Assembly (NCBI RefSeq): GCF_030409835.1
Contig: NZ_JAUFQO010000003.1
Location: 186,001-250,000 of the forward strand
Direction of reading: 5' to 3'
DNA from: Lutimonas halocynthiae
GTDB lineage: Bacteria > Bacteroidota > Bacteroidia > Flavobacteriales > Flavobacteriaceae
Length of the DNA: 64,000 nt
Below, piece after piece: positions 1-64,000 of this stretch (its first letter is position 1; each line of letters begins with the position of its first letter). Below the pieces are notes generated by a model, which had not been told where the DNA came from, ran no database searches, and saw nothing but the letters and a program-made list of their open reading frames with translations. A program made the translations under genes and the position numbers.

Positions 1-689
1 AAGATTATGTCTGGGCTACATCTTGGGGCGTATCTACAAGATTAATGGGAGCCTTAGTGATGTCTCACAGTGATGATTTTGGATTGGTATTACCTCCTAA
101 ATTAGCCCCTATTCAAGTAGTTATTGTTCCTATTTACAGAAGTGATGAGCAATTAGATTTGTTGAATGAGAGGATTGCTCCTATAACGAAAGAGTTAAAA
201 GAAAAGGGAATATCGGTTAAGTATGACAATAGAAACACTTATAAACCAGGCTGGAAATTTGCAGAATACGAATTGAAAGGAGTTCCTTTGAGAATTGCAA
301 TGGGGCCGAGAGATCTTGAGAATAATACGGTTGAATTGGCAAGGAGAGACACACTTGAGAAAGAAAATCTTAGTCAGGATGTATTGGTTGAACGTATAGA
401 GGGCTTACTAATTGAAATTCAAGACAACCTTTTTCAGAAGGCATTAAGTTTTAGAAATGACTTAATAACAGAAGTCAATAGTTTTGATGAATTTAAAGAA
501 ATTCTGGAAACAAAAGGAGGATTTATTTCAGCACATTGGGATGGTACTTCAGAAACTGAGGAGAAAATTAAAAGCTTGACCAAAGCAACTATCAGATGTA
601 TTCCTCTTGATGCGGAACAAGTAGAAGGATCATGCGTGCTAAGTGGAAATCCATCCTCGAAAAGGGTATTGTTTGCAAAAGCATATTAA
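1..689 (+). CDS. proS: Prolyl-tRNA synthetase, C-terminal part (cut by window start)
   Basis: Class II aminoacyl-tRNA synthetase that charges tRNA-Pro in the cytoplasm. The frame is open from base 3, upstream of the first in-window ATG at 45, so the 5' part lies outside the window. The first residues read [20 protein letters not shown], which is class II motif 3 of ProRS, followed by [15 protein letters not shown], the entry to the anticodon-binding domain. The rest is that domain plus the C-terminal extension, ending in FAKAY. The terminal Tyr is typical of the ProRS type without the editing insert that is shared with archaea and eukaryotes. The stop is at 687-689; the tRNA-Glu promoter follows directly. 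Confidence 0.95.
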
Positions 690-715
690 AAAACGAAAAA
701 AAAATTAAAAAGTTC

Positions 716-745
716 TTGCAGAGTTGAAATAATGTATTAATTTTG
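716..745 (+). promoter_or_regulatory. Promoter of tRNA-Glu
   Basis: TTG at 716-718, a 19-bp spacer and TAATTTTG at 738-745 match the Bacteroidota housekeeping sigma pattern TTG-N19-23-TAnnTTTG. The tRNA begins about 30 bp downstream. Inferred from pattern only. Confidence 0.7.
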
Positions 746-776
746 CACTCGCTTTAATAAATAAAAGCAAACTCTT

Positions 777-848
777 GGCCCGTTCGTCTATCGGCTAGGA
801 CGCCAGGTTTTCATCCTGGTAAGAGGGGTTCGATTCCCCTACGGGCTA
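777..848 (+). tRNA. tRNA-Glu (anticodon TTC)
   Basis: Folds as a cloverleaf. The acceptor strands GGCCCGT and ACGGGCT pair with a G-U first pair. The anticodon stem CCAGG/CCTGG encloses a loop with anticodon TTC, the T arm reads AGGGGTTCGATTCCCCT, and the discriminator is A at 848. CCA is not encoded. rpsT begins 33 bp downstream on the same strand. Confidence 0.95.
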
Positions 849-854
849 CATTTG
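847..854 (+). promoter_or_regulatory. Possible rpsT -7 element overlapping the tRNA 3' end
   Basis: TACATTTG matches the TAnnTTTG element and begins inside the last two bases of tRNA-Glu, about 28 bp before the rpsT start. No good TTG is seen at the expected upstream distance, so rpsT may instead be co-transcribed with the tRNA. Confidence 0.35.
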
Positions 855-881
855 TTTAAATAACAATTTAATATTAGAAGT

Positions 882-1133
882 ATGGCAAATCATAAATCGG
901 CATTGAAGAGAATTAGAAGTAATGAGTCGAAACATTTAAGAAACAAGCACCAGCACAAAACTACACGTAATGCGATTAAAAATTTGCGTACTGTAGAAGA
1001 TAAGAAGGATGCTGAGGCTTTATTGCCTAACATTGTTTCAATGCTAGATAAATTGGCTAAGAATAACATTATACACAAAAACAAGGCTGCTAATGTTAAA
1101 TCAAAATTGACATTGCACGTAGCTTCTTTATAG
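882..1133 (+). CDS. rpsT: 30S ribosomal protein bS20
   Basis: Small basic protein of 83 residues that binds 16S rRNA in the body of the 30S subunit. It begins MANHKSALKRIRSNESKHLR and shows the usual Lys/Arg/His-rich helix pattern and family length. The start is the only ATG that gives the canonical bS20 N-terminus. No Shine-Dalgarno sequence is visible, as usual in this phylum. A strong intrinsic terminator follows 25 bp after the stop, so transcription of the tRNA-Glu/rpsT unit ends there. Confidence 0.97.
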   Translation: MANHKSALKRIRSNESKHLRNKHQHKTTRNAIKNLRTVEDKKDAEALLPNIVSMLDKLAKNNIIHKNKAANVKSKLTLHVASL

Positions 1134-1158
1134 TCGAAGCCAACTTAAAGATATACTA

Positions 1159-1186
1159 AGCAACCCATTCGGGTTGCTTTTTTTTT
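1159..1186 (+). terminator. Intrinsic terminator of rpsT
   Basis: AGCAACCC (1159-1166) pairs perfectly with GGGTTGCT (1171-1178) around a 4-nt loop and is followed by eight T. Confidence 0.92.
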
Positions 1187-1209
1187 GACTACAATTCATG
1201 AAATTTAAC

Positions 1210-2487
1210 TTACCATTCATAAATTCTATCTGCATCCAGTCTGATTAATATGAATAAAAGTACTGTAAATCCCCAAAGAGACGAGCCTCCGTAACTGAAG
1301 AAGGGTAGTGGGATACCAATCGTTGGTAACAGACCTATCACCATTCCAATATTAATGGTAAAGTGGAAAAAGAAAATAGCCACTGTAGCATAAGAAAAAA
1401 CTTTGCTAAAGATAGACTTTTGTCTGTCTGCAATCATAAGTAGCCTGATTAAAAATACCACAAACAGTATGATAACGAAACTACTACCTATAAAACCCCA
1501 TTCTTCTCCTACTGTGCTGAAAATATAATCAGTTTGTTGTTCTGGAACAAAATCCCCTTGAGTTCTGTCTCCTTGTAAAAAGCCCTTTCCATTTACACCA
1601 CCCGATCCGATAGTGATCACTGACTGAGCCGTGTTATAACCAATCCCTTGATCATCAACATCCTTTCCCAGAAGAATATTAAACCGGTCTCTGTGTCTTT
1701 GTTCGAAAACATTGTTGAAAACATAATCCACACTGACGATGAAGATACCGGTGAAGAAATAGATGATCACGAACCTTAGCCAATTGTGTCTGAGGTATTT
1801 TTTGTTTTTATATACCAGATAACCTAAAAAGCCTGAAATGGCCACAGAAGCGATTATTAGGGTTGTAAGAAACCCAAAGTACAAGGTGATAACAAATAAG
1901 ACCAAAGCAAGAAATCCAATTACCAAATAGTAAAGCGGTAACCCGAATTGATACAGGACTAAAATAAGCGAGCCATAAACCAATGCTGAACCTGGGTCTG
2001 GCTGCAAAGTGATGAGTAAGGCAGGTAGAAATATGATTCCAAAGGCTCTTAATTGATTCGGCAGTTTTCTTAGATCCTGGTTTCTTTCGTTTAGATAATT
2101 GGCTATTGCCAGTGCGGTGGCTGCTTTAGCGAATTCTGATGGCTGTATTCCGAAAGAACCAAAAGTATACCAGGAGGTTGCACCGTTAATATTGTTTCCA
2201 AAAATGAAAAGACCAGCCAGTGAAAGAACAGATACCAAATAAAATATTCCCGAAAACTGTTCATAGAATTTTTTATCGATGGCAAGAATAAATATGATCA
2301 GCACGAAACTAAGCAGGATCCAGATCATCTGCTTACCATACTTAGTACTGAGATCGAATAATTCATATTCTGTCTCAGAAAATGTGGCTGCATAAATACT
2401 GAGCCAACCTAGAAATACGAAAAGCAGGTACATGATGATGGTAGGCCAATCTACCCCTTTGAATATATTACTCTTCCTTTTGCGCAA
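1210..2487 (-). CDS. rodA: RodA peptidoglycan glycosyltransferase (SEDS family)
   Basis: Polytopic inner-membrane SEDS protein that polymerises lipid II during side-wall elongation, working with PBP2 (mrdA). The 425 residues form about ten membrane segments. QPSEF (115-119) and QPDPGSA (162-168) are the conserved periplasmic SEDS motifs; the C-terminal part carries LPFFSYGGSS, also diagnostic. It is the last gene of mreB-mreC-mreD-mrdA-rodA, and its start overlaps the mrdA stop by 20 nt, which suggests translational coupling. FtsW is a close paralogue, but the position behind mrdA supports RodA. Confidence 0.95.
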   Translation of the reverse strand: MRKRKSNIFKGVDWPTIIMYLLFVFLGWLSIYAATFSETEYELFDLSTKYGKQMIWILLSFVLIIFILAIDKKFYEQFSGIFYLVSVLSLAGLFIFGNNINGATSWYTFGSFGIQPSEFAKAATALAIANYLNERNQDLRKLPNQLRAFGIIFLPALLITLQPDPGSALVYGSLILVLYQFGLPLYYLVIGFLALVLFVITLYFGFLTTLIIASVAISGFLGYLVYKNKKYLRHNWLRFVIIYFFTGIFIVSVDYVFNNVFEQRHRDRFNILLGKDVDDQGIGYNTAQSVITIGSGGVNGKGFLQGDRTQGDFVPEQQTDYIFSTVGEEWGFIGSSFVIILFVVFLIRLLMIADRQKSIFSKVFSYATVAIFFFHFTINIGMVIGLLPTIGIPLPFFSYGGSSLWGFTVLLFILIRLDADRIYEW

Positions 2488-4348
2488 CGTAGTTTTCTAT
2501 TTCAAGTTGTTTATTATACTCTTCTTCCAGACTTCCTTCAAACATTCTTTTTTCTAACCAGTCTCTTTTGACCTCTCCATTTAAATAACTTTCGATCATT
2601 AAACTTGCAATCGGGGCAGCCCATCTGGAACCCCAATAGCCATTTTCTACAAATACAGCTATCGCGATTTTCGGATTGTCTTTGGGGGCAAAAGCGATGA
2701 AAATTGAATGGTCGGTGAATTGAACCCTTTCGCCATTAATTCTTTTAAAATTTTCTGCTGTTCCTGTCTTTCCACAGATTTGAATACCGTCAATTTTTGA
2801 ACCTCTAGCCGTTCCAATTTCAAAAACATTGTACATTCCATCAATGACAGGTTCAAAATGTTGTGGATCAATAGTGGTATATTTTGGTTTGGTATATTTA
2901 ATGTCATTGTTGATGCTATCTCCAATTTTTTTGAGAATATGTGGGGTGTAATAATAGCCTCTGTTGGCTATGGCAGCTGTCATATTAGCCAGCTGAATCG
3001 GAGTAGTAAGCACCTCTCCCTGACCTATGGCATTTGATATTGTGGTAATTGCTTTCCATTGATGATTTGGATAATAGCGATTATAAAGACTTGAATCAGG
3101 GATTAAACCTTTTTGACCTGCTGGAAGATCGTAGCCCAGAAAATTACCTAAACCAAAGCTTTTTGCATGATTACTCCAAGTATCGATTCCTTTGGCAGGA
3201 GAGTCATATTTTTCAATTGTTCTTCTGTAAAGATTAGAGAAATAAGAATTGCACGATCGATAAATTCCTGTATTCATGCTAATGGGAGTTCCTACAATTC
3301 CACAGTGGCATTTCATGAATCCTCCTCGACCGTATTTATAGCCGTGATAACAAGAAAATCCGGTTGTTGGGGTCACTACATCCTCTTGTAAAGCAATCAG
3401 GGCGTTAATGATCTTAAAAGGAGAGCCTGGAGGGTATTGTGCTTGCAAGCCTCTATCGAGCATTGGTTTCTTTACGGAATCATTAAAAAGCAAATAAGAG
3501 TTTTTAGATCTTTTTCTCCCTACAAGCATCTTAGGGTCGTAACTAGGAGTTGACACAAGAGATAATATTTCACCAGTGGATGGTTCAATCGCAACAATAC
3601 CGCCTCTTTTGTTCGACATTAATTTTTCTGCATACATCTGGAGTGCCATATCAAGTGTGAGCGTGATATCTTTTCCGGGAATTGCAAGCGTGTCATATAA
3701 GCCATCCTTGTAGGCGCCAATTTCTTTGTTAAAACGATTTTTTTGAATAAAGCTTACACCTTTTTTACCTCGTAATACTTTTTCGTATTGTTTTTCAATC
3801 CCCTGATAACCAACTAATTCACCTAGTTGATAATCGGTATTCTTTTTTAGCAATCCTTCATTGACTTCACTTATATATCCGAGAACATTGGCGCTTGTGT
3901 TTTCAGGGTATTGACGGAGGAATCTTTTTTGAATGAAAAAACCTTTGTATTTATACATTCTTTCCTGTAAATAGGCATAGTCTTCTTTTGAAACCTGTCC
4001 TACAAAAATAGAGGGAATTCTAGGGGAATAATTTTTGGTTCTATGATAACGTTTTAAAAACTCTTCTTTTGTTATTCTAAGTAATCCACAGAATTCTAAA
4101 GTGTCTAGAGGTTCTACGTCTCTTGGAATGATCATGATATCATATGAACTTTGATTGGCTACCAATAACTTACCATTGCGATCATATATAAACCCTCTGT
4201 CAGGGTAAGCAAATTTTGTTGTGACCGCTGAATTATTTAAAGGGTTCTGACGGTATTTGGAATCAACTACTTGTATAAAGAATAACCTGCCAATAAAAAT
4301 GGCGCCTACTGTAAGAATCAAAAAATATAACAGTGAATTTCTTGGCAT
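2468..4348 (-). CDS. mrdA: Penicillin-binding protein 2, elongation transpeptidase
   Basis: Monofunctional class B PBP that cross-links the peptidoglycan made by RodA. It has 626 residues: an N-terminal membrane anchor (about 5-25), a dimerisation/pedestal region with RGFIYDRNG (51-59), and a transpeptidase domain with SPFK (309-312, nucleophile Ser309), SCN (365-367) and KTGT (527-530). Between the first two catalytic motifs lies a Cys/His cluster (C333, H335, C347, H348, C349), in the region where E. coli PBP2 holds a structural zinc. The gene starts 3 bp after mreD and overlaps rodA by 20 nt. Confidence 0.96.
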   Translation of the reverse strand: MPRNSLLYFLILTVGAIFIGRLFFIQVVDSKYRQNPLNNSAVTTKFAYPDRGFIYDRNGKLLVANQSSYDIMIIPRDVEPLDTLEFCGLLRITKEEFLKRYHRTKNYSPRIPSIFVGQVSKEDYAYLQERMYKYKGFFIQKRFLRQYPENTSANVLGYISEVNEGLLKKNTDYQLGELVGYQGIEKQYEKVLRGKKGVSFIQKNRFNKEIGAYKDGLYDTLAIPGKDITLTLDMALQMYAEKLMSNKRGGIVAIEPSTGEILSLVSTPSYDPKMLVGRKRSKNSYLLFNDSVKKPMLDRGLQAQYPPGSPFKIINALIALQEDVVTPTTGFSCYHGYKYGRGGFMKCHCGIVGTPISMNTGIYRSCNSYFSNLYRRTIEKYDSPAKGIDTWSNHAKSFGLGNFLGYDLPAGQKGLIPDSSLYNRYYPNHQWKAITTISNAIGQGEVLTTPIQLANMTAAIANRGYYYTPHILKKIGDSINNDIKYTKPKYTTIDPQHFEPVIDGMYNVFEIGTARGSKIDGIQICGKTGTAENFKRINGERVQFTDHSIFIAFAPKDNPKIAIAVFVENGYWGSRWAAPIASLMIESYLNGEVKRDWLEKRMFEGSLEEEYNKQLEIENYVAQKEE

Positions 4349-4351
4349 CTT

Positions 4352-4858
4352 TTATCTTTTACGCATTACAAAGGTAAAACTTATCATCGTTAAAATTATG
4401 GTAAAAACACTTGTTAAAACAGTGTTGAGCAAAATGGTACCAAACTTACTCCATTTAAAATATTCCATTCCAAAAACAATAAAATGATGCAGAAATGTTA
4501 AGATGACTACATAGAGGAACATTTTAGGAAAAGGGATTTTAAATATAGTCATGGCTCCATATTCAATGTCTCTTTTCCCTATTACGCTTTGTAAGATTGG
4601 AATCCTAACAAAAGCAATAAATAAAGTAGCTGCAGCATTAATACCGCCCGAATCAGAAAAAATATCGATACATAATCCGAGAAAAAAGCTCAATATCAAA
4701 ACCGAAGCATCATCTTTTTTGATAGGGTAAAGAAAGATAAAAAAGATGTAAAAATAGGGATTAATATAGCCGAGGAAGTTGATATTATTCAGCACGATGA
4801 TCTGCAAAAATATCAATCCTATAAAAAGCAAAGCGCTATTAATATTTTCCCTATTCAT
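4352..4858 (-). CDS. mreD: Rod shape-determining protein MreD
   Basis: Small inner-membrane protein of the elongasome (168 residues, five or six predicted membrane helices). Sequence conservation in MreD is weak. The call rests on length, topology, the LGLCIDIFSDSGG stretch typical of the second or third helix region, and its place between mreC (8-nt overlap) and mrdA (3 bp). It is thought to link MreC to the membrane synthesis machinery. The C-terminus is basic (MRKR). Confidence 0.9.
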   Translation of the reverse strand: MNRENINSALLFIGLIFLQIIVLNNINFLGYINPYFYIFFIFLYPIKKDDASVLILSFFLGLCIDIFSDSGGINAAATLFIAFVRIPILQSVIGKRDIEYGAMTIFKIPFPKMFLYVVILTFLHHFIVFGMEYFKWSKFGTILLNTVLTSVFTIILTMISFTFVMRKR

Positions 4859-5681
4859 TAGTCGATTTTTCTTCGATTGATTTTATTTCCATTTTATCAA
4901 AATTCTTAATCACTTGCACAAAACCAATAGAACTCATGTCATTAAACAAAGTGATATTGATAAATTCATAATTGTTGTTTAGTGTTTTAAAATCTTTGAT
5001 GGTACCTATAGGAATTCCTTCTGGGAAAATAGTTGATTTTCCGCCGCTTACAATTGTATCACCTGCATAGATTGCCGCCTGTATGGGCAGGTCTAAGAGT
5101 TGGACAACGTTGTAATCGTTATTATCCCAGCTCAAACTTCCATAATGATCTGAATTTAATAATTTTGCGTTAATTCTTGAATTCACATTTAAAATTGATA
5201 GTACTGTGGCGTAATTTCCAGAAACACTTTTAGTAATTCCAACGATTCCTTTGCCATTGATCACAGCAAGATCAGATTCTAAACCTTGATTTGAACCTTT
5301 GTCAATGGTCAGATAATTATTGTTTTTCCTGTAATTATTGTTAATGACTTTCGCACCAGTATAAACATATTTTCGTTTGTATTTCAAGCTGTCAACGTGA
5401 GTCAAATCTCGTTGCACGATATTTGTGCTATCCAGACCAAGAAGGTTCTTCAAATAGACGTTTTCATCATTCAAGCGCTCATTTTCTTTTTTTAGAAGCA
5501 AAAATTCTTTGAAATTATTGATTTTATTGTAGACTCCTCCCGTTAAGAAATTCGCCGAATTGACAAATTTACTTTTGTGAAATGAGTGACTTTGAATTGT
5601 AAAAATAATGGCAAAAAACTCAAGCAACAAAAACAGTATAAATAATTTATTCTTGTCAAGGAATGAAATAATTTGTTGCAT
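4851..5681 (-). CDS. mreC: Rod shape-determining protein MreC
   Basis: Bitopic periplasmic scaffold of the elongasome that activates PBP2. The 276 residues comprise a short cytoplasmic tail, one membrane helix (about 13-32), a coiled-coil stretch (about 55-80), and the MreC beta-barrel domain, recognisable from YLTIDKGSNQGLESDLAVIN and GKGIVGITKSVSGNYATV. Family length is normal for Bacteroidota. It begins 17 bp after mreB and overlaps mreD by 8 nt. Confidence 0.95.
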   Translation of the reverse strand: MQQIISFLDKNKLFILFLLLEFFAIIFTIQSHSFHKSKFVNSANFLTGGVYNKINNFKEFLLLKKENERLNDENVYLKNLLGLDSTNIVQRDLTHVDSLKYKRKYVYTGAKVINNNYRKNNNYLTIDKGSNQGLESDLAVINGKGIVGITKSVSGNYATVLSILNVNSRINAKLLNSDHYGSLSWDNNDYNVVQLLDLPIQAAIYAGDTIVSGGKSTIFPEGIPIGTIKDFKTLNNNYEFINITLFNDMSSIGFVQVIKNFDKMEIKSIEEKSTNE

Positions 5682-5698
5682 AATATTTCTTCAGGATG

Positions 5699-6727
5699 CT
5701 ATTTCATTAAAACACTTTTGTATTTCTCAATATCCTTCAAAGCAATACCTGTTCCTCTAACAACTGCTCTTAAAGGATCTTCGGCAACATATACGGGTAA
5801 GTCAGTTTTACGCGAAAGTCTTTTATCTAGTCCACGCAACATTGACCCTCCTCCAGCGAGGTATATCCCAGTATTATAGATGTCTGCAGCAAGCTCTGGA
5901 GGCGTTTGTGATAGGGTTTCCATCACAGCATCTTCTATTCGAAGAATAGATTTTTCGAGCGCCTTAGCTATTTCCCGGTATGATAATTCAATTTGTTTTG
6001 GTTTTCCACTTAGAAGATCACGCCCTTGGATAGAAATATCATCAGGAGGTGTATCTAATTCTTCAGTAGCTGCACCAATTTGAATTTTAATTTTTTCAGC
6101 CGTAGATTCACCAATATATAAATTATGTTGGGTTCTTAAATACATAGCTATATCACTGGTAAATACATCTCCAGCTACTTTTACCGATTTGTCACAAACA
6201 ATTCCGCTTAAAGCGATTACAGCAATCTCGGTTGTTCCTCCACCAATATCAATAATCATATTTCCCTTTGGCATCATGATATCTATTCCAATACCTATGG
6301 CAGCAGCCATTGGTTCATATATTAAATAAATATCCTTGGCGTTCATTTGTTCTGCCGAATCTCTAACAGCTCTTTTCTCAACTTCAGTAATTCCTGAAGG
6401 GATACAGATCACCATTCGGAGTGAAGGTCTGAAAAAACGTTTTTTGATGGTAGGGATATTCTTTATGAATTCACGAATCATCGCTTCGGAAGCCTCAAAG
6501 TCAGCAATTACCCCATCCTTTAAGGGGCGTATTGTTTTGATATTTTCATGAGTTTTACCTTGCATAAGGTTCGCCCTTTTTCCAATGGCAATAATTTTGT
6601 TGGTTGCTCTGTCCATGGCAACTATTGATGGACTATCAACAACAACTTTTCCTTTGTGAATAATTAAAGTATTTGCAGTTCCTAAATCGATTGCAATATC
6701 TTCGGTCATAAAGTCAAAAAACCCCAT
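5699..6727 (-). CDS. mreB: Actin-like rod shape protein MreB
   Basis: Bacterial actin that forms membrane-associated filaments and positions cell-wall synthesis. It has 342 residues. DLGTANTLI (phosphate 1), DIGGGTTEIAVI (phosphate 2) and LAGGGSMLRGLD (adenosine motif) are all present. The N-terminus MGFFDFMTEDIAIDLG is the usual MreB start with an amphipathic segment that binds membrane. It is the first gene of the five-gene elongasome operon, with a promoter-like element about 40 bp upstream. Confidence 0.98.
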   Translation of the reverse strand: MGFFDFMTEDIAIDLGTANTLIIHKGKVVVDSPSIVAMDRATNKIIAIGKRANLMQGKTHENIKTIRPLKDGVIADFEASEAMIREFIKNIPTIKKRFFRPSLRMVICIPSGITEVEKRAVRDSAEQMNAKDIYLIYEPMAAAIGIGIDIMMPKGNMIIDIGGGTTEIAVIALSGIVCDKSVKVAGDVFTSDIAMYLRTQHNLYIGESTAEKIKIQIGAATEELDTPPDDISIQGRDLLSGKPKQIELSYREIAKALEKSILRIEDAVMETLSQTPPELAADIYNTGIYLAGGGSMLRGLDKRLSRKTDLPVYVAEDPLRAVVRGTGIALKDIEKYKSVLMK

Positions 6728-6767
6728 AAAATGATATCGTGTTAACTTGTTTGTAATGTGAATGTCA

Positions 6768-6803
6768 CAAATGTAATAAAATTACCCAATTCTTAAAGCC
6801 AAA
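6768..6803 (-). promoter_or_regulatory. Probable promoter of the mreB operon
   Basis: On the minus strand TACATTTG (6768-6775) fits the -7 element, with TTTG at 6800-6803 after a 24-bp spacer, slightly long. A palindrome TTAAAATAGTT-AG-AACTATTTTAA (6808-6831) lies upstream, between this promoter and purH; it could be a weak purH terminator or an operator. Confidence 0.5.
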
Positions 6804-6903
6804 GCCTTAAAATAGTTAGAACTATTTTAAGACCTTGAATTCATTTGGATTTGTTCAAATTTTGAGGGAGTATTTGAAGCTAAATAAAATGTTGTCAGTT
6901 CAA

Positions 6904-8436
6904 TTAATGCTTAAAATGCCTGGTGCCCGTAAAGACCATAGACATATTGTTATTGTTGCAGTAATCAACTGATAATTTGTCTTTTATGGATCCGCCAGGT
7001 TGAATAACTGAAGTTATGCCAGCATTGTCAGCAATTTCAACACAGTCTGGAAAAGGGAAAAAAGCATCGCTTGCCATCACTGACCCTTTGAGATCAAAAT
7101 TAAAATGATTTGCTTTGATAATAGCTTGATTCAAAGCGTCTACTCTAGATGTTTGCCCTGTTCCACTAGCAAAAAGCTGCTTATTTTTTGCAATTACAAT
7201 GGTATTGGATTTAGTATGCTTGCAAATTTTTGAGGCAAAAATTAAGTCAGAGGTTTCATTTCCTGAAGGCTCTTTATTGGTAGCTTTACTAAGATCACTT
7301 ATTTGATCAGTCTTGCCGTCTTTCTCTTGGCTTAAGACACCATTCAATGCCGTTCTATAAGTAATGGCAGGTAATTCAACCTCCTTTTGAATCAGAATAA
7401 TTCTGTTCTTTTTTCCTTTTAAAATTTCTATGGCTTCTTCCTCATAAGAGGGAGCGATAACAACTTCACAAAATAACTTATGAATTTCCTCAGCCGTAGC
7501 CACATTAATCGTGGTGTTGGCAATTAGGATACCTCCAAAAGCTGATATCGGGTCACCGGCTAAAGCATCATTATAAGCTTGTTCAATAGTTTCTCTTTGT
7601 GCCAGTCCGCATGCATTATTATGTTTGAGAATAGCAAAAGTAGGAGCTTCTCCTTTGAACTCATTCATCAAATTCACAGCAGCATCTACATCGAGTAAAT
7701 TATTATAAGATAATTCTTTACCGTGTAATTTATCAAACAATCCCTCAAGGTTGCCGAAAAAATAACCCTTTTGATGTGGATTCTCACCATATCTAAGTTC
7801 GCTTGCCTGATCAAAACTTGCCCTGAATTCTATTTCACCAGCTTCTTGGTTCAAATATTTAAAAATGGCAGTATCATAATGGCTGGAAACACCAAATGCC
7901 TTTGCTGCGAAATTTTTACGATCACTCAATTCAATTGAACCGTCATTCTTGGAAATAATATCAAGAAATTCGTCGTATTGCTTCATGCTTGAAACACAAA
8001 TAACATCTTTAAAATTTTTAGCAGCGGCCCTTATAAGAGAAATTCCGCCAATATCAATTTTTTCGATGATGTCTTGTTCAGAAGCATCGCTAGCCACAGT
8101 TTTTTCGAAAGGATAAAGGTCTACAATTACAATATCAATTTCCGGAATCTCATATTCACTTAATTGTGAAAGGTCACTTTCATTTTCTCTACGTCCAAGA
8201 ATCCCTCCAAACACTTTTGGGTGTAAGGTTTTTACCCTTCCGCCTAAGATTGAAGGATAACTTGTTAATTCCTCTACAGGAACCACATTAATGCCTAAAT
8301 CGTTAATAAATTTTTCTGTTCCTCCAGTTGAAAAAATAGTTACACCTAAGTCGTTTAATTTTTTCACGATAGGCTCTAATCCATCTTTATGAAATACGGA
8401 AATTAGTGCCGATTTTACTTTTATGCTATTGCTCAT
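6904..8436 (-). CDS. purH: Bifunctional AICAR transformylase / IMP cyclohydrolase
   Basis: Catalyses the last two steps of IMP synthesis: formylation of AICAR with 10-formyl-THF, then ring closure. The N-terminal IMP cyclohydrolase domain (about 1-200) starts SALISVFHKDGL and contains ILGGRVKTLHPK; the C-terminal transformylase domain contains ILKHNNACG with the catalytic Lys-His pair and ends MVFTGTRHFKH. An upstream in-frame ATG at 8475 was rejected because the promoter -7 box (8459-8466) lies between it and 8436. Starting at 8436 gives the usual 510 residues. Confidence 0.96.
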   Translation of the reverse strand: MSNSIKVKSALISVFHKDGLEPIVKKLNDLGVTIFSTGGTEKFINDLGINVVPVEELTSYPSILGGRVKTLHPKVFGGILGRRENESDLSQLSEYEIPEIDIVIVDLYPFEKTVASDASEQDIIEKIDIGGISLIRAAAKNFKDVICVSSMKQYDEFLDIISKNDGSIELSDRKNFAAKAFGVSSHYDTAIFKYLNQEAGEIEFRASFDQASELRYGENPHQKGYFFGNLEGLFDKLHGKELSYNNLLDVDAAVNLMNEFKGEAPTFAILKHNNACGLAQRETIEQAYNDALAGDPISAFGGILIANTTINVATAEEIHKLFCEVVIAPSYEEEAIEILKGKKNRIILIQKEVELPAITYRTALNGVLSQEKDGKTDQISDLSKATNKEPSGNETSDLIFASKICKHTKSNTIVIAKNKQLFASGTGQTSRVDALNQAIIKANHFNFDLKGSVMASDAFFPFPDCVEIADNAGITSVIQPGGSIKDKLSVDYCNNNNMSMVFTGTRHFKH

Positions 8437-8458
8437 GATTCTTGTTGAAGATATTGCG

Positions 8459-8488
8459 CAAAAGTAATAAAACAATCTTGATCAACAA
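8459..8488 (-). promoter_or_regulatory. Promoter of purH
   Basis: On the minus strand TTG (8486-8488), 19 bp and TACTTTTG (8459-8466) match the Bacteroidota consensus exactly. Predicted transcription starts about 10-15 nt before the ATG at 8436, which fixes the start codon choice. Confidence 0.75.
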
Positions 8489-8620
8489 CGATTTGATTTA
8501 ATATTATGACCAAGTTTTAAGTCAATTTTTAGATTTCGAAACGAGCTTGGATCATCTCATTGATTTAATAGCATCTTGTCAATAAAATTAACTGATTCAT
8601 CCAAATGATGCATAAAAAAG

Positions 8621-8628
8621 TATATTTG
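8621..8628 (+). promoter_or_regulatory. Possible -7 element for the MFS gene
   Basis: TATATTTG fits TAnnTTTG, 47 bp before the first plausible start codon. No clear TTG at the -33 position. Confidence 0.4.
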
Positions 8629-8674
8629 AATAAGATTAAGAATAGAACAGCAATTTGGTGAAATCTGAACGGGA

Positions 8675-9898
8675 TTGTACCATAAAACTAAAATTTTGAA
8701 AGAGGTTGAATTAGGCTTAAAAAACAATTGGAAGCAATTCGTTTTGCTGGTTATTGTTAATACTTTTGTAGGTGGAATGGTAGGTATGGAAAGAACCATT
8801 TTACCACAGTTGGCGGAGGAAAAATTCAATTTAAAGGTCAAAACAGCCATTTTGTCCTTTATCATCATTTTCGGAGTCTCAAAGGCAATTACCAATTATT
8901 TCACCGGAGTTCTTGCTGATAGATTAGGAAGACGAAATCTATTGATCGTTGGCTGGATCATTGCACTGCCAATACCTTTTATATTAATTTATGCCCCCTC
9001 TTGGTCATGGATTGTTTTTGCAAATTTACTTCTAGGTGTTAATCAAGGTTTGACATGGTCAAGTACCGTTGTGATGAAAATTGATCTGGTTGGGCAGAAG
9101 GATAGAGGATTAGCAATGGGGCTTAATGAGTCAGCCGGATATTTAGCGGTAGGAGGAGTGGCCTTCTTAACAGGATGGATAGCGTCTAATTACGGATTGA
9201 TTCCGTACCCTTTTTATGTTGGAATTGTTCTTTCAGTGCTGGGCCTGCTTTTTTCAGTACTATTTATAAAAGACACAAAGCATCATGTAGCAAGGGAATC
9301 AAAACAGAGTTCGAAGGCTCAATTGAAACGTGTTTTTTGGGAAACAACCTGGGCCAATAAAAACCTTGGTTCAATTACTCAGGCAGGATTGGTAAACAAT
9401 CTGAATGATGGTATGGTTTGGGGTTTGTTTCCTATACTTCTGGCTGGCCTTAATTTTGATTTGGAACAAATTGCGATCATTGTCTCAGTTTATCCAACAG
9501 TATGGGGATTGGGTCAATTGTTTACCGGTAAACTGGCAGACATACTTTCAAAAAGGTCTTTGATGTTTTGGGGTATGCTATTACAAGGTGTGGCATTGAG
9601 TTTTATGGTGATAACAAAGGAATTCTATCCCTTTCTAGTTTTATCGGCAGTTCTGGGAATTGGAACAGCCTTGGTTTATCCTACATTTTTAGCCGGAATT
9701 GCCGCCTATACAAATCCTTTGCAAAGAGCTGAGAGTATTGGCGTATTTAGATTGTGGAGAGACCTTGGCTATGCTTTGGGGGCTATCTTAACTGGAGTTA
9801 TTGCAGATCTATTAGGCATTAACTATTCAATTATGGTCATCGCAATCATCACGATTATTTCCTCTTTAATTATTCGCTTCAGGATGGATCCTGGCTGA
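8675..9898 (+). CDS. Major facilitator superfamily transporter, substrate unknown
   Basis: Inner-membrane secondary transporter of about 400 residues with twelve predicted helices. The MFS signature between helices 2 and 3 is clear (GVLADRLGRRNLL), and a related one occurs in the second half (FTGKLADILSKRS). A long tryptophan-rich loop WETTWANKNLG precedes helix 7. No ATG is available at the 5' end; the start is either TTG 8675 or TTG 8696, the latter giving KEVELGLKNNW. Its last 20 nt overlap the convergent GAF gene. Nothing in the neighbourhood points to a substrate. Confidence 0.85.
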   Translation: MYHKTKILKEVELGLKNNWKQFVLLVIVNTFVGGMVGMERTILPQLAEEKFNLKVKTAILSFIIIFGVSKAITNYFTGVLADRLGRRNLLIVGWIIALPIPFILIYAPSWSWIVFANLLLGVNQGLTWSSTVVMKIDLVGQKDRGLAMGLNESAGYLAVGGVAFLTGWIASNYGLIPYPFYVGIVLSVLGLLFSVLFIKDTKHHVARESKQSSKAQLKRVFWETTWANKNLGSITQAGLVNNLNDGMVWGLFPILLAGLNFDLEQIAIIVSVYPTVWGLGQLFTGKLADILSKRSLMFWGMLLQGVALSFMVITKEFYPFLVLSAVLGIGTALVYPTFLAGIAAYTNPLQRAESIGVFRLWRDLGYALGAILTGVIADLLGINYSIMVIAIITIISSLIIRFRMDPG

Positions 9899-10352
9899 TT
9901 AAATTCTGAAGATTCAAACTCGCCACTTCGCTGCAGACAAATTCAAGCAATTCTTCATCTTCCTTTGTAAAAGGAGCCCGATCATGCGAATCAATATCAA
10001 TTTGTCCTATATTTTTGCCTTCTTGAAATATGGGTATTACTATTTCTGATTTTACTCCAATGCCGCATGAAATATAATTATCTTGTTCCATGACATCTTG
10101 AACAACAAAATTTTCATTACTTAAAGCTACTTGACCACATATACCTTTTCCAAATGGAATGATAGTGTGTTCAGTTGGTTCTCCGGAGAATTGCGCTAAT
10201 TTCAATTCTTGTTTATAACCATGAACGAAATAGAATCCAACCCAATGAAAATGGGCGTAATTGCTTTTGAGTAAATCGCAAATCTGCTGGAGTTTTTGCG
10301 TGTTGGATTGGTCATTGTTAATTAATTGAGAAATTTTGCTTTTGATTGTCAT
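9879..10352 (-). CDS. GAF-domain protein, free methionine-(R)-sulfoxide reductase family
   Basis: 157 residues forming one GAF domain of the fRMsr (YebR) type, which reduces free methionine sulfoxide with thioredoxin. HWVGFYF, FGKGICG (C72), YISC (C96) and IGQIDIDSHD line up with the family. The first of the three family cysteines, in the region after the sheet that reads QFSGEPTEHTIIP here, is absent. The catalytic Cys (C96) and one partner (C72) remain, so activity is possible with an altered disulfide relay. It is convergent with the MFS gene and divergent from xrtF. Confidence 0.8.
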   Translation of the reverse strand: MTIKSKISQLINNDQSNTQKLQQICDLLKSNYAHFHWVGFYFVHGYKQELKLAQFSGEPTEHTIIPFGKGICGQVALSNENFVVQDVMEQDNYISCGIGVKSEIVIPIFQEGKNIGQIDIDSHDRAPFTKEDEELLEFVCSEVASLNLQNLISQDPS

Positions 10353-10401
10353 TTAATCTAAATCTTTCATATAAATTTGGAAGTGTAAAAATATTTAATC
10401 T

Positions 10402-10950
10402 TTGCATAAAAATAAAGCCATAATTGTTTTTTTAGTAAAATTCTTTGCTACCTACTTTATTCTTTTTGGAGCCTATTCGTTTTATTTAAACAAGACACAA
10501 CAAAAATCAGATGTTTTTGTTTGTTCGCCCTTAACATATTCAGTGGCAAATCATGTTTATAAAACAGCGAAAATGCTTGGTTATGATGCCGAAATAGAGC
10601 AACACTCTGAAGAGCTTTCAATCAAGTTTATGCTGAATGGAAATTATGTATCCCGTATAATAGAAGGCTGTAATTCTGTTAGTATCATCATTCTTTTTCT
10701 ATCTTTTATCATTGCATTTTCGGGAAGTTTCCTCAAAACGTTTTTATTTGGGCTTTTTGGGAGTATAATTATCTATATCGTTAATGTATTAAGAATTATA
10801 GCATTAAGTATTTTATATCATAAGTTTCCGGAGTACCAGACAATTTTACATGACCTTTTATTTCCTTCCATTATTTATGGATTAACTTTTGTATTATGGG
10901 TTACATGGGTTAAGTTTTTTTCTAACTTGAATACAAAGTCAAATGGATAA
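10402..10950 (+). CDS. xrtF: Exosortase family protein XrtF
   Basis: Membrane cysteine transpeptidase-like protein of the exosortase/archaeosortase superfamily; the F type is found in flavobacteria. 182 residues with several membrane helices. The catalytic triad is visible: Cys90 in EGCNSVS, Arg131 in VNVLRI, and His150 in ILHDLLFP. The start is TTG 10402; a stop codon lies two codons upstream and no ATG is in reach. It overlaps the next gene by 8 nt. XrtF is expected to process proteins with a C-terminal membrane segment and basic tail, but no target gene can be named in this window. Confidence 0.9.
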   Translation: MHKNKAIIVFLVKFFATYFILFGAYSFYLNKTQQKSDVFVCSPLTYSVANHVYKTAKMLGYDAEIEQHSEELSIKFMLNGNYVSRIIEGCNSVSIIILFLSFIIAFSGSFLKTFLFGLFGSIIIYIVNVLRIIALSILYHKFPEYQTILHDLLFPSIIYGLTFVLWVTWVKFFSNLNTKSNG

Positions 10951-11383
10951 AAAACTCAGAATAGTAATAATTTTAGCACTGTTTTTTGTTCTCGTGCTTG
11001 TTAGGGCATTTGAGCTGCAATTGTTTTATGACCCATTTATTGAATACTTTAAATATGATTATTTGTATGACCCAATACCTGTCTTTAGTGGTTCGAAGTT
11101 ATTGACATCTTTAATTTTCAGGTATGGCTTGAACACTGTTATTTCTCTATTCATAATTTACATCGCTTTTGAGAATAAAGGTTTTGTAGTGTTTGCAGTA
11201 AAGTTTTATATGATTGCTTTTGTCATACTGAGCATAACATTTTTTATCATTTTAAAGGGTGAACTTGCCCATGGTTATTTGTTTGCATTTTATATCAGAA
11301 GGTTTTTGATTCACCCCTTATTTGTGTTATTGCTGCTACCGGCCTTCTATTATAAACAGTTAACAACGAGAGAAATAATTTAA
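10943..11383 (+). CDS. Exosortase F system-associated membrane protein
   Basis: 146 residues with four or five membrane helices. It starts MDKKLRIVIILALFFVLVLV and contains ELQLFYDPFIEYFKYDY and FAFYIRRFLIHPLF, features I recognise from the partner protein that follows XrtF in flavobacteria. The coding sequence overlaps xrtF by 8 nt, so the two are co-translated. The molecular role is unknown; the fixed pairing suggests it is needed for exosortase function. Confidence 0.85.
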   Translation: MDKKLRIVIILALFFVLVLVRAFELQLFYDPFIEYFKYDYLYDPIPVFSGSKLLTSLIFRYGLNTVISLFIIYIAFENKGFVVFAVKFYMIAFVILSITFFIILKGELAHGYLFAFYIRRFLIHPLFVLLLLPAFYYKQLTTREII

Positions 11384-11430
11384 CAAAAATTTAAAAATAA
11401 GAGTACATTATTAGCACTACATTTGATAGT

Positions 11431-11511
11431 ATGTTACAAGTGTTAGATAAAATAATGGCCCTCATTATAGCCCTCGCAGTATTATTCACAGCAGCCTTAA
11501 ATTCGTTTTAA
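11431..11511 (+). CDS. Candidate 26-residue membrane peptide
   Basis: ATG 11431 opens a short frame, MLQVLDKIMALI...LNSF, that is one hydrophobic helix with no charged residue after Lys8. A -7 element TACATTTG (11418-11425) ends only 5 bp before the ATG, so the mRNA would be almost leaderless. No TTG is seen at the -33 position. It sits behind the XrtF pair on the same strand. Could be spurious; conservation in relatives would decide. Confidence 0.35.
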   Translation: MLQVLDKIMALIIALAVLFTAALNSF

Positions 11512-11625
11512 ATTAATTTGCTTAGTTTATTAATTTAGGCATTTTACGAAGTTTATTTCTGTAGCGTTTTTAGAGTAGTTGTGATTATATATTGCCACAA
11601 GAATTCCAGTGTAAAAATTCTCATG

Positions 11626-11660
11626 TTGAATGATTATAGATGTGTTTTATCCTATATTTG
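11626..11660 (+). promoter_or_regulatory. Promoter of the metal-binding lipoprotein gene
   Basis: TTG at 11626-11628 and TATATTTG at 11653-11660 with a 24-bp spacer. The start codon lies 24 bp downstream. Confidence 0.5.
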
Positions 11661-11684
11661 TTGGCTGTAACAAAATTTAAATTT

Positions 11685-11996
11685 ATGAAAATATTAGTTA
11701 GAATTTTTTTCTTTTTAATGATGACAGGCTTTGTATTGACTTCCTGTAACAATGATAAGAAGGAGCATGTTGAAAGTAAAGAGGCTTTAGAGCAAAAGGA
11801 GCATTCACATGATAAAGGGGCCGAGGCGGAAGATCATGGTTACGAGATGGCTATGTCAGCCTACCAATGCCCGATGAAGTGTGAAGGCGATAAAACTTAT
11901 GAAGAAGAAGGCGCTTGCCCGGAATGTAAGATGGACCTAAAAAAGATTGAAGCTGCGGAAAACGCCCAATCAAAAGAGGAGCCTACAGAAAATTAA
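11685..11996 (+). CDS. Lipoprotein with heavy-metal-binding domain
   Basis: 103-residue exported lipoprotein. Start at 11685 (MKILVRIFFFLMMTGF) rather than the ATG at 11640, because the former begins a proper signal peptide and the latter lies before the promoter. The lipobox is VLTSC. A charged His/Glu-rich linker (HSHDKGAEAEDHG) leads into YQCPMKCEGDKTYEEEGAC, then PECKMDL, which matches the short CxMxC-type metal-binding module found in CusB-like and CopA-like copper proteins. Likely binds Cu or a similar ion at the cell envelope. A single-gene unit ending in a bidirectional terminator. Confidence 0.85.
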   Translation: MKILVRIFFFLMMTGFVLTSCNNDKKEHVESKEALEQKEHSHDKGAEAEDHGYEMAMSAYQCPMKCEGDKTYEEEGACPECKMDLKKIEAAENAQSKEEPTEN

Positions 11997-12017
11997 ACTT
12001 TAGTAATAAATAAAAAA

Positions 12018-12038
12018 AAGCGACTCATTGAGCCGCTT
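12018..12038. terminator. Bidirectional terminator between lipoprotein gene and pyrG
   Basis: AAGCGACTC and GAGCCGCTT pair around ATT with one A-C mismatch. Runs of eight A and eight T flank the stem, so it works for both converging genes. Confidence 0.88.
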
Positions 12039-12042
12039 TTTT

Positions 12043-13696
<1,654 letters not shown>

Positions 13697-13730
13697 GAGA
13701 TTTCGTTTTTTTATTTTTAAGCACAAAAAA

Positions 13731-13754
13731 AACCGTCAATCTTGATTGACGGTT
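13731..13754 (-). terminator. Terminator of the rlmD operon
   Basis: AACCGTCAAT and ATTGACGGTT form a perfect 10-bp stem with a CTTG loop. A-run on the left and T-run on the right allow use on either strand. It ends the operon whose last gene is the 59-residue lipoprotein. Confidence 0.9.
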
Positions 13755-13779
13755 TTTTTTAAAATGTATAGAATTCAAA

Positions 13780-13959
13780 TTAATTGATGATCTCATCATT
13801 TGTTTTGAATTTCTTTGAAAGAACCATCTCCTGATTCTCAAATTTCATATTTTTAATAATGTACTTGTCTGATTCAACACAACTCGCACTTGATCCACCA
13901 CAGGAAGCAAAGCTTGCTGACGCGAAAATAATAACTAATAAATAGGCTAACTTTTTCAT
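13780..13959 (-). CDS. Small lipoprotein, function unknown (59 residues)
   Basis: Short gene starting MKKLAYLLVIIFASASFASC. The signal peptide ends in a lipobox FASC, so Cys20 would be lipidated; the mature part is only 40 residues (GGSSASCVESDKY, then a Lys/Glu-rich stretch ending TNDEIIN). It lies 87 bp behind the nucleoside phosphorylase gene on the same strand and directly before a strong terminator, so it is probably the last gene of the rlmD operon. I do not recognise a family. Confidence 0.75.
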   Translation of the reverse strand: MKKLAYLLVIIFASASFASCGGSSASCVESDKYIIKNMKFENQEMVLSKKFKTNDEIIN

Positions 13960-14046
13960 AGGGTTAATTTTTCGTTAATAATAATCAAGGGAGATTGCTA
14001 TAATAACGTTTGAAAAAATTGTTTAGTATATTCTAGATAAAATAAA

Positions 14047-14919
14047 TTAAGATGTAAGCTTATTTAGTGAGTACTTAATCATGTTGTCAACAGCGGCATA
14101 GGGGTCTTTACTAAAGGTGAGGTTAACCCTGTTGGCAATGATAGCATTCATTGATATTGCCTTGTGCCCAAGCAACTTAGATAGCCCATATATAACTGAT
14201 GTTTCCATCTCAAAGTTTGTGATTCGCAACGCTTTGTAGTTGAACTTTTCAATCATAGAATTCATGTCTGGATCTTGTAATGGGAGTCTTAAAATGCGTC
14301 CTTGTGGCCCGTAAAAACCACCTGAAGTAGCTGTGATTCCAGAAAAAATAGAATCTGACATCAGTTTATTTGCCAATGCTTCACTACCTTTTACAATATA
14401 GGGTCTTGCTTTTTCTCCAGGATACTTACAATGATTGATAAATGCTTCTTCTAACTCGGTTTCAAAAAGACCTTGATTCTTATAGAAATGAAGTACGCCA
14501 TCAAATCCAAGCCCATATTTTCCGATTACAATGGAATCTACAGGAATTTCTTCCTGTATGGAACCAGAGGTTCCCATTCTCACAATTTGCAGGCTCCTTA
14601 AATCTTTTTTTACTGTTCTTGATTTTAGGTCTATATTGACCAAGGCGTCAATTTCATTTAAGACGATATCAATATTGTCTGGACCAATACCAGTTGAAAC
14701 AACTGTAATTTTTTTTCCATTTAGATCCCCAACAATGGTTTTGAATTCTCTTTTTTGAGTAGTGAATTCAATATTGTCAAAATGACTTGCAACTCTTTCT
14801 ACGCGGTTTTGGTCTCCAACAAATATGACGATAGGAGCTATGTGCTCAGGTTTTAAATTAAGGTGATAAATACTACCATCAGGGTTGAGAATGAGCTCGG
14901 AAGGTCCTATAATACGCAT
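14047..14919 (-). CDS. Nucleoside phosphorylase, uridine phosphorylase-like
   Basis: 290-residue member of the PNP/UDP phosphorylase superfamily, which splits nucleosides with phosphate to base and ribose-1-phosphate for salvage. Recognised by IVIFVGDQNRVERVASHF near the N-terminus, VVSTGIGPDNIDIV (phosphate/ribose region), IVRMGTSGSIQ, and NFEMETSVIYGLS (the Glu-Met-Glu ribose-binding motif). Which base it prefers cannot be read off. It follows the SUI1-type gene by 36 bp. Confidence 0.88.
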   Translation of the reverse strand: MRIIGPSELILNPDGSIYHLNLKPEHIAPIVIFVGDQNRVERVASHFDNIEFTTQKREFKTIVGDLNGKKITVVSTGIGPDNIDIVLNEIDALVNIDLKSRTVKKDLRSLQIVRMGTSGSIQEEIPVDSIVIGKYGLGFDGVLHFYKNQGLFETELEEAFINHCKYPGEKARPYIVKGSEALANKLMSDSIFSGITATSGGFYGPQGRILRLPLQDPDMNSMIEKFNYKALRITNFEMETSVIYGLSKLLGHKAISMNAIIANRVNLTFSKDPYAAVDNMIKYSLNKLTS

Positions 14920-14955
14920 AAAATGGTGTGAATTTAGAATTTGTTTTGTTGAATT

Positions 14956-15312
14956 TTATCCTCCAACTCTTTTTACTTGATATCCTTCCTTTTGAAGGAT
15001 TGACATAATTTTATCGCGATAATTCCCTTGAATGATAATCTCTCCATCTTTTACTGTACCGCCTACACTACATTTCGTTTTTAAAAGTTTTGCAAGTGAT
15101 TTTAATTCAGATTCGGGTCCAACAAAGCCAGAAATTACTGTTACCGTTTTTCCGCCGCGCCCTTTGTTTGAGAAATGAGCTTCAAGTCTTTGATCTTTAT
15201 TGCTAAGGATTTCAGTCGATTGATCTGAAAAAGCAGAAAAATCTTCTTCATTATTTGTCGAAAAAACAAATCCCCCTAAATCAGATAAACTATTAATTTT
15301 TTTTTTAGCCAT
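14956..15312 (-). CDS. eIF1/SUI1-family translation factor (YciH-like)
   Basis: 118 residues: a 40-residue variable N-terminus and a C-terminal SUI1 fold with GRGGKTVTVISGF, LLKTKCSVGGTVKDGEI and IQGNYRDKIMSILQKEG. In eukaryotes and archaea this fold checks start-codon selection; bacterial homologues such as YciH are thought to influence initiation fidelity on atypical mRNAs. That is of interest in a phylum with few Shine-Dalgarno sequences. The start overlaps the preceding 55-residue membrane protein gene by 8 nt. Confidence 0.93.
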   Translation of the reverse strand: MAKKKINSLSDLGGFVFSTNNEEDFSAFSDQSTEILSNKDQRLEAHFSNKGRGGKTVTVISGFVGPESELKSLAKLLKTKCSVGGTVKDGEIIIQGNYRDKIMSILQKEGYQVKRVGG

Positions 15313-15472
15313 GGCGTCGTTTCCAATATTTTACCAATCCAAAGATAAATAAAATAACACCGACAATAAACATTCCTAGAAAACAATAATAACAGTCATC
15401 CTTAATTTTTAAAGCCAATACGGTTACCATTACCGAGGCTACAACGATAGAAGCAGGGTTGGAATAATTCAT
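15305..15472 (-). CDS. 55-residue membrane protein with a CxxC loop
   Basis: Starts MNYSNPASIVVASVMVTVLA and has two predicted membrane helices (about 8-21 and 29-47) joined by KIKDDCYYCFLG, which contains a C-x2-C pair. The basic C-terminus is KYWKRRHG. The start codon overlaps the stop of the 56-residue gene (ATGA), and its own stop overlaps the SUI1 gene start by 8 nt, so it is embedded in a coupled run of genes. The coding frame exactly fills the gap. Function unknown; the cysteine pair could be redox-active or bind metal. Confidence 0.72.
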   Translation of the reverse strand: MNYSNPASIVVASVMVTVLALKIKDDCYYCFLGMFIVGVILFIFGLVKYWKRRHG

Positions 15473-15639
15473 TTATTTTTTAATCGTATCCATGCAAAGA
15501 CTAATAATGCCAATGATTCAAAAGTAAGGCCCAAACCAATAAAAATCATCGATTGATCCCAGTCGAAAAAAGTACCTATCGCTCCAACTGTAATCAAGAC
15601 AAGTCCAAAACTGAACAAAGACAATAGATTCTTATTCAT
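15469..15639 (-). CDS. 56-residue membrane protein resembling the GldL membrane hairpin
   Basis: Starts MNKNLLSLFSFGLVLITVGA; two predicted membrane helices (about 7-24 and 30-50) with a short FFDWDQ turn. The pattern GAIGTFFDW...MIFIGLGLTFESL resembles, from memory, the first two helices of GldL, the membrane subunit of the type IX secretion/gliding motor, including a Glu in the second helix. GldL itself is about 200 residues with a cytoplasmic domain that is absent here. It starts 7 bp after the DUF6048 gene and is coupled by ATGA overlap to the next one. Confidence 0.7.
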   Translation of the reverse strand: MNKNLLSLFSFGLVLITVGAIGTFFDWDQSMIFIGLGLTFESLALLVFAWIRLKNK

Positions 15640-15646
15640 TTTATCT

Positions 15647-16348
15647 TTATTTTCTGTAAAAAGGAATCAAATACGACACTGTGTAATTAAAACTAAAGCC
15701 ATTATCGTTTACAAAAACCCTTTCGAAGCCGGGTACGTAAAGGTTTTTGAAATTTTCGGGCTCAGTGATTGATAGCATGGTGTTACCTCTGAATGAAAAC
15801 CCGAGAAAGACGTTGTGTAATACCTCCACTTTAATACCTAATACCAACTCAGCCCAATGTGCTGTTTGACCACCAAATGCCTCTCCTTCCGGTTCTGTCC
15901 GATTCGGGATGAAAGGGTCAGTATTTATAGTATACTCATTTACTTTTTGGCTGAATGTACTAAACCCATAACGCAGGCCTACAACAATCATATTTTCCAT
16001 GCCCAACCAATTTTTGTAGGCATTATAATCTACTCCCAGTTTAATATACTCTCCTTTAGTAGTAAAGTCAAAGAAGTCTTCATAAGTAGTTTGATCGCGA
16101 TAACCAAGCTCAGTGGCGATATAGAATCTGTTTGTGACCCTGTAATCACCCACTATTTCAAAACCTTTGGTGTCATCGCTAAATGCCGAGTAAATGGGCC
16201 TGACTACATCTATTCCAACCCTTAGCCCATAACGGTCTTTATAGGTTGTCGTATCCTTAGCCTCTTTTCCTAATTGAGCAGCAAGAGGGAATAAGGTGAA
16301 CAAAAAAATGAGGCTAATGATATATTTTAACATGAGCTGAATTTTCAT
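15647..16348 (-). CDS. DUF6048 family outer-membrane-type protein
   Basis: 233-residue exported protein. The signal peptide ends around FPLAAQLG. The body alternates hydrophobic and polar residues and ends in an aromatic (TVSYLIPFYRK), as expected for an outer-membrane beta-barrel of eight or ten strands. I recognise the DUF6048 family, which regularly follows DUF6452 in flavobacteria. Start 16348 overlaps the upstream gene by 35 nt; the ATG at 16333 is an equally good alternative. Function unknown. Confidence 0.82.
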   Translation of the reverse strand: MKIQLMLKYIISLIFLFTLFPLAAQLGKEAKDTTTYKDRYGLRVGIDVVRPIYSAFSDDTKGFEIVGDYRVTNRFYIATELGYRDQTTYEDFFDFTTKGEYIKLGVDYNAYKNWLGMENMIVVGLRYGFSTFSQKVNEYTINTDPFIPNRTEPEGEAFGGQTAHWAELVLGIKVEVLHNVFLGFSFRGNTMLSITEPENFKNLYVPGFERVFVNDNGFSFNYTVSYLIPFYRK

Positions 16349-16820
16349 CTATTATTTCTAAAGGATCTACTTGAGCTTCAATAGCTTTGATCCAATTATC
16401 ATCATCAGTTACCAAGGCCCCTTCTACATTATTAAAAATTGTTTTATATCCACAGGATCTCGAAATAAATATATCTTGTTGTGTGTAAACCAATGAAATC
16501 GTATCAGTATTATCTTCTGTCCCTGCACTGTCATCTCCAGGGATAGTGAGAATGAATCTTGTATTGTTCTCTGTTACCACAAGAGGAATAGAAATAGAAT
16601 CAGTGAGCACTTTAATTGTCTCATTGGTATATTCACCGTCAATTCCTTCGATTTCTACTTTCAGATTGAGTACAGATTTCACCTCATCCGGTATTTTAGC
16701 ATTATGAAACCTTATAATCAGCTTAGGTGTGATATCTTCCAAGCAAATTTCATCTCTTTCACAGCTAAACAAGAGTATGAATAGAAGACCTAGCAGAACC
16801 GGCTTAAGAAATTTTCTCAT
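16314..16820 (-). CDS. DUF6452 family lipoprotein
   Basis: 168 residues with a signal peptide and lipobox LLFSC (lipidated Cys20), followed by ERDEICLEDITPKLIIRFHN. The mature part looks like an all-beta domain with a conserved pair of cysteines (C26 near the start and one in ISRSCGYK). I recognise the DUF6452 family that sits between rlmD and DUF6048. It begins 3 bp after rlmD. The pair may form an envelope complex, an inference from fixed adjacency only. Confidence 0.82.
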   Translation of the reverse strand: MRKFLKPVLLGLLFILLFSCERDEICLEDITPKLIIRFHNAKIPDEVKSVLNLKVEIEGIDGEYTNETIKVLTDSISIPLVVTENNTRFILTIPGDDSAGTEDNTDTISLVYTQQDIFISRSCGYKTIFNNVEGALVTDDDNWIKAIEAQVDPLEIIDENSAHVKIYH

Positions 16821-16823
16821 TCT

Positions 16824-18236
16824 TTATTCTTTGCGTTTTAACAATACTACATTTTCCACATGGTGCGTTTGAGGGAACATATCTACGGCTTGCGTCTTTT
16901 CAATAGTATAGGCCTCTTTCATAAGCGCTAAGTCCCTTGCTTGTGTTGCAGAATTACAGCTAATATAAACAACTTTTTCGGGTAAAATATTTAATATTTG
17001 CATGACAACCTTTTGATGCATCCCATCTCGTGGAGGGTCTGTAATAATTAAATCAGGCTGCCCGTTTTCTGTAATAAACTCAGATGTAAATACCTTTGCC
17101 ATGTCTCCAGCGTAGAATACGGTATTTTCAATACCATTGAGTTTCGCGTTCTCCTTAGCGTCTTTTATCGCCTCAGGAACTGCTTCAATACCAACAACTT
17201 TTTTAGCTTTGGATGCGACAAATTGGGCTATCGTACCTGTTCCTGTGTAAAGATCATAAACGATCTCATCACCTTTTAAATCAGCAAAATCTCTAGCTAT
17301 TTTGTATAATTCATAAGCTTGGGAAGAATTGGTCTGATAAAATGATTTGGCATTGATTTTAAATTTCAGGCCTTCCATTTCTTCAAAAATATGGTCCCTT
17401 CCGCTAAATAAGACAACGTCCTGATCATAGATGGAATCATTCCCTTTCTCGTTAATGATATATTGTAGTGATGTTATCGCTGAAAATGTATTTTTAATAT
17501 AATTCAAAAGCAACTCTCGTTTTTCAACGGCTTCTTGAAAAAACTGAATCACTAGCATGATCTCTCCAGTTGAACTAATACGAATCATCATAGTTCTCAA
17601 TAATCCGGTTCTATTCCGAGGATTGTAAAAACTAATGTCATTTTCAATCGAGAAATCTCTTACCGAATTCCTTATTTCATTGCTAGGTTCTTCCTGTAAG
17701 TGACATTTCTTTATGTCAAGAATCTTATCCCACATTCCCGGGATATGAAATCCGCAAGCATTTTTATCCTTAAACTCTTCGTCGCTTTTTAATTCCTCCT
17801 CGGTTAACCATCTAGAATCCGAAAACGAAAATTCCATTTTATTTCTGTAAAAATAGGTTTTTTCGCTTCCTGCGATTGGTGTAACCTCCGGAAGTTCAAG
17901 ATGACCTATTCTTATTAAATTATTAGTAACTTCCTTTTGCTTGTAAGCCAATTGGTCTGTGTAATTCATGAACTGCCATTTACAGCCGCCACAAACCCCA
18001 AAATGCTCACATACCGGGTCAACTCTTTTATCAGATAAATGATGAAACTTCACTGCCTTTCCTTCATAGAAAGATTTTCTTTTTCTACCAGTTCTGATAT
18101 CTACAATATCTCCTGGTACGGCATTACTAAGAAACACAACCCTTCCATCAGGTGATTTAGCGACGGATTTACCTTTCGCAGCAGTATCAATCACCTCAAT
18201 ATTCTCAAATAAATGAAATTTCTTTTTTCTTGACAT
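16824..18236 (-). CDS. rlmD: 23S rRNA (uracil-C5)-methyltransferase RlmD
   Basis: Uses SAM to make m5U in 23S rRNA (U1939 in E. coli numbering). 470 residues. The N-terminal TRAM domain (about 10-60) is followed by the iron-sulfur cluster cysteines (PVCEHFGVCGGCKWQ, plus KCHLQ further on), a central domain, and the methyltransferase domain with DLYTGTGTIAQF, DPPRDGMH and SCNSATQARDL (catalytic Cys). An upstream ATG at 18254 lies inside the promoter, so 18236 is chosen. First gene of a likely eight-gene operon ending at 13731. Confidence 0.95.
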   Translation of the reverse strand: MSRKKKFHLFENIEVIDTAAKGKSVAKSPDGRVVFLSNAVPGDIVDIRTGRKRKSFYEGKAVKFHHLSDKRVDPVCEHFGVCGGCKWQFMNYTDQLAYKQKEVTNNLIRIGHLELPEVTPIAGSEKTYFYRNKMEFSFSDSRWLTEEELKSDEEFKDKNACGFHIPGMWDKILDIKKCHLQEEPSNEIRNSVRDFSIENDISFYNPRNRTGLLRTMMIRISSTGEIMLVIQFFQEAVEKRELLLNYIKNTFSAITSLQYIINEKGNDSIYDQDVVLFSGRDHIFEEMEGLKFKINAKSFYQTNSSQAYELYKIARDFADLKGDEIVYDLYTGTGTIAQFVASKAKKVVGIEAVPEAIKDAKENAKLNGIENTVFYAGDMAKVFTSEFITENGQPDLIITDPPRDGMHQKVVMQILNILPEKVVYISCNSATQARDLALMKEAYTIEKTQAVDMFPQTHHVENVVLLKRKE

Positions 18237-18240
18237 GCTG

Positions 18241-18270
18241 CAAAAGTAAGGCATTTTTATGATTTTTCAA
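18241..18270 (-). promoter_or_regulatory. Promoter of the rlmD operon
   Basis: On the minus strand TTG (18268-18270), 19 bp and TACTTTTG (18241-18248). The ATG at 18236 begins only 4 nt after the element, so the mRNA is predicted to be leaderless or nearly so. Confidence 0.72.
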
Positions 18271-18327
18271 TCCCGATTTTGACATGAATACAGCGCATCT
18301 TTCACAATATTTTGTAGTTTTATCCAC

Positions 18328-19416
18328 ATGGAATTAATGCCTGACAGAAAGATTATTCACGTTGATATGGACGCCTTTTTTGCTTCTGTCGAGCAGATGG
18401 ATAACCCTGAGTTGCAAGGGAAGCCTCTTGCAGTTGGAGGAGGTGGTGAAAGGGGTGTCGTGGCTGCAGCGAGTTATGAAGCGAGAAAATTTGGTGTAAG
18501 GTCTGCTATGAGTGGCATGCAGGCCAGGCGAAATTGCCCGAATCTAATTTTTGTAAAACCCAGGTTTGCGCGATATAAAGAGATTTCAGGGAAGATAAGA
18601 TCGATTTTCTATGAATATACTGAGCTTGTGGAGCCCTTGTCACTTGATGAGGCCTATCTGGATGTTACGGTGAATAAAAAGAACCATCCTTCGGCAACTA
18701 TTATTGCACAAAATATAAGAAAACAGATTTTTGAAGAAGTTGGTTTACATGCCTCTGCAGGGATAGCAAATAGCAAATTTGTTGCCAAGATTGCGTCTGA
18801 TATTAACAAACCAAATGGGCAAAAGACAATTGCTCCGGAAGAAGTGGAGTCTTTTTTAGAAAATTTGGAGATTTCAAAATTCTTTGGAATAGGAAAAGTT
18901 ACAGCTCAAAAGATGTATCGCTTGGGTATTTTTACGGGAAGTGATTTGAAAGAAAAGAGTTTGGAGTTTTTGATGACTCATTTCAAATCATCAGGAGAGC
19001 ATTACTTTAACGTGGTTAGAGGCTTACATTATAGTGCCGTAAAACCAAACAGAATTCAAAAATCAGTTGCGGCAGAACACACCTTTACAAAAAACCTTAC
19101 TTCTGAAATATTTATGATGGAACGTTTAGAAGCGATAGCAGCCGAATTAGAAAACAGGCTTAAAAAGTCTAGTGTTGCAGGTAAAACAATAACCTTAAAA
19201 ATCAAATACAGTGATTTTTCTTTGCAAACCAGAAGCAAGACTTTAGCTGTTTTCGTAAAAAATAAAGACATATTACTCGATACAGTCAAAGACTTACTGT
19301 ATCAGGAAAAAATTAAAAATTCGGTTCGTTTGTTAGGGATTTCAGTTTCAAATCTCAATAATGTGTCTAAAGAGGTAGAGAAGGTAATAGATGTGCAGTT
19401 AAAATTTGACTTTTAA
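18328..19416 (+). CDS. dinB: DNA polymerase IV (Y-family translesion polymerase)
   Basis: Error-prone polymerase that bypasses damaged template. 362 residues. Palm and finger motifs HVDMDAFFASVEQ and SLDEAYLDVT hold the catalytic acidic residues; ASAGIANSKFVAKIASD is the third family motif; a thumb helix-hairpin-helix (FFGIGKVTAQKM) and little-finger domain follow. The C-terminus LKFDF is a possible clamp-binding peptide. Start: ATG 18328 (MELMPDRK) or ATG 18337 (MPDRK). No LexA-type box was recognised upstream. Confidence 0.95.
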   Translation: MELMPDRKIIHVDMDAFFASVEQMDNPELQGKPLAVGGGGERGVVAAASYEARKFGVRSAMSGMQARRNCPNLIFVKPRFARYKEISGKIRSIFYEYTELVEPLSLDEAYLDVTVNKKNHPSATIIAQNIRKQIFEEVGLHASAGIANSKFVAKIASDINKPNGQKTIAPEEVESFLENLEISKFFGIGKVTAQKMYRLGIFTGSDLKEKSLEFLMTHFKSSGEHYFNVVRGLHYSAVKPNRIQKSVAAEHTFTKNLTSEIFMMERLEAIAAELENRLKKSSVAGKTITLKIKYSDFSLQTRSKTLAVFVKNKDILLDTVKDLLYQEKIKNSVRLLGISVSNLNNVSKEVEKVIDVQLKFDF

Positions 19417-19427
19417 GCATAAAAAAA

Positions 19428-19453
19428 TGCGTACCGAATATATTCGATACGCA
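19428..19453. terminator. Terminator between dinB and pckA
   Basis: TGCGTACCGAATA and TATTCGATACGCA form a 13-bp stem with one mismatch. The A-run at 19421-19427 gives a T-run on the minus strand, so it mainly serves pckA. Confidence 0.8.
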
Positions 19454-19475
19454 CTTCTTATTGAAAAACAATAAT

Positions 19476-21101
19476 TTAGTCTTGTTGTGGACCTGCAGCA
19501 ACTAATGATTTTCCTTCTTCATTATCAGTGTACTTTTCGAAGTTTTTCGCGAATAAGCCAGCTAATTTTTGCGCTCTTTTATCCCATTCTGCAGAATCTT
19601 CGTAAGTATCTCTAGGATCTAAAATTTCATCATGTACATTTTCTAAAGAAGTAGGAACTTCTAAATTAAATACAGGAATGATTTTAGTTTCAGCTTTATC
19701 AACAGAACCATCTAAAATTCTATCAATAATTCCTCTTGTATCCTGGATAGAAATTCGTTTTCCAGTTCCATTCCAACCAGTGTTTACTAAATAAGCTTCA
19801 GCTCCATGCTCTTCCATTTTTTTCACTAGCTCTTCACCGTATTTTGTTGGGTGTAAAGTCAAGAAGGCTTCACCAAAACAAGCAGAAAAAGTTGGAGTTG
19901 GTTCAGTAACACCTCTTTCGGTACCGGCTAATTTAGCTGTAAATCCTGATAAGAAGTGATATTTAGTTTGCTCTGGGGTCAACTTGGATACTGGAGGCAT
20001 TACACCAAAAGCATCAGCTGTTAAGAAAATAACTTTATTCGCATGACCCGCTTTAGAAACTGGTTTTACAATATTGTCAATATGATAAATAGGGTACGAA
20101 ACTCTTGTGTTCTGAGTAACTGATCCATCAGTGAAGTCAATTTTACCATTTTCATCAACAGTTACATTCTCAAGTAATGCATCTCTTTTAATGGCATCAT
20201 AGATGTCTGGTTCAGCTTCATGACATAGGTCAATCGTTTTGGCATAACATCCACCTTCAAAGTTAAAGACACCTTCATCATCCCAACCGTGCTCATCATC
20301 ACCAATTAAGGCCCTGTTAGGATCTGTAGAAAGGGTAGTTTTACCAGTTCCTGATAATCCAAAGAAAATGGCTGTTTTACCGTCTTTTCCAACGTTAGCA
20401 GAACAGTGCATAGAAGAAATTCCTCTTTGAGGTAAGAAATAGTTCATCATGGCGAACATTCCTTTTTTCATTTCACCACCATACCAGGTTCCACCAATTA
20501 TTTGCATTTGCTCTGTTAGGTTAAACATCGTAAATACTTCAGAATTTAAACCATGTTCTTTCCAATTGTCATTTTGAGTTTCAGAACCATTCATCACTAC
20601 GAAATCTGGTTCTCCAAAAGTCTCTAATTCTTCAGAAGTAGGTCTGATAAACATGTTTGTAACAAAATGAGCCTGCCACGGAACTTCTACAATAAATCTA
20701 ATTTTTAATCTAGTGTCTTCATTGGCACCACAAAAAGCATCAACTACATATAATTTTTTACCTGATAATTCATCAAGAACTAATGCTTTCAATTCATTCC
20801 AAACAGCTTGAGTTGTTGGTTTGTTGTCATTTGGTGCTTGTTCAGAAGTCCACCACAATGTATCTTTTGTTGCATCATCCTTAACAATAAACTTATCCTT
20901 TGGAGAACGACCTGTAAATTTACCTGTCATTACGTTTACAGCACCTAATTCGGTATCGTAAGCTTTTTCATATCCTTCTAAAGAAGGTGACATTTCATAC
21001 TTATATAATTCATCATATGATGGGTTATAAATAATCTCTTTTGGGTTTTTGATTCCTAAGTCATTTAATGAGCTGATTACTGATTTTGTTAGAACTTCCA
21101 T
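19476..21101 (-). CDS. pckA: Phosphoenolpyruvate carboxykinase (ATP)
   Basis: Converts oxaloacetate and ATP to PEP, CO2 and ADP, the entry to gluconeogenesis. 541 residues. [24 protein letters not shown] (P-loop), [20 protein letters not shown] (metal and kinase-2 site) and the adenine region near [15 protein letters not shown] are all present. The ATG at 21143 was rejected; the promoter -7 box (21141-21148) covers it, and 21101 gives the family N-terminus [16 protein letters not shown]. Single-gene unit with its own terminator. Confidence 0.97.
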
Positions 21102-21140
21102 AAGTAAATATTTAAGTGTTAATTGTTTTGATTTCTTCAA

Positions 21141-21148
21141 CAAATTTA
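21141..21148 (-). promoter_or_regulatory. -7 element of the pckA promoter
   Basis: TAAATTTG on the minus strand, about 40 bp before the ATG at 21101. No convincing TTG at -33, so activator dependence is possible for this regulated gene. Confidence 0.5.
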
Positions 21149-21404
21149 CGGCTTAATGCTATTTCGTTTTTATGACATTTGTCAGGGATTACATGCTTAT
21201 TTACGATAACGTTTTCGCAATTAATAGTTGAAAATTGATCTCTTAAAATTACTAAGAATAAGATAGTGTACAAAAAGTATTTACCATTAATTATTAATAA
21301 AATCAAGTAATTACTAGTGATTCAGTCTTTTTCTTAAAATCATGAAGATAATTGGGGCAATGAAAATAACCCATGAGGAATTAGGGTTTATAAAGCGTTT
21401 TTGA
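21149..21404. other. Gap between pckA and the DUF423 gene
   Basis: About 250 bp, AT-rich. No gene with a start codon, no clear hairpin. A short open stretch on the minus strand (about 21310-21410) reads like a membrane helix with a basic tail but has no start codon. Confidence 0.5.
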
Positions 21405-21788
21405 TTAATTTCTATTAGTTGATGTAAAAAATGAATAAGCACTTATTAACCATCCAAGAATAAAGAATAGACCACCTAGAGGAGTAATAAACCAAATTTG
21501 CTTTGCTTGAACGATGTCTAATGAGATGACAAAAATAGAGCCTGAAAAAAACAGGATTCCCGCAATAAATAGCGAAGAAATAATCAATTTAGACTTGTCA
21601 GAGAGCATTCCAGAGTTTGTGATTAATAGAATAGCTAAAACATGATACATCATATACCTCACACCTGTTTCAAAACTCTGTAGAACTTCCGGACTCAGCT
21701 TTTCTTTTAAAGAATGTGCTCCAAAAGCCCCAATTACAACAGTTAACATGGCTAATAAGGCGGCAAGTCCTGATATTTTTTTAATCAT
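21405..21788 (-). CDS. DUF423 family small membrane protein
   Basis: 127 residues with four predicted membrane helices. GAFGAHSLKEKLSPEVLQSFETG is the hallmark of DUF423 (E. coli YgdD relatives), followed by RYMMYHVLAIL and FSGSIFVISL. Role unknown in all species I know of. It stands alone, divergent from the saccharopine dehydrogenase-like gene. Confidence 0.9.
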   Translation of the reverse strand: MIKKISGLAALLAMLTVVIGAFGAHSLKEKLSPEVLQSFETGVRYMMYHVLAILLITNSGMLSDKSKLIISSLFIAGILFFSGSIFVISLDIVQAKQIWFITPLGGLFFILGWLISAYSFFTSTNRN

Positions 21789-21931
21789 TTTTCGGGTATT
21801 TTTTGATTGCTTAAAGTTACTTAATAATGCTAATTTAATTATTCAAAATACTATTTTATTAATTCTTTTTTTTAATAAAAAAATGAGAAAAAAATCAAGT
21901 TTTGAGCAAGTATCTTCTACTCAATTTTAAG

Positions 21932-21939
21932 TACATTTG
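21932..21939 (+). promoter_or_regulatory. -7 element for the saccharopine dehydrogenase-like gene
   Basis: TACATTTG, 19 bp before the ATG at 21959. No TTG at the ideal distance upstream. Confidence 0.5.
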
Positions 21940-21958
21940 AACAAACATCTACGCACTT

Positions 21959-23329
21959 ATGAGAAGTATTTTAATAGTTGGAGCCGGGAGGTCCTCAGCA
22001 GCTCTGGTAAGATATCTTTTGGAAAAATCTTTTTCAGAAAAGTTGAAAGTGATTATAGCTGATATTTCAGTTGATAATGCCAAAAAATTGGTTAAAGGTC
22101 ATGAGAACGCCACAATAGTAGAGCTGGATATCTTTAATGTAGAAAGTAGAAAAGCTTTAGTAAATAGTGCTGATATTGTAATTTCAATGTTACCTGCCAG
22201 GTTTCATTTAGAAATAGCTAAAGATTGTTTAGACTTTGGAAAGAGCCTTGTAACAGCTTCCTATATATCAAAAGAATTGATGGCCATGGATGAGGAGGTA
22301 AAGAAAAAAGGGCTCGTATTTATGAATGAGATCGGGCTCGACCCGGGGATTGATCATATGAGTGCCATGCAGGTCATTGACAGAATAAAGGCTAAAGGGG
22401 GTAAAATGTTGCTTTTCGAATCATTTACAGGTGGGCTTGTAGCGCCTGAAAGTGATACAAATCTCTGGAATTATAAATTTACATGGAATCCAAGAAATGT
22501 TGTTGTTGCCGGTCAAGGAGGCGTAGCGAAATTTATTCAAGAAGGAAGGTATAAATATATTCCATATCATAAGTTGTTTAGAAGAACTGAGTTTTTGTCA
22601 ATCGAAGGTTATGGGAATTTTGAAGCCTTAGCTAATAGAGATTCACTTAATTACCGAGACATTTATGGTCTTGAAGATGTACTAACCCTTTACAGGGGAA
22701 CAATACGTAGGGTTGGGTTTTCAAGAGCATGGAATATTTTTGTTCAATTAGGAATGACAGATGATAGTTATCATATGGAGGGTTCAGAAAGCATGAGCTA
22801 CAGGGAGTTTACAAATTCCTTTTTACCTTATAAACCTCATGATTCAGCGGAACTCAAACTAAGACATTATTTAAAAATAGATCAGGACGATGTCATTTGG
22901 GAGAAATTATTAGAGCTTGACATTTTTAACGCTGATAAGATCGTTGGAATCAAGGATGCCACTCCTGCTCAAATATTACAGAAAATCCTGATGGATAGCT
23001 GGACACTTCAAGAGGAAGATAAAGATATGATCGTTATGTACCATAAATTTGGATTTGAAATTGACGGTGAAAAACGGCAGATCGAATCTAACATGGTAGT
23101 TCTTGGGGAAGATCAATCCTATACGGCGATGGCAAAAACGGTAGGGCTGCCTGTTGCTATTGCAACACTTAGTATTTTGAATGGTCAAATAAAAAGCCCA
23201 GGGGTTCAATTGCCAATTAGCAAAGAAGTTTATGACCCAATTTTAAAGGAATTAGAAAATTATGAGCTTTTGTTTCATGAAAAAGAAGTTCCATATTTAG
23301 GTTATAACCCAAACAATTTAGGTGCTTAA
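21959..23329 (+). CDS. Saccharopine dehydrogenase family oxidoreductase
   Basis: 456 residues, the length of Lys9-type saccharopine reductases. The N-terminal Rossmann domain starts RSILIVGAGRSSAALVRYLL with the GxGxxxA-like dinucleotide loop; MLPARFHLEIAKDCLDFGK and NEIGLDPGIDHM are conserved in the family and the C-terminal domain follows. It could act in lysine breakdown through saccharopine, or in another amino-acid pathway; no lysine-degradation gene is adjacent. Likely in its own unit, 82 bp before the BASS transporter gene. Confidence 0.85.
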   Translation: MRSILIVGAGRSSAALVRYLLEKSFSEKLKVIIADISVDNAKKLVKGHENATIVELDIFNVESRKALVNSADIVISMLPARFHLEIAKDCLDFGKSLVTASYISKELMAMDEEVKKKGLVFMNEIGLDPGIDHMSAMQVIDRIKAKGGKMLLFESFTGGLVAPESDTNLWNYKFTWNPRNVVVAGQGGVAKFIQEGRYKYIPYHKLFRRTEFLSIEGYGNFEALANRDSLNYRDIYGLEDVLTLYRGTIRRVGFSRAWNIFVQLGMTDDSYHMEGSESMSYREFTNSFLPYKPHDSAELKLRHYLKIDQDDVIWEKLLELDIFNADKIVGIKDATPAQILQKILMDSWTLQEEDKDMIVMYHKFGFEIDGEKRQIESNMVVLGEDQSYTAMAKTVGLPVAIATLSILNGQIKSPGVQLPISKEVYDPILKELENYELLFHEKEVPYLGYNPNNLGA

Positions 23330-23411
23330 TAGCACATGCTAGATCATTAACCGACTGTTTTAGAATTTTTGTATATTGATTTCCTAATCAATCAATGAAC
23401 CTTTTATTGCT

Positions 23412-24281
23412 ATGACTTCGATTACAGGGATTATTCTCGCTATTTCTTTGTTTATTATAATGGCTGGTATGGGCTTATCATTGGCAATAGCTGATTTTAA
23501 ACGGATAGTTAAATACCCTAAGGCAGTGATTGTAGGGCTCAGTAGTCAACTTATTTTATTGCCAGTCATTGCATTTTTAATTTGCTATTTTTTAGCATTA
23601 CCACCCGTTATTGCCATTGGTATTATGCTTATCGCATCATGTCCGGGAGGTGCCACATCTAATATGATTAGTTATTTGGCTAAAGGAGATCTTGCTTTGT
23701 CAGTTTCACTGACTGCAATTGCGAGCTTGCTTTCATTTATAACGATCCCTTTTATTATGAATATTGGGTTTCACTATTTTTTAGAGGAGTCACAAGCCAT
23801 GTCTTTGGATTTTATGTCTACTTTAAAACAGTTGTTTGTGATTATTATTATTCCGGTTTTGATAGGGATGTTCATTAACAAAAAATTTCCAGAATTTGCT
23901 TTTCGAGTTGAGAAGCCAGTGAAAAAAGCATCAATGGTATTGTTTATCCTTGTAGTAGTTGGTGTAACGTACAGCAATAGAAATGAGTTTATTGAGTATT
24001 TTGGGGAGGCTGGATTGCCCTCAATATTGTTAAATATTTTCACAATGCTCGCTGGGTATTTATTGGCAATTATTTTTAAGCTACCTAAAAATCAAGCGGT
24101 TACTATTTCTATTGAATCAGGTATTCAGAATGGAACTTTGGCTATAACGATTGCTACTTTGATACTTCAAAAGCCTGAATACACGATTGTTCCATTAACT
24201 TATGGTTTGTTAATGTTCTTTACGGCAGCTGTTATTATCGCGTTTAGGAAAAGAGCCAAAGAGTCTGATCTTATAACTTAA
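23412..24281 (+). CDS. Bile acid:sodium symporter (BASS) family transporter
   Basis: 289-residue inner-membrane protein with nine or ten predicted helices. SCPGGATSNMISYLAKGDLALSV is the conserved helix-4 crossing region of BASS proteins, and ISIESGIQNGTLAITIATL matches the second crossover that forms the sodium sites. The family carries bile acids, pantoate, pyruvate and other organic anions with sodium; the substrate here is unknown. It overlaps the convergent trmN6 gene by 11 nt. Confidence 0.9.
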   Translation: MTSITGIILAISLFIIMAGMGLSLAIADFKRIVKYPKAVIVGLSSQLILLPVIAFLICYFLALPPVIAIGIMLIASCPGGATSNMISYLAKGDLALSVSLTAIASLLSFITIPFIMNIGFHYFLEESQAMSLDFMSTLKQLFVIIIIPVLIGMFINKKFPEFAFRVEKPVKKASMVLFILVVVGVTYSNRNEFIEYFGEAGLPSILLNIFTMLAGYLLAIIFKLPKNQAVTISIESGIQNGTLAITIATLILQKPEYTIVPLTYGLLMFFTAAVIIAFRKRAKESDLIT

Positions 24282-24987
24282 GGTAAAAATCTTTCACCAA
24301 ACTTTTATAATGATCAGAATATTCATGACGAGAATGTTCTAAAAAGAATTCTTCTTGAACTAGCGTATGAGGCTTAGTTTTTAATTGAATAAGACTTCTT
24401 TTTAATTCACTATTTATATTTCCTCGATACCTGCTAATCTTAGAAGGGAAAAGGTTTGTGTTTTGAGCGAGCTCCAAAAAACCTATTTCCTCTTTGTAGG
24501 GTATAATAAAAGCAGCAGTACCATCAGTTGCGAGCACTTTGGTAACTCCTTCCAATAGCTCCTTAAAAGTGAGTTCTTCTGTATGTCTTGCAATGGCACG
24601 TTGTTTATCTAATTCCTTAAAAGTGTCGTTAAAATAAGGTGGATTACTTATGACCAGATCATATTTATCATCTATTTCACTAACAAATTCCTGTAAAGAG
24701 GCGTGGTAGCAATACAGCCTATCAGCCCATTGGCTATTTTCAAAATTTTCAACTGCCTGCTCGAAAGCCTGGGGCTCTATTTCCAAGGCATCAATTACTT
24801 CAGCGTCACTTCGTTGAGCTAGTTGAAGCGCTATAATTCCGGTGCCAGTCCCAATATCCAGGATTGAATTAATATGTTCAGGTACATCAACCCAAGCCCC
24901 TAATAGAACTCCATCAGTACCAATTTTCATTGCACAGCGGTCTTGTTCGACTTTAAATTCTTTGAACTGAAATCCTTTATGAGACAT
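24271..24987 (-). CDS. trmN6: tRNA1(Val) adenine-37 N6-methyltransferase
   Basis: 238-residue class I methyltransferase of the YfiC type, which makes m6A37 in tRNA-Val. DIGTGTGIIALQLAQRS is the SAM-binding motif I, and DLVISNPPYF the NPPY catalytic motif of amino-methyltransferases. The N-terminus GFQFKEFKVEQDRCAMKIGTDGVLLG matches YfiC relatives. It is the third gene of rpsP-rimM-trmN6, 6 bp after rimM, a place usually held by trmD in proteobacteria. Confidence 0.9.
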   Translation of the reverse strand: MSHKGFQFKEFKVEQDRCAMKIGTDGVLLGAWVDVPEHINSILDIGTGTGIIALQLAQRSDAEVIDALEIEPQAFEQAVENFENSQWADRLYCYHASLQEFVSEIDDKYDLVISNPPYFNDTFKELDKQRAIARHTEELTFKELLEGVTKVLATDGTAAFIIPYKEEIGFLELAQNTNLFPSKISRYRGNINSELKRSLIQLKTKPHTLVQEEFFLEHSRHEYSDHYKSLVKDFYLKL

Positions 24988-24993
24988 GATAAT

Positions 24994-25521
24994 TTAGGCT
25001 CTATTCATATCAATAAGCCCTTCTGGCGTTCTGACAATAACTTTCTTATTTTTACGGTCAATCTTTTCAATGAAGTCATCAACCATTGGGATTAGAATTT
25101 CATCAGAATCCGTTTTTATTACAAAGAGAGGTTGTGAAGACTTGTCATCAATGGAATCAATAAGTCCTATTTCTCCAAAGCTTATATCTTCTAACATGAA
25201 TCCTTTTATTTCATGATAATAAAACTTGGTCCCTTCCAGTTTGGGAAGTAAATTCATTGGCAGATAGGCACCTTTCTTCAAAAGTTTTTCAGCTTCTTGC
25301 TCAGAGTAGACTTCTTCAAATTGAATTCTTAGTTGGTTACCTTTTTGAAATAAGCTTTTTTCAATAAAGTAGGGTACAAGGGTTTTACCAAAATCTATGA
25401 GGACGGCATCGAGGTTTTCATAAATCTCAGGTTGATCAGTATCGAGTTTTAAGACGACTTCTCCTTTAAAACTATACTTTCTAGCAATTATACCGAGATA
25501 AAAACAATCCTCTTTTTTCAT
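24994..25521 (-). CDS. rimM: Ribosome maturation factor RimM
   Basis: Assembly factor for the 30S head that binds uS19. 175 residues: an N-terminal beta-barrel domain (FYLGIIARKYSFKGEVVLKL) and a C-terminal PRC-barrel domain (YYHEIKGFMLEDI, then PLFVIKTDSDEILIPMVDDF). Standard length. It follows rpsP; an attenuator-like terminator sits between the two, which would lower rimM expression relative to S16. Confidence 0.95.
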   Translation of the reverse strand: MKKEDCFYLGIIARKYSFKGEVVLKLDTDQPEIYENLDAVLIDFGKTLVPYFIEKSLFQKGNQLRIQFEEVYSEQEAEKLLKKGAYLPMNLLPKLEGTKFYYHEIKGFMLEDISFGEIGLIDSIDDKSSQPLFVIKTDSDEILIPMVDDFIEKIDRKNKKVIVRTPEGLIDMNRA

Positions 25522-25557
25522 TTAGTTGAAATTCTAATCTGACAAATTTAAAACAAA

Positions 25558-25585
25558 AAAACCTGATACATTCATATCAGGTTTT
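25558..25585 (-). terminator. Terminator/attenuator between rpsP and rimM
   Basis: ACCTGATA (25561-25568) and TATCAGGT (25575-25582) form a perfect stem extended by A/T pairs; on the minus strand it is followed by seven T. Read-through would still feed rimM and trmN6. Confidence 0.82.
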
Positions 25586-25606
25586 CAAAAATATTTCAAA
25601 AATATT

Positions 25607-26194
25607 TTATTTTTCTTCTTCTTTAGCTTGTTCAGCTACTTCGTCAATTGTTTTAGGAGCCTCATCTTCTACTGCTTCTTCAGCTTTTGCCGCCGCTTCT
25701 TTGGCCGCTTTTGCATCTGCTTTAGCTTTGATAGCTTCGTTTTCAATTTCATCTGCTGCCGCTTTACGACTAGCATTAACAGCCTTCTCAGCTTCAAAAA
25801 TTGCTAATTTAGCATCTTCTTCAGCTTTTGCAAGTTTTCCTTCTTTATCTGAAACTTTATTTGCTTTCTCTTCTAACCAAGCTTGATATTTAGTTTCAGC
25901 TTGCTCTTCAGTTAAAGCACCTTTTTTAACGCCACCAGCAAGATGGTTTTTTAATAAGGCACCTTTGTAAGATAGAATAGCTCTAGCTGTATCAGTTGGT
26001 TGTGCACCATTTTGAAGCCATTTAACGGCTCCATCGATATCTAAATCAATGGTTGCAGGGTTTGTGTTAGGATTGTAAGTTCCTAGTTTTTCCAAAGATC
26101 TACCATCTCTTTTTGAGCGCGAATCTGCAGCTACTATCCAAAAGAATGGTTTTCCTTTTCTACCGTGTCTTTGTAATCTAATTTTTACTGACAT
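25607..26194 (-). CDS. rpsP: 30S ribosomal protein bS16 with long acidic/alanine-rich tail
   Basis: The first 80 residues are ordinary bS16 (VKIRLQRHGRKGKPFFWIVA, RSLEKLGTYNPN, AQPTDTARAIL), which binds 16S rRNA. After residue 80 the protein continues for about 115 residues of Ala, Lys and Glu, probably helical or disordered, ending AEQAKEEEK. Extended bS16 tails are seen in many Bacteroidota, but their role is not known. First gene of rpsP-rimM-trmN6. The leader carries two hairpins that may control translation. Confidence 0.95.
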   Translation of the reverse strand: MSVKIRLQRHGRKGKPFFWIVAADSRSKRDGRSLEKLGTYNPNTNPATIDLDIDGAVKWLQNGAQPTDTARAILSYKGALLKNHLAGGVKKGALTEEQAETKYQAWLEEKANKVSDKEGKLAKAEEDAKLAIFEAEKAVNASRKAAADEIENEAIKAKADAKAAKEAAAKAEEAVEDEAPKTIDEVAEQAKEEEK

Positions 26195-26209
26195 AAATGT
26201 TTAAATTTT

Positions 26210-26260
26210 TAGGTTCTCGACCTAAGTTATTAATATTATATTTCTACTTTCTCGAAGTAG
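26210..26260 (-). promoter_or_regulatory. Twin-hairpin leader of rpsP
   Basis: Two small inverted repeats lie in the 5' UTR: CTACTT...AAGTAG (26244-26260) and TAGGT...ACCTA (26210-26224). Both present the same loop sequence, TCGAGAA on the minus strand. Duplicate hairpins with one loop motif upstream of a ribosomal protein gene suggest autoregulation by S16. From memory, a bS16 leader has been predicted in flavobacteria; not verified here. Confidence 0.6.
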
Positions 26261-26264
26261 GGCG

Positions 26265-26298
26265 CAAAAATAGTAAATATTATTGAATGCATAGTCAA
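26265..26298 (-). promoter_or_regulatory. Promoter of rpsP
   Basis: On the minus strand TTG (26296-26298), a 23-bp spacer and TATTTTTG (26265-26272). It would give a leader of about 65 nt. Confidence 0.6.
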
Positions 26299-26461
26299 AA
26301 ATAATAATTATTATCATTCTCATTATCAGTACCTGCGACAATGAAAACCCCTATTAACAATTGCGTCTCATTGTTGATAAAAATACTGCTATTTGGGATT
26401 ATTAGAATTGACTAAATACTTACTTTTATCCCTTTCATATCTTCACATAATTAATTGTTGC

Positions 26462-29400
26462 ATGTATTTAATATTTGACACAGAAACTACAGGTTTACCT
26501 AAGAACTGGAATGCACCCATAACGGATGTTGATAACTGGCCAAGATGTGTTCAGATTGCATGGCAATTGCATGATGAGATGGGAAAAATGATTTCTCATG
26601 AAGACTATTTAATAATCCCGGAAAATTACAAAATCCCCTATGATGCTGAGCAAATCCATGGAATTTCCACTGATTTAGCATTACAGCAGGGAAGGCCTTT
26701 GACAGAAGTGCTGGCTTTGTTTAATGAAGCCTTGTCAAATACAAAATTCGTTGTTGGCCAGAATTTAAAGTTTGATTTGAATATAATGGGCGCTGAATTT
26801 CACAGAGCCAGTATTGCGTCGAAACTTAATGATTTACCGGTATTGGATACCTGTACTGAAAAAACAGCTCTCTTATGTGAGATACCCGGAGGAAGATACG
26901 GCAAGTTCAAACTGCCTACGCTGACTGAACTGCATGAGAAACTCTTTAACAAACCTTTTGGCGAAGCGCATAATGCCACGGCTGATGTTGAAGCTACGAC
27001 CAGATGTTTTTTAGAATTGATCAGGAATGGAAATTATTCATTAGATGAATTACAAGTAGATAGTTCATATTTTGTTGATTTTACAAATCATAATCCCCAA
27101 ACTTTTGAAGCAGCAGGTTTAAAACATCTGAATCTTAAGAAAGAAAGTGATAAAATAAAGAAGGCAACGAAAGACGCCTCAAGTGACGGGCCAATTGTCA
27201 GTTCTGAATTGAAGGAAGCATTTCAAGCTGCATCTTTTGCCCATCTCCACAATCATTCCCAGTATTCTATTTTACAATCTACGGCCAGTGTTGCTGGTCT
27301 TGTAAAAGAAACCATTGCAAATAAAATGCCAGCTGTTGCTTTGACCGATACGGGAAACATGATGGGGGCATTTGTGTTTGTGAAGGAGATTCTTAAGCAC
27401 AATAAGGAGGCAGAACATCCAATAACACCGATAGTGGGTTGTGAGTTTAACGTATGTGAAAACCATTTAGACAAATCTGTCAAAGACAATGGTTATCAGG
27501 TCGTTCTTCTTGCTAAAAATAAAAAAGGATATCACAATTTAGCGAAATTGGCCTCAGCAGCATATATAGATGGTTTTTATTATGTCCCAAGGATAGATAA
27601 ACATCTTGTTGAGAAGTATAAAGAAGATGTGATCGTTTTAAGCGGAGGTGTAAATGGGGAGATTCCTAATAAAATTCTCAATGTAGGTGAGCATCAGGCT
27701 GAAGAAGCATTACTGTGGTGGAAAAAGACATTTGGAGCTGATTTTTATCTTGAAATCAGTGATCATCAGCAAGAAAACGAAAAGCATATTAACGATATCA
27801 TTATAGGTTTTTCAAGGAAGCATGAGGTGAAACTGATCGCGACCAACAATACATTTTATCTGAAAAAGACCGATTCTACCGCCCATGATATTTTATTGTG
27901 CGTTAAAGACGGAGAGAAAATAGCAACTCCTAAAGGAAGAGGGAGAGGATTTCGATATGGCTTGCCCAATGACCAATACTATTTCAAAGATCAGGATGAA
28001 ATGAAGGCCAAGTTTAAGCATGTTCCTGAGTCAATTATAAATATCCAGGAAATAATTGATAAGGTTGAGATTTTTGATCTTGCAAGGGATGTATTACTTC
28101 CTAAATTTGATATGCCAGAGCAATTTTACGATGCTAAAGATGCAGAAGATGGAGGGAAAAGAGGAGAAAATGCATATTTAAAGTACTTGACCTATGAAGG
28201 AGCAAAAGGAAGGTATGCTGATCTAACTGAAGATATTAGGGAGCGCCTTGATTTTGAATTAATGATTATTGAGAAAACAGGCTATCCAGGTTATTTCCTT
28301 ATTGTTGAAGATTTTATAAAGGAAGCCCGCAGGATGGGAGTTTCTGTTGGCCCAGGTAGGGGTTCTGCCGCTGGTTCTGCAGTAGCCTATTGCCTTGCGA
28401 TTACAAATATAGATCCTATTAAATATGATCTTCTTTTTGAGCGTTTTTTGAATCCTGACAGGGTATCACTTCCTGATATTGATATTGATTTTGATGATGA
28501 AGGAAGGCAAAGTGTTATTGATTATGTAATTAATAAATATGGTTCGAATCAGGTGGCACAGATTATCACTTACGGAACCATGGCTGCGAAATCTTCCATT
28601 AGAGATACGGCAAGGGTTTTAGACCTTCCCCTTCCGGATGCAGATAGAATAGCCAAACTTATTCCCGGGCTTAAGCTGAATAATATTTTTGGAACTGATG
28701 CAAAGAGTATTTCAAAAGTAAAGGGTTTACGAAGTGAAGAAAAAGCCAATGTAGATGAACTGAAGTCTTTGGCTGAAGGAAGTAGCCTGGAAGCAGAAAC
28801 CATTAATCAGGCCCTCATGCTTGAAGGTTCGGTTCGAAATACCGGAACACATGCCTGCGGTGTCATTATAACTCCTGAAGATATCACCAATTTGATTCCA
28901 GTGGCAACGGCCAAAGGAACCGACATGTATGTGACACAATTTGACAATGGAGTTGTTGAAGATGCAGGGTTGTTGAAAATGGATTTCCTGGGCTTGAAGA
29001 CACTTACTTTGATAAAGGATACGGTGAAGATTGTCAAGGCTTTGCATGGAGTAGATCTTGAGCCTGATGATTTTCCGCTTGATGACGAAAAGACTTATGC
29101 TTTGTTTCAAAGAGGAGAGACTATTGGGATTTTTCAATATGAATCTCCGGGTATGCAGAAGCATATGAAGTCATTAAAGCCAACTGAATTTGCTGACCTT
29201 ATTGCAATGAATGCCCTTTACAGACCAGGGCCTATGGAATATATTCCTTCATTTATTGATCGAAAGCACGGTAGGGAAGAAATCGAGTATGACTTGCCTG
29301 ATATGGAGGGTTATCTAAAGGAGACCTATGGTATTACTGTATACCAGGAGCAAGTAATGCTTTTATCTCAGAAATTAGCAGGTTTTACCAAAGGCCAGGC

Positions 29401-30781
29401 GGATATGCTGCGTAAGGCAATGGGAAAAAAGATTTTTGCCCTTTTGGAAAAATTAAAACCACTCTTTATTGAAGGTGGTAAAAAGAATAACCACCCAGAG
29501 GAGACTTTGGAAAAAATATGGAAAGATTGGGAAGCATTTGCAGCCTATGCCTTTAATAAGTCACATTCAACATGTTATGCTTTTATAGCCTACCAGACGG
29601 CTTATCTAAAAGCACATTACCCTGCTGAATATATGGCCTCTGTGTTGAGTAATAACATGAACGACATAAAGCAGGTTACGTTTTTTATGGAGGAATGTAA
29701 AAGGTCAGGTATTGAAGTGTTAGGGCCTGACGTCAATGAATCCTATTATAAATTCTCAGTGAACAAACAAGGAGCCGTCAGGTTTGGAATGGGAGCTATT
29801 AGAGGTGTTGGAGAAGGGGCTGTGCGCGCATTTGTAAATGAAAGAAAGGAGAATGGTAATTTTCGTTCGATTTTTGACGTCACTAAACGTGTCGATTTAA
29901 GATCAGCGAATAAAAAAGCATTTGATGGAATGGTATTAGCAGGAGGGTTTGATTCTTTTGGAACAGCCAACAGGTCTCAATATTTCGCCCTTGATGAAAA
30001 AGGATTGACCTTTATTGAGAAGGCGATTAGATTCGGAAATAAGTTTCAAGAGAGTAAAAATTCTGCACAAGTTTCTTTATTTGGTGAGGCTTCAGATGTG
30101 CAGTTTGATGAGCCGATTATACCTCCTTGTGAACCATGGAATGTCATGGAAAAACTTTCTAAAGAAAAGGAAATGATTGGTATCTATATTTCAGGACATC
30201 CTCTGGATGATTATAAAACTGAAATAAAATATTTTTGTAATGCGAAAGTAGATAGCTTGCAAAATATCAACCAACTTGAAGGCATGGAATTATCGTTTGC
30301 AGGTATCATAACAGATGTCCAGCACAGAGTGAGTAAGAATGGGAAACCATGGGGGATGTTTACTTTTGAAGATTATAGTGATGCTTATGAATTCAGGCTG
30401 TTTAATGAAGATTATCTGAAATTCAGACATTATTTAATTCCTAACACTTTTTTATATCTCAAAACGGTGATGCGAAGAGCATGGCAAAATGGTGATGTGA
30501 GAGTCGTAATTACAGCGATTCAGCAACTTCAGGATGTTTTAGGTAAAATGGCAAAGAAGATTACCTTGAATTTGCCGATAGAGCATATTAGTGAAAAGGC
30601 AGTTACAGATATTGAAAGTGTATTCAAGAACCATCCCGGAAGTCAACACCTCCACTTTATGATTATTGACCGAGAAGAAAAGCTAAAATTAAATATGCCT
30701 AGCAGGAGTTCTAAAATCAATATCACAAAAGAATTATTGGATGAACTGAATGAAAAGGAATGGAGTTTTAAACTAAACTAA
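26462..30781 (+). CDS. dnaE: DNA polymerase III alpha subunit with fused N-terminal proofreading exonuclease
   Basis: Replicative polymerase of 1439 residues. Residues 1-190 are a DnaQ-type DEDDh exonuclease: FDTETTG (D6, E8), GQNLKFDLN, and AHNATADVEATTRCF. A PHP domain follows (HLHNHS near 261), where the usual LTDHGN reads LTDTGN (Thr297). The polymerase core has GPGRGSAAGSAVAYCL and PDIDIDFDD (catalytic Asp672 and Asp674); a C-terminal OB fold comes near residue 1280. The ATG at 26393 was rejected because 26462 gives MYLIFDTETTG, the natural start of the exonuclease. The built-in proofreader explains how the enzyme could do without a separate DnaQ. Confidence 0.95.
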   Translation: MYLIFDTETTGLPKNWNAPITDVDNWPRCVQIAWQLHDEMGKMISHEDYLIIPENYKIPYDAEQIHGISTDLALQQGRPLTEVLALFNEALSNTKFVVGQNLKFDLNIMGAEFHRASIASKLNDLPVLDTCTEKTALLCEIPGGRYGKFKLPTLTELHEKLFNKPFGEAHNATADVEATTRCFLELIRNGNYSLDELQVDSSYFVDFTNHNPQTFEAAGLKHLNLKKESDKIKKATKDASSDGPIVSSELKEAFQAASFAHLHNHSQYSILQSTASVAGLVKETIANKMPAVALTDTGNMMGAFVFVKEILKHNKEAEHPITPIVGCEFNVCENHLDKSVKDNGYQVVLLAKNKKGYHNLAKLASAAYIDGFYYVPRIDKHLVEKYKEDVIVLSGGVNGEIPNKILNVGEHQAEEALLWWKKTFGADFYLEISDHQQENEKHINDIIIGFSRKHEVKLIATNNTFYLKKTDSTAHDILLCVKDGEKIATPKGRGRGFRYGLPNDQYYFKDQDEMKAKFKHVPESIINIQEIIDKVEIFDLARDVLLPKFDMPEQFYDAKDAEDGGKRGENAYLKYLTYEGAKGRYADLTEDIRERLDFELMIIEKTGYPGYFLIVEDFIKEARRMGVSVGPGRGSAAGSAVAYCLAITNIDPIKYDLLFERFLNPDRVSLPDIDIDFDDEGRQSVIDYVINKYGSNQVAQIITYGTMAAKSSIRDTARVLDLPLPDADRIAKLIPGLKLNNIFGTDAKSISKVKGLRSEEKANVDELKSLAEGSSLEAETINQALMLEGSVRNTGTHACGVIITPEDITNLIPVATAKGTDMYVTQFDNGVVEDAGLLKMDFLGLKTLTLIKDTVKIVKALHGVDLEPDDFPLDDEKTYALFQRGETIGIFQYESPGMQKHMKSLKPTEFADLIAMNALYRPGPMEYIPSFIDRKHGREEIEYDLPDMEGYLKETYGITVYQEQVMLLSQKLAGFTKGQADMLRKAMGKKIFALLEKLKPLFIEGGKKNNHPEETLEKIWKDWEAFAAYAFNKSHSTCYAFIAYQTAYLKAHYPAEYMASVLSNNMNDIKQVTFFMEECKRSGIEVLGPDVNESYYKFSVNKQGAVRFGMGAIRGVGEGAVRAFVNERKENGNFRSIFDVTKRVDLRSANKKAFDGMVLAGGFDSFGTANRSQYFALDEKGLTFIEKAIRFGNKFQESKNSAQVSLFGEASDVQFDEPIIPPCEPWNVMEKLSKEKEMIGIYISGHPLDDYKTEIKYFCNAKVDSLQNINQLEGMELSFAGIITDVQHRVSKNGKPWGMFTFEDYSDAYEFRLFNEDYLKFRHYLIPNTFLYLKTVMRRAWQNGDVRVVITAIQQLQDVLGKMAKKITLNLPIEHISEKAVTDIESVFKNHPGSQHLHFMIIDREEKLKLNMPSRSSKINITKELLDELNEKEWSFKLN

Positions 30782-30784
30782 TCA

Positions 30785-31873
30785 CTATTGGTTCATGAAC
30801 TTGGCCAAAAGGGTATGAAAGTGATGCACACCTTTCTCTCGTTCAGGAGAAAATCTACCTGCTTTGTAAAATGATGAATGAATACCTTTTTGAACATTTT
30901 CAACAACGAATTCATCCTCTCTTTCCACTTTATCCAGGCCCTGACCAGCTCCTTTTTCTAATTTATCCGGATCGAGAACATAACTGATAAACGAAACTTT
31001 GGTCCTGTTCGGACTGATAGGTTTGACAACATTGATTGACAAGCCCCAGGGATAAAAATTGAACATCATATTTGGGAATACCCAATAGTAATAAGCCGCT
31101 ACATTTTTACCGTAATCCAGGTGATTCTCGGGTAAATCAAAAGTTTCTGTGGCATCATTCGTATAGCCAATTTGGAGATTGCAATGCTTATAAATTTCAG
31201 TCTTATAGCTTCCGTAGTCAAGTACTTTATTCAAATCTTCATGCACAAAAGGAACGTGAAATCCTTCTAAATAATTGTCACAATATAAAGCCCAATGTGC
31301 ATGAACCAAATAGTCTTTTGAAAGTGAAGGCTCAAGTCTAAAGTCTTGTATTGGGAGAAAGTCGAGTCTTTCTTTCATTTTGTCAAGCACCTCATTAAAA
31401 TCAAAGCTTGGTTCTAAACCAGCAAATAATAATGGGCCCCATTGCAGCAGTGGGAAGTTGCGCAGATGATCACATTCTCTTGGGAAATCCTGGGCTTCTT
31501 TGAATTCAGGCATATGTTCAAACTTCCCTTTGAGATCAAATCTTCTTCCATGATACATGCAAGTTAATTTTTTTAGTTTCCCACTGCCTAATACGACAAG
31601 ATTAGCCCTATGCGTGCAGACATTACTCATACAATGTAGATTGCCCTCTTCATCTTTAGTCAGCAACAAAGGCTCGGTTAAAAAGCTATTCAGCAGGACA
31701 AATGGATGTGCTGATTTAGGCAGTTTGACCAATTCTTCATCTCCTATAAATTGCCATGATTTAAGAAAAATCTTTTCTTTGATTTGATCAAAAATAGAAT
31801 CGGTCTTGTAAAACGAAGACGGTAAGGTGCTGGCTTTTGTAATATCTTGATCTACAATGAACTCATTTTTCAT
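30785..31873 (-). CDS. Rieske-type ring-hydroxylating or amine oxygenase, alpha subunit
   Basis: 362-residue non-heme iron oxygenase. The Rieske 2Fe-2S ligands are C86-x-H88 and C105-x2-H108 (CTHRAN and CMYHG). The catalytic domain has NYLEGFHVPFVH with iron ligands H206 and H211. The residue that links the two metal sites is Glu203, not the more common Asp; a Glu is also found in carnitine oxygenase CntA/YeaW, which hints at a quaternary-amine substrate. No reductase gene is nearby, so the electron donor is encoded elsewhere. Convergent with dnaE, 3 bp apart. Confidence 0.85.
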   Translation of the reverse strand: MKNEFIVDQDITKASTLPSSFYKTDSIFDQIKEKIFLKSWQFIGDEELVKLPKSAHPFVLLNSFLTEPLLLTKDEEGNLHCMSNVCTHRANLVVLGSGKLKKLTCMYHGRRFDLKGKFEHMPEFKEAQDFPRECDHLRNFPLLQWGPLLFAGLEPSFDFNEVLDKMKERLDFLPIQDFRLEPSLSKDYLVHAHWALYCDNYLEGFHVPFVHEDLNKVLDYGSYKTEIYKHCNLQIGYTNDATETFDLPENHLDYGKNVAAYYYWVFPNMMFNFYPWGLSINVVKPISPNRTKVSFISYVLDPDKLEKGAGQGLDKVEREDEFVVENVQKGIHSSFYKAGRFSPEREKGVHHFHTLLAKFMNQ

Positions 31874-32099
31874 AGTCTGCGCTCTTTAAATTGTTGTATT
31901 AAGGTCTAAAGTAATAATAATTATATTACTAATAACACTCAGGATTGCATGAATAAATCATATAGATTCTAGTTATTGCGTTTGGTTTTTATTAGCGCTT
32001 TTATCTGCTAGTGTATATGTTACTTTTTTGTAAGGCATTATTGTTGCTTATTGAAACCCTTTTTATATTTTAATGCCCTAGAATAAAAAAACGACATCA

Positions 32100-32984
32100 A
32101 TGATAGAAACGAGCCATACCGATTATTTAAGATTAAAATCTGTACTGATCAAACCAGTTGAACTTGCGTTTAGATCTGACGATATTATTGAAAATCAATG
32201 GAAGGAATTGCATTATTTGGATAGGCCTGATTTGGCAGAAGCAGTTGATGAATATAAAGCATTCGAATTATTGCTTCAGCAGCAGGGCGCTGAAGTTTTA
32301 CGTTTACCTGAAAATGAAGATTTGAGTATGGATTCAGTGTATTGCAGAGACGCATCGATTGCTACTGATTTTGGAATGATCTTATGCAACATGGGAAAAA
32401 AAGAGCGCGTTGATGAACCCCAAGCTCAAAAGGCATTTTTCACAGAACATAATATCCCGATTTTGGGTGAGATAAAGGCTCCTGGAAAGCTTGAAGGTGG
32501 TGATGTTGCCTGGCTTGATCAAAATACGCTGGCTGTTGGTTATACCTATAGAACAAATGAAGAGGGTATAGCGCAACTTAAAGGCCTTTTAGAGCCACAT
32601 GGTGTAAAGATTGTTGTTGTTGATTTACCTCATTATAAGGGTGTCTCAGACGTTTTTCACCTCATGTCAATTTTCAGCCCCGTTGGGCCTCAGCTTGCTG
32701 TAGTTTATTCTCCCTTAATGCCGATTTCTTTTAGAAATGACTTGTTAGCTAGAGGATATAAACTTGTTGAAGTGCCTGATGAGGAATTTGAATCTATGGG
32801 ATGCAACGTGTTGGCGATAGCAGCAAATAAGTGCATCATGGTTGAGGGAAATCCTATCACGAAAAGAAGGCTTTTGGATAAGGGTTGTGAAGTGCATTCA
32901 TACCTCGGAAAACATATTAGCGTTATGGGTGGAGGTGGACCTACATGTTTGACCAGACCTTTAAAACGAGTAGACACTAATTGA
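32100..32984 (+). CDS. Amidinotransferase-fold hydrolase, dimethylarginine dimethylaminohydrolase-like
   Basis: 294-residue guanidine-modifying enzyme. The catalytic and substrate residues can be read: CRDASI (Arg83-Asp84), KLEGGDV (Glu132), SDVFHLMS (His187) and GGPTCLTRPL (nucleophile Cys283). The pattern fits DDAH and related citrulline-forming hydrolases acting on arginine or methylarginines. Single gene, in front of mpl by 70 bp. The exact substrate is uncertain. Confidence 0.85.
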   Translation: MIETSHTDYLRLKSVLIKPVELAFRSDDIIENQWKELHYLDRPDLAEAVDEYKAFELLLQQQGAEVLRLPENEDLSMDSVYCRDASIATDFGMILCNMGKKERVDEPQAQKAFFTEHNIPILGEIKAPGKLEGGDVAWLDQNTLAVGYTYRTNEEGIAQLKGLLEPHGVKIVVVDLPHYKGVSDVFHLMSIFSPVGPQLAVVYSPLMPISFRNDLLARGYKLVEVPDEEFESMGCNVLAIAANKCIMVEGNPITKRRLLDKGCEVHSYLGKHISVMGGGGPTCLTRPLKRVDTN

Positions 32985-33054
32985 TTATTTAGTATGATTT
33001 TATAGTTCAACCAACCACTTTTAATTTGTATTTTTACCCTATTAATTCCATCAA

Positions 33055-34407
33055 ATGAACATACACTTTATATCAATCGGAGGCAGTGCCATGCATAATC
33101 TTGCCCTTGCCCTACAGGCCAAAGGAGATACTATAACAGGTAGTGATGACGCTATATTTGAACCCTCTAAATCTAGGTTAGCAACTAAAGGTTTACTTCC
33201 CGAATCTATGGGTTGGTTTCCTGAAAAAATTCATTCTGGTTTGAATGCGATCATATTGGGGATGCATGCAAAAGCTGATAATCCTGAATTGATTAAAGCA
33301 CAAGAATTAGGACTTACTATTTATTCCTACCCAGAGTTTTTATATGAGCATGCTAAGAATAAAACAAGAGTAGTAATTGGAGGTTCACATGGTAAAACTA
33401 CCATAACTTCTATGATCCTGCACGTGTTGAAATATCATAACGTTGAAGTTGACTTTATGGTAGGAGCCCAGTTGGACGGTTTCGATAGAATGGTGCATCT
33501 GACTGAAGAAAATGAAGTGATTGTTCTGGAGGGAGACGAATACTTATCTTCTCCGATTGATTTGAGACCAAAATTTCATTTATATAAGGCCAATATTGCA
33601 CTGTTGAGTGGTATAGCCTGGGATCATATCAATGTCTTTCCAACTTTTGAGAATTATGTTGATCAATTCAGCATTTTTGTTGACACCATGGTAAAAGGAG
33701 GTATGATGGTGTATTTTGAAGAAGATGAAGTAGTGAAAAAGGTTGTTGAGGAGACAAGTAATCAGATCAAAAAATACCCATACAAGACACCTGAATATAC
33801 TATTGAAGATGGCGCTACTATTCTAGACACAATAGAAGGTGAAATTCCATTGGAAATATTCGGAAAACACAATTTGCAGAATTTAGAAGGAGCCAGAAGT
33901 ATTTGTTTCCATTTAGGAATAGGTGAGGAAGCATTTTATGAAGCCATTGCAGATTTTAAGGGAGCCAGTAAAAGGTTGGAAAAAATTGCTGAAAATGATC
34001 AGACTGTGGTTTATAAAGATTTTGCGCACTCTCCATCAAAAGTAGGAGCGACAACTAAGGCAGTTAGAGAACAATACCCAAACAGAAAGCTATTGGCTTG
34101 TCTGGAATTACATACTTACAGCAGCCTGAATGAAGATTTTCTGAAAGAATATGAAGGTACCTTAGAGGGGGCGGATGAAGCTGTTGTGTTTTATTCTCCA
34201 CATGCCGTTAAGATCAAACGACTTAAAGAAGTGACCGAAGAGCAAATTGCCAATGCCTTTAAACGAGATGATCTAATAATTTATACTGAGCCCAAGGCCT
34301 TTAAGAAATACTTATTTGAACAGAATTTAAAAGATACGGCCTTGTTATTGATGAGTTCAGGAAACTATGGCGGACTTGATTTTGAGGAGCTTAAAAGCCT
34401 TCTTTAA
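33055..34407 (+). CDS. mpl: Mpl: UDP-MurNAc:tripeptide ligase (cell-wall recycling)
   Basis: 450-residue Mur ligase that attaches the recycled peptide L-Ala-gamma-D-Glu-meso-DAP to UDP-MurNAc using ATP. MNIHFISIGGSAMHNLALAL is the nucleotide-sugar binding N-terminus typical of Mpl; GGSHGKTTITSMI is the ATP loop; EGDEYLSSPIDLRPKF and GIAWDHINVFPTFENY are further Mur motifs. The GSAMHNLA signature distinguishes it from MurC (GIGGIGM). It converges on era with a 1-bp gap. Confidence 0.9.
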   Translation: MNIHFISIGGSAMHNLALALQAKGDTITGSDDAIFEPSKSRLATKGLLPESMGWFPEKIHSGLNAIILGMHAKADNPELIKAQELGLTIYSYPEFLYEHAKNKTRVVIGGSHGKTTITSMILHVLKYHNVEVDFMVGAQLDGFDRMVHLTEENEVIVLEGDEYLSSPIDLRPKFHLYKANIALLSGIAWDHINVFPTFENYVDQFSIFVDTMVKGGMMVYFEEDEVVKKVVEETSNQIKKYPYKTPEYTIEDGATILDTIEGEIPLEIFGKHNLQNLEGARSICFHLGIGEEAFYEAIADFKGASKRLEKIAENDQTVVYKDFAHSPSKVGATTKAVREQYPNRKLLACLELHTYSSLNEDFLKEYEGTLEGADEAVVFYSPHAVKIKRLKEVTEEQIANAFKRDDLIIYTEPKAFKKYLFEQNLKDTALLLMSSGNYGGLDFEELKSLL

Positions 34408-34408
34408 T

Positions 34409-35290
34409 TTAATCTTTGTATCCGAATCTTTTTAATTGGTTTTTGTCACTCCTCCAATTTTTGTTGACCTTAACATAAAGTTCCATGAATATTTTTTTGC
34501 CAAAGAATTTTTCAAGATCCTTTCTGGCTTCAGAGCCAACTCGTTTTAAAGCAGCACCTTTGTGACCGATAATGATACCTTTTTGAGTGTCTCTTTCTAC
34601 CATAATAACTGAACGAATTCGAATTATTTTTGCTTCCTCTTTAAATTCTTCAGTTTCGATTTCTACTGAATATGGAATTTCTTTCTTATAGTGCATCAGG
34701 ATTTTTTCCCTGATTTTCTCATTTACAAAAAAACGTTCTGGTTTATCAGTTAATTGATCTTTTGGGTAAAATGGAGGTGACTCAGGAAGTAATTCAACTA
34801 TCCGTTTCATGACAGTTGGGATATTAAAATTTTCAAGAGCAGATATTGGATGAATTTCAGCGTTAGGTACAGTTTCTTTCCAATAGGCTACCTGTTGCTC
34901 TAACAGATCTTGTGAAGATTGATCAATCTTGTTTAATAAAAGTAATACGGGAATTTTCACCTGTTTGATCTTATTGAAAAAGGCCTCATTCTTCAAGTCT
35001 TTTTCTCCGGTCTCAACCATGTAAATCAAGACATCGGCATCTTCGAATGCGGTCTTTACGAAATCCATCATGGATTCTTGTAATTCATAGGCAGGATTGA
35101 TGATTCCCGGCGTGTCTGAAAAAACAGCCTGATAATCATCCCCATTTACAATTCCAAGAATTCTATGTCTTGTAGTTTGTGCTTTGGAAGTAATGATTGA
35201 TAATTTCTCACCGATCAATACATTCATCAACGTTGATTTTCCCACATTTGGGTTCCCTATAATATTTACAAATCCTGCTTTGTGTTTCAT
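34409..35290 (-). CDS. era: GTPase Era
   Basis: Essential GTPase that checks the 3' end of 16S rRNA during 30S maturation. 293 residues. G motifs: GNPNVGKST (G1), DTPGI (G3), NKID (G4). The C-terminal KH domain has VMVERDTQKGIIIGHKGAALKRVG. Normal length. A -7 element (35311-35318) lies just upstream; downstream is the nhaC-type antiporter only on the far side of the promoter, so era is its own unit. Confidence 0.97.
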   Translation of the reverse strand: MKHKAGFVNIIGNPNVGKSTLMNVLIGEKLSIITSKAQTTRHRILGIVNGDDYQAVFSDTPGIINPAYELQESMMDFVKTAFEDADVLIYMVETGEKDLKNEAFFNKIKQVKIPVLLLLNKIDQSSQDLLEQQVAYWKETVPNAEIHPISALENFNIPTVMKRIVELLPESPPFYPKDQLTDKPERFFVNEKIREKILMHYKKEIPYSVEIETEEFKEEAKIIRIRSVIMVERDTQKGIIIGHKGAALKRVGSEARKDLEKFFGKKIFMELYVKVNKNWRSDKNQLKRFGYKD

Positions 35291-35310
35291 GTATGCTCTA
35301 ATTTGAGATG

Positions 35311-35318
35311 CAAAGGTA
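35311..35318 (-). promoter_or_regulatory. -7 element of the era promoter
   Basis: TACCTTTG on the minus strand, 20 bp before the era ATG. No clear TTG at -33. Confidence 0.5.
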
Positions 35319-35367
35319 GGGGGTTTTCTACTTTATAAAGGTGGGATTTGAAACTTTATGAAAATTT

Positions 35368-36849
35368 TCAGATCATGCTAAACCCTAAAATCAAATATAG
35401 GATTGTAGTTATTGCACCACCTAAAAGAGCATAAGGTAATTGAGTTCTAACATGATCTATATGATCACTAGCAGATGCCATAGACGAAATAATCGAAGTA
35501 TCAGAGATAGGAGAACAATGATCTCCAAAAATACCACCACCAAGAGTAGCTGCTATGATCAAGGTAACTTCGGCTCCATGGATGTTGGCCATTGGAATCG
35601 ATATCGCCAGCATGATGGCAAAGGTTCCCCAAGATGTTCCGGTGGAGAACGCAATAAATGAACTAATAACAAAAACGATAGCAGGTAAATATTCGGGAGA
35701 AAGCCAGTCTTTTGACCAGTTTGCAACAAATTGACCAGTACCTAATTGATTACAGGCATCACCAATTGCAAAGGCTAACAGCATTAAAAGTGCCAAGGGC
35801 ATTAATTCGCTAATACCTTTTAGGATTAAATCAACCATTTCTTTTAGTTTCATAATTCCTTGAGCCCGGTACAAAACCATGGCCACAAGAATAGAGCTAA
35901 TCACCGCGTATAATACAGATGATGAGCCGGAACCATTACCGATGGCTTGAGAAACATGGTCCCAGAAAGAATTGTAATTTTCAACCTTTGACCAACCGGT
36001 ATAGACTAAATTCACTGGCATCATGGCTACCATGGTTAATAAAGGAATAACCATATTATATGACTTTGCCTTTATGCCTTCTTTTGGAGGATATGAAGTA
36101 ATCACCTCAGATATCATTGGCTTTGAGCCTTCATCCATAAGTTTTCCGGTTGTTTGAGTTCGCTTCTCGGCTTTTGCCATTGATCCAATATCTTTTTTAG
36201 AAACGATAACAATGAATAGAATGATCAAGGCTAAAAACGGATAAAAATTATATGCAATTGAAGATAGCATAACACTGAAGGGCTTTTCTATGCCTTGCGT
36301 TATGAGTAGCCCCATTATAAAAGCACCCCAGGCGTTAAATGGGATTAAAATAGAAGTAGGAGCAGAGCTTGAATCGGCGATATAAGCCAGTTTCTCTCTG
36401 GATATTTTTAATTTATCGAATACGGGTCTGTACAAAGTTCCTACTGTTAGTGAACTTATACTGGTTTCAACAAACAGCACCACTCCAGTAAGCATAGCTA
36501 ATAATTGAATAATAATTCGGCTATATCCGGTATGCTTATTCTCGAAGTATTGAATCAACTTATTCAGCTGGTTTACAAAGCCTTCAACTCCTCTTGAATA
36601 TTGGATAAACAATAATAAGGCACCAACCAGAGCACTAAACATGATGGTCCGGGTATTGCCTTCAGACTTGAAAACATTTACCATGCCTTCTATTGTTGCA
36701 AGGGTTCCTTCAAGGATGTTCCAATCGCTCATTATCAGCCATGAAAACCATATTCCGAATATGAGGGCCACATAAACTTGTTTAGTTCTTAAAGCAAGAA
36801 TTATTGCTATTACGGGCGGCAGAACAGAAAGGAAACCGTAGTCATTCAT
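35368..36849 (-). CDS. NhaC-family Na+/H+ antiporter
   Basis: 493-residue inner-membrane protein with eleven or twelve predicted helices. ADSSSAPTSILIPFNAWGAFIMGLL and GIFGDHCSPISDTSIISSMAS are the paired family motifs of NhaC-type carriers, and STGTSWGTFAIMLAISIPM precedes the second. Exports sodium in exchange for protons, or possibly lactate/malate as in MleN relatives. It fits a marine habitat. Downstream on the same strand, after 77 bp, comes era with its own promoter. Confidence 0.88.
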   Translation of the reverse strand: MNDYGFLSVLPPVIAIILALRTKQVYVALIFGIWFSWLIMSDWNILEGTLATIEGMVNVFKSEGNTRTIMFSALVGALLLFIQYSRGVEGFVNQLNKLIQYFENKHTGYSRIIIQLLAMLTGVVLFVETSISSLTVGTLYRPVFDKLKISREKLAYIADSSSAPTSILIPFNAWGAFIMGLLITQGIEKPFSVMLSSIAYNFYPFLALIILFIVIVSKKDIGSMAKAEKRTQTTGKLMDEGSKPMISEVITSYPPKEGIKAKSYNMVIPLLTMVAMMPVNLVYTGWSKVENYNSFWDHVSQAIGNGSGSSSVLYAVISSILVAMVLYRAQGIMKLKEMVDLILKGISELMPLALLMLLAFAIGDACNQLGTGQFVANWSKDWLSPEYLPAIVFVISSFIAFSTGTSWGTFAIMLAISIPMANIHGAEVTLIIAATLGGGIFGDHCSPISDTSIISSMASASDHIDHVRTQLPYALLGGAITTILYLILGFSMI

Positions 36850-36944
36850 ATCTAAGAATAGTTTTGTCGTAAATATAGGAAAACAATCATTAGATGGGAT
36901 AATTCATCTTAAAATGTATTGGTTATTTGATTTCTGTTAAGTCT

Positions 36945-37132
36945 TGTTAAAAGCACGCTTTACGCGAAACGGTCAGGGTTTGACTCTATTCATAAAGCTG
37001 CTGTCAAGCCCTGACTAAACAAAGTTGAAAGGAAACATTAATCTTAAAAAAGGCTTTAAACTATAGACGGCTGGATTCATTCATATAATCCAGAAAGCGG
37101 GAAGCATTGAATTATCGAACCTAAATGAGTTT
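36945..37132. repeat. Intergenic repeat copy A
   Basis: Fills most of the 339-bp gap between the antiporter and esterase genes. Hairpin 1 pairs GTCAGGGTTTGAC (36972-36984) with GTCAAGCCCTGAC (37003-37015), 13 bp with one G-T. Hairpin 2, shortened, pairs CTGGATT with AATCCAG (37071-37093). It ends with a piece related to the 3' end of tRNA-fMet, AGCGGGA...TCGAACC (37096-37121). TTAAAAGCACGCTTTAC at its left edge recurs near copy E. The 3' end of the esterase gene is 57 bp further right. Confidence 0.8.
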
Positions 37133-37188
37133 GTGAAGGGTTTTTTAGAAGCGATATGGCTAACGAAGATATGCTAAACTTTGAATAT

Positions 37189-38358
37189 TTAATTCTTGTC
37201 TTTCATTCTTCTGTCATGTTTTAAAAACCAATCATATAATGCATCTTTTGGGTAAACCAACCATTCCATCCCATGTCCTACATTGGATTCTGCTGTAAAT
37301 TTTACATTTTTGTTTTTCCCTTGTAATCTGCCTACAACCCTTTCAGTTTCCTCAAATTGTACAACTTTATCAATTTTACCATGAAAAGCCCAAATGGGCA
37401 TATCAACTAACTTATCAATATTCTTGTTTAGGTATTCAATATGGCTTGTAAATCCACTCATAGGAGCAATTGCTGCAAATAAGTCTGGGTATTTTATTGC
37501 CAGGTACCAAGTTCCTGCTCCACCAAGACTTGCTCCTGTTAAGTAAACCTTATTTTTGTCAACATTGTACTTTTTGGTTATTTCATCATAAAAATTCTCG
37601 AACCAATCGTCTGTCGACCATCTGTGTCCTAAAGGACATTGTGGTGCTACAATAATAAATGGAAATTCCCTACCTCTCCAGATTTGATCAGGTATTCCTG
37701 ATGCATAAAGTTTTTTCAAATCAGTCCCTCTTGGTGTTCCTCCATGTAAATATATAATCAAAGGCCATTTTTTTAATGAGTCTTTTTTGTACTCTTTTGG
37801 CGTATACGATATATAATGATAATTGGTGTCCTTTGGTTTTATTCTTAACCCCTTATCAAAAAACATTTCATAAGCTGCCTCCCCTTCTTTTGACCATTTT
37901 TTAGATGAACCATGCATTTGTCCCTTGCCATTTTCAATTTCTCCTTTTACCCAATTACTCCTTTCAGCTATTTGCCCATTAGGATACCATTCTTCCTTTT
38001 GACCGTGAAATCTTCCATCAACATAGGTACATCGAGTATCAGGCAAGCCATTTTTATACCATGTTTGATAAAGTCCTTGTTTTGTGTTTGAATGATAATT
38101 ACATTGATACTCCTCTTTAAAGAGTTTGTCAAGAGCACTATAGGTCGCATCCATCTGAAGCTGACCATTTTTATAAAAATCTCTGACATGATATAATTTT
38201 GTATTGTTATCAAACTCAACAATTCTTTTGTAGCTTATTGTATCTCTATTTTTTGGAATATGAAGAAAAAGAGTGTCAATTTCTTGAGATTTAATATTCT
38301 TCGTTAACATTATAAGAATAACCAAAAGAAATAGGTGTCTCCCTTTAAATAAATCCAT
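37189..38358 (-). CDS. MORN-like repeat protein fused to an alpha/beta-hydrolase (esterase)
   Basis: 389 residues: a hydrophobic N-terminal signal or anchor (6-24), then MORN/YwqK-type repeats (about 55-165) with YKNGQLQ, YKNGLPD and YPNGQIAE units, then a PHB-depolymerase/prolyl-oligopeptidase-like hydrolase from 190 on. The nucleophile is Ser277 in GASLGG, with Asp330 and His362 as likely triad partners and the oxyanion loop at YLHGG. Probably exported. The substrate is unknown. It stands alone between repeat copies A (3' side) and B (5' side), a setting unlike the operons around it. Confidence 0.82.
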   Translation of the reverse strand: MDLFKGRHLFLLVILIMLTKNIKSQEIDTLFLHIPKNRDTISYKRIVEFDNNTKLYHVRDFYKNGQLQMDATYSALDKLFKEEYQCNYHSNTKQGLYQTWYKNGLPDTRCTYVDGRFHGQKEEWYPNGQIAERSNWVKGEIENGKGQMHGSSKKWSKEGEAAYEMFFDKGLRIKPKDTNYHYISYTPKEYKKDSLKKWPLIIYLHGGTPRGTDLKKLYASGIPDQIWRGREFPFIIVAPQCPLGHRWSTDDWFENFYDEITKKYNVDKNKVYLTGASLGGAGTWYLAIKYPDLFAAIAPMSGFTSHIEYLNKNIDKLVDMPIWAFHGKIDKVVQFEETERVVGRLQGKNKNVKFTAESNVGHGMEWLVYPKDALYDWFLKHDRRMKDKN

Positions 38359-38459
38359 TCGAGCAGTGTAATGAGTATTAATACTTAAAAATAATAATTA
38401 AATGTAATTGCGACCAAACAAAGCTTCTTAATTTCGTAAAATACTTCTTGCAGTAGGAG
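38359..38459. other. Upstream region of the esterase gene
   Basis: AT-rich sequence with no recognisable promoter of the TAnnTTTG type and no gene. Confidence 0.4.
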
Positions 38460-38489
38460 CTGGATTGACTTCGTTTAGTCGTTGTCCAG
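38460..38489. repeat. Degenerate solitary copy of repeat hairpin 2
   Basis: CTGGA (38460-38464) and TCCAG (38485-38489) with inner ACT...AGT pairing resemble hairpin 2 of the repeat family but in a diverged form, 21 bp before copy B. Confidence 0.5.
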
Positions 38490-38510
38490 AATTAATGATG
38501 CTTAGAAACG

Positions 38511-38745
38511 GTCAGGGTTTGACTTTATTCATAAAGCCGCTGTCAAGCCCTGACTAAGCTAAGTTTAAAGGCAACGCTTATCTAAATAAAAGACATTAAA
38601 CTATAGACAACTGGATTCAATTTTCCACATCGTTTCAAAATGGTCCAGAGTAGGTATGCTTTACTAACAAAACCTTTCAGCTTACTGAAAGGTTTTGCTG
38701 GTAGCGGGAACCATCGAATTGTCGAACCTAAATCAGTTGATGAGA
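38511..38745. repeat. Intergenic repeat copy B, with palindrome and tRNA-fMet flank remnant
   Basis: Hairpin 1 at 38511-38554 and hairpin 2 at 38611-38648 (CTGGA...TCCAG). Then a long palindrome, ACTAACAAAACCTTTCAG against CTGAAAGGTTTTGCTGGT (38663-38702), whose right arm runs into GTAGCGGGA. That stretch matches the flank and acceptor end of tRNA-fMet (39841-39862) at 24 of 25 positions. The remnant continues with TCGAACC. The 3' end of the SnoaL-like gene follows 48 bp later. Confidence 0.82.
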
Positions 38746-38792
38746 AACTTTGTGGAAATAATAAAATTTATTGAATAACAACAAAATATTGG

Positions 38793-39212
38793 TTACATCC
38801 AACCTAATTCTTTAAGAGCCCAAGACGCATTCCATATTTTTGTCATGGCTTCAACCTTACCGTCATTATTCATTTTTAAGGCATACACATAATGTGTATT
38901 AGTAGTCTTGTTGGTAGGAGGAATAGGCCCTCCTTCACCAGAATGAGTCCCTGTAAAAGTGGCATAAAATATTGCAGTCTCATTAGCTTCATCATAAGCT
39001 GAAGCATGCACTTCATAACCACAACCAGGCATCGTAATTGTAGCTAATCCAGCCATCCATTCTACATATGTTTTAACATCTTTAACTTCGATTAAGGGTT
39101 CGCTTTGTGCATAGAATTTAGCGTTATCAGCCACATAAGGATTGCATGCATCCCATCCTTTCCCTGATTCACAATTGTGAAAAAAAACTTCTGCGTTTTT
39201 TAATGAATTCAT
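38793..39212 (-). CDS. SnoaL-like / NTF2-fold protein
   Basis: 139 residues with the alpha+beta cone fold pattern of SnoaL-type polyketide-cyclase relatives: an N-terminal helix (NAEVFFHNCESGKGWDACNPY), FYAQSEP, YVEWMAGLATITMPG, and strands EVHASAYDEANETAIFYATF and THYVYALKMNNDGKVEAM. The start at 39212 (MNSLKNAEVFF) is preferred over an ATG at 39254 that lies in upstream, repeat-adjacent DNA. A lone gene between repeat copies B and C. Function cannot be predicted from the fold. Confidence 0.78.
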   Translation of the reverse strand: MNSLKNAEVFFHNCESGKGWDACNPYVADNAKFYAQSEPLIEVKDVKTYVEWMAGLATITMPGCGYEVHASAYDEANETAIFYATFTGTHSGEGGPIPPTNKTTNTHYVYALKMNNDGKVEAMTKIWNASWALKELGWM

Positions 39213-39289
39213 ATTCTTGGTTTTTAAAGTTCCCTTTAAAGGTAAGGAAAACAAAGGAAGTCATAAAAAGAGCAGGCTCCAAGCAAACT

Positions 39290-39442
39290 GGTTTTGCTAG
39301 CAGCGGTCAGGGTTTGACTCTATTCAAAAAGCTGTTGTCAAGTCTTGACTCAGCGAACTTTAAAGACAACGCTTATCTTAAAAAAGGCTTTAAATTATAG
39401 ACAGCTGGATTCATTTTTTCACTTCGTTTCAAAATGGTCCAG
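39290..39442. repeat. Intergenic repeat copy C
   Basis: Begins with GGTTTTGCTAGCAGCGG (39290-39306), a near copy of the tRNA-fMet flank. Hairpin 1 is at 39306-39349 and hairpin 2 at 39405-39442. Confidence 0.8.
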
Positions 39443-39463
39443 AGTAGGGGATGCATGGAAAAG

Positions 39464-39650
39464 GTCAGGATTTGACTCTATTCATAAAGCTGCTGTCAAG
39501 CCCTGACTCAGCGAACTTTAAAGGCAACGCTTATCTTAAAAAAAAAGACATTAAACTATGAATGGCTGGATTCATTTCTTGCTACGCTGCGAAATGGTCC
39601 AGAAGGAGGATGCATTACTAGCAAAACCTTAAGGCTATCGCCTAATCTTT
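39464..39650. repeat. Intergenic repeat copy D
   Basis: Hairpin 1 at 39464-39507, hairpin 2 at 39566-39602 (CTGGATTCATTTC against GAAATGGTCCAG), and a terminator-like stem CTTAAGGC-TATC-GCCTAA followed by eight T (39621-39654). Confidence 0.8.
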
Positions 39651-39682
39651 TTTTTATATCTGATTCGTTACAGTTTATCAAT

Positions 39683-39778
39683 GACGGCTGGATTCATTTC
39701 TTGCTGCGCTGCGAAATGGTCCAGAAGGAGGATGCATTACTAGCAAAACCTTTTGGCTATCGCCAAAGTATTTTTTTA
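39683..39778. repeat. Intergenic repeat copy E (right part only)
   Basis: Repeats the hairpin 2 block of copy D almost exactly: 39687-39752 versus 39565-39630 with about one difference over the first 60 bases. A stem CTTTTGGC-TATC-GCCAAAG before seven T follows. Hairpin 1 is absent. ACTAGCAAAACCTT is the reverse complement of the tRNA-fMet flank. Confidence 0.78.
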
Positions 39779-39819
39779 TGACCAATTCGTTTAAAAGCAA
39801 GCTTTACACTTTTGGTCAT

Positions 39820-39850
39820 AAAAAAACCTTCCAGTTTCCTGAAAGGTTTT
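39820..39850 (-). terminator. Terminator of tRNA-fMet
   Basis: AAAACCTT-C-CAG pairs with CTG-A-AAGGTTTT; on the minus strand it is followed by seven T. Begins 5 bp after the tRNA. Confidence 0.85.
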
Positions 39851-39855
39851 GCTAG

Positions 39856-39928
<73 letters not shown>

Positions 39929-39937
39929 ATGTGGGTG

Positions 39938-39969
39938 CAAAGATACATATTATTTATAGATATAAACAA
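39938..39969 (-). promoter_or_regulatory. Promoter of tRNA-fMet
   Basis: On the minus strand TTG (39967-39969), 21 bp and TATCTTTG (39938-39945); the tRNA starts 9 bp later. Confidence 0.72.
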
Positions 39970-39981
39970 AGGATTTTGCAT

Positions 39982-40013
39982 AAAAAAAGTCAGATATTTT
40001 TATATCTGACTTT
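39982..40013 (-). terminator. Terminator of rho
   Basis: AAAGTCAGATAT (39986-39997) and ATATCTGACTTT (40002-40013) form a perfect 12-bp stem; seven T follow on the minus strand. Confidence 0.88.
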
Positions 40014-40073
40014 CAATTATTTATATATTCTGACCTAAGCTGAACGCTCAAATAAAAATCTCAAAGTATTCAA

Positions 40074-41891
40074 TTATCCATTCATAGACATCAAAAACTC
40101 TTCATTGTTCTTTGTGTATTTAATTTTGTCTTTAACAAACTCCATTGCTTCAATAGGGTTCATATCAGCAAGATACTTTCTCAAGACCCAAAGGCGTTGT
40201 TGTGTTGCTTTGTCATCATGAAGAAGATCATCACGTCGAGTACTTGATTTTACAAGATCAATAGCTGGATAAATTCTTCTATTAGAAATATTTCTATCTA
40301 ATTGAAGTTCCATGTTGCCAGTTCCTTTAAATTCTTCAAAAATTACTTCATCCATTTTTGAGCCTGTTTCAGTTAGAGCTGTTGCAATAATTGTAAGAGA
40401 TCCACCGTTTTCGATGTTTCTTGCGGCTCCAAAGAATCTTTTTGGTTTGTGTAAAGCATTGGCATCAATACCCCCAGACAAAATCTTTCCAGAAGCAGGA
40501 GCTACAGTATTATATGCTCTAGCCAATCTGGTAATTGAGTCTAATAATATGACTACATCATGACCACATTCTACAAGCCTTTTCGCTTTTTCAAGAACGA
40601 TATTGGCCACTCTTACGTGTCTCTCGGCAGATTCGTCAAAGGTTGAAGCAATTACTTCTCCTTTTACGTTTCTTTGCATATCTGTAACTTCCTCAGGACG
40701 TTCGTCAATTAATAATACCAATTGATAAACCTCAGGATGATTCGCAGCAATTGCATTTGCTATATCCTTTAATAGAATTGTTTTTCCTGTTTTTGGTTGT
40801 GCAACTAACATTCCACGTTGACCTTTTCCTATAGGTGAAAATAAGTCAATGATTCTTGTAGATAGATTGCTTCCCTTTTCAGCAAGATTGAATTTCGCTT
40901 CAGGAAACAAAGGGGTTAAGTGCTCAAAAGAAACACGATCCCTTACAATACTTGGATTTAAGCCATTGATAAGACTTACTCTAATTAGCGGGAAATATTT
41001 TTCTCCTTCTTTAGGTGGTCTTACTTTTCCTTTAACAGTGTCTCCGGTTTTTAATCCAAATAGTTTTATCTGAGATTGAGATACATAAATATCATCAGGA
41101 GATGATAAGTAATTGTAATCTGAAGATCTTAAGAAGCCATAACCATCAGGCATAATTTCTAATACACCTTCACTCTCAATGATTCCGTCAAATTCAAAAT
41201 CAGGATCACGGTATTTCACTTGCTTGTTCGCCTCATTACCACGTTGTTTTGGGTTATGATTCTGCTTTGGGTGTTGGTTGCGTGAATCTTTTTGTTGACC
41301 AGGACCTTGATTTTTTTGATCCCTTTGATGCGTTTGTTGAGGTTTTTTAGAATCTCTCGGTTGATTTTGTTCTCTTGGTTTTGGATGTTCTTTCTGAGCA
41401 TTTTGTTCTTTCTGAACACTTTGTTCCTTTGGAGGATTCTGGTCTTTTTGTTGTTTTTGATCCTTAGGTAAGTTTTGGTTCCTTGGCGCTTGTTTCGCCT
41501 GAGGTCTTTCTCCTTCACTTGATTTACCAGCTACCTTGGCAGGTTTTGCCTCCTGTTTTGATTCAGCCTTCGTATCTGTAGACACTGGGCTAATAGGTTT
41601 AGGCTCTTTTTTTATAATTTGTTTTTTTGGGAGAATTTCTTTTTGAACTTCGGTGGCCGGGGTGGCCAAATCAGGTGCCGATTCGTTTTTTAAAATTCTT
41701 TTTCGTTTTGGTTTACCAACGGCAGCGGCTGATTCCTTTACTTGTTTAGGATTAGCGGCCTGCACATCTAATATTTGATATACCAAATCAAGTTTTTTCA
41801 ACGAACGAAATTTTGGAACATCTATTTTTTGTGCAATTTCTTGCAGCTCCAAAAGTTTCATCTCCTTGAGTGCGTCTATGTCAAACATCAT
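40074..41891 (-). CDS. rho: Transcription termination factor Rho with long disordered insert
   Basis: RNA-dependent ATPase hexamer that ends transcripts. 605 residues, against about 420 in E. coli. An N-terminal helical domain (1-50) is followed by about 170 residues rich in Gln, Lys, Asn, Pro and Asp (roughly 60-225). The RNA-binding cold-shock fold ([20 protein letters not shown]) and the RecA-like ATPase core come next, with [13 protein letters not shown] (P-loop) and [14 protein letters not shown]. The start may be the second Met (41888). Such inserts are common in Bacteroidota and may bind RNA. Own terminator at 39982. Confidence 0.97.
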
Positions 41892-42070
41892 ATATGAATG
41901 TTAATTAATGATATAAATTCTTTGGAAAGAATTATCTGTTTAAATGAATATGTTATGATAATATAATTGGGTATCGTAAAAGAAGTAACCTTACAATATG
42001 TTTCGATTTGTTGCGACAATATTACAAAATAAAATTAATATATAAACTTTATTTCTTAAAAAGATTAATG

Positions 42071-42078
42071 TATTTTTG
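42071..42078 (+). promoter_or_regulatory. -7 element for the DUF4293 gene
   Basis: TATTTTTG fits TAnnTTTG and lies 17 bp before the chosen ATG (42095). No TTG at -33. Confidence 0.5.
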
Positions 42079-42094
42079 CGCTTCATTTTTAGAG

Positions 42095-42529
42095 ATGTTA
42101 CAAAGAATTCAAAGTGTTTACATATTCATTGCCATTTTATTAGCTTGGCTGGTAGCTTTTTTGGTCCCTTTTTGGATAGACCAAAATAGCGAGGTGATTT
42201 ATTTGAATTCCCTGTTTAAAAATAATGAATTGTTATATGTGACTATTCCATTTCTTTTTATAGGATCTGGAATTATATCTTTTATATCTTTATTATCATT
42301 CAAAAATAGAACAAGACAAATTATAAGCAATAGAGTCAATATTGTAATAAACTTTTTATTGTTAGGAATTATTGTATACCATTTACTAAGCTTACCTGGA
42401 GAGACTGTTGTTTCTGAGAAGGGTATTGGGGTTTTCATACCTTTATTAGTAATTGTTTTTTTGGTACTAACCAACAAGGCAATTATTAAGGATGATAAAC
42501 TTGTAAAATCTGTAGACCGGTTACGATAA
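42095..42529 (+). CDS. DUF4293 family membrane protein
   Basis: 144 residues with four predicted membrane helices. It begins MLQRIQSVYIFIAILLAWLV and ends LTNKAIIKDDKLVKSVDRLR; both ends are hallmarks of DUF4293, a Bacteroidota-specific family often near rho. An ATG at 42008 would add 29 residues but lies upstream of the -7 box, so 42095 is used. Function unknown. A strong terminator follows. Confidence 0.88.
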   Translation: MLQRIQSVYIFIAILLAWLVAFLVPFWIDQNSEVIYLNSLFKNNELLYVTIPFLFIGSGIISFISLLSFKNRTRQIISNRVNIVINFLLLGIIVYHLLSLPGETVVSEKGIGVFIPLLVIVFLVLTNKAIIKDDKLVKSVDRLR

Positions 42530-42557
42530 GACTAATACCTTAGTTATAGTGTGTAAC

Positions 42558-42591
42558 GGCTGTCTAAATTTAATTTAGACAGCCTTTTTTT
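42558..42591 (+). terminator. Terminator of the DUF4293 gene
   Basis: GGCTGTCTAAATT and AATTTAGACAGCC pair perfectly (tight loop) and are followed by seven T. Confidence 0.9.
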
Positions 42592-42734
42592 ATGCCTATT
42601 GTTTTCTAACGGTTTTTGGGTAATTTTCAAAATCCCAAGTTCCTCTATTGTGAGAACCGTGATGTGTATGTATGTTTGTAGTGTAATTATTCAAGTAATA
42701 GTTACTGTTATGAAAAAACAGCCTTTGAAAAAAG
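42592..42734. other. Left edge of the 1.7-kb gene-free region
   Basis: No gene supported. A 79-codon open frame (42599-42838) has no family likeness and runs into the repeat array. AT-rich, with no clear promoter. Confidence 0.5.
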
Positions 42735-43930
42735 GTATAAGGGGGGAAAGGAGAGAAGAGTCTTTCACTTCAAAGAAGAAAAGAGCTTCTCTCCTTATTA
42801 TAACTCCTAGGATAAATTGCTATGAATTCCTAAAATGACATTTTGAAAATCAAATTTCTCTTAAAGAGATGTGCTTGCGAACGTTTTGTTCTTAAGTATA
42901 TATAATATACTCCGGTTGTATAACAGCACGGAGCAGAAGAAAGGGGAGAAAGGAGAGAAGTGAAGCGCATTGATTCTGTCATTACTATTAGAACAAATTG
43001 CTTCTCTCCTTACTATTTTCAGAAAGTGGGAAAATTGCTATACATTCCAAAATTGACATAAAGACATCAAATTTCTCAACGAAATGATCATGTAAATGCA
43101 AATTTACATAAAAGCCACTCCGAATTTTATTTGGAGAAGAAGAAAGGGGAGAAAGGAGAGAAGCGAAGCACATTGTTTTCTATTATATTAAATAATACAT
43201 TTAGCTTTTCTCCTTACTATTTTTAATAAAATAGACCTTTCAATTATTAGCTTTAAGATTGTTTTCATGAAATTATCCTGATCGGTTAAATTATCCAGGT
43301 CAAATCAAATACTCCAAACATTTAGGAGAAGAAGAGAGGGGAGAAAGGAGAGAAGTGAAGCATATTGTTTTCTAATAAAATGATTAATAAATAACTTCTC
43401 TCCTTACTATTTTAAATTAAAACCACTACTTCGGCAACATGTAGGTCTATTTGAGAAGAAATTATCTGGATTTGTAAAACCTAGATCATACCATATACTC
43501 CAGGAAAATTGGAGAAGAAGAAAGGGGAGAAAGGAGAGAAGTGAAGCACATTGTTTTCTAATAAAACGAATAATAAATAACTTCTCTCCTTACTATTTTA
43601 AATTAATATTCCGCTTTCAATAAAGTTTAAGAATAAATTATCTGGATCTTTGCAAAAAAAAGATCACACCATATACTCCAAAAATATAGGAGATGAAGAA
43701 AGGGGAGAAAGGAGAGAAGTGAAGCACATTGTTTTCTAATAAATTGAATAATAAATAGCTTCTCTCCTTACTATTTTTTCGAACAAAAAAAATACTCAAA
43801 TCTTAAAAATTTGAGTATTTCTTAAGAAGAATCTTTAGGGTTCTTCTTTTAAAGGGGAAAAAGGAAAGGGAGTTAGGAGAGAAGTGAAACAAGTTTTTAA
43901 TAAACAAATAACTTCTCTCCTTACTATAAA
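42735..43930 (+). repeat. Seven-unit array of purine-rich hairpin repeats (possible structured RNA)
   Basis: Each unit has GGAGAGAAG paired with CTTCTCTCC. Left/right arms: 42750-42758/42786-42794; 42952-42960/43001-43009; 43155-43163/43205-43213; 43347-43355/43395-43403; 43533-43541/43581-43589; 43711-43719/43759-43767; 43876-43884/43912-43920. Left-arm spacing is 202, 203, 192, 186, 178 and 165 bp. Unit 3 has one C-to-T change in the right arm that keeps pairing as G-U. Units 2-6 begin with ACTCC...GGAG (a small hairpin) and a polypurine tract with AGAAAGGAG; most end with TTACTATTTT. Cores are nearly identical while the sequence between them has diverged, which argues for selection on the core. 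No protein-coding capacity is shared. Drawn on the plus strand because the T-rich tail follows the stem on that strand. Confidence 0.8.
43791..43819. terminator. Strong hairpin between array units 6 and 7
   Basis: AATACTCAAAT and ATTTGAGTATT form a perfect 11-bp stem. The A-run to its left gives a T-run on the minus strand, so it looks like a terminator for leftward transcription. A second stem, AAGAAGAA/TTCTTCTT (43824-43848), follows. Confidence 0.6.
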
Positions 43931-44208
43931 ATATTTCAACTATTGAAATTAAATTCAAGTGTTAACGAAGATGCAAGATAGAAAAAGAATTTGAATTATT
44001 CAAAAATAAATTTCACAACGATAATTGGTTGTTTGCATAAATTGCTTAAGACTAAAGAGTTACATTAAAAAATATAGATAAAAAATGCAATAAAAAGAAG
44101 AGAAAAACATAATAATAGATTTTTTATATCTTTCAAACATCGAATTAGCGGTTTTTGGGTAGATATCTAGTAGTTTCTGGGTATATCAAAAAATACCTGA
44201 TTTCGCTA
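43931..44208. other. Right edge of the gene-free region
   Basis: AT-rich, nothing recognisable until the promoter at 44209. Confidence 0.5.
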
Positions 44209-44239
44209 TTGGATTATACCCTTTTAGCCGATACATTTG
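44209..44239 (+). promoter_or_regulatory. Promoter of the small secreted protein gene
   Basis: TTG (44209-44211), 20 bp and TACATTTG (44232-44239), a near-perfect match to the Bacteroidota consensus. Leader of about 55 nt before the ATG at 44302. Confidence 0.75.
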
Positions 44240-44301
44240 GTGTGTTAGCTTATATGAGCTGATATACAATACATACAAAACAAATCTAAAAGTTTATTAT
44301 T

Positions 44302-44709
44302 ATGAAAAATTTTACTATTGCAATTGCCGTATTGTTGGTTATGGCTTCTTTTACTACCAACTTAACTAACTCATCCTCAACTGTTTTGTCAGATTTCGAA
44401 GGAACTCTATTAGAGTCAGCTCCTGTTATGGAAAATAACAATGGAGACGTAACTGTTACATTTACTGTTGATGAGAATGTACTTGTTTCTTCTGCATTGA
44501 TTGGATCTTCAAATGAGATTTTTCTAGTGGAAAACGGTGACTCTGAATCATTAAAAACAGTGACATTAGATCTTCAACCTGTAAACGGTATGGTGAAGAC
44601 AGCGTTTAACAATATTTACGAAAGTAATTATGATGTTGCTGCTATGGATGCTTTATTAAATGCTAGCGAACCAGAAAAAAGACCAAAAGGTGCTATCATC
44701 TGGGACTAG
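44302..44709 (+). CDS. Small secreted protein, function unknown
   Basis: 135 residues with a signal peptide (MKNFTIAIAVLLVMASFTTN) and no lipobox. The mature part is acidic, rich in Val, Asn and Ser, with likely beta strands (GDVTVTFTVDENVLVSSALI, LKTVTLDLQPV), and ends EKRPKGAIIWD. No Cys. I do not recognise a family. It has the best promoter in the region and a strong terminator, so it should be well expressed. It lies between the hairpin array and the sensor kinase/regulator pair, so it may be a target or an input of that system; that is inference from position only. Confidence 0.7.
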   Translation: MKNFTIAIAVLLVMASFTTNLTNSSSTVLSDFEGTLLESAPVMENNNGDVTVTFTVDENVLVSSALIGSSNEIFLVENGDSESLKTVTLDLQPVNGMVKTAFNNIYESNYDVAAMDALLNASEPEKRPKGAIIWD

Positions 44710-44765
44710 TACAAAACATACAATATTTACAGATTTAAAACGTTTGTAATTTAAACTAGGAATGG

Positions 44766-44798
44766 ATCCGAAAAATTAGTTTTTTTCGGATTTTTTTT
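44766..44798 (+). terminator. Terminator of the small secreted protein gene
   Basis: TCCGAAAAA pairs with TTTTTCGGA and is followed by eight T. The response regulator gene starts 29 bp later without a visible promoter, so partial read-through may supply it. Confidence 0.88.
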
Positions 44799-44826
44799 AA
44801 CCTTGTTTTTAGAAAAGTTTAGACCT

Positions 44827-45486
44827 ATGGATAGAAAAATTACAGTTCATATTGCTGATGACCATCAAATCTTGATAGATGGCGTTAAAGCGGTGCTTAA
44901 GATTGAACCTAATATCGAGGTAATAGGTTATTCTCTCAATGGAATGGAAGTGGTTTCATGGTTTAAGGAGAATGAAGCAGATGTGCTGATATTGGATATC
45001 AATATGCCAGAATTAGATGGTATTGAGGTGTTAAAGAGGTTAAAGGATTTCAAGAAACGACCGGAAATTATCGTTCTTTCAAGCTATGACGACGTCAAGC
45101 TGGTAAAAGAAGTCCTTCAAATGGGTGCCAAAGGATTTGTTCCTAAAAAATCTGCTGGTGAACATATAGTTAATGCAGTGAATAAGGTTTCTGAAGGGAA
45201 TCAGTATTTTACAGATGACGTCAAAGAAAAAATGATGCAGACCTTACTTAACGGTCAAGTTAAGAATGAAGGAAGCCAAGATGGCGTTTTAATAAGTTCA
45301 CTTACAAAACGTGAAGTACAAGTTCTTAAGCTTGTTGCTCAACAATACAGTACACGTGAGATTGGTGATGAGTTACATATTAGCGAAAGCACTGTTGAAA
45401 CGCATCGTAAAAATCTTATGAAAAAGGTAAAGGTTAAGAATAGTGTTGGACTTGCTATATTTGCCTTAAAAAATGAGGTCATTTAA
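44827..45486 (+). CDS. LuxR/NarL-type response regulator
   Basis: 219 residues. The receiver domain (1-120) has the acidic pair in HIADDHQ, the phosphoacceptor Asp57 in LILDINMPELDG, and the conserved Lys in GFVPKKSAG. The C-terminal LuxR helix-turn-helix has LTKREVQVLKLVAQQYSTRE and HISESTVETHRKNLMKKV. The ATG at 44827 gives a clean receiver start; a TTG at 44803 is less likely. It overlaps the sensor kinase gene by 14 nt, so the two are a matched pair. Confidence 0.93.
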   Translation: MDRKITVHIADDHQILIDGVKAVLKIEPNIEVIGYSLNGMEVVSWFKENEADVLILDINMPELDGIEVLKRLKDFKKRPEIIVLSSYDDVKLVKEVLQMGAKGFVPKKSAGEHIVNAVNKVSEGNQYFTDDVKEKMMQTLLNGQVKNEGSQDGVLISSLTKREVQVLKLVAQQYSTREIGDELHISESTVETHRKNLMKKVKVKNSVGLAIFALKNEVI

Positions 45487-47305
45487 CCCTAGATCATATT
45501 GTAGTTTGAAACATTTAAGGATCTTCTTTCTTAGTATTTTTTTGTTGTTTTCAGGAGTTTTGATGAGCCAGAAAATCAGTCAGGAAGAATCTTATGTCAA
45601 AAACAAACTGGCGCAAATCGATTCATTGATTAATATAGGTCAGCATGAAAAGGCAAATTCCCTTATTAATAATACCATCAATACATTCTCATTTAGAAAA
45701 AATTCAGAGGAACAATTGGCCTTTGATTTTAGAATAGCTAAAAATTTATACTATCAGGGCAATAAGGAAAAAGGACTCAATGAGATGTTAGTTGGCCTTG
45801 ATAAGTTAAAAAGCAAGCCTTTTTCTCCTCTTAATATAGATTATTCCAACGAGTTGGCAAAAATATTTGCAGATTCAGAGAACTTCGAAAAAGCAATTTA
45901 TTATAATAAAATAGCACTTCAAAAATCTTACTTGATTAAAGATACTATTGGTATAACAAGGTCTTTGATTCGTATGGGAGGATTTTATTATGCCAAAAAT
46001 GAGGAGGATAGTGCCAAAATCTATTTTAAAAAAATGGCTCGTTTTCCGGTAACTCCATTAACAGAAAAAAGAATTGGAGATGCTTATAATAATTTAGGCG
46101 TTATAGCCCAAAACAATGAAAACTATGATTTGGCAAAGGCTCGTGGAAGACAAGCATTAGAATTAAAAACAAGACTTAATGATGTAAAAGGAATAGCTTA
46201 TTCTAATGTGAATCTTGGTAATTTATATCATTATGAGAATGATTATAAAACGGCTATTGGGAATTACCTGGCGGCATTTAAGCAAATAGAAAATGATACA
46301 ACAAGAAGCTTACTTTATTTGAAAAGAATTATTTATGAGAATTTATCTGTTTCCTATGATTCGATAAAAGACTATGAGAACGCCTACAAATATTTGCATA
46401 AATCATATCAATTAAAATTCAAGTTAACTAATGAGCAATTAGCTGAGAACAATGCAGAGGTTGAAGCCAGGTATAATCTGGCCGTCGAAGAAAGAAAAAC
46501 AGAAGAGGAGAAGAGTAAGGCGTTAAGAGCTCAATTTTTATTTTATGGCTTGGCTTTTGTTACCCTCACCTTTGTAATTCTGGCTTTCATTTTCTACAAG
46601 AACTACAAGTTAAAAGAACAAAACAGGCTAGAACAGGTGCATAATAATCTACAGACCAGAATTATTAATGCCACGATAGATGCAAAGGAGAAGGAACGCA
46701 AATCTATTGCCGAGATTCTTCATGACAGTGTTAGTGCACTCTTATCTTCAGCAAATTTACATTTGCAAGCATCTAAGGCGCAGTTAAACTCGCATGTACC
46801 CATAGAGATAACGAAGGCACAAGAAATTGTTAATGAGGCTTCTGTTAAGATTAGAGACCTTTCTCATGAACTCATCTCATCAGTTTTATTGAAGTTTGGT
46901 CTTGCCTTTGCAGTGCATGATCTTTGTGAAAAATATTCCAATTCTGAAATCCAATTTATTAGTGATGATAATGGTATAAAGAGATATAATCAGCAATTTG
47001 AGATAAAAATTTACAATATTATTGAAGAATTGATCAATAATATTATGAAGCATAGTGGTGCAAAGAATGCATCGATCAATCTTATTGAAAGAAATGGTGA
47101 AAAATTACTGATCCAGATAATAGATGACGGTAAAGGTTTTGAGCTCAAAAAAGCGAGAAAAAAGGATGGTTTAGGTTTGAGTCATATCGAAGCTCGAATC
47201 AAAATTATGAAAGGGGTTTTCAACATCAACACCAAGAGGGGTGAAGGAACCAGCATTTTTATTTCAGTTCCAATTTACCAACCCGAACTCTCTGAAGCCG
47301 TTTAA
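45473..47305 (+). CDS. TPR-containing sensor histidine kinase (HisKA_3/NarX type)
   Basis: 610 residues. Signal peptide (about 14-32), periplasmic tetratricopeptide-like repeats (about 40-330: GDAYNNLGVIAQNNENYDLA, IAYSNVNLGNLYHYENDYKT and similar), one membrane helix (about 360-377), a coiled linker, the H-box ILHDSVSALL with His417, and a HATPase domain (NNIMKHSGAKNA, DDGKGF, GLGLSHIEARI, GEGTSIFI). This is the usual flavobacterial two-component layout in which TPRs sense a periplasmic ligand. Partner: the overlapping LuxR-type regulator. Confidence 0.93.
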   Translation: MRSFNPRSYCSLKHLRIFFLSIFLLFSGVLMSQKISQEESYVKNKLAQIDSLINIGQHEKANSLINNTINTFSFRKNSEEQLAFDFRIAKNLYYQGNKEKGLNEMLVGLDKLKSKPFSPLNIDYSNELAKIFADSENFEKAIYYNKIALQKSYLIKDTIGITRSLIRMGGFYYAKNEEDSAKIYFKKMARFPVTPLTEKRIGDAYNNLGVIAQNNENYDLAKARGRQALELKTRLNDVKGIAYSNVNLGNLYHYENDYKTAIGNYLAAFKQIENDTTRSLLYLKRIIYENLSVSYDSIKDYENAYKYLHKSYQLKFKLTNEQLAENNAEVEARYNLAVEERKTEEEKSKALRAQFLFYGLAFVTLTFVILAFIFYKNYKLKEQNRLEQVHNNLQTRIINATIDAKEKERKSIAEILHDSVSALLSSANLHLQASKAQLNSHVPIEITKAQEIVNEASVKIRDLSHELISSVLLKFGLAFAVHDLCEKYSNSEIQFISDDNGIKRYNQQFEIKIYNIIEELINNIMKHSGAKNASINLIERNGEKLLIQIIDDGKGFELKKARKKDGLGLSHIEARIKIMKGVFNINTKRGEGTSIFISVPIYQPELSEAV

Positions 47306-47306
47306 A

Positions 47307-47801
47307 TTATCTTTTCATTTCGATAATTTCCAGTTTTCTAATATCAGTTTTATCAATTTCAAATCGCAGCATTGTTTTCACTTTGTGAAAGCCATGATTT
47401 CCCATGGCCCCCGGATTCATATGCAACAGCTTTAATTTTTTATCATACTGAACCTTTAGAATATGTGAATGACCTGAAATAAATAATTTGGGTGGACGCA
47501 ATGATAAAGACTGCTTGATTCTAGAATTGTAGCGATAAGGATATCCACCAATATGTGTGATCCAAACCCCTACATTCTCAGCCATAAACTTATTGTCTAA
47601 CGGAAATTCACTGCGAATATCTTTGTCGTCAATATTTCCATACACTGCTCTCAAAAAGCTAACTTCTTTAATTCGGTCAGTAACTTCAACAGAGCCGATA
47701 TCGCCAGCATGCCATACTTCATCAGCCTCTTTACAATAGTTTATTATTTTTTCATCTATAAAGCCGTGAGAGTCAGATAGTAGTAAAATTTTAAGGGCCA
47801 A
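47307..47801 (-). CDS. Metallophosphoesterase, YfcE/MJ0936 family
   Basis: 164-residue calcineurin-like phosphodiesterase. The metal ligands are in LLSDSHG, HAGDIGS, VYGNIDD, ISGHSH and HMNPGA. Small cytoplasmic enzymes of this family hydrolyse phosphodiesters such as cAMP or model substrates; the natural substrate is not known. Starts with TTG 47801 (reads as MALKILLLSDSHG). It converges on the kinase gene with a 1-bp gap and is divergent from truA. Confidence 0.88.
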   Translation of the reverse strand: MALKILLLSDSHGFIDEKIINYCKEADEVWHAGDIGSVEVTDRIKEVSFLRAVYGNIDDKDIRSEFPLDNKFMAENVGVWITHIGGYPYRYNSRIKQSLSLRPPKLFISGHSHILKVQYDKKLKLLHMNPGAMGNHGFHKVKTMLRFEIDKTDIRKLEIIEMKR

Positions 47802-47822
47802 ATGCGTATAGATTTAATTAAT

Positions 47823-47830
47823 TATCTTTG
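47823..47830 (+). promoter_or_regulatory. -7 element of the truA promoter
   Basis: TATCTTTG, 22 bp before the TTG start of truA. Confidence 0.5.
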
Positions 47831-47852
47831 TTCGGCGTAAAACTAGAGCTTT

Positions 47853-48602
47853 TTGAGATACTTTATTGAACTTTCTTATAATGGTAAAAACTACCATGGA
47901 TGGCAAATACAACCCGATGAAATTTCGATTCAAGAAACCATTGAAAAAGCATTGTCTTTATTATTAAAAGAGACGATTCAAGTTGTAGGTTGCGGCAGGA
48001 CGGATACTGGAGTTCATGCCAGTCAATTTTTTTTACATTTTGATTGTCAAAGGCCAATAGATAAAGAAAAGTTAAAGTTCAGACTAAATTCTTATTTACC
48101 ACAGGATATTGTTATTTTTCAGGTTATTAGTGTTGTTGATGATGCTCATGCCAGATTCCAAGCCTTGTCTCGAAGTTATCAATACAGCGTGTCTTTAGGT
48201 AAGAATGTATTTCAGAGGGATTTAAGCTTAGAAATTTTTCATAATTCACTTGATGTTGACTTAATGAATAAGGCGGCAAAAACATTATTGGAATATAGTG
48301 ATTTTAAGTGCTTTTCAAAGACAAAAACTGAAGTGAAAACGTATCAATGTTTAATCACTGAAGCGTATTGGGAAATAAATGGAAATCAATTGGTTTTTCA
48401 TATTAGTGCGAATCGATTTTTAAGAAACATGGTAAGGGCAATTGTTGGGACTTTACTTCAAGTAGGAAAAGGAAGAATGAGTTTGGATGAGTTTAAATCT
48501 GTAATTGAATCTAGAGATAGAAATAAGGCTGGGACCTCAGTAAAAGCGAAAGGGCTGTTCTTAACTGCTGTGGTATATCCTAAAGATATTTTTAACGAAT
48601 AA
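47853..48602 (+). CDS. truA: tRNA pseudouridine synthase A
   Basis: Makes pseudouridine at positions 38-40 in the anticodon stem of many tRNAs. 249 residues. Catalytic Asp51 lies in GCGRTDTGVHA, and NRFLRNMVRAIVGTLLQVGKG is the conserved C-terminal motif. Start is TTG (reads as MRYFIELSYNGKNYHGWQ); no ATG is available. Followed by the ABC exporter gene after 2 bp. Confidence 0.96.
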   Translation: MRYFIELSYNGKNYHGWQIQPDEISIQETIEKALSLLLKETIQVVGCGRTDTGVHASQFFLHFDCQRPIDKEKLKFRLNSYLPQDIVIFQVISVVDDAHARFQALSRSYQYSVSLGKNVFQRDLSLEIFHNSLDVDLMNKAAKTLLEYSDFKCFSKTKTEVKTYQCLITEAYWEINGNQLVFHISANRFLRNMVRAIVGTLLQVGKGRMSLDEFKSVIESRDRNKAGTSVKAKGLFLTAVVYPKDIFNE

Positions 48603-48604
48603 CT

Positions 48605-50389
48605 ATGTCTGAAAAGAAAGAAGGAAATAAGAAAGTAATTGGGAAAGTATATGACGTCAAACTTTTTAAGAGGTTGATGAATTATGCACGGCATTACAGA
48701 TTACAATTTAGTATATCTGTGATGGCGGTTTTGTCTGTAGCCTTATTGGCTGCGGTGAGACCAATTCTTTTAAAGAGAATTATTGATGATTTTATTTTCA
48801 ATAGAGACGCTGAACAACTTGTCGTTTTCACCAGTTTAATGGTATTGGTTCTTGTTTTTGAAGTTTTATTTCAATTTCTGTTTATTTATTTTGCTAACTG
48901 GTTGGGTCAGAATATCATTAGAGATATGAGAACGCAGCTTTTCAAGCATTTGCTTCATTTTAAAATGAAGTATTTTAATACTTCCGCAGTTGGAAAGCTT
49001 GTCACAAGAGTCGTATCAGACATTGAGACCATAGCAAGTGTTTTTGGACAAGGTCTTTTTATGATAATTAGTGACCTCCTTAAAATGTCAGTAATTGCCG
49101 TGGTAATGTTATGGATGAATTGGCGTCTGGCCTTAATTGTATTTGCAGTTTTACCCATATTAATTTTTGCTACCAAAATATTTCAGAAAGCCATGAAAGG
49201 TGCTTTTCAGGATGTTAGAACAGAAGTTTCAAATTTGAATAGTTTTGTACAGGAACGTATTACTGGGATGCGAATAATTCAACTTTTTACTCGAGAGAAA
49301 ATTGAATACGATAAATTTAAAAGTATTAATGACAAGCATAAAAAGGCTTGGATAAGAACAGTTTGGTATAACTCTATATTCTTTCCTATTGCTGAAGTTT
49401 TACCGTCCATTGCTATAGGGCTTGTGGTGTGGTATGGTGGTCTGAGCGCAGCAACCAGTAATTCAGTAACGGCAGGTGAGATTATCAGTTTTATTATGAT
49501 GAACAATATGCTCTTTAGGCCTTTGAGGCAAATAGCTGATAAGTTTAATACACTGCAGATGGGTATGGTTGCAGCAGAGCGAGTATTCAAGATTGTTGAT
49601 GATAATGAAGTTGAAATCGATACAGGAAATGTTGAGGTGGACTCTTTTAAAGGAAAAGTTAGATTTAAGGACGTTCACTTTAGTTATATAAAAGGAGAAG
49701 AAGTAATTAAAGGGATCTCTTTTGATGTGAACCCGGGAGAGACGGTTGCCATAGTTGGTGCTACCGGAGCCGGTAAGTCAACAATAATTAATTTACTCAA
49801 TAGATTCTATGATATCGATAAGGGGAGTATAGAAATTGACGATGTCGACCTTAAGGAGTACAATCTGCACGGGCTTCGTGATCAAATAGCTGTGGTATTA
49901 CAAGATGTGTTTTTATTTTCGGATAGCATCTATAACAATATAACCCTTAAAGATAATTCTATTTCATTAGAAGAAGTAGAGGCATCTGCTAAGGTAATTG
50001 GTATACATGATTTTATCATGTCATTACCTAATGGCTATAACTATAATGTAAAAGAAAGAGGTGTTATGTTATCAGTAGGACAAAGGCAACTCATCGCATT
50101 TTTAAGAGCTTCGGTAAGTAAACCTGCTATACTCATTCTGGATGAGGCTACTTCTTCAATAGATTCGTATTCAGAAAAACTTATACAAGAAGCAACAGAA
50201 AAGCTGACAAAAAACAGAACGTCAATAATTATTGCTCACAGGCTGGCTACGATTCAAAAAGCTGATAAGATTATAGTAATGGAAGATGGTGTTATTGTTG
50301 AACAAGGAACTCATTCGGAATTGTTAGATAAAAAGGGGCATTACAGTAATTTATATAATATTCAGTTTCTTCAAAAGCAAGCCAGTTAA
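48605..50389 (+). CDS. ABC exporter, fused membrane and ATPase domains (MsbA-like)
   Basis: 594-residue half-transporter that works as a homodimer. An N-terminal membrane domain with six helices (about 35-320) precedes the nucleotide-binding domain: GATGAGKST (Walker A, about 385), a Q-loop at VLQDVFLFSD, LSVGQRQL (ABC signature, with V where most have G), ILDEATSSID (Walker B and D-loop), IAHRL (H-loop). Probable substrates are lipids, LPS precursors or drugs. Second gene of the truA unit. Confidence 0.92.
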   Translation: MSEKKEGNKKVIGKVYDVKLFKRLMNYARHYRLQFSISVMAVLSVALLAAVRPILLKRIIDDFIFNRDAEQLVVFTSLMVLVLVFEVLFQFLFIYFANWLGQNIIRDMRTQLFKHLLHFKMKYFNTSAVGKLVTRVVSDIETIASVFGQGLFMIISDLLKMSVIAVVMLWMNWRLALIVFAVLPILIFATKIFQKAMKGAFQDVRTEVSNLNSFVQERITGMRIIQLFTREKIEYDKFKSINDKHKKAWIRTVWYNSIFFPIAEVLPSIAIGLVVWYGGLSAATSNSVTAGEIISFIMMNNMLFRPLRQIADKFNTLQMGMVAAERVFKIVDDNEVEIDTGNVEVDSFKGKVRFKDVHFSYIKGEEVIKGISFDVNPGETVAIVGATGAGKSTIINLLNRFYDIDKGSIEIDDVDLKEYNLHGLRDQIAVVLQDVFLFSDSIYNNITLKDNSISLEEVEASAKVIGIHDFIMSLPNGYNYNVKERGVMLSVGQRQLIAFLRASVSKPAILILDEATSSIDSYSEKLIQEATEKLTKNRTSIIIAHRLATIQKADKIIVMEDGVIVEQGTHSELLDKKGHYSNLYNIQFLQKQAS

Positions 50390-50418
50390 GGAGCTTAGTA
50401 AGGCTCGACAAGAACTGA

Positions 50419-51201
50419 TTAATTGAGATCCTCTTTTATGATTTCTGCCAATTCTGAAAAATCCTCAAAAAGAATAAAAGCCCCGTTATTAATATAAGAA
50501 ACCTGTCCGGACTCTTCAGACACTACCAGCGATAAGGCGTCTGTTCTTATGGTAATCCCTAAGCCCGCTCTATGCCTAAGCCCAAAATGAGCCGGGATAT
50601 CCATTGTGTTTTCAATGGGTAAAATAACCCTGCTAGCCGTAATGATATCATTTTCAATTACAATAGCGCCATCATGTAATGGGCTGTTTTTATAAAAGAT
50701 ACTTTTCAATATGGGTTTATTGACTTTGATTTCCATTTCATCACCTGTCATTTTCACAAATTCTAAGCTGTTATTACGCTGAAGTACTATAAGCGCACCC
50801 GTTTTGATCTTTCCCATTTCTTCACAAAAGCTTACTATATCATCAATTTGACTGTGGGCCGCAATATCCGTTTGAAAGAATTTTAAATGCTTTAATATAC
50901 CTTTTTTGGATGCCAGATTAGTTGATCCTACCATCAATAAAAACTTCCGAATCTCTTGTTGAAACACAATAATAAGGGCAATAAAACCACCGCCAAGAAA
51001 ATTACCTAGGATATCACTAAGCAACTCCATTTCAAGCGCTTGGGTAAGTTTCCAGATAAGATAGATAATGGCTATTCCAATAAAGATGTTTATGGCAGCT
51101 GTTCCGCGAATCAATCTAAAAATATAGAATAGCAAAACAGCGACTAAAACAATGTCAAGAATGTCTAAAAAGCCAATGTTTAAAAAGTTAAATTGATCCA
51201 A
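50419..51201 (-). CDS. cdaA: Diadenylate cyclase CdaA (cyclic di-AMP synthase)
   Basis: Makes c-di-AMP from two ATP. 260 residues: three N-terminal membrane helices (about 10-95) and the DAC domain with DGAIVIEND and LRHRAGLG, the two catalytic motifs. c-di-AMP controls potassium and osmotic balance in other bacteria. It is the last gene of LOG-folP-lipoprotein-cdaA. CdaR and GlmM, its usual neighbours in Firmicutes, are not here. Confidence 0.94.
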   Translation of the reverse strand: MDQFNFLNIGFLDILDIVLVAVLLFYIFRLIRGTAAINIFIGIAIIYLIWKLTQALEMELLSDILGNFLGGGFIALIIVFQQEIRKFLLMVGSTNLASKKGILKHLKFFQTDIAAHSQIDDIVSFCEEMGKIKTGALIVLQRNNSLEFVKMTGDEMEIKVNKPILKSIFYKNSPLHDGAIVIENDIITASRVILPIENTMDIPAHFGLRHRAGLGITIRTDALSLVVSEESGQVSYINNGAFILFEDFSELAEIIKEDLN

Positions 51202-51230
51202 TTCTGAGCGAGTTTTTGTAAATGTATGAA

Positions 51231-51908
51231 TTATTTTACAGTATGGAAATATTCTGCTGATTCACAGTGAATATCATTGGCATGAAGATAAACCTTTAGC
51301 TCCAGATAGTCTTGATAGCTGGTATCTTCATCAAACATTAACATCACCCTAAGTTTTTCTTCGTCTGTACATTGCTGCCCTTTTTTTAAGTTTGATGCCA
51401 AGTCAGTTAAAGCTTGTCTTTTACCGTTTAATTTAATATCATCAGTAACTAATTCAATTATTGCGGTACAGGTATTTACCCTAAATTCTTTCATAACATT
51501 GTTAGCCGTATCATTTGTTATAAAATTTGTTTGTGGAAATAACAGTAATGAGATAGTGCTAGACTTTGTGTCAGCATAACTAAAATAGCTATTCATATCC
51601 CCTTTTTTATGCATGGAATCTTTGTTCTTGTTTTCCTGCATAGCTATCAACACAGGAACCACTTCTTTCATGGGTAATCTCCTGTCAATATTGTATATCC
51701 AATGGGTGTTCAGGATCTTATTGCCTTTATTAAGATCGGCGATAATCTTCCCATTTTTAGTTTCCATAAAAACCCAAATACTGGAATGATTTTGTATTTC
51801 TGAAATTCCCGGGATGTCAATTAAAGGCAATTGCACTTCTTTTTTTTGACAGCCGATAAAAAACAGCAGCATACTACATATCATTACAATTGTCTTTCTT
51901 ATTGCCAT
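51231..51908 (-). CDS. Lipoprotein of unknown function in the folP-cdaA operon
   Basis: 225 residues with signal peptide and lipobox FFIGC (lipidated Cys20). The mature part contains WIYNIDRRLPMKEVVPVLIAMQ and TCTAIIELVTDDIKLNGKRQ, with no motif I can assign. It overlaps folP by 10 nt and is followed by cdaA after 29 bp. The adjacency could mean an envelope partner of the membrane-bound cyclase, comparable in position only to CdaR in Firmicutes. Confidence 0.75.
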   Translation of the reverse strand: MAIRKTIVMICSMLLFFIGCQKKEVQLPLIDIPGISEIQNHSSIWVFMETKNGKIIADLNKGNKILNTHWIYNIDRRLPMKEVVPVLIAMQENKNKDSMHKKGDMNSYFSYADTKSSTISLLLFPQTNFITNDTANNVMKEFRVNTCTAIIELVTDDIKLNGKRQALTDLASNLKKGQQCTDEEKLRVMLMFDEDTSYQDYLELKVYLHANDIHCESAEYFHTVK

Positions 51909-52729
51909 TGCTTTATTTTTTCAAAAATCATAATGGTTTCTTTGGCTTCTTTTACATCATGAACCCTAAGTATTCCGGCCCCTTTGCTCAAAGCAATGCT
52001 ATTTGCTGTGGTCGTCGCATTTAGGGCATTTACTGCATCGGTATCTAATAGCTTATACAACATTGATTTTCTCGATAAGCCTGCTAGTATAGGTAGACCC
52101 AATGTATTGAAAAGTTGCATTTTTTGTAATAATTCATAATTTTGATCTAGTGTTTTACTAAATCCAAATCCAGGATCGATAATGAGGTCATTCACGCCTA
52201 ATTGTCTCAGTTTGAATATTTTTTTTGAAAAATAATAAATCATGTCTTTTACGAGATCGTCATAATTTACATGTTGTTGCATGTTTTGTGGCGTACCCAC
52301 CATATGCATGAGTATATAAGGCACTTGAAGCTTGGCTATTGTTTCAAACATATGCTGATCCATGCCTCCACCTGAAATATCATTTACAAGACTTGCTCCG
52401 GCACTAATGCCTTCAGAAGCAATGCGACTTCTAAATGTATCTACAGACAATAATGAATCGGGAAATTCTTTGCTAAGCAGTTGAATGACCGGGATTGACC
52501 TGGAAAGTTCCTCTTCTTCTGAAATATGATCAGCATTGGGTCTTGATGAGTAGGCGCCAATATCAATAAAGGTGGCTCCTTCAGTGAGCATTTTTTCAAC
52601 TTGCTTTAAAATGTCTGCATCAGATCGAAATTTACCGCCATCATAGAATGAATCAGGTGTCACGTTTAGAATTCCCATAATTCTGGGTTTACTCAGATCG
52701 ATAAGATGTCCTTTGCAATTTATATACAT
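51899..52729 (-). CDS. folP: Dihydropteroate synthase
   Basis: Condenses 6-hydroxymethyl-dihydropterin diphosphate with p-aminobenzoate in folate synthesis; the sulfonamide target. 276 residues forming a TIM barrel: MGILNVTPDSFYDGG, GATFIDIGAYSSRP, ILMHMVGTPQNMQ, DPGFGFSKTLDQNYELL and the C-terminal LRVHDV. Overlaps the lipoprotein gene by 10 nt; 15 bp behind the LOG-family gene. Confidence 0.97.
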   Translation of the reverse strand: MYINCKGHLIDLSKPRIMGILNVTPDSFYDGGKFRSDADILKQVEKMLTEGATFIDIGAYSSRPNADHISEEEELSRSIPVIQLLSKEFPDSLLSVDTFRSRIASEGISAGASLVNDISGGGMDQHMFETIAKLQVPYILMHMVGTPQNMQQHVNYDDLVKDMIYYFSKKIFKLRQLGVNDLIIDPGFGFSKTLDQNYELLQKMQLFNTLGLPILAGLSRKSMLYKLLDTDAVNALNATTTANSIALSKGAGILRVHDVKEAKETIMIFEKIKQWQ

Positions 52730-52744
52730 ATTCAGAATAGGCTA

Positions 52745-53329
52745 TTATTTGCTAGCTACTGTGTTTACTACTTTACCCATTTTGGGTGCTTTATAGGAGT
52801 ACATTTTACTTATAAGATCCTCAATTGATTCACTGACAATAATCATATCTCTGTTTTCTTTTTTTAGAAAACCTTCTTGAACCATATGGTCTAATTGAAG
52901 CAAAGTGTATTTAAAAAACTGATTCGTATTCAAAATACCAATGGCTTTATTTTCGATACCCAACTGACCTAAGGTTAAAGCTTCAAATATTTCATCAAGA
53001 GTGCCAAAGCCTCCAGGTAAGGCGATATAGCCATCTACAAGTTTGCTAATCTTAACTTTCCTTTTCGACATCTTTCTGGTAACAATCATTTCAGAAATAT
53101 TGGAATGGGCAACTTCCTCATGCTTAAGAAGACCTGGAATTACTCCAATTACTTCAGCATTAGCTTTGATCATACTATCAGCTATGGCTCCCATGATTCC
53201 GATTTTTCCTCCTCCATAGACCAAGCCTATGTCATTTTGAGCAAAATAATCTCCTAATTTTTCGGCCTCTGAGGCATAATCTTTATTGAACCCTTTACTG
53301 GATCCGCAAAATACTGCTATTCGTTTCAT
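52745..53329 (-). CDS. LOG family nucleoside-5'-monophosphate phosphoribohydrolase
   Basis: 194 residues of the Lonely Guy family, which releases the base from (cytokinin) nucleoside monophosphates. FCGSSKGFN at the N-terminus, VYGGGKIGIMGA, RKMSKRKVKISKL and LPGGFGTLDEIFEALT (the PGGxGTxxE active-site motif) are all present. In non-plant bacteria it may act on AMP or other nucleotides. First gene of the operon that ends with cdaA. Confidence 0.9.
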   Translation of the reverse strand: MKRIAVFCGSSKGFNKDYASEAEKLGDYFAQNDIGLVYGGGKIGIMGAIADSMIKANAEVIGVIPGLLKHEEVAHSNISEMIVTRKMSKRKVKISKLVDGYIALPGGFGTLDEIFEALTLGQLGIENKAIGILNTNQFFKYTLLQLDHMVQEGFLKKENRDMIIVSESIEDLISKMYSYKAPKMGKVVNTVASK

Positions 53330-53445
53330 TTTAAAGGGCTTTTATTGAACATTGATTTTGTAAAAATAAGCAAACCAAGGATATTATATCATGAGATTTT
53401 TATAAATTCGTTTCCGTAAAAAAACATTCACGCTGATTTAAATAT

Positions 53446-53982
53446 ATGCAGAATACATCTAAGCAATATGATGAAATAACGGCTAAATGCCGTTCTCTTT
53501 TTATAAATAAAATGAGTGATTATGGCAGTGCCTGGCGCATATTGAGGCTACCGTCCTTAACGGATCAAATATTTATCAAGGCGCAAAGAATTAGGCAGTT
53601 GCAAGAAAATACGGTCAGAAAGGTGGATGAAGATGAAATTCCTGAATTTATTGGAATTATCAATTATTCTATCATGGCATTGATTCAATTAGAAAAAGGA
53701 GTTGTTGAACAGCCCGACCTGAATGTTGAGGAAGCGGTAGGATTATACGATAAACATATCCAAGAGACTAAGGCCCTTATGGAGAATAAGAATCATGATT
53801 ATGGCGAGGCTTGGAGAGATATGAGAGTTAGTTCACTAACTGACTTGATACTTCAAAAATTATTACGGGTGAAACAAATAGAAGATAATCAGGGTAAGAC
53901 ATTAGTGTCAGAAGGGATTGATGCCAATTATCAGGATATGATAAACTACGCTATTTTTGCCTTGATACTAATGAATAAATAA
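53446..53982 (+). CDS. DUF1599 protein (duplicated nucleotide-related domain)
   Basis: 178 residues made of two related halves: SDYGSAWRILRLPSLTDQIFIKAQRIRQLQ and NHDYGEAWRDMRVSSLTDLILQKLLRVKQIE repeat the same motif. This is the DUF1599 family of Bacteroidota, which I associate with an all-helical nucleotide-binding fold. Function not established. First gene of a plus-strand operon with the BT_3928 gene (8 bp) and crcB. Confidence 0.88.
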   Translation: MQNTSKQYDEITAKCRSLFINKMSDYGSAWRILRLPSLTDQIFIKAQRIRQLQENTVRKVDEDEIPEFIGIINYSIMALIQLEKGVVEQPDLNVEEAVGLYDKHIQETKALMENKNHDYGEAWRDMRVSSLTDLILQKLLRVKQIEDNQGKTLVSEGIDANYQDMINYAIFALILMNK

Positions 53983-53990
53983 TTATTGAA

Positions 53991-55094
53991 ATGATGCAAA
54001 TTTTGACCCATATCACGCGTCTTTTAGTGGCTGTGACTTTTATTTTTTCAGGATTTGTAAAATTAGTAGATCCGCTTGGGTCTGCCTATAAGTTCGAAGA
54101 ATATTTTGGGGCTGATGTGCTTAATCTTGAGTTTTTAAGTCCTTTCGCATTGCAATTCTCGGTACTTTTGATTTTAGCTGAAATCATGTTGGGTGTGATG
54201 TTACTCGTTGGATTTAAAGCTAAATTAACTGTATGGAGTCTTTTTATTATTTCTTTGTTATTTTTATTTTTAACCTGGTATTCAGCTTATTATGATAAGG
54301 TTACGGATTGTGGTTGTTTCGGGGATGCGATAACATTAACCCCTTGGGAAACATTTTACAAGAATGTAGTTTTGATCTTTTTAGTATTGTTTTTGATACT
54401 TAGAGTTTTCGATATTCAACCCATATCTTCTGATATTTTTGCCAAGAGAGTTAGCCTGATTTCATTACTCGTGTTTATAGGAATTATATTCTATGTACTG
54501 CGATATCTCCCTATTATTGATTTTAGAGCGTATGCAATTGGGAAAAGTATTCCTGATGGTATGCTTATCCCTGAAGATGCTGAAAAGCCTGTTTATGAGG
54601 ATACATGGGTGTATAATGTGAATGGTGAGGACCAGACTTTTACAACCGAAGAAAAGCCTTGGAGTATAGAAGGCGCTACTTTTGTTGATAGAAAAACCAG
54701 AACACTTGTTGAAGGTTATATTCCTCCAATTCATGACTTTACTATGGAAAGGGGTGGAGAAGATATTACAGAACTGTTGATGGCCAAGGAAAAGTTGATG
54801 CTCATTGTTGCATACAATCTTAGTTTGACTGATGAAAAAGGAATGAAAAACATAAAAGAATTGTCTGAACGTGCTATGGAAAATGGCTATTCAGTCTTTT
54901 GTTTTTCTGCTTCGACGCAAGAGGATTACGATAAAATAAAAGCAGCGTTTGACTTAGATTTTGACTTGCTATTCTGTGATGAAACTACTTTAAAAACTAT
55001 TGTTAGATCAAATCCTGGGGTTGTTTTACTTGACAAAGGAGTTATTACAGGGAAATGGAGTTGGAGACAGACAAGCAGTATAATTTTAGATTGA
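53991..55094 (+). CDS. BT_3928 family protein: DoxX/MauE-like membrane part plus thioredoxin-like tail
   Basis: 367 residues. The first 160 form four membrane helices of the DoxX/MauE type (RLLVAVTFIFSGFVKLVDPLG, YDKVTDCGCFGDAITL with a Cys pair). The C-terminal third looks like a thioredoxin fold (EKLMLIVAYNLSLTDEKGMK, VVLLDKGVITGKWSW) without a CxxC. I recognise the BT_3928 family of Bacteroidota. A role in periplasmic redox balance is plausible. Middle gene of the DUF1599-BT_3928-crcB operon. Confidence 0.86.
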   Translation: MMQILTHITRLLVAVTFIFSGFVKLVDPLGSAYKFEEYFGADVLNLEFLSPFALQFSVLLILAEIMLGVMLLVGFKAKLTVWSLFIISLLFLFLTWYSAYYDKVTDCGCFGDAITLTPWETFYKNVVLIFLVLFLILRVFDIQPISSDIFAKRVSLISLLVFIGIIFYVLRYLPIIDFRAYAIGKSIPDGMLIPEDAEKPVYEDTWVYNVNGEDQTFTTEEKPWSIEGATFVDRKTRTLVEGYIPPIHDFTMERGGEDITELLMAKEKLMLIVAYNLSLTDEKGMKNIKELSERAMENGYSVFCFSASTQEDYDKIKAAFDLDFDLLFCDETTLKTIVRSNPGVVLLDKGVITGKWSWRQTSSIILD

Positions 55095-55100
55095 TAAAAA

Positions 55101-55472
55101 GTGAAACAGGCATTATTAGTATTTCTCGGAGGAGGTTTAGGAAGTGTTGCCCGTTATTGGCTTAGTCTAAAATTAAATAATTTTGAGAATGCAATTCCTT
55201 ATGGAACCTTGCTGGCAAATATATTGGGAAGTCTGATTATTGGCTTTATACTCGGATACTCTTCAAGAACAGGTCTTTTAAGCGAGAATCAGTCTTTGTT
55301 ACTCGCTACCGGATTTTGTGGAGGTTTTACCACCTTTTCTACATTTGCTTATGAGAATCACCTCTATATTAAAGGAGGAGATTACTTTAGTTTTTTACCT
55401 TATATGGCGGTTACTTTTGTTTTAGCTATTGGAGCCGTTTTCTTAGGCATGTACCTATCTAAATTGGTATAA
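55101..55472 (+). CDS. crcB: Fluoride channel CrcB/Fluc
   Basis: 123-residue membrane protein with four helices that forms a dual-topology fluoride channel. GGGLGSVARYWLSL, GTLLANILGSLIIGF (Asn of the pore) and GFCGGFTTFSTFAYE (phenylalanine box) are diagnostic. GTG start 6 bp after the BT_3928 gene; there is no room for a fluoride riboswitch directly upstream. Confidence 0.95.
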   Translation: MKQALLVFLGGGLGSVARYWLSLKLNNFENAIPYGTLLANILGSLIIGFILGYSSRTGLLSENQSLLLATGFCGGFTTFSTFAYENHLYIKGGDYFSFLPYMAVTFVLAIGAVFLGMYLSKLV

Positions 55473-55479
55473 ACCTGAT

Positions 55480-56082
55480 TTAATGCTTGAATGATTTAAC
55501 ACCAGCCAATACTTCTATATCTAAATTGTTGCCCTTAGGAGGCACCGGACATGAATATTTGTCATTGTAAGCACAGTATGGGTTATAGGCCTGGTTAAAA
55601 TCAATGATGATTGAGTCACCTTCTGGGAGTTTAAGATCTAAATACCTGCCACCTCCATAGCTGCCGTTACCATTTGTCTTGTCCGTAAACGGTAAAAATA
55701 AATAATCTTCATATTCAGTGGTCAGAACTAATTTTTCATTTTGATAGATCTCAAGCGAATATGCTTTGCCTTTTATTTCAAAGTTGGCTGTGGCGTAAAT
55801 TTTATAGATGGGTAAACGATCAGTTGTCGTTTTCATAGGAAATGGTTCGCTGTCTTTGTGCAAAGTCAACGTAGCATTTACAATAAAACTGCTGTCTATT
55901 GGAAAAAAATCAAGTGACTCAAAATTAGCTAAATCTTCTTCCTTCAAAGGAGACTCTTCCTTGCTTGAAAATTCCTTATTTAATTTCTGTTGAAATTTCT
56001 TTGCACTTTTTATATCCTTAGTTTCCTGACCGTAAAAAACGGTGGCGAATAACAAAGCAAGTACTAATATTTGAATCTTCAT
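55480..56082 (-). CDS. DUF1684 family exported protein
   Basis: 200 residues with a signal peptide (MKIQILVLALLFATVFYG). The core has the DUF1684 motifs LFLPFTDKTNGNGSYGGGRY, LDLKLPEGD and DFNQAYNPYCAYNDKYSCPV. Two Cys (CAYNDKYSC) are conserved. The start 56082 is used because an upstream ATG at 56112 would put a polar segment before the signal peptide. Function unknown. Convergent with crcB. Confidence 0.9.
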   Translation of the reverse strand: MKIQILVLALLFATVFYGQETKDIKSAKKFQQKLNKEFSSKEESPLKEEDLANFESLDFFPIDSSFIVNATLTLHKDSEPFPMKTTTDRLPIYKIYATANFEIKGKAYSLEIYQNEKLVLTTEYEDYLFLPFTDKTNGNGSYGGGRYLDLKLPEGDSIIIDFNQAYNPYCAYNDKYSCPVPPKGNNLDIEVLAGVKSFKH

Positions 56083-56204
56083 AAGCTCAATTTTAAACCA
56101 AATATAGCTCAAAAAAATCGAAAAATTTAGGTTTCTATACCGCTATAGATTTTATTGATTTCAAATAATTTAATGAGAAGCGTTTAAAACATATCTTTAT
56201 CTCA

Positions 56205-57395
56205 ATGTTTGAAAAATTACTAGAACCATATCGAGGTTTATCCAGAGAAGTCTGGTTTATGGCACTTACAACCCTTATAAACAGGACTGGGGCCATGGTA
56301 ATACCCTTTATGTCATTGTATCTTACAAACTATCTTGGTTTTTCATTCGCACAAGTTGGATGGATATTGACGTTTTACGGAATTGGGTCAGTCGCTGGTG
56401 TTTTTATTGGAGGAAAGCTGGCGGATAAAATAGGTTATTACAAAGTCATGTATATGAGTTTGTTATGTTCAGGAGTTGTTTTTTTTAGCATTCAGTTCAT
56501 TACCGATTTTTATATGTTTTGTTTTGGGATATTTGTGCTTACTATTTTTTCGGATACGTTTAGACCCGCAGTCTGGGTAGCGCTGGATGATTATAGCAAA
56601 CCAGAGAATAGAACCAGATCCATAACATTGATAAGACTGGCTATCAATCTTGGGTTTTCTATGGGGCCTGCATTGGGAGGATTGTTGATTACCTATATTA
56701 GTTATAGCAGTTTGTTCTGGGTTGATGGTTTGACCTGTATTGCGGCTGGCATAGTTATCCTGTTATTCCTAAGTCAGAAAAGTGCGGTAAAGACTGCCCA
56801 TGAAAAGAAAAACATGCCGAAACTATCGCCTTATAAAGATAGCCATTATTTAATTTTTTGGTTGGCATTGTTTTTAATTGGCTTCACCTTTGTTCAGTAT
56901 TTTTCGACTATTCCACTGTATTATAGCCAAACACTAGGGCTGGAAGAAGACAAAATCGGACTTATGCTGGCCATGAATGGTTTGCTAATTTTTCTCCTGG
57001 AAATGCCTATCGTTAATTCTCTCGACAAAGGAAAATTAGATAATTTAAAAATTGTAATAGGCGGCACTTTTTTATTGATGCTGAGTTTTTTAGTGCTTAA
57101 TGTTGGCGGCTGGATCGGATTTGCCATATTCGGGATCATATTAATGACTTTTGGTGAAATGCTGGGGTTCCCTTTCTCTAATTCATATGCGCTTGACCGA
57201 TCTAAAATGGGGAATCAAGGATCATATATGGCCTTGTACAGCATGGCATTTTCTGTGGCACACATATTAGGGCCGAATATAGGTATGCAGTTTTCTGCGA
57301 AGTTTGGATTCGAATCGACCTGGTATCTTATGGCTGCAACTTGTTTGCTTGCTTGTTTAATATTGTTATGGCTTCAAAGAAGGGAGTCTTCTTAA
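56205..57395 (+). CDS. Major facilitator superfamily transporter (second)
   Basis: 396 residues, twelve predicted helices. The helix 2-3 loop signature is GGKLADKIGYYKV, and RLAINLGFSMGPALGGLLI is the helix-5 antiporter-like motif (GxxxGPxxGG), which suggests a drug or metabolite exporter. Separate transcription unit; not related closely to the MFS gene at 8.7 kb. Substrate unknown. Confidence 0.87.
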   Translation: MFEKLLEPYRGLSREVWFMALTTLINRTGAMVIPFMSLYLTNYLGFSFAQVGWILTFYGIGSVAGVFIGGKLADKIGYYKVMYMSLLCSGVVFFSIQFITDFYMFCFGIFVLTIFSDTFRPAVWVALDDYSKPENRTRSITLIRLAINLGFSMGPALGGLLITYISYSSLFWVDGLTCIAAGIVILLFLSQKSAVKTAHEKKNMPKLSPYKDSHYLIFWLALFLIGFTFVQYFSTIPLYYSQTLGLEEDKIGLMLAMNGLLIFLLEMPIVNSLDKGKLDNLKIVIGGTFLLMLSFLVLNVGGWIGFAIFGIILMTFGEMLGFPFSNSYALDRSKMGNQGSYMALYSMAFSVAHILGPNIGMQFSAKFGFESTWYLMAATCLLACLILLWLQRRESS

Positions 57396-57419
57396 TATGG
57401 TTACAGCAAATGAGATTTG

Positions 57420-58136
57420 TTATGTTAAACTCAATCTAACAAGAAAATCATAATGCCCACCTTCGTAAATCATTTCACATTTTAAACCAGCTTCAGCGGC
57501 ATACGTTTCCAGCTTAGTATAATCGATATAAAGCCAATCAAATTTCAGGCTTTTTTGGTTTTTATATTCCAGATAGAATTGGACTTCACCATAATAACTT
57601 TCACTTGCAGGAATGTCAATTTCTCCTTCTTCATCTTCAAACATATAGACTAGATCTGAGGAGTCAATTAGAACCTGACCATTGGGAGTGAGTAACGATT
57701 TTAGATGTGTTAGAAACGCCGGTAGTTTGCTGAGTGTTCCGCAAATACCTATACCATTCATTAAGGCAATAATGGTGTCAAATTTTTCATTTTTTAATTG
57801 CCACAAATCTTGATGAAACACATTCTTTAAGCCTCTTAATTTACAGACTTCAATCGCACCAATTGAAATATCTATGGCCTTGACATCGAGCTTGTTTTGC
57901 TCAAGGTAGATGGAATGACTGCCGGCACCGCAACCGAGGTCTAATATTTTCCCTTTCGAAAGCCTTAATGCCATTTGTTCCAGAGTAGGCATCTCTTTGT
58001 AGCTTCTAAACAAATGCGCCAAAGGAAGCTCATCTTTACCAGCAATTGACGAGAAGGTCAATAGTTTAACTTTCTTACCATGATAATAGTCTAGAATAGC
58101 CTTCCCATAAATATCGTCGATATTGTTTTCTGACAT
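57420..58136 (-). CDS. SAM-dependent methyltransferase, class I
   Basis: 238 residues with motif I ILDLGCGAGSHSIYL, an acidic residue at the end of strand 2 (VKAIDIS), and IIALMNGIGICG in the motif II region. The C-terminal half is an unassigned variable domain. Small-molecule methyltransferase; substrate unknown. It begins 7 bp after the next gene on the same strand, so the two are probably co-transcribed. Confidence 0.85.
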   Translation of the reverse strand: MSENNIDDIYGKAILDYYHGKKVKLLTFSSIAGKDELPLAHLFRSYKEMPTLEQMALRLSKGKILDLGCGAGSHSIYLEQNKLDVKAIDISIGAIEVCKLRGLKNVFHQDLWQLKNEKFDTIIALMNGIGICGTLSKLPAFLTHLKSLLTPNGQVLIDSSDLVYMFEDEEGEIDIPASESYYGEVQFYLEYKNQKSLKFDWLYIDYTKLETYAAEAGLKCEMIYEGGHYDFLVRLSLT

Positions 58137-58143
58137 CGGTTTT

Positions 58144-59511
58144 TTATTCTTTCATCAAATCTTTAAATCTCTCATTATCTTTAAGGCCTTCCAATACATT
58201 TTCATGTAAATTCACTTCTTTTATATCAATCCCTGAAGCTAATAATTTCTCAAGATAGTCCAAGGATTTATCTTTTTCGCCGATTGCGAGTGAATATTGT
58301 ATCTGCCTATAATATGGCAGGGGATAAGTAGGGTAAACCAAGATGCATATATCATAACAAAGCATCCTTTGTTGTATTGTGGTTAAAGTGCTGTCATATC
58401 TCGCTGTTTCAATAGCATGAGCAAATATTTTATATAACAATCGCTTGTACATTTTTGATTCTTGCAGATCATCCGAGACTTCTTTTTTCTTTAATTTGTT
58501 GATTCTGTTCTCCCACCAGTTCAAGGAATAATTTTTCTTCTCCAGGTCTTTATCGAATTGCAACCAAAATTCATCAGTCAAAGCCTCTTCTGCACTTAAT
58601 AAGTCTTGGTTCTTTTTATGCTGGCTTTTAAATTGCCTGGATTCCCTCAGCGATTGGTATTTTTTTTCAATGCTGTCGAGATGATAATGCCTTCCAAAAT
58701 TTTTGAGAATTCTTTGATAGGCTTCTGCAGCTGAGATGAGTTGCTTGTTGTTTTGTTGCGCGATGGCATGCTTGTAAAATTTAGCGTAAATTCTTCGAAG
58801 CACTGTACTGTCTTTTTCTATCAGTTGATTTTTATAAGCTTCTAACTGTAACCAATCGTAAGCTAAAAGAATTTGATCTTGATCTGGCCATCGGTGATTG
58901 ATGTCATAAGTGAAAAGTTCGAAGGAGATTGGCGTTTTTTTGAGGTAGGTCTCGGTGAATTGTAACTCATGATAGTTCATATCTTCGTCTCCCATAATAC
59001 TGACGTATGAAAATTTTTGAGTAGAAGGCAATGCGCGTGATTTCAGATTGAATCCTGCTCCGCACGATACAACTCCTTGGATTTTATCACTCTGCACTGC
59101 TAATGTTGACGCTAGGCGTCCACCACCTGAAAAACCAGCTGTATAAACTCTTTTCTGATCAATTTGAAGCGTTGAAAAAGCCTTTGAAAACAAGTTGTTG
59201 GCCACTGCAAAATTAAGTTCATACGGGCCGTTTTTTGAATCATTGGAACATATGAGTATATACCCGTATTGCTCAGCTGCACTGATAAAGGGTTGGATCC
59301 CTATTTTTCCCCTGCCCATAGGCTCAAAAATAAAAATAGCGGGTGAGGCATTCTCAGGCTCATATTGATTTGGTAAATAAAGGGAGAAACTTTCACCCGG
59401 GTTTTTGTCTACCCATACCGTATCGATTACGACACCTTTTTCCAATCCATTATGCTGAGCGTTCAGGCTCAAATGAATAAGCAGTAAATAAACGAAAACG
59501 AATAGTTTCAA
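58144..59511 (-). CDS. Exported alpha/beta-hydrolase with helical C-terminal domain
   Basis: 455 residues with a signal peptide (MKLFVFVYLLLIHLSLNAQ). Residues 30-220 form an alpha/beta-hydrolase with nucleophile Ser128 in GFSGGG and a His in NHRWPD (substrate-facing). The remaining 230 residues are charged and helical, possibly TPR-like (AEAYQRILKNFGRHYHLDSI, LPYYRQIQYSLAIGEKDKSL). I do not recognise a named family. Co-transcribed with the methyltransferase gene; the CocE-type hydrolase gene lies 73 bp upstream. Confidence 0.75.
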   Translation of the reverse strand: MKLFVFVYLLLIHLSLNAQHNGLEKGVVIDTVWVDKNPGESFSLYLPNQYEPENASPAIFIFEPMGRGKIGIQPFISAAEQYGYILICSNDSKNGPYELNFAVANNLFSKAFSTLQIDQKRVYTAGFSGGGRLASTLAVQSDKIQGVVSCGAGFNLKSRALPSTQKFSYVSIMGDEDMNYHELQFTETYLKKTPISFELFTYDINHRWPDQDQILLAYDWLQLEAYKNQLIEKDSTVLRRIYAKFYKHAIAQQNNKQLISAAEAYQRILKNFGRHYHLDSIEKKYQSLRESRQFKSQHKKNQDLLSAEEALTDEFWLQFDKDLEKKNYSLNWWENRINKLKKKEVSDDLQESKMYKRLLYKIFAHAIETARYDSTLTTIQQRMLCYDICILVYPTYPLPYYRQIQYSLAIGEKDKSLDYLEKLLASGIDIKEVNLHENVLEGLKDNERFKDLMKE

Positions 59512-59584
59512 AACACGTTGATTTGAACCTTCAAGTTATTCATTTTTATAATTATCAATTGTTAAATCAATCCTAATTAATAAG

Positions 59585-61522
59585 TCATTTCAATAGGGTG
59601 AATTCTATCGCAGAAGATGAATATACAGTATGGGTCTGGGTTTTAAAATCACTCTCTTTGGCCTTAAATATATTGGGAACAAAGGTTTGAGGATTTAAAT
59701 CAATCAATGGAAACCAAGTACTTTGCACTTGCACTTGTAATTTATGACCCTTTTTAAAGGTGTGAAAAACGTCTTGTAATTTGATATTCACCTTTGTTTT
59801 TTCACCTGGCGTAAATGGTTCAGGACTAATAAAGCTATTTCTAAATTTACCCCTCATCACTTCGCTTCGAACCATTAAATGGTAGTTACTCATTTTAAGA
59901 TGACCTTGTAAACCTTCATTGTTGTTTTTCATCTCGGCAGGATGCACGTCAATCACTTTGACAATCCAGTCAGCATCTGTACCAGTAGTGGATACAACTA
60001 ATTTTGCAAGGATATCTCCTGCCATTGTTAAATCCTCTTCTAATACTTCCGTTTCAAAAACCAATACATCAGGTCTTCTGGCCGCAAATCTTTGGTCATC
60101 AGTCATGTATTTTCTTGGCGTGAATACTGTTTTAATATCTTCTGAATAAGGTACAGGTCTTTTAATATCGCTTATAAAAGAGATTTTTGTTTCAGCACTT
60201 TGCTCAGTCGACAAATTCTGGTCTGCACTTAAATAAAAATTTTGTTTTGATACATTTGAAGGAGGCCAGCTATCATAGGTTTTCCAGCTTTTTTTACCTG
60301 AATCATAAACATAAGCCTCAGGCAATCCTGAATTGTGGTCGCCGTTATTTTTTAGAAAATGTTCAAAAAAATGCGTTTCTATGTTTTGCTGGAAAAAGTC
60401 TGAAATCGAATCACCAAAATAATAGTTTCCTACTGTATTTTGAGTCTTATTTCTAGCCCAGGCACCATGATCCCATGGTCCAAAAACCATTGTATTATAA
60501 TTATCAGGATTATTCGCTTCAATAGTTTTGTAAGTTTCCAAAGGCCCGTAAAGGTCTTCGGCATCAAACCAACCTCCCACAACCATAGTCGCTACCGAAG
60601 GCTTGATATTCTTTAAATGCTGAATAATTCCTTTTTTCTGCCATACACTATCGTAATTGGGATGGTCAATTAGTTCCTGCCAAAAAAAGTCGTCGACGAT
60701 GTCATCTTTTCTCAATCCAGGTTGGTCTATATTTTCATATTGAAAGTACTTATTCAAGTTGCTCAAAGGTCCGGCATCTAAAAAGAACTGGTATTGATCT
60801 TGCGTTTTTAGATCAGGTGTTTTATACCAGGCTGTGTCAGTAGGCTGGTCTTTTGGTGTCCCAAAAAGTGCAGTTGCTCTGAAATAACTCAATAAATAAG
60901 CCCCATTATGATGGAAATCATCAAAAAAGAAATCTCCGATACAAGCTTGTGGAGAAGCGGCTTTAAGTGCCGGGTGGGCATCAATTGTAGAGTAGGTTGA
61001 ATAGAAGCCGGGATAGGAGATACCCCAGGTGCCAACATTGCCATTATTGTTATCTACATTATTAACAAGCCAATCGATTGTGTCAAAAGTGTCTGAGCTT
61101 TCATCTATGTCTTGATCTGTTTTTTTATTCGGGATATAGGCCCTCATATTGTCATAAGTTCCTTCACTCATCCACCTGCCTCTTACATCCTGGTAGACTA
61201 CAATATAGCCATCTTCCATCATATATTTATTGGGTCCTACGGCTGCTGGATATTCATTTTCACCATAAGGTTTACAGCTATAAGGGGTCCTTTTCAAAAC
61301 AATTGGATACGCTTTGGATTTGTCTTTTGGGGAGTAAATCGTAGTGTGCAAACTAATGCCATCTCGCATTTTTATGCTTACTTCTTTTTTGTCAAAATGA
61401 TCCTTTACATAGGTGCTTTGAATCTTGAGTTCAGGATCTTCATTTTGATTGTTTTCTGTGCACGAAGTAAGGGCATAACTGCTAAGTGCCAAAAGCACTA
61501 GCATAGATAATAATCTTTTCAT
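59585..61522 (-). CDS. CocE/NonD-family lipoprotein hydrolase (X-Pro dipeptidyl-peptidase S15 fold)
   Basis: 645 residues. Lipobox ALTSC (Cys21). The S15 catalytic domain has TWGISYPGFYS with Ser169, GGWFDAEDLYG with the triad Asp, and FGPWDHGAW with the triad His; a C-terminal jelly-roll domain (about 430-645: EDLTMAGDILAKLVVSTTGT, HKLQVQVQSTWFP) completes it. Relatives cleave acyl esters, amides or Xaa-Pro dipeptides. Being lipid-anchored, it acts on external substrates. Confidence 0.9.
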   Translation of the reverse strand: MKRLLSMLVLLALSSYALTSCTENNQNEDPELKIQSTYVKDHFDKKEVSIKMRDGISLHTTIYSPKDKSKAYPIVLKRTPYSCKPYGENEYPAAVGPNKYMMEDGYIVVYQDVRGRWMSEGTYDNMRAYIPNKKTDQDIDESSDTFDTIDWLVNNVDNNNGNVGTWGISYPGFYSTYSTIDAHPALKAASPQACIGDFFFDDFHHNGAYLLSYFRATALFGTPKDQPTDTAWYKTPDLKTQDQYQFFLDAGPLSNLNKYFQYENIDQPGLRKDDIVDDFFWQELIDHPNYDSVWQKKGIIQHLKNIKPSVATMVVGGWFDAEDLYGPLETYKTIEANNPDNYNTMVFGPWDHGAWARNKTQNTVGNYYFGDSISDFFQQNIETHFFEHFLKNNGDHNSGLPEAYVYDSGKKSWKTYDSWPPSNVSKQNFYLSADQNLSTEQSAETKISFISDIKRPVPYSEDIKTVFTPRKYMTDDQRFAARRPDVLVFETEVLEEDLTMAGDILAKLVVSTTGTDADWIVKVIDVHPAEMKNNNEGLQGHLKMSNYHLMVRSEVMRGKFRNSFISPEPFTPGEKTKVNIKLQDVFHTFKKGHKLQVQVQSTWFPLIDLNPQTFVPNIFKAKESDFKTQTHTVYSSSAIEFTLLK

Positions 61523-61610
61523 TGAGGTAGTAAATTAATTGGTAAATCTACAAATTAATATAAACTCTAAATTGGATTAACCGGATATTCCGATGATACA
61601 ATAATTTTCA

Positions 61611-64000
61611 TTACATATTACGTCGATATTGACCACCAACTTTGAACAAGGCTGTTGTTATCTGCCCTAAGGTACAAACCTTTGTTGCCTCCATGAGTTG
61701 TTCAAAAATATTTTCGTTATGTATGGCAGCTTCTCTTAATTTAGAAATTTCGGCTTCAGCATTATTTTTATTGGCCTTATGAAGGTTCTCGATGACACTA
61801 ATTTGATATTGTTTTTCTTTTTCTGTGGCGCGAATAACTTCTTGAGGTAGCACAGTTGGCGAACCTTTACTATTTAAAAAAGTATTGACTCCAACGATTT
61901 CTATTTCACCATTGTGTTTGAGTTCTTCATAATAGAGGCTTTCCTCTTGAATTTTTGATCGTTGGTACATGGTTTCCATAGCACCTAATACACCACCTCT
62001 TTCAGTGATCTTATCAAATTCTAAATAAACAGCTTCTTCAACGAGATCCGTTAATTCTTCTGTTATAAAAGAACCTTGTAAGGGATTTTCATTTTTGGCT
62101 AAACCAAGTTCTTTATTGATGATCAATTGAATAGCCATAGCCCTTCTCACTGACTCTTCAGTTGGAGTTGTAATGGCTTCATCATACGCATTAGTATGAA
62201 GAGAATTACAATTGTCATAGATGGCATAAAGCGCCTGTAAGGTTGTTCTGATATCATTGAAATCTATCTCTTGAGCATGTAAAGATCTTCCGGAAGTCTG
62301 AATATGGTATTTTAACATCTGCGCCCTTTCATTCGCGCCGTATTTAAGCTTCATTGCTTTGGCCCAGATTCTTCTCGCAACGCGTCCAATTACCGCGTAT
62401 TCCGGGTCTGTACCATTCGAAAAGAAAAAGGATAAATTAGGCCCAAATTTATTGATATCCATACCTCTGCTCAAGTAATATTCAACATAAGTAAAGCCAT
62501 TGGATAAGGTGAATGCCAGTTGTGAAATAGGATTGGCTCCTGCCTCTGCAATATGATAACCTGAAATAGAAACCGAGTAAAAATTTCTGATGAGGTTGTC
62601 AGTGAAATATTGTTGAACATCCCCCATCATTTTTAGGGCAAATTCTGTAGAAAAAATACAGGTATTTTGTGCTTGATCTTCTTTAAGAATATCTGCTTGC
62701 ACTGTACCCCGAACTTTTGAAAGCGTCTCTTTTTTAATCTTCGAATAAATGGCTTCAGGTAATACTTCATTTCCAGAAACACCAAGTAACATGAGTCCTA
62801 GCCCGTTATTGCCTTCAGGTAGTTCACCTTGGTAACGAGGTCTTTCTACTCCTTTTTCCTTATAAATAGTTTTGATTTTAGATTCCACCTCTTTTTCAAG
62901 CTTATTGGCCTGAATATATTTTTCGCATTCCTGGTCGACAGCAGTATTCATGAAGAAGCCCAATAACATCGGTGCGGGCCCATTGATGGTCATCGATACA
63001 GAAGTCAATGGATTGGTAAGCTCAAAGCCTGAATATAATTTTTTTGCATCATCCAGACAGCAAACAGATACACCTGCATTACCTATTTTTCCGTAGATAT
63101 CAGGACGGTGATCCGGATCATGTCCATAAAGTGTTACAGAATCAAAAGCTGTGGAAAGTCTTTTTGCCGGGGCATTGAGACTTACATAATGAAATCTGCG
63201 ATTCGTTCTTTCAGGCCCTCCTTCACCAGCAAACATTCTGGTAGGATCTTCCCCGGTTCTTTTAAAAGGATAAATCCCGGCAGTAAATGGAAATTCACCA
63301 GGAAGGTTTTCTTGTAGGATCCACAATAGCAGATCACCCCAGGCTTTGTATTTGGGTAAGGATATTTTAGGAATTTTTAGCTGAGAAAGAGAGGTGGCAT
63401 GTGTTTTTATTTCAATGACCTTATCTCTGACTTTAAATTTAAAAATTTCATTTTTATAGGCTTGTTTTTTTTCTTCAAAACCAACTATATGCTCCCAGTT
63501 GTGGGCGGTAAGATTCATTTTGACCTTTGAAAATTCTTTGAGAAGAACTTCACTCAGTAGTGTGTTTTCATCTTCAGAGCTTGATTCATCCTTTATAATA
63601 TTTAGTCCGCTGCTATCAACTTTTACTTTTGACCCTGTCAGGTTTTCAAGTGTAAGGTAAATACCATAAAGCCTTTGAGCAATGTCACTTTGTTCTTTAC
63701 TCCAATTATCGTAATTCGTATTCATATCAGATATTTCTGATAGATATCGTACTCTTTTCGGTGGAATAATAAATTGTTTTTCACTTTGGTCAGCGCTTGA
63801 TACCATAGAAGTATTAAAGTCATTCTCAGAAATAGTATCTAATTTATCGATGATGCTCTTATACAGATTATTGGTGCCAGGATCATTAAATTGAGAGGCT
63901 ATTGTGCCAAATACGGGCATGTTTTCAACAGGTTCTTCCCAAAGGTGATGGTTTCTTTGGAATTGTTTTTTAACATCCCTTAGGGCGTCTAAGCCTCCTT
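61611..64000 (-). CDS. icmF: Fused isobutyryl-CoA mutase, mutase part (5' part outside the window)
   Basis: B12-dependent acyl-CoA mutase interconverting isobutyryl-CoA and n-butyryl-CoA. The frame is open to the right edge ([20 protein letters not shown] continues upstream of ATG 63920), so the N-terminal B12-binding and GTPase chaperone domains lie outside. The visible 796 residues hold the linker and mutase domain: [40 protein letters not shown] and [20 protein letters not shown]. The C-terminus ends [24 protein letters not shown] at 63920 is internal and is not the start. Confidence 0.88.

Follow-up and report, generated by a model that had tools for sequence, protein, structure and literature searches.

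In Lutimonas halocynthiae, the gene-free stretch upstream of a small secreted-like protein gene is the probable source of an uncatalogued RNA built of seven similar hairpins. Because related bacteria carry these hairpins together with their own promoter and an adjoining sensor-regulator pair, the RNA looks like a decoy. Our leading explanation, which the genome comparisons place tentatively at slightly less than an even chance, is one multi-hairpin noncoding RNA, Csr-like in layout, that would titrate a partner via GGGGAGAAAGGAG. The RNA structure, the promoter and the two-component linkage appear conserved, and comparison supports all three; we infer that the array is transcribed and controlled by the adjoining regulator, and that its RNA titrates a partner. 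Positions are those of the window, the whole 64,000-nucleotide stretch of DNA that was analysed, and the features are collected in Table 1.

Table 1. Features in and beside the hairpin array (window positions).
Feature	Position	Strand	Remarks
Intrinsic-terminator-like hairpin after DUF4293	42558..42584	+	12-bp stem and T-run; only such site in 42500-44310
Box GGTTTTTGGGTAATTTTCAAAATCCC, partly palindromic	42607..42644	+	similar in congeners; partial repeat at 44146-44161
Promoter CTATTG (-33), 20 nt, TATGTTTG (-7)	42645..42678	+	exact pattern conserved across locus records
Hairpin unit 1	42742..42801	+	left flank variant GGGGGGAAAGGAG; R1 45.3 bits; z -4.19
H1 before unit 2	42910..42933	+	0/100 shuffles fold equally well
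Hairpin unit 2	42944..43016	+	R1 74.2 bits
H1 before unit 3	43118..43136	+	1/100 shuffles
Hairpin unit 3	43147..43220	+	G-U variant CTTTTCTCC; R1 78.2 bits
H1 before unit 4	43312..43328	+	weak alone; 14/100 shuffles
Hairpin unit 4	43339..43410	+	R1 90.2 bits
H1 before unit 5	43498..43514	+	4/100 shuffles
Hairpin unit 5	43525..43596	+	R1 88.1 bits
H1 before unit 6	43676..43692	+	weak alone; 9/100 shuffles
Hairpin unit 6	43703..43774	+	R1 88.5 bits
Hairpin AATACTCAAA../..TTTGAGTATT before unit 7	43787..43823	+	congeners have it with altered stem letters
Hairpin unit 7, terminal type	43868..43927	+	left flank GGGAGTTAGGAG; R1 75.2 bits; commonest last unit in congeners
Second promoter-motif copy, before small-protein gene	44190..44239	+	1 mismatch
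Small protein, 135 aa	44302..44709	+	signal-like N-terminal stretch (judged by eye); no Pfam family
LuxR-type response regulator	44827..45486	+	Response_reg and GerE domains
TPR histidine kinase	45473..47305	+	TPR_12, HisKA_3 and HATPase_c domains

Anatomy of the seven-unit array

The array lies in a 1.77-kb gene-free interval (42530-44301) between the DUF4293 gene and the small-protein gene with its signal-like N-terminus. Two ORFs in this interval reach 60 aa or more (79 and 61 aa), and each overlaps the repeats. The seven left arms start at 42748, 42950, 43153, 43345, 43531, 43709 and 43874, in exact agreement with the spacings of 202, 203, 192, 186, 178 and 165 bp given by the sequence-only reading. 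The left arm is AAGGAGAGAAG in units 1-6 and TAGGAGAGAAG in unit 7, and the right arm CTTCTCTCC stands opposite each of them except in unit 3, whose C-to-T change keeps a G-U pair, as that reading had stated. The pattern GGAGAGAAG-N20..50-CTTCTCTCC, which misses unit 3 because of this change, had 6 exact matches in the window compared with 0.00 in 100 shuffles, so the reported seven-copy array is beyond chance. Across the 3.99-Mb genome, AAAGGAGAGAAG had 7 matches, 6 of them inside the array. The folding z-scores of six of the seven units ranged from -2.80 to -4.19; the fold of unit 2 was weak (z -1.26), with 24 of 200 shuffles folding equally well.

The nearly identical core of about 100 bp that had been described for units 2-6 holds for units 4-6 (84-100% identity over 129 nt) and was overstated for units 2 and 3, whose left 46 nt are 91-100% alike and whose right 41 nt are 66-68% alike; the identity of unit 3 over 129 nt is 62%. 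The described likeness of the spacers stands: those after units 1 and 2 have GGAAnAAATTGCTATnnATTCC in common, and those after units 4 and 5 resemble each other. Our analysis adds a variable second hairpin (H1) before many units, the promoter and the downstream copy of its motif. A repeated element with complementary ends, GGAAnAAATTGCTATnnATTCCnAAAnTGACAT, follows units 1 and 2 (42814-42841 and 43032-43059), with similar elements in congeners and in L141. A hairpin without a T-run, ATTTCAACTATTGAAAT, lies right after the last unit (43928-43960) and also occurs in several congeners; it is a possible processing or end signal. Hidden short peptides, with a GTG start after AAGGAG, were considered and rejected for want of a conserved start codon: GTG follows some units only, and GCG stands there in unit 3 and, for example, in L124:1497-1569 and L144:108-183.

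A typical unit consists of H1 (short and variable), a linker ending in GGGGAGA, a 13-pair stem AGaAAGGAGAGAAG:CTTYTCTCCTTaCT and a variable loop. In our alignment of 91 distinct units, which was fitted to this structure, 97.9% of the 1167 stem cells were paired and GGGAGAAAGGAG was exact in 67 units. The stem letters are nearly fixed, and an A opposite A was retained in 80 of the 91 units, though the stem has no need of it. Changes on both sides of the stem were found in 4 of the 13 pairs (reached by 17 of 500 shuffles) and in 11 cells (reached by 0 of 500). The covariation score of 0.116 was reached by none of 500 shuffles, whose mean was 0.099, and slid versions of the structure scored 0.030-0.062; the structure slid by +3 still gave 3 pairs and 9 cells with double changes. 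The stem covariation asked for by the sequence-only reading is thus present across genera to a modest degree, and inside Lutimonas alone it did not exceed the shuffles. One altered stem, GGAAGAG:CTCTTCC, in the last unit of two related genomes, is probably a single event. Since we fitted the alignment to the structure, and since the paralogous units within one genome do not give independent counts, we take the covariation as support and not as proof.

G-U cells outnumbered A-C cells in the 91 units (69 vs 12, or 35 vs 12 without the commonest column). The pairing of the stem, the compensatory changes and this excess of G-U cells lead us to believe that the plus strand acts as RNA, and from the aligned sequences the RNA status of the array appears well supported. 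Likewise, the paired stems and the homologues in three genera support the earlier proposal of selection on a structured element. For H1, 39 of 86 upstream flanks had fewer than 5 of 100 mononucleotide shuffles folding equally well, with stems such as CCCC:GGGG; the other 47 were not significant, and H1 is absent before several first units. Because H1 often keeps its shape while its letters change, whereas the main stem and linker keep their letters, we think that the purine string GGGGAGAAAGGAG is read by its sequence. The unit seems to display this string for sequence-specific recognition.

Promoter, neighbouring genes and relatives

By chance, 0.6 terminator-like sites would be expected in 42500-44310. 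In congeners, a hairpin and T-run occupy the same position after DUF4293 with changed stem letters. Because this hairpin closes the DUF4293 gene before the promoter, the RNA is not simply the 3' UTR of that gene. Of 38 locus records, 32 have the pattern CTATTG-N20-TAnnTTTG at 47-85 nt ahead of the first unit; since L145 and L159 overlap, this makes 31 of 37 places. The pattern was present in 11 of 12 Lutimonas records, in the second-genus genome G189, in 17 of 19 third-genus search records and in 3 of 6 third-genus records of the original locus; three of the six records without it open at a contig start, 73-110 nt upstream of the unit, and the other three are L194-L196. In Flavobacterium psychrophilum, TAnnTTTG is the consensus of sigma-A promoters at -7 (PMC9723704). 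This conserved promoter points to transcription of the array.

A strict scan of 42501-44320 for TTG-N17..23-TAnnTTTG found two sites, the promoters of the array and of the downstream gene, and a relaxed scan added 42599 and 43173. A wider pattern, drawn from the same promoters that it scored, matched the 64-kb window twice (0.00 expected), once ahead of the array and once ahead of the small-protein gene; the array match includes the right part of the box GGTTTTTGGGTAATTTTCAAAATCCC, which is a probable activator site. With at most 3 mismatches, the wider pattern had 21 matches in six genomes compared with 3 for the reversed control. With at most 2 mismatches, G000, G011 and G013 had 3, 2 and 3 sites, respectively, and the reversed control 0; two sites in each genome are the array promoter and the small-protein-gene promoter. 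A few further matches precede other genes. One of them, L216 (G256:C9:52484-52533, 3 mismatches), lies before another small secreted-like protein, where there are two tandem, nearly identical ORFs.

The LuxR-type regulator is a candidate activator and the TPR kinase a candidate sensor. The order rho, DUF4293, RNA, small protein, LuxR-type regulator and kinase runs through the Lutimonas loci to the extent that each one reaches. G189 keeps this order up to the regulator, at which its contig stops, and so do all six third-genus loci read, in which the regulator and kinase were confirmed by domains in L191 and assigned by homology or place in the others. The small-protein gene precedes the response regulator in three genera. 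No Pfam family was found for the small protein in the window or in the L191 and L141 members; a D[IYF][ED]GTLL stretch is conserved in it, with relatives in L191-L196 and L141. In G189 and all 12 Lutimonas loci, an exact match to the promoter pattern precedes the small-protein gene. In the third genus there was no exact match in six loci, and one match in six when 2 substitutions were allowed, so shared control of array and small protein is not general.

Homologues of the array, which the sequence-only reading had proposed to seek with a covariance model, were found in three genera. A DNA search with the array gave matches in 15 of 60 genomes, 13 of them among the 22 genomes of the same genus, its own included; the other two (G035 and G038, 38 and 50 nt) were rejected as members, having neither arm at up to 2 substitutions. 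R1, a covariance model of the core built from 36 units, matched 13 of 22 Lutimonas genomes, including all six with completeness of 90% or more and contamination of 5% or less; none of the nine genomes without a match exceeds 84% completeness. Among 199 family-sampled genomes, R1 was positive in four (the own genome, G011, G162 and G189). In the second genus, units were found in one genome, G189, and its locus is the same as in Lutimonas. In the third genus, that of G162, all 17 genomes had an R1 match, G249 just one.

R2, a second covariance model built from 103 units (91 distinct), matched 13 of 397 family genomes at E <=0.01, with filters that drop weak matches. Six of the 13 are genomes of the three genera; the other seven gave weak hits (L169-L175, E 3.3e-4 to 0.0084), which were rejected after 400 nt of each had been read, none showing a second unit. 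L171 and L173 lie inside ORFs, L173 having the purine string without a right arm, and the other five are intergenic hairpin-like stretches of different sequence. Because the family was not found beyond the three genera among these 397 genomes, searched with R2 and the same filters, any role is likely lineage-specific. In 80 DUF4293-bearing loci from named records, 5 had the RNA (E <0.001) and 75 did not; in 4 of these 75 (L044, L054, L059 and L086) a response-regulator-like ORF lies 155-234 nt after DUF4293.

Copy number ranges from 1 to 7 units per locus. In the third genus the array lies elsewhere, in G162 between DUF4870 and miaE, with up to five units in one stretch (L152), and the original locus (rho, DUF4293, small protein, regulator and kinase) held one unit in 6 of 6 genomes read. 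The third-genus rho protein has 70-73% identity to rho at several named loci. The single units of L191-L193 have the promoter and both arms, and those of L194-L196, from three species, keep GGGGAGAAAGGAG with a changed right arm and without the promoter pattern. The L194-L196 units (near 3138, 2699 and 2779, respectively, in the reading orientation) may be copies in decay or ones for which the purine string suffices; in L194 and L195 the fold instead uses an outer stem made of GAGAAAAGAAA and its complement. With one array in the own genome, the distribution is not that of a mobile or viral repeat, although there are two loci in the third genus. Viral contigs had no exact match to the array, and plasmid matches were only 39-nt pieces in 4 Lactococcus records.

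Explanations of the array

In our leading explanation, the array's own sigma-A type promoter would give one RNA of about 1.25 kb, starting near 42684 and extending past 43927. The histidine kinase and the LuxR-type regulator would switch it on via the shared promoter box, and in Lutimonas the same box would also switch on the small secreted-like protein. The array RNA would then titrate its partner, following the logic of BarA/UvrY-CsrB; the partner may be an RNA-binding protein, pyrimidine-rich RNAs, or the free 16S 3' tail. The complement CTCCTTTCTCCCC was found in the window only in the array itself, with 7 matches (at most 2 mismatches), all on the minus strand of the array. One promoter, many equal sites, a variable copy number and a two-component neighbour together make the layout of a titrating RNA, and a copy number of 1-7 is the variation expected if the dosage of binding sites matters. 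Among the possibilities raised by the sequence-only reading, a multi-site regulatory RNA is favoured over an array of small RNAs or of protein-binding sites.

The transcript might instead be cut or terminated into sibling small RNAs of 80-100 nt, each pairing with mRNAs. Sibling small RNAs are a known theme (PMC4211561), and the units are alike and of small-RNA size. A TTTT lies close behind the stem in 41 of 89 units; it is missing from 48 of the 89, terminal units included, so the T-run directly after each stem that would mark an array of intrinsic terminators was not found. No strict promoter match lies between units (the relaxed one at 43173 does), a stable stem takes up part of the conserved string, and loop sequences vary. 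Since there is no strict promoter between units and a T-run in fewer than half of them, one multi-site transcript is favoured and the sibling reading is rather unlikely.

The partner of the decoy might be the ribosome itself, with the units pairing via AGAAAGGAG with the free anti-Shine-Dalgarno tail CUCCUUUCU. In this specific form of the sponge reading, ribosomes with an unsequestered tail, for example those that lack bS21, would be bound by the array in competition with rpsU mRNA. In F. johnsoniae, bS21-lacking ribosomes have been shown to favour strong Shine-Dalgarno sequences (PMC9976891). Because the own assembly gave no 16S gene, in a search whose control found 16S in 9 of 14 known genomes, the 3' end was taken from the congener G011, where it is GGAACACCTCCTTTCT. 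Duplexes with the tail were predicted at -13.5 to -13.8 kcal/mol in units 1-6 and at -10.0 kcal/mol in unit 7; that of rpsU was -19.6 to -19.9 kcal/mol in 7 of 7 genomes. The retained A opposite A, unneeded by the stem, also counts for this pairing. However, 184 of 2000 permuted tails paired equally well and 68 of 12794 window stretches (array included) reached -13, so purine richness alone could explain the pairing. Besides, terminal units do not keep AGAAAGGAG, part of the purine string is locked in the stem, and the conserved GGGG is left unexplained by the tail. Given this GGGG and the permuted tails, we consider the 16S reading unlikely. An extension of it, an independent Csr-like module of Bacteroidota in which a two-component-induced hairpin RNA titrates bS21-lacking ribosomes via the free 16S tail, is distinctly unlikely; if true, it would couple an outside signal to a specialised-ribosome switch governing rpsU.

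A long 5' leader or cis element of the small-protein gene would suit an array directly upstream on the same strand with no other likely gene between, but all 12 Lutimonas loci have a separate promoter motif for this gene, placed after the array, and the G162 array is distant from the gene, which makes this reading very unlikely. A protein-binding array at the DNA level, with inverted repeats and long spacers, would fit the near-invariant arms every 165-203 bp. It is highly improbable, because the stem variants retain G-U rather than A-C cells; in addition, the spacings vary and the units of a locus all lie on one strand behind a promoter. Neutral tandem duplication with likeness maintained by gene conversion, suggested by the flanks common to units 4-6, is barely credible when the cores are conserved in three genera with different spacers and when some loci have a lone unit complete with promoter and both arms (L191-L193).

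Known systems and meaning

Rfam 15 gave no match at or above the gathering threshold in 42530-44300 and no CsrB-type match. At permissive E (to 10), the region had 36 sub-threshold matches, which were set aside; 20 of them were microRNA families, and Flavo-1 and 6S-flavo were not among the 36. Elsewhere in the window, Rfam placed an S16-Flavobacteria ribosomal protein leader at 26200-26234 on the minus strand. Among the papers found on flavobacterial tandem sRNA, no title or abstract opening described such an element, and none was found on Lutimonas small RNA, which does not imply its absence from print. The short tandem structured elements pan and STAXI and the Bacteroidota structured RNAs Flavo-1 and 6S-flavo resemble the array in tandem layout and in host group, respectively, and differ from it in context as far as Weinberg 2010 (PMC2864571) describes them.

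The array shares repeated GGA motifs with CsrB, CsrC and RsmZ of Gammaproteobacteria (26 on the plus strand of 42679-43960 and 18 on the other strand), with GGAG repeats in its seven hairpins. UvrY is a LuxR-type regulator. BarA-UvrY drives csrB and csrC (PMC7652899), and the array likewise adjoins a two-component pair with a LuxR-type regulator. The motifs of CsrB lie in loops or other single strands and follow CAGGAnG, whereas the GGAGA of the array is in the linker and stem, and the stem sequence itself is fixed. CsrA-consensus GGA was not found in the loops of the array, which are variable; AAGGAGAG is in the stem, and only GGGGAGA is in the linker. To our knowledge, CsrA is mostly missing from Bacteroidota.

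The purine string could also act in the manner of the Caulobacter sponge RNA CrfA and SisA-D, although sRNAs of the SisA-D type are not known in the host of the array, and CrfA is, as far as we know, not a hairpin array of this kind. Like the extended Shine-Dalgarno sequence of rpsU in Flavobacteriales, the string is complementary to the 16S tail; unlike rpsU, the array has no conserved start codon, occurs in many copies, lies partly in stems and pairs about 6 kcal/mol more weakly.

The hairpins form a structured RNA family that has no Rfam 15 match; it occurs in three flavobacterial genera in variable copy number, with its own promoter and a recurring two-component link. The best-known multi-site decoy RNAs are those that work with CsrA in Gammaproteobacteria. 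If the decoy reading is true, the array would be a second such design, in Bacteroidota, which would mean that such an architecture has evolved more than once and would point the way to a new binding partner. The finding also opens to experiment the question of whether rpsU is alone in using the free 16S tail of Bacteroidota ribosomes.
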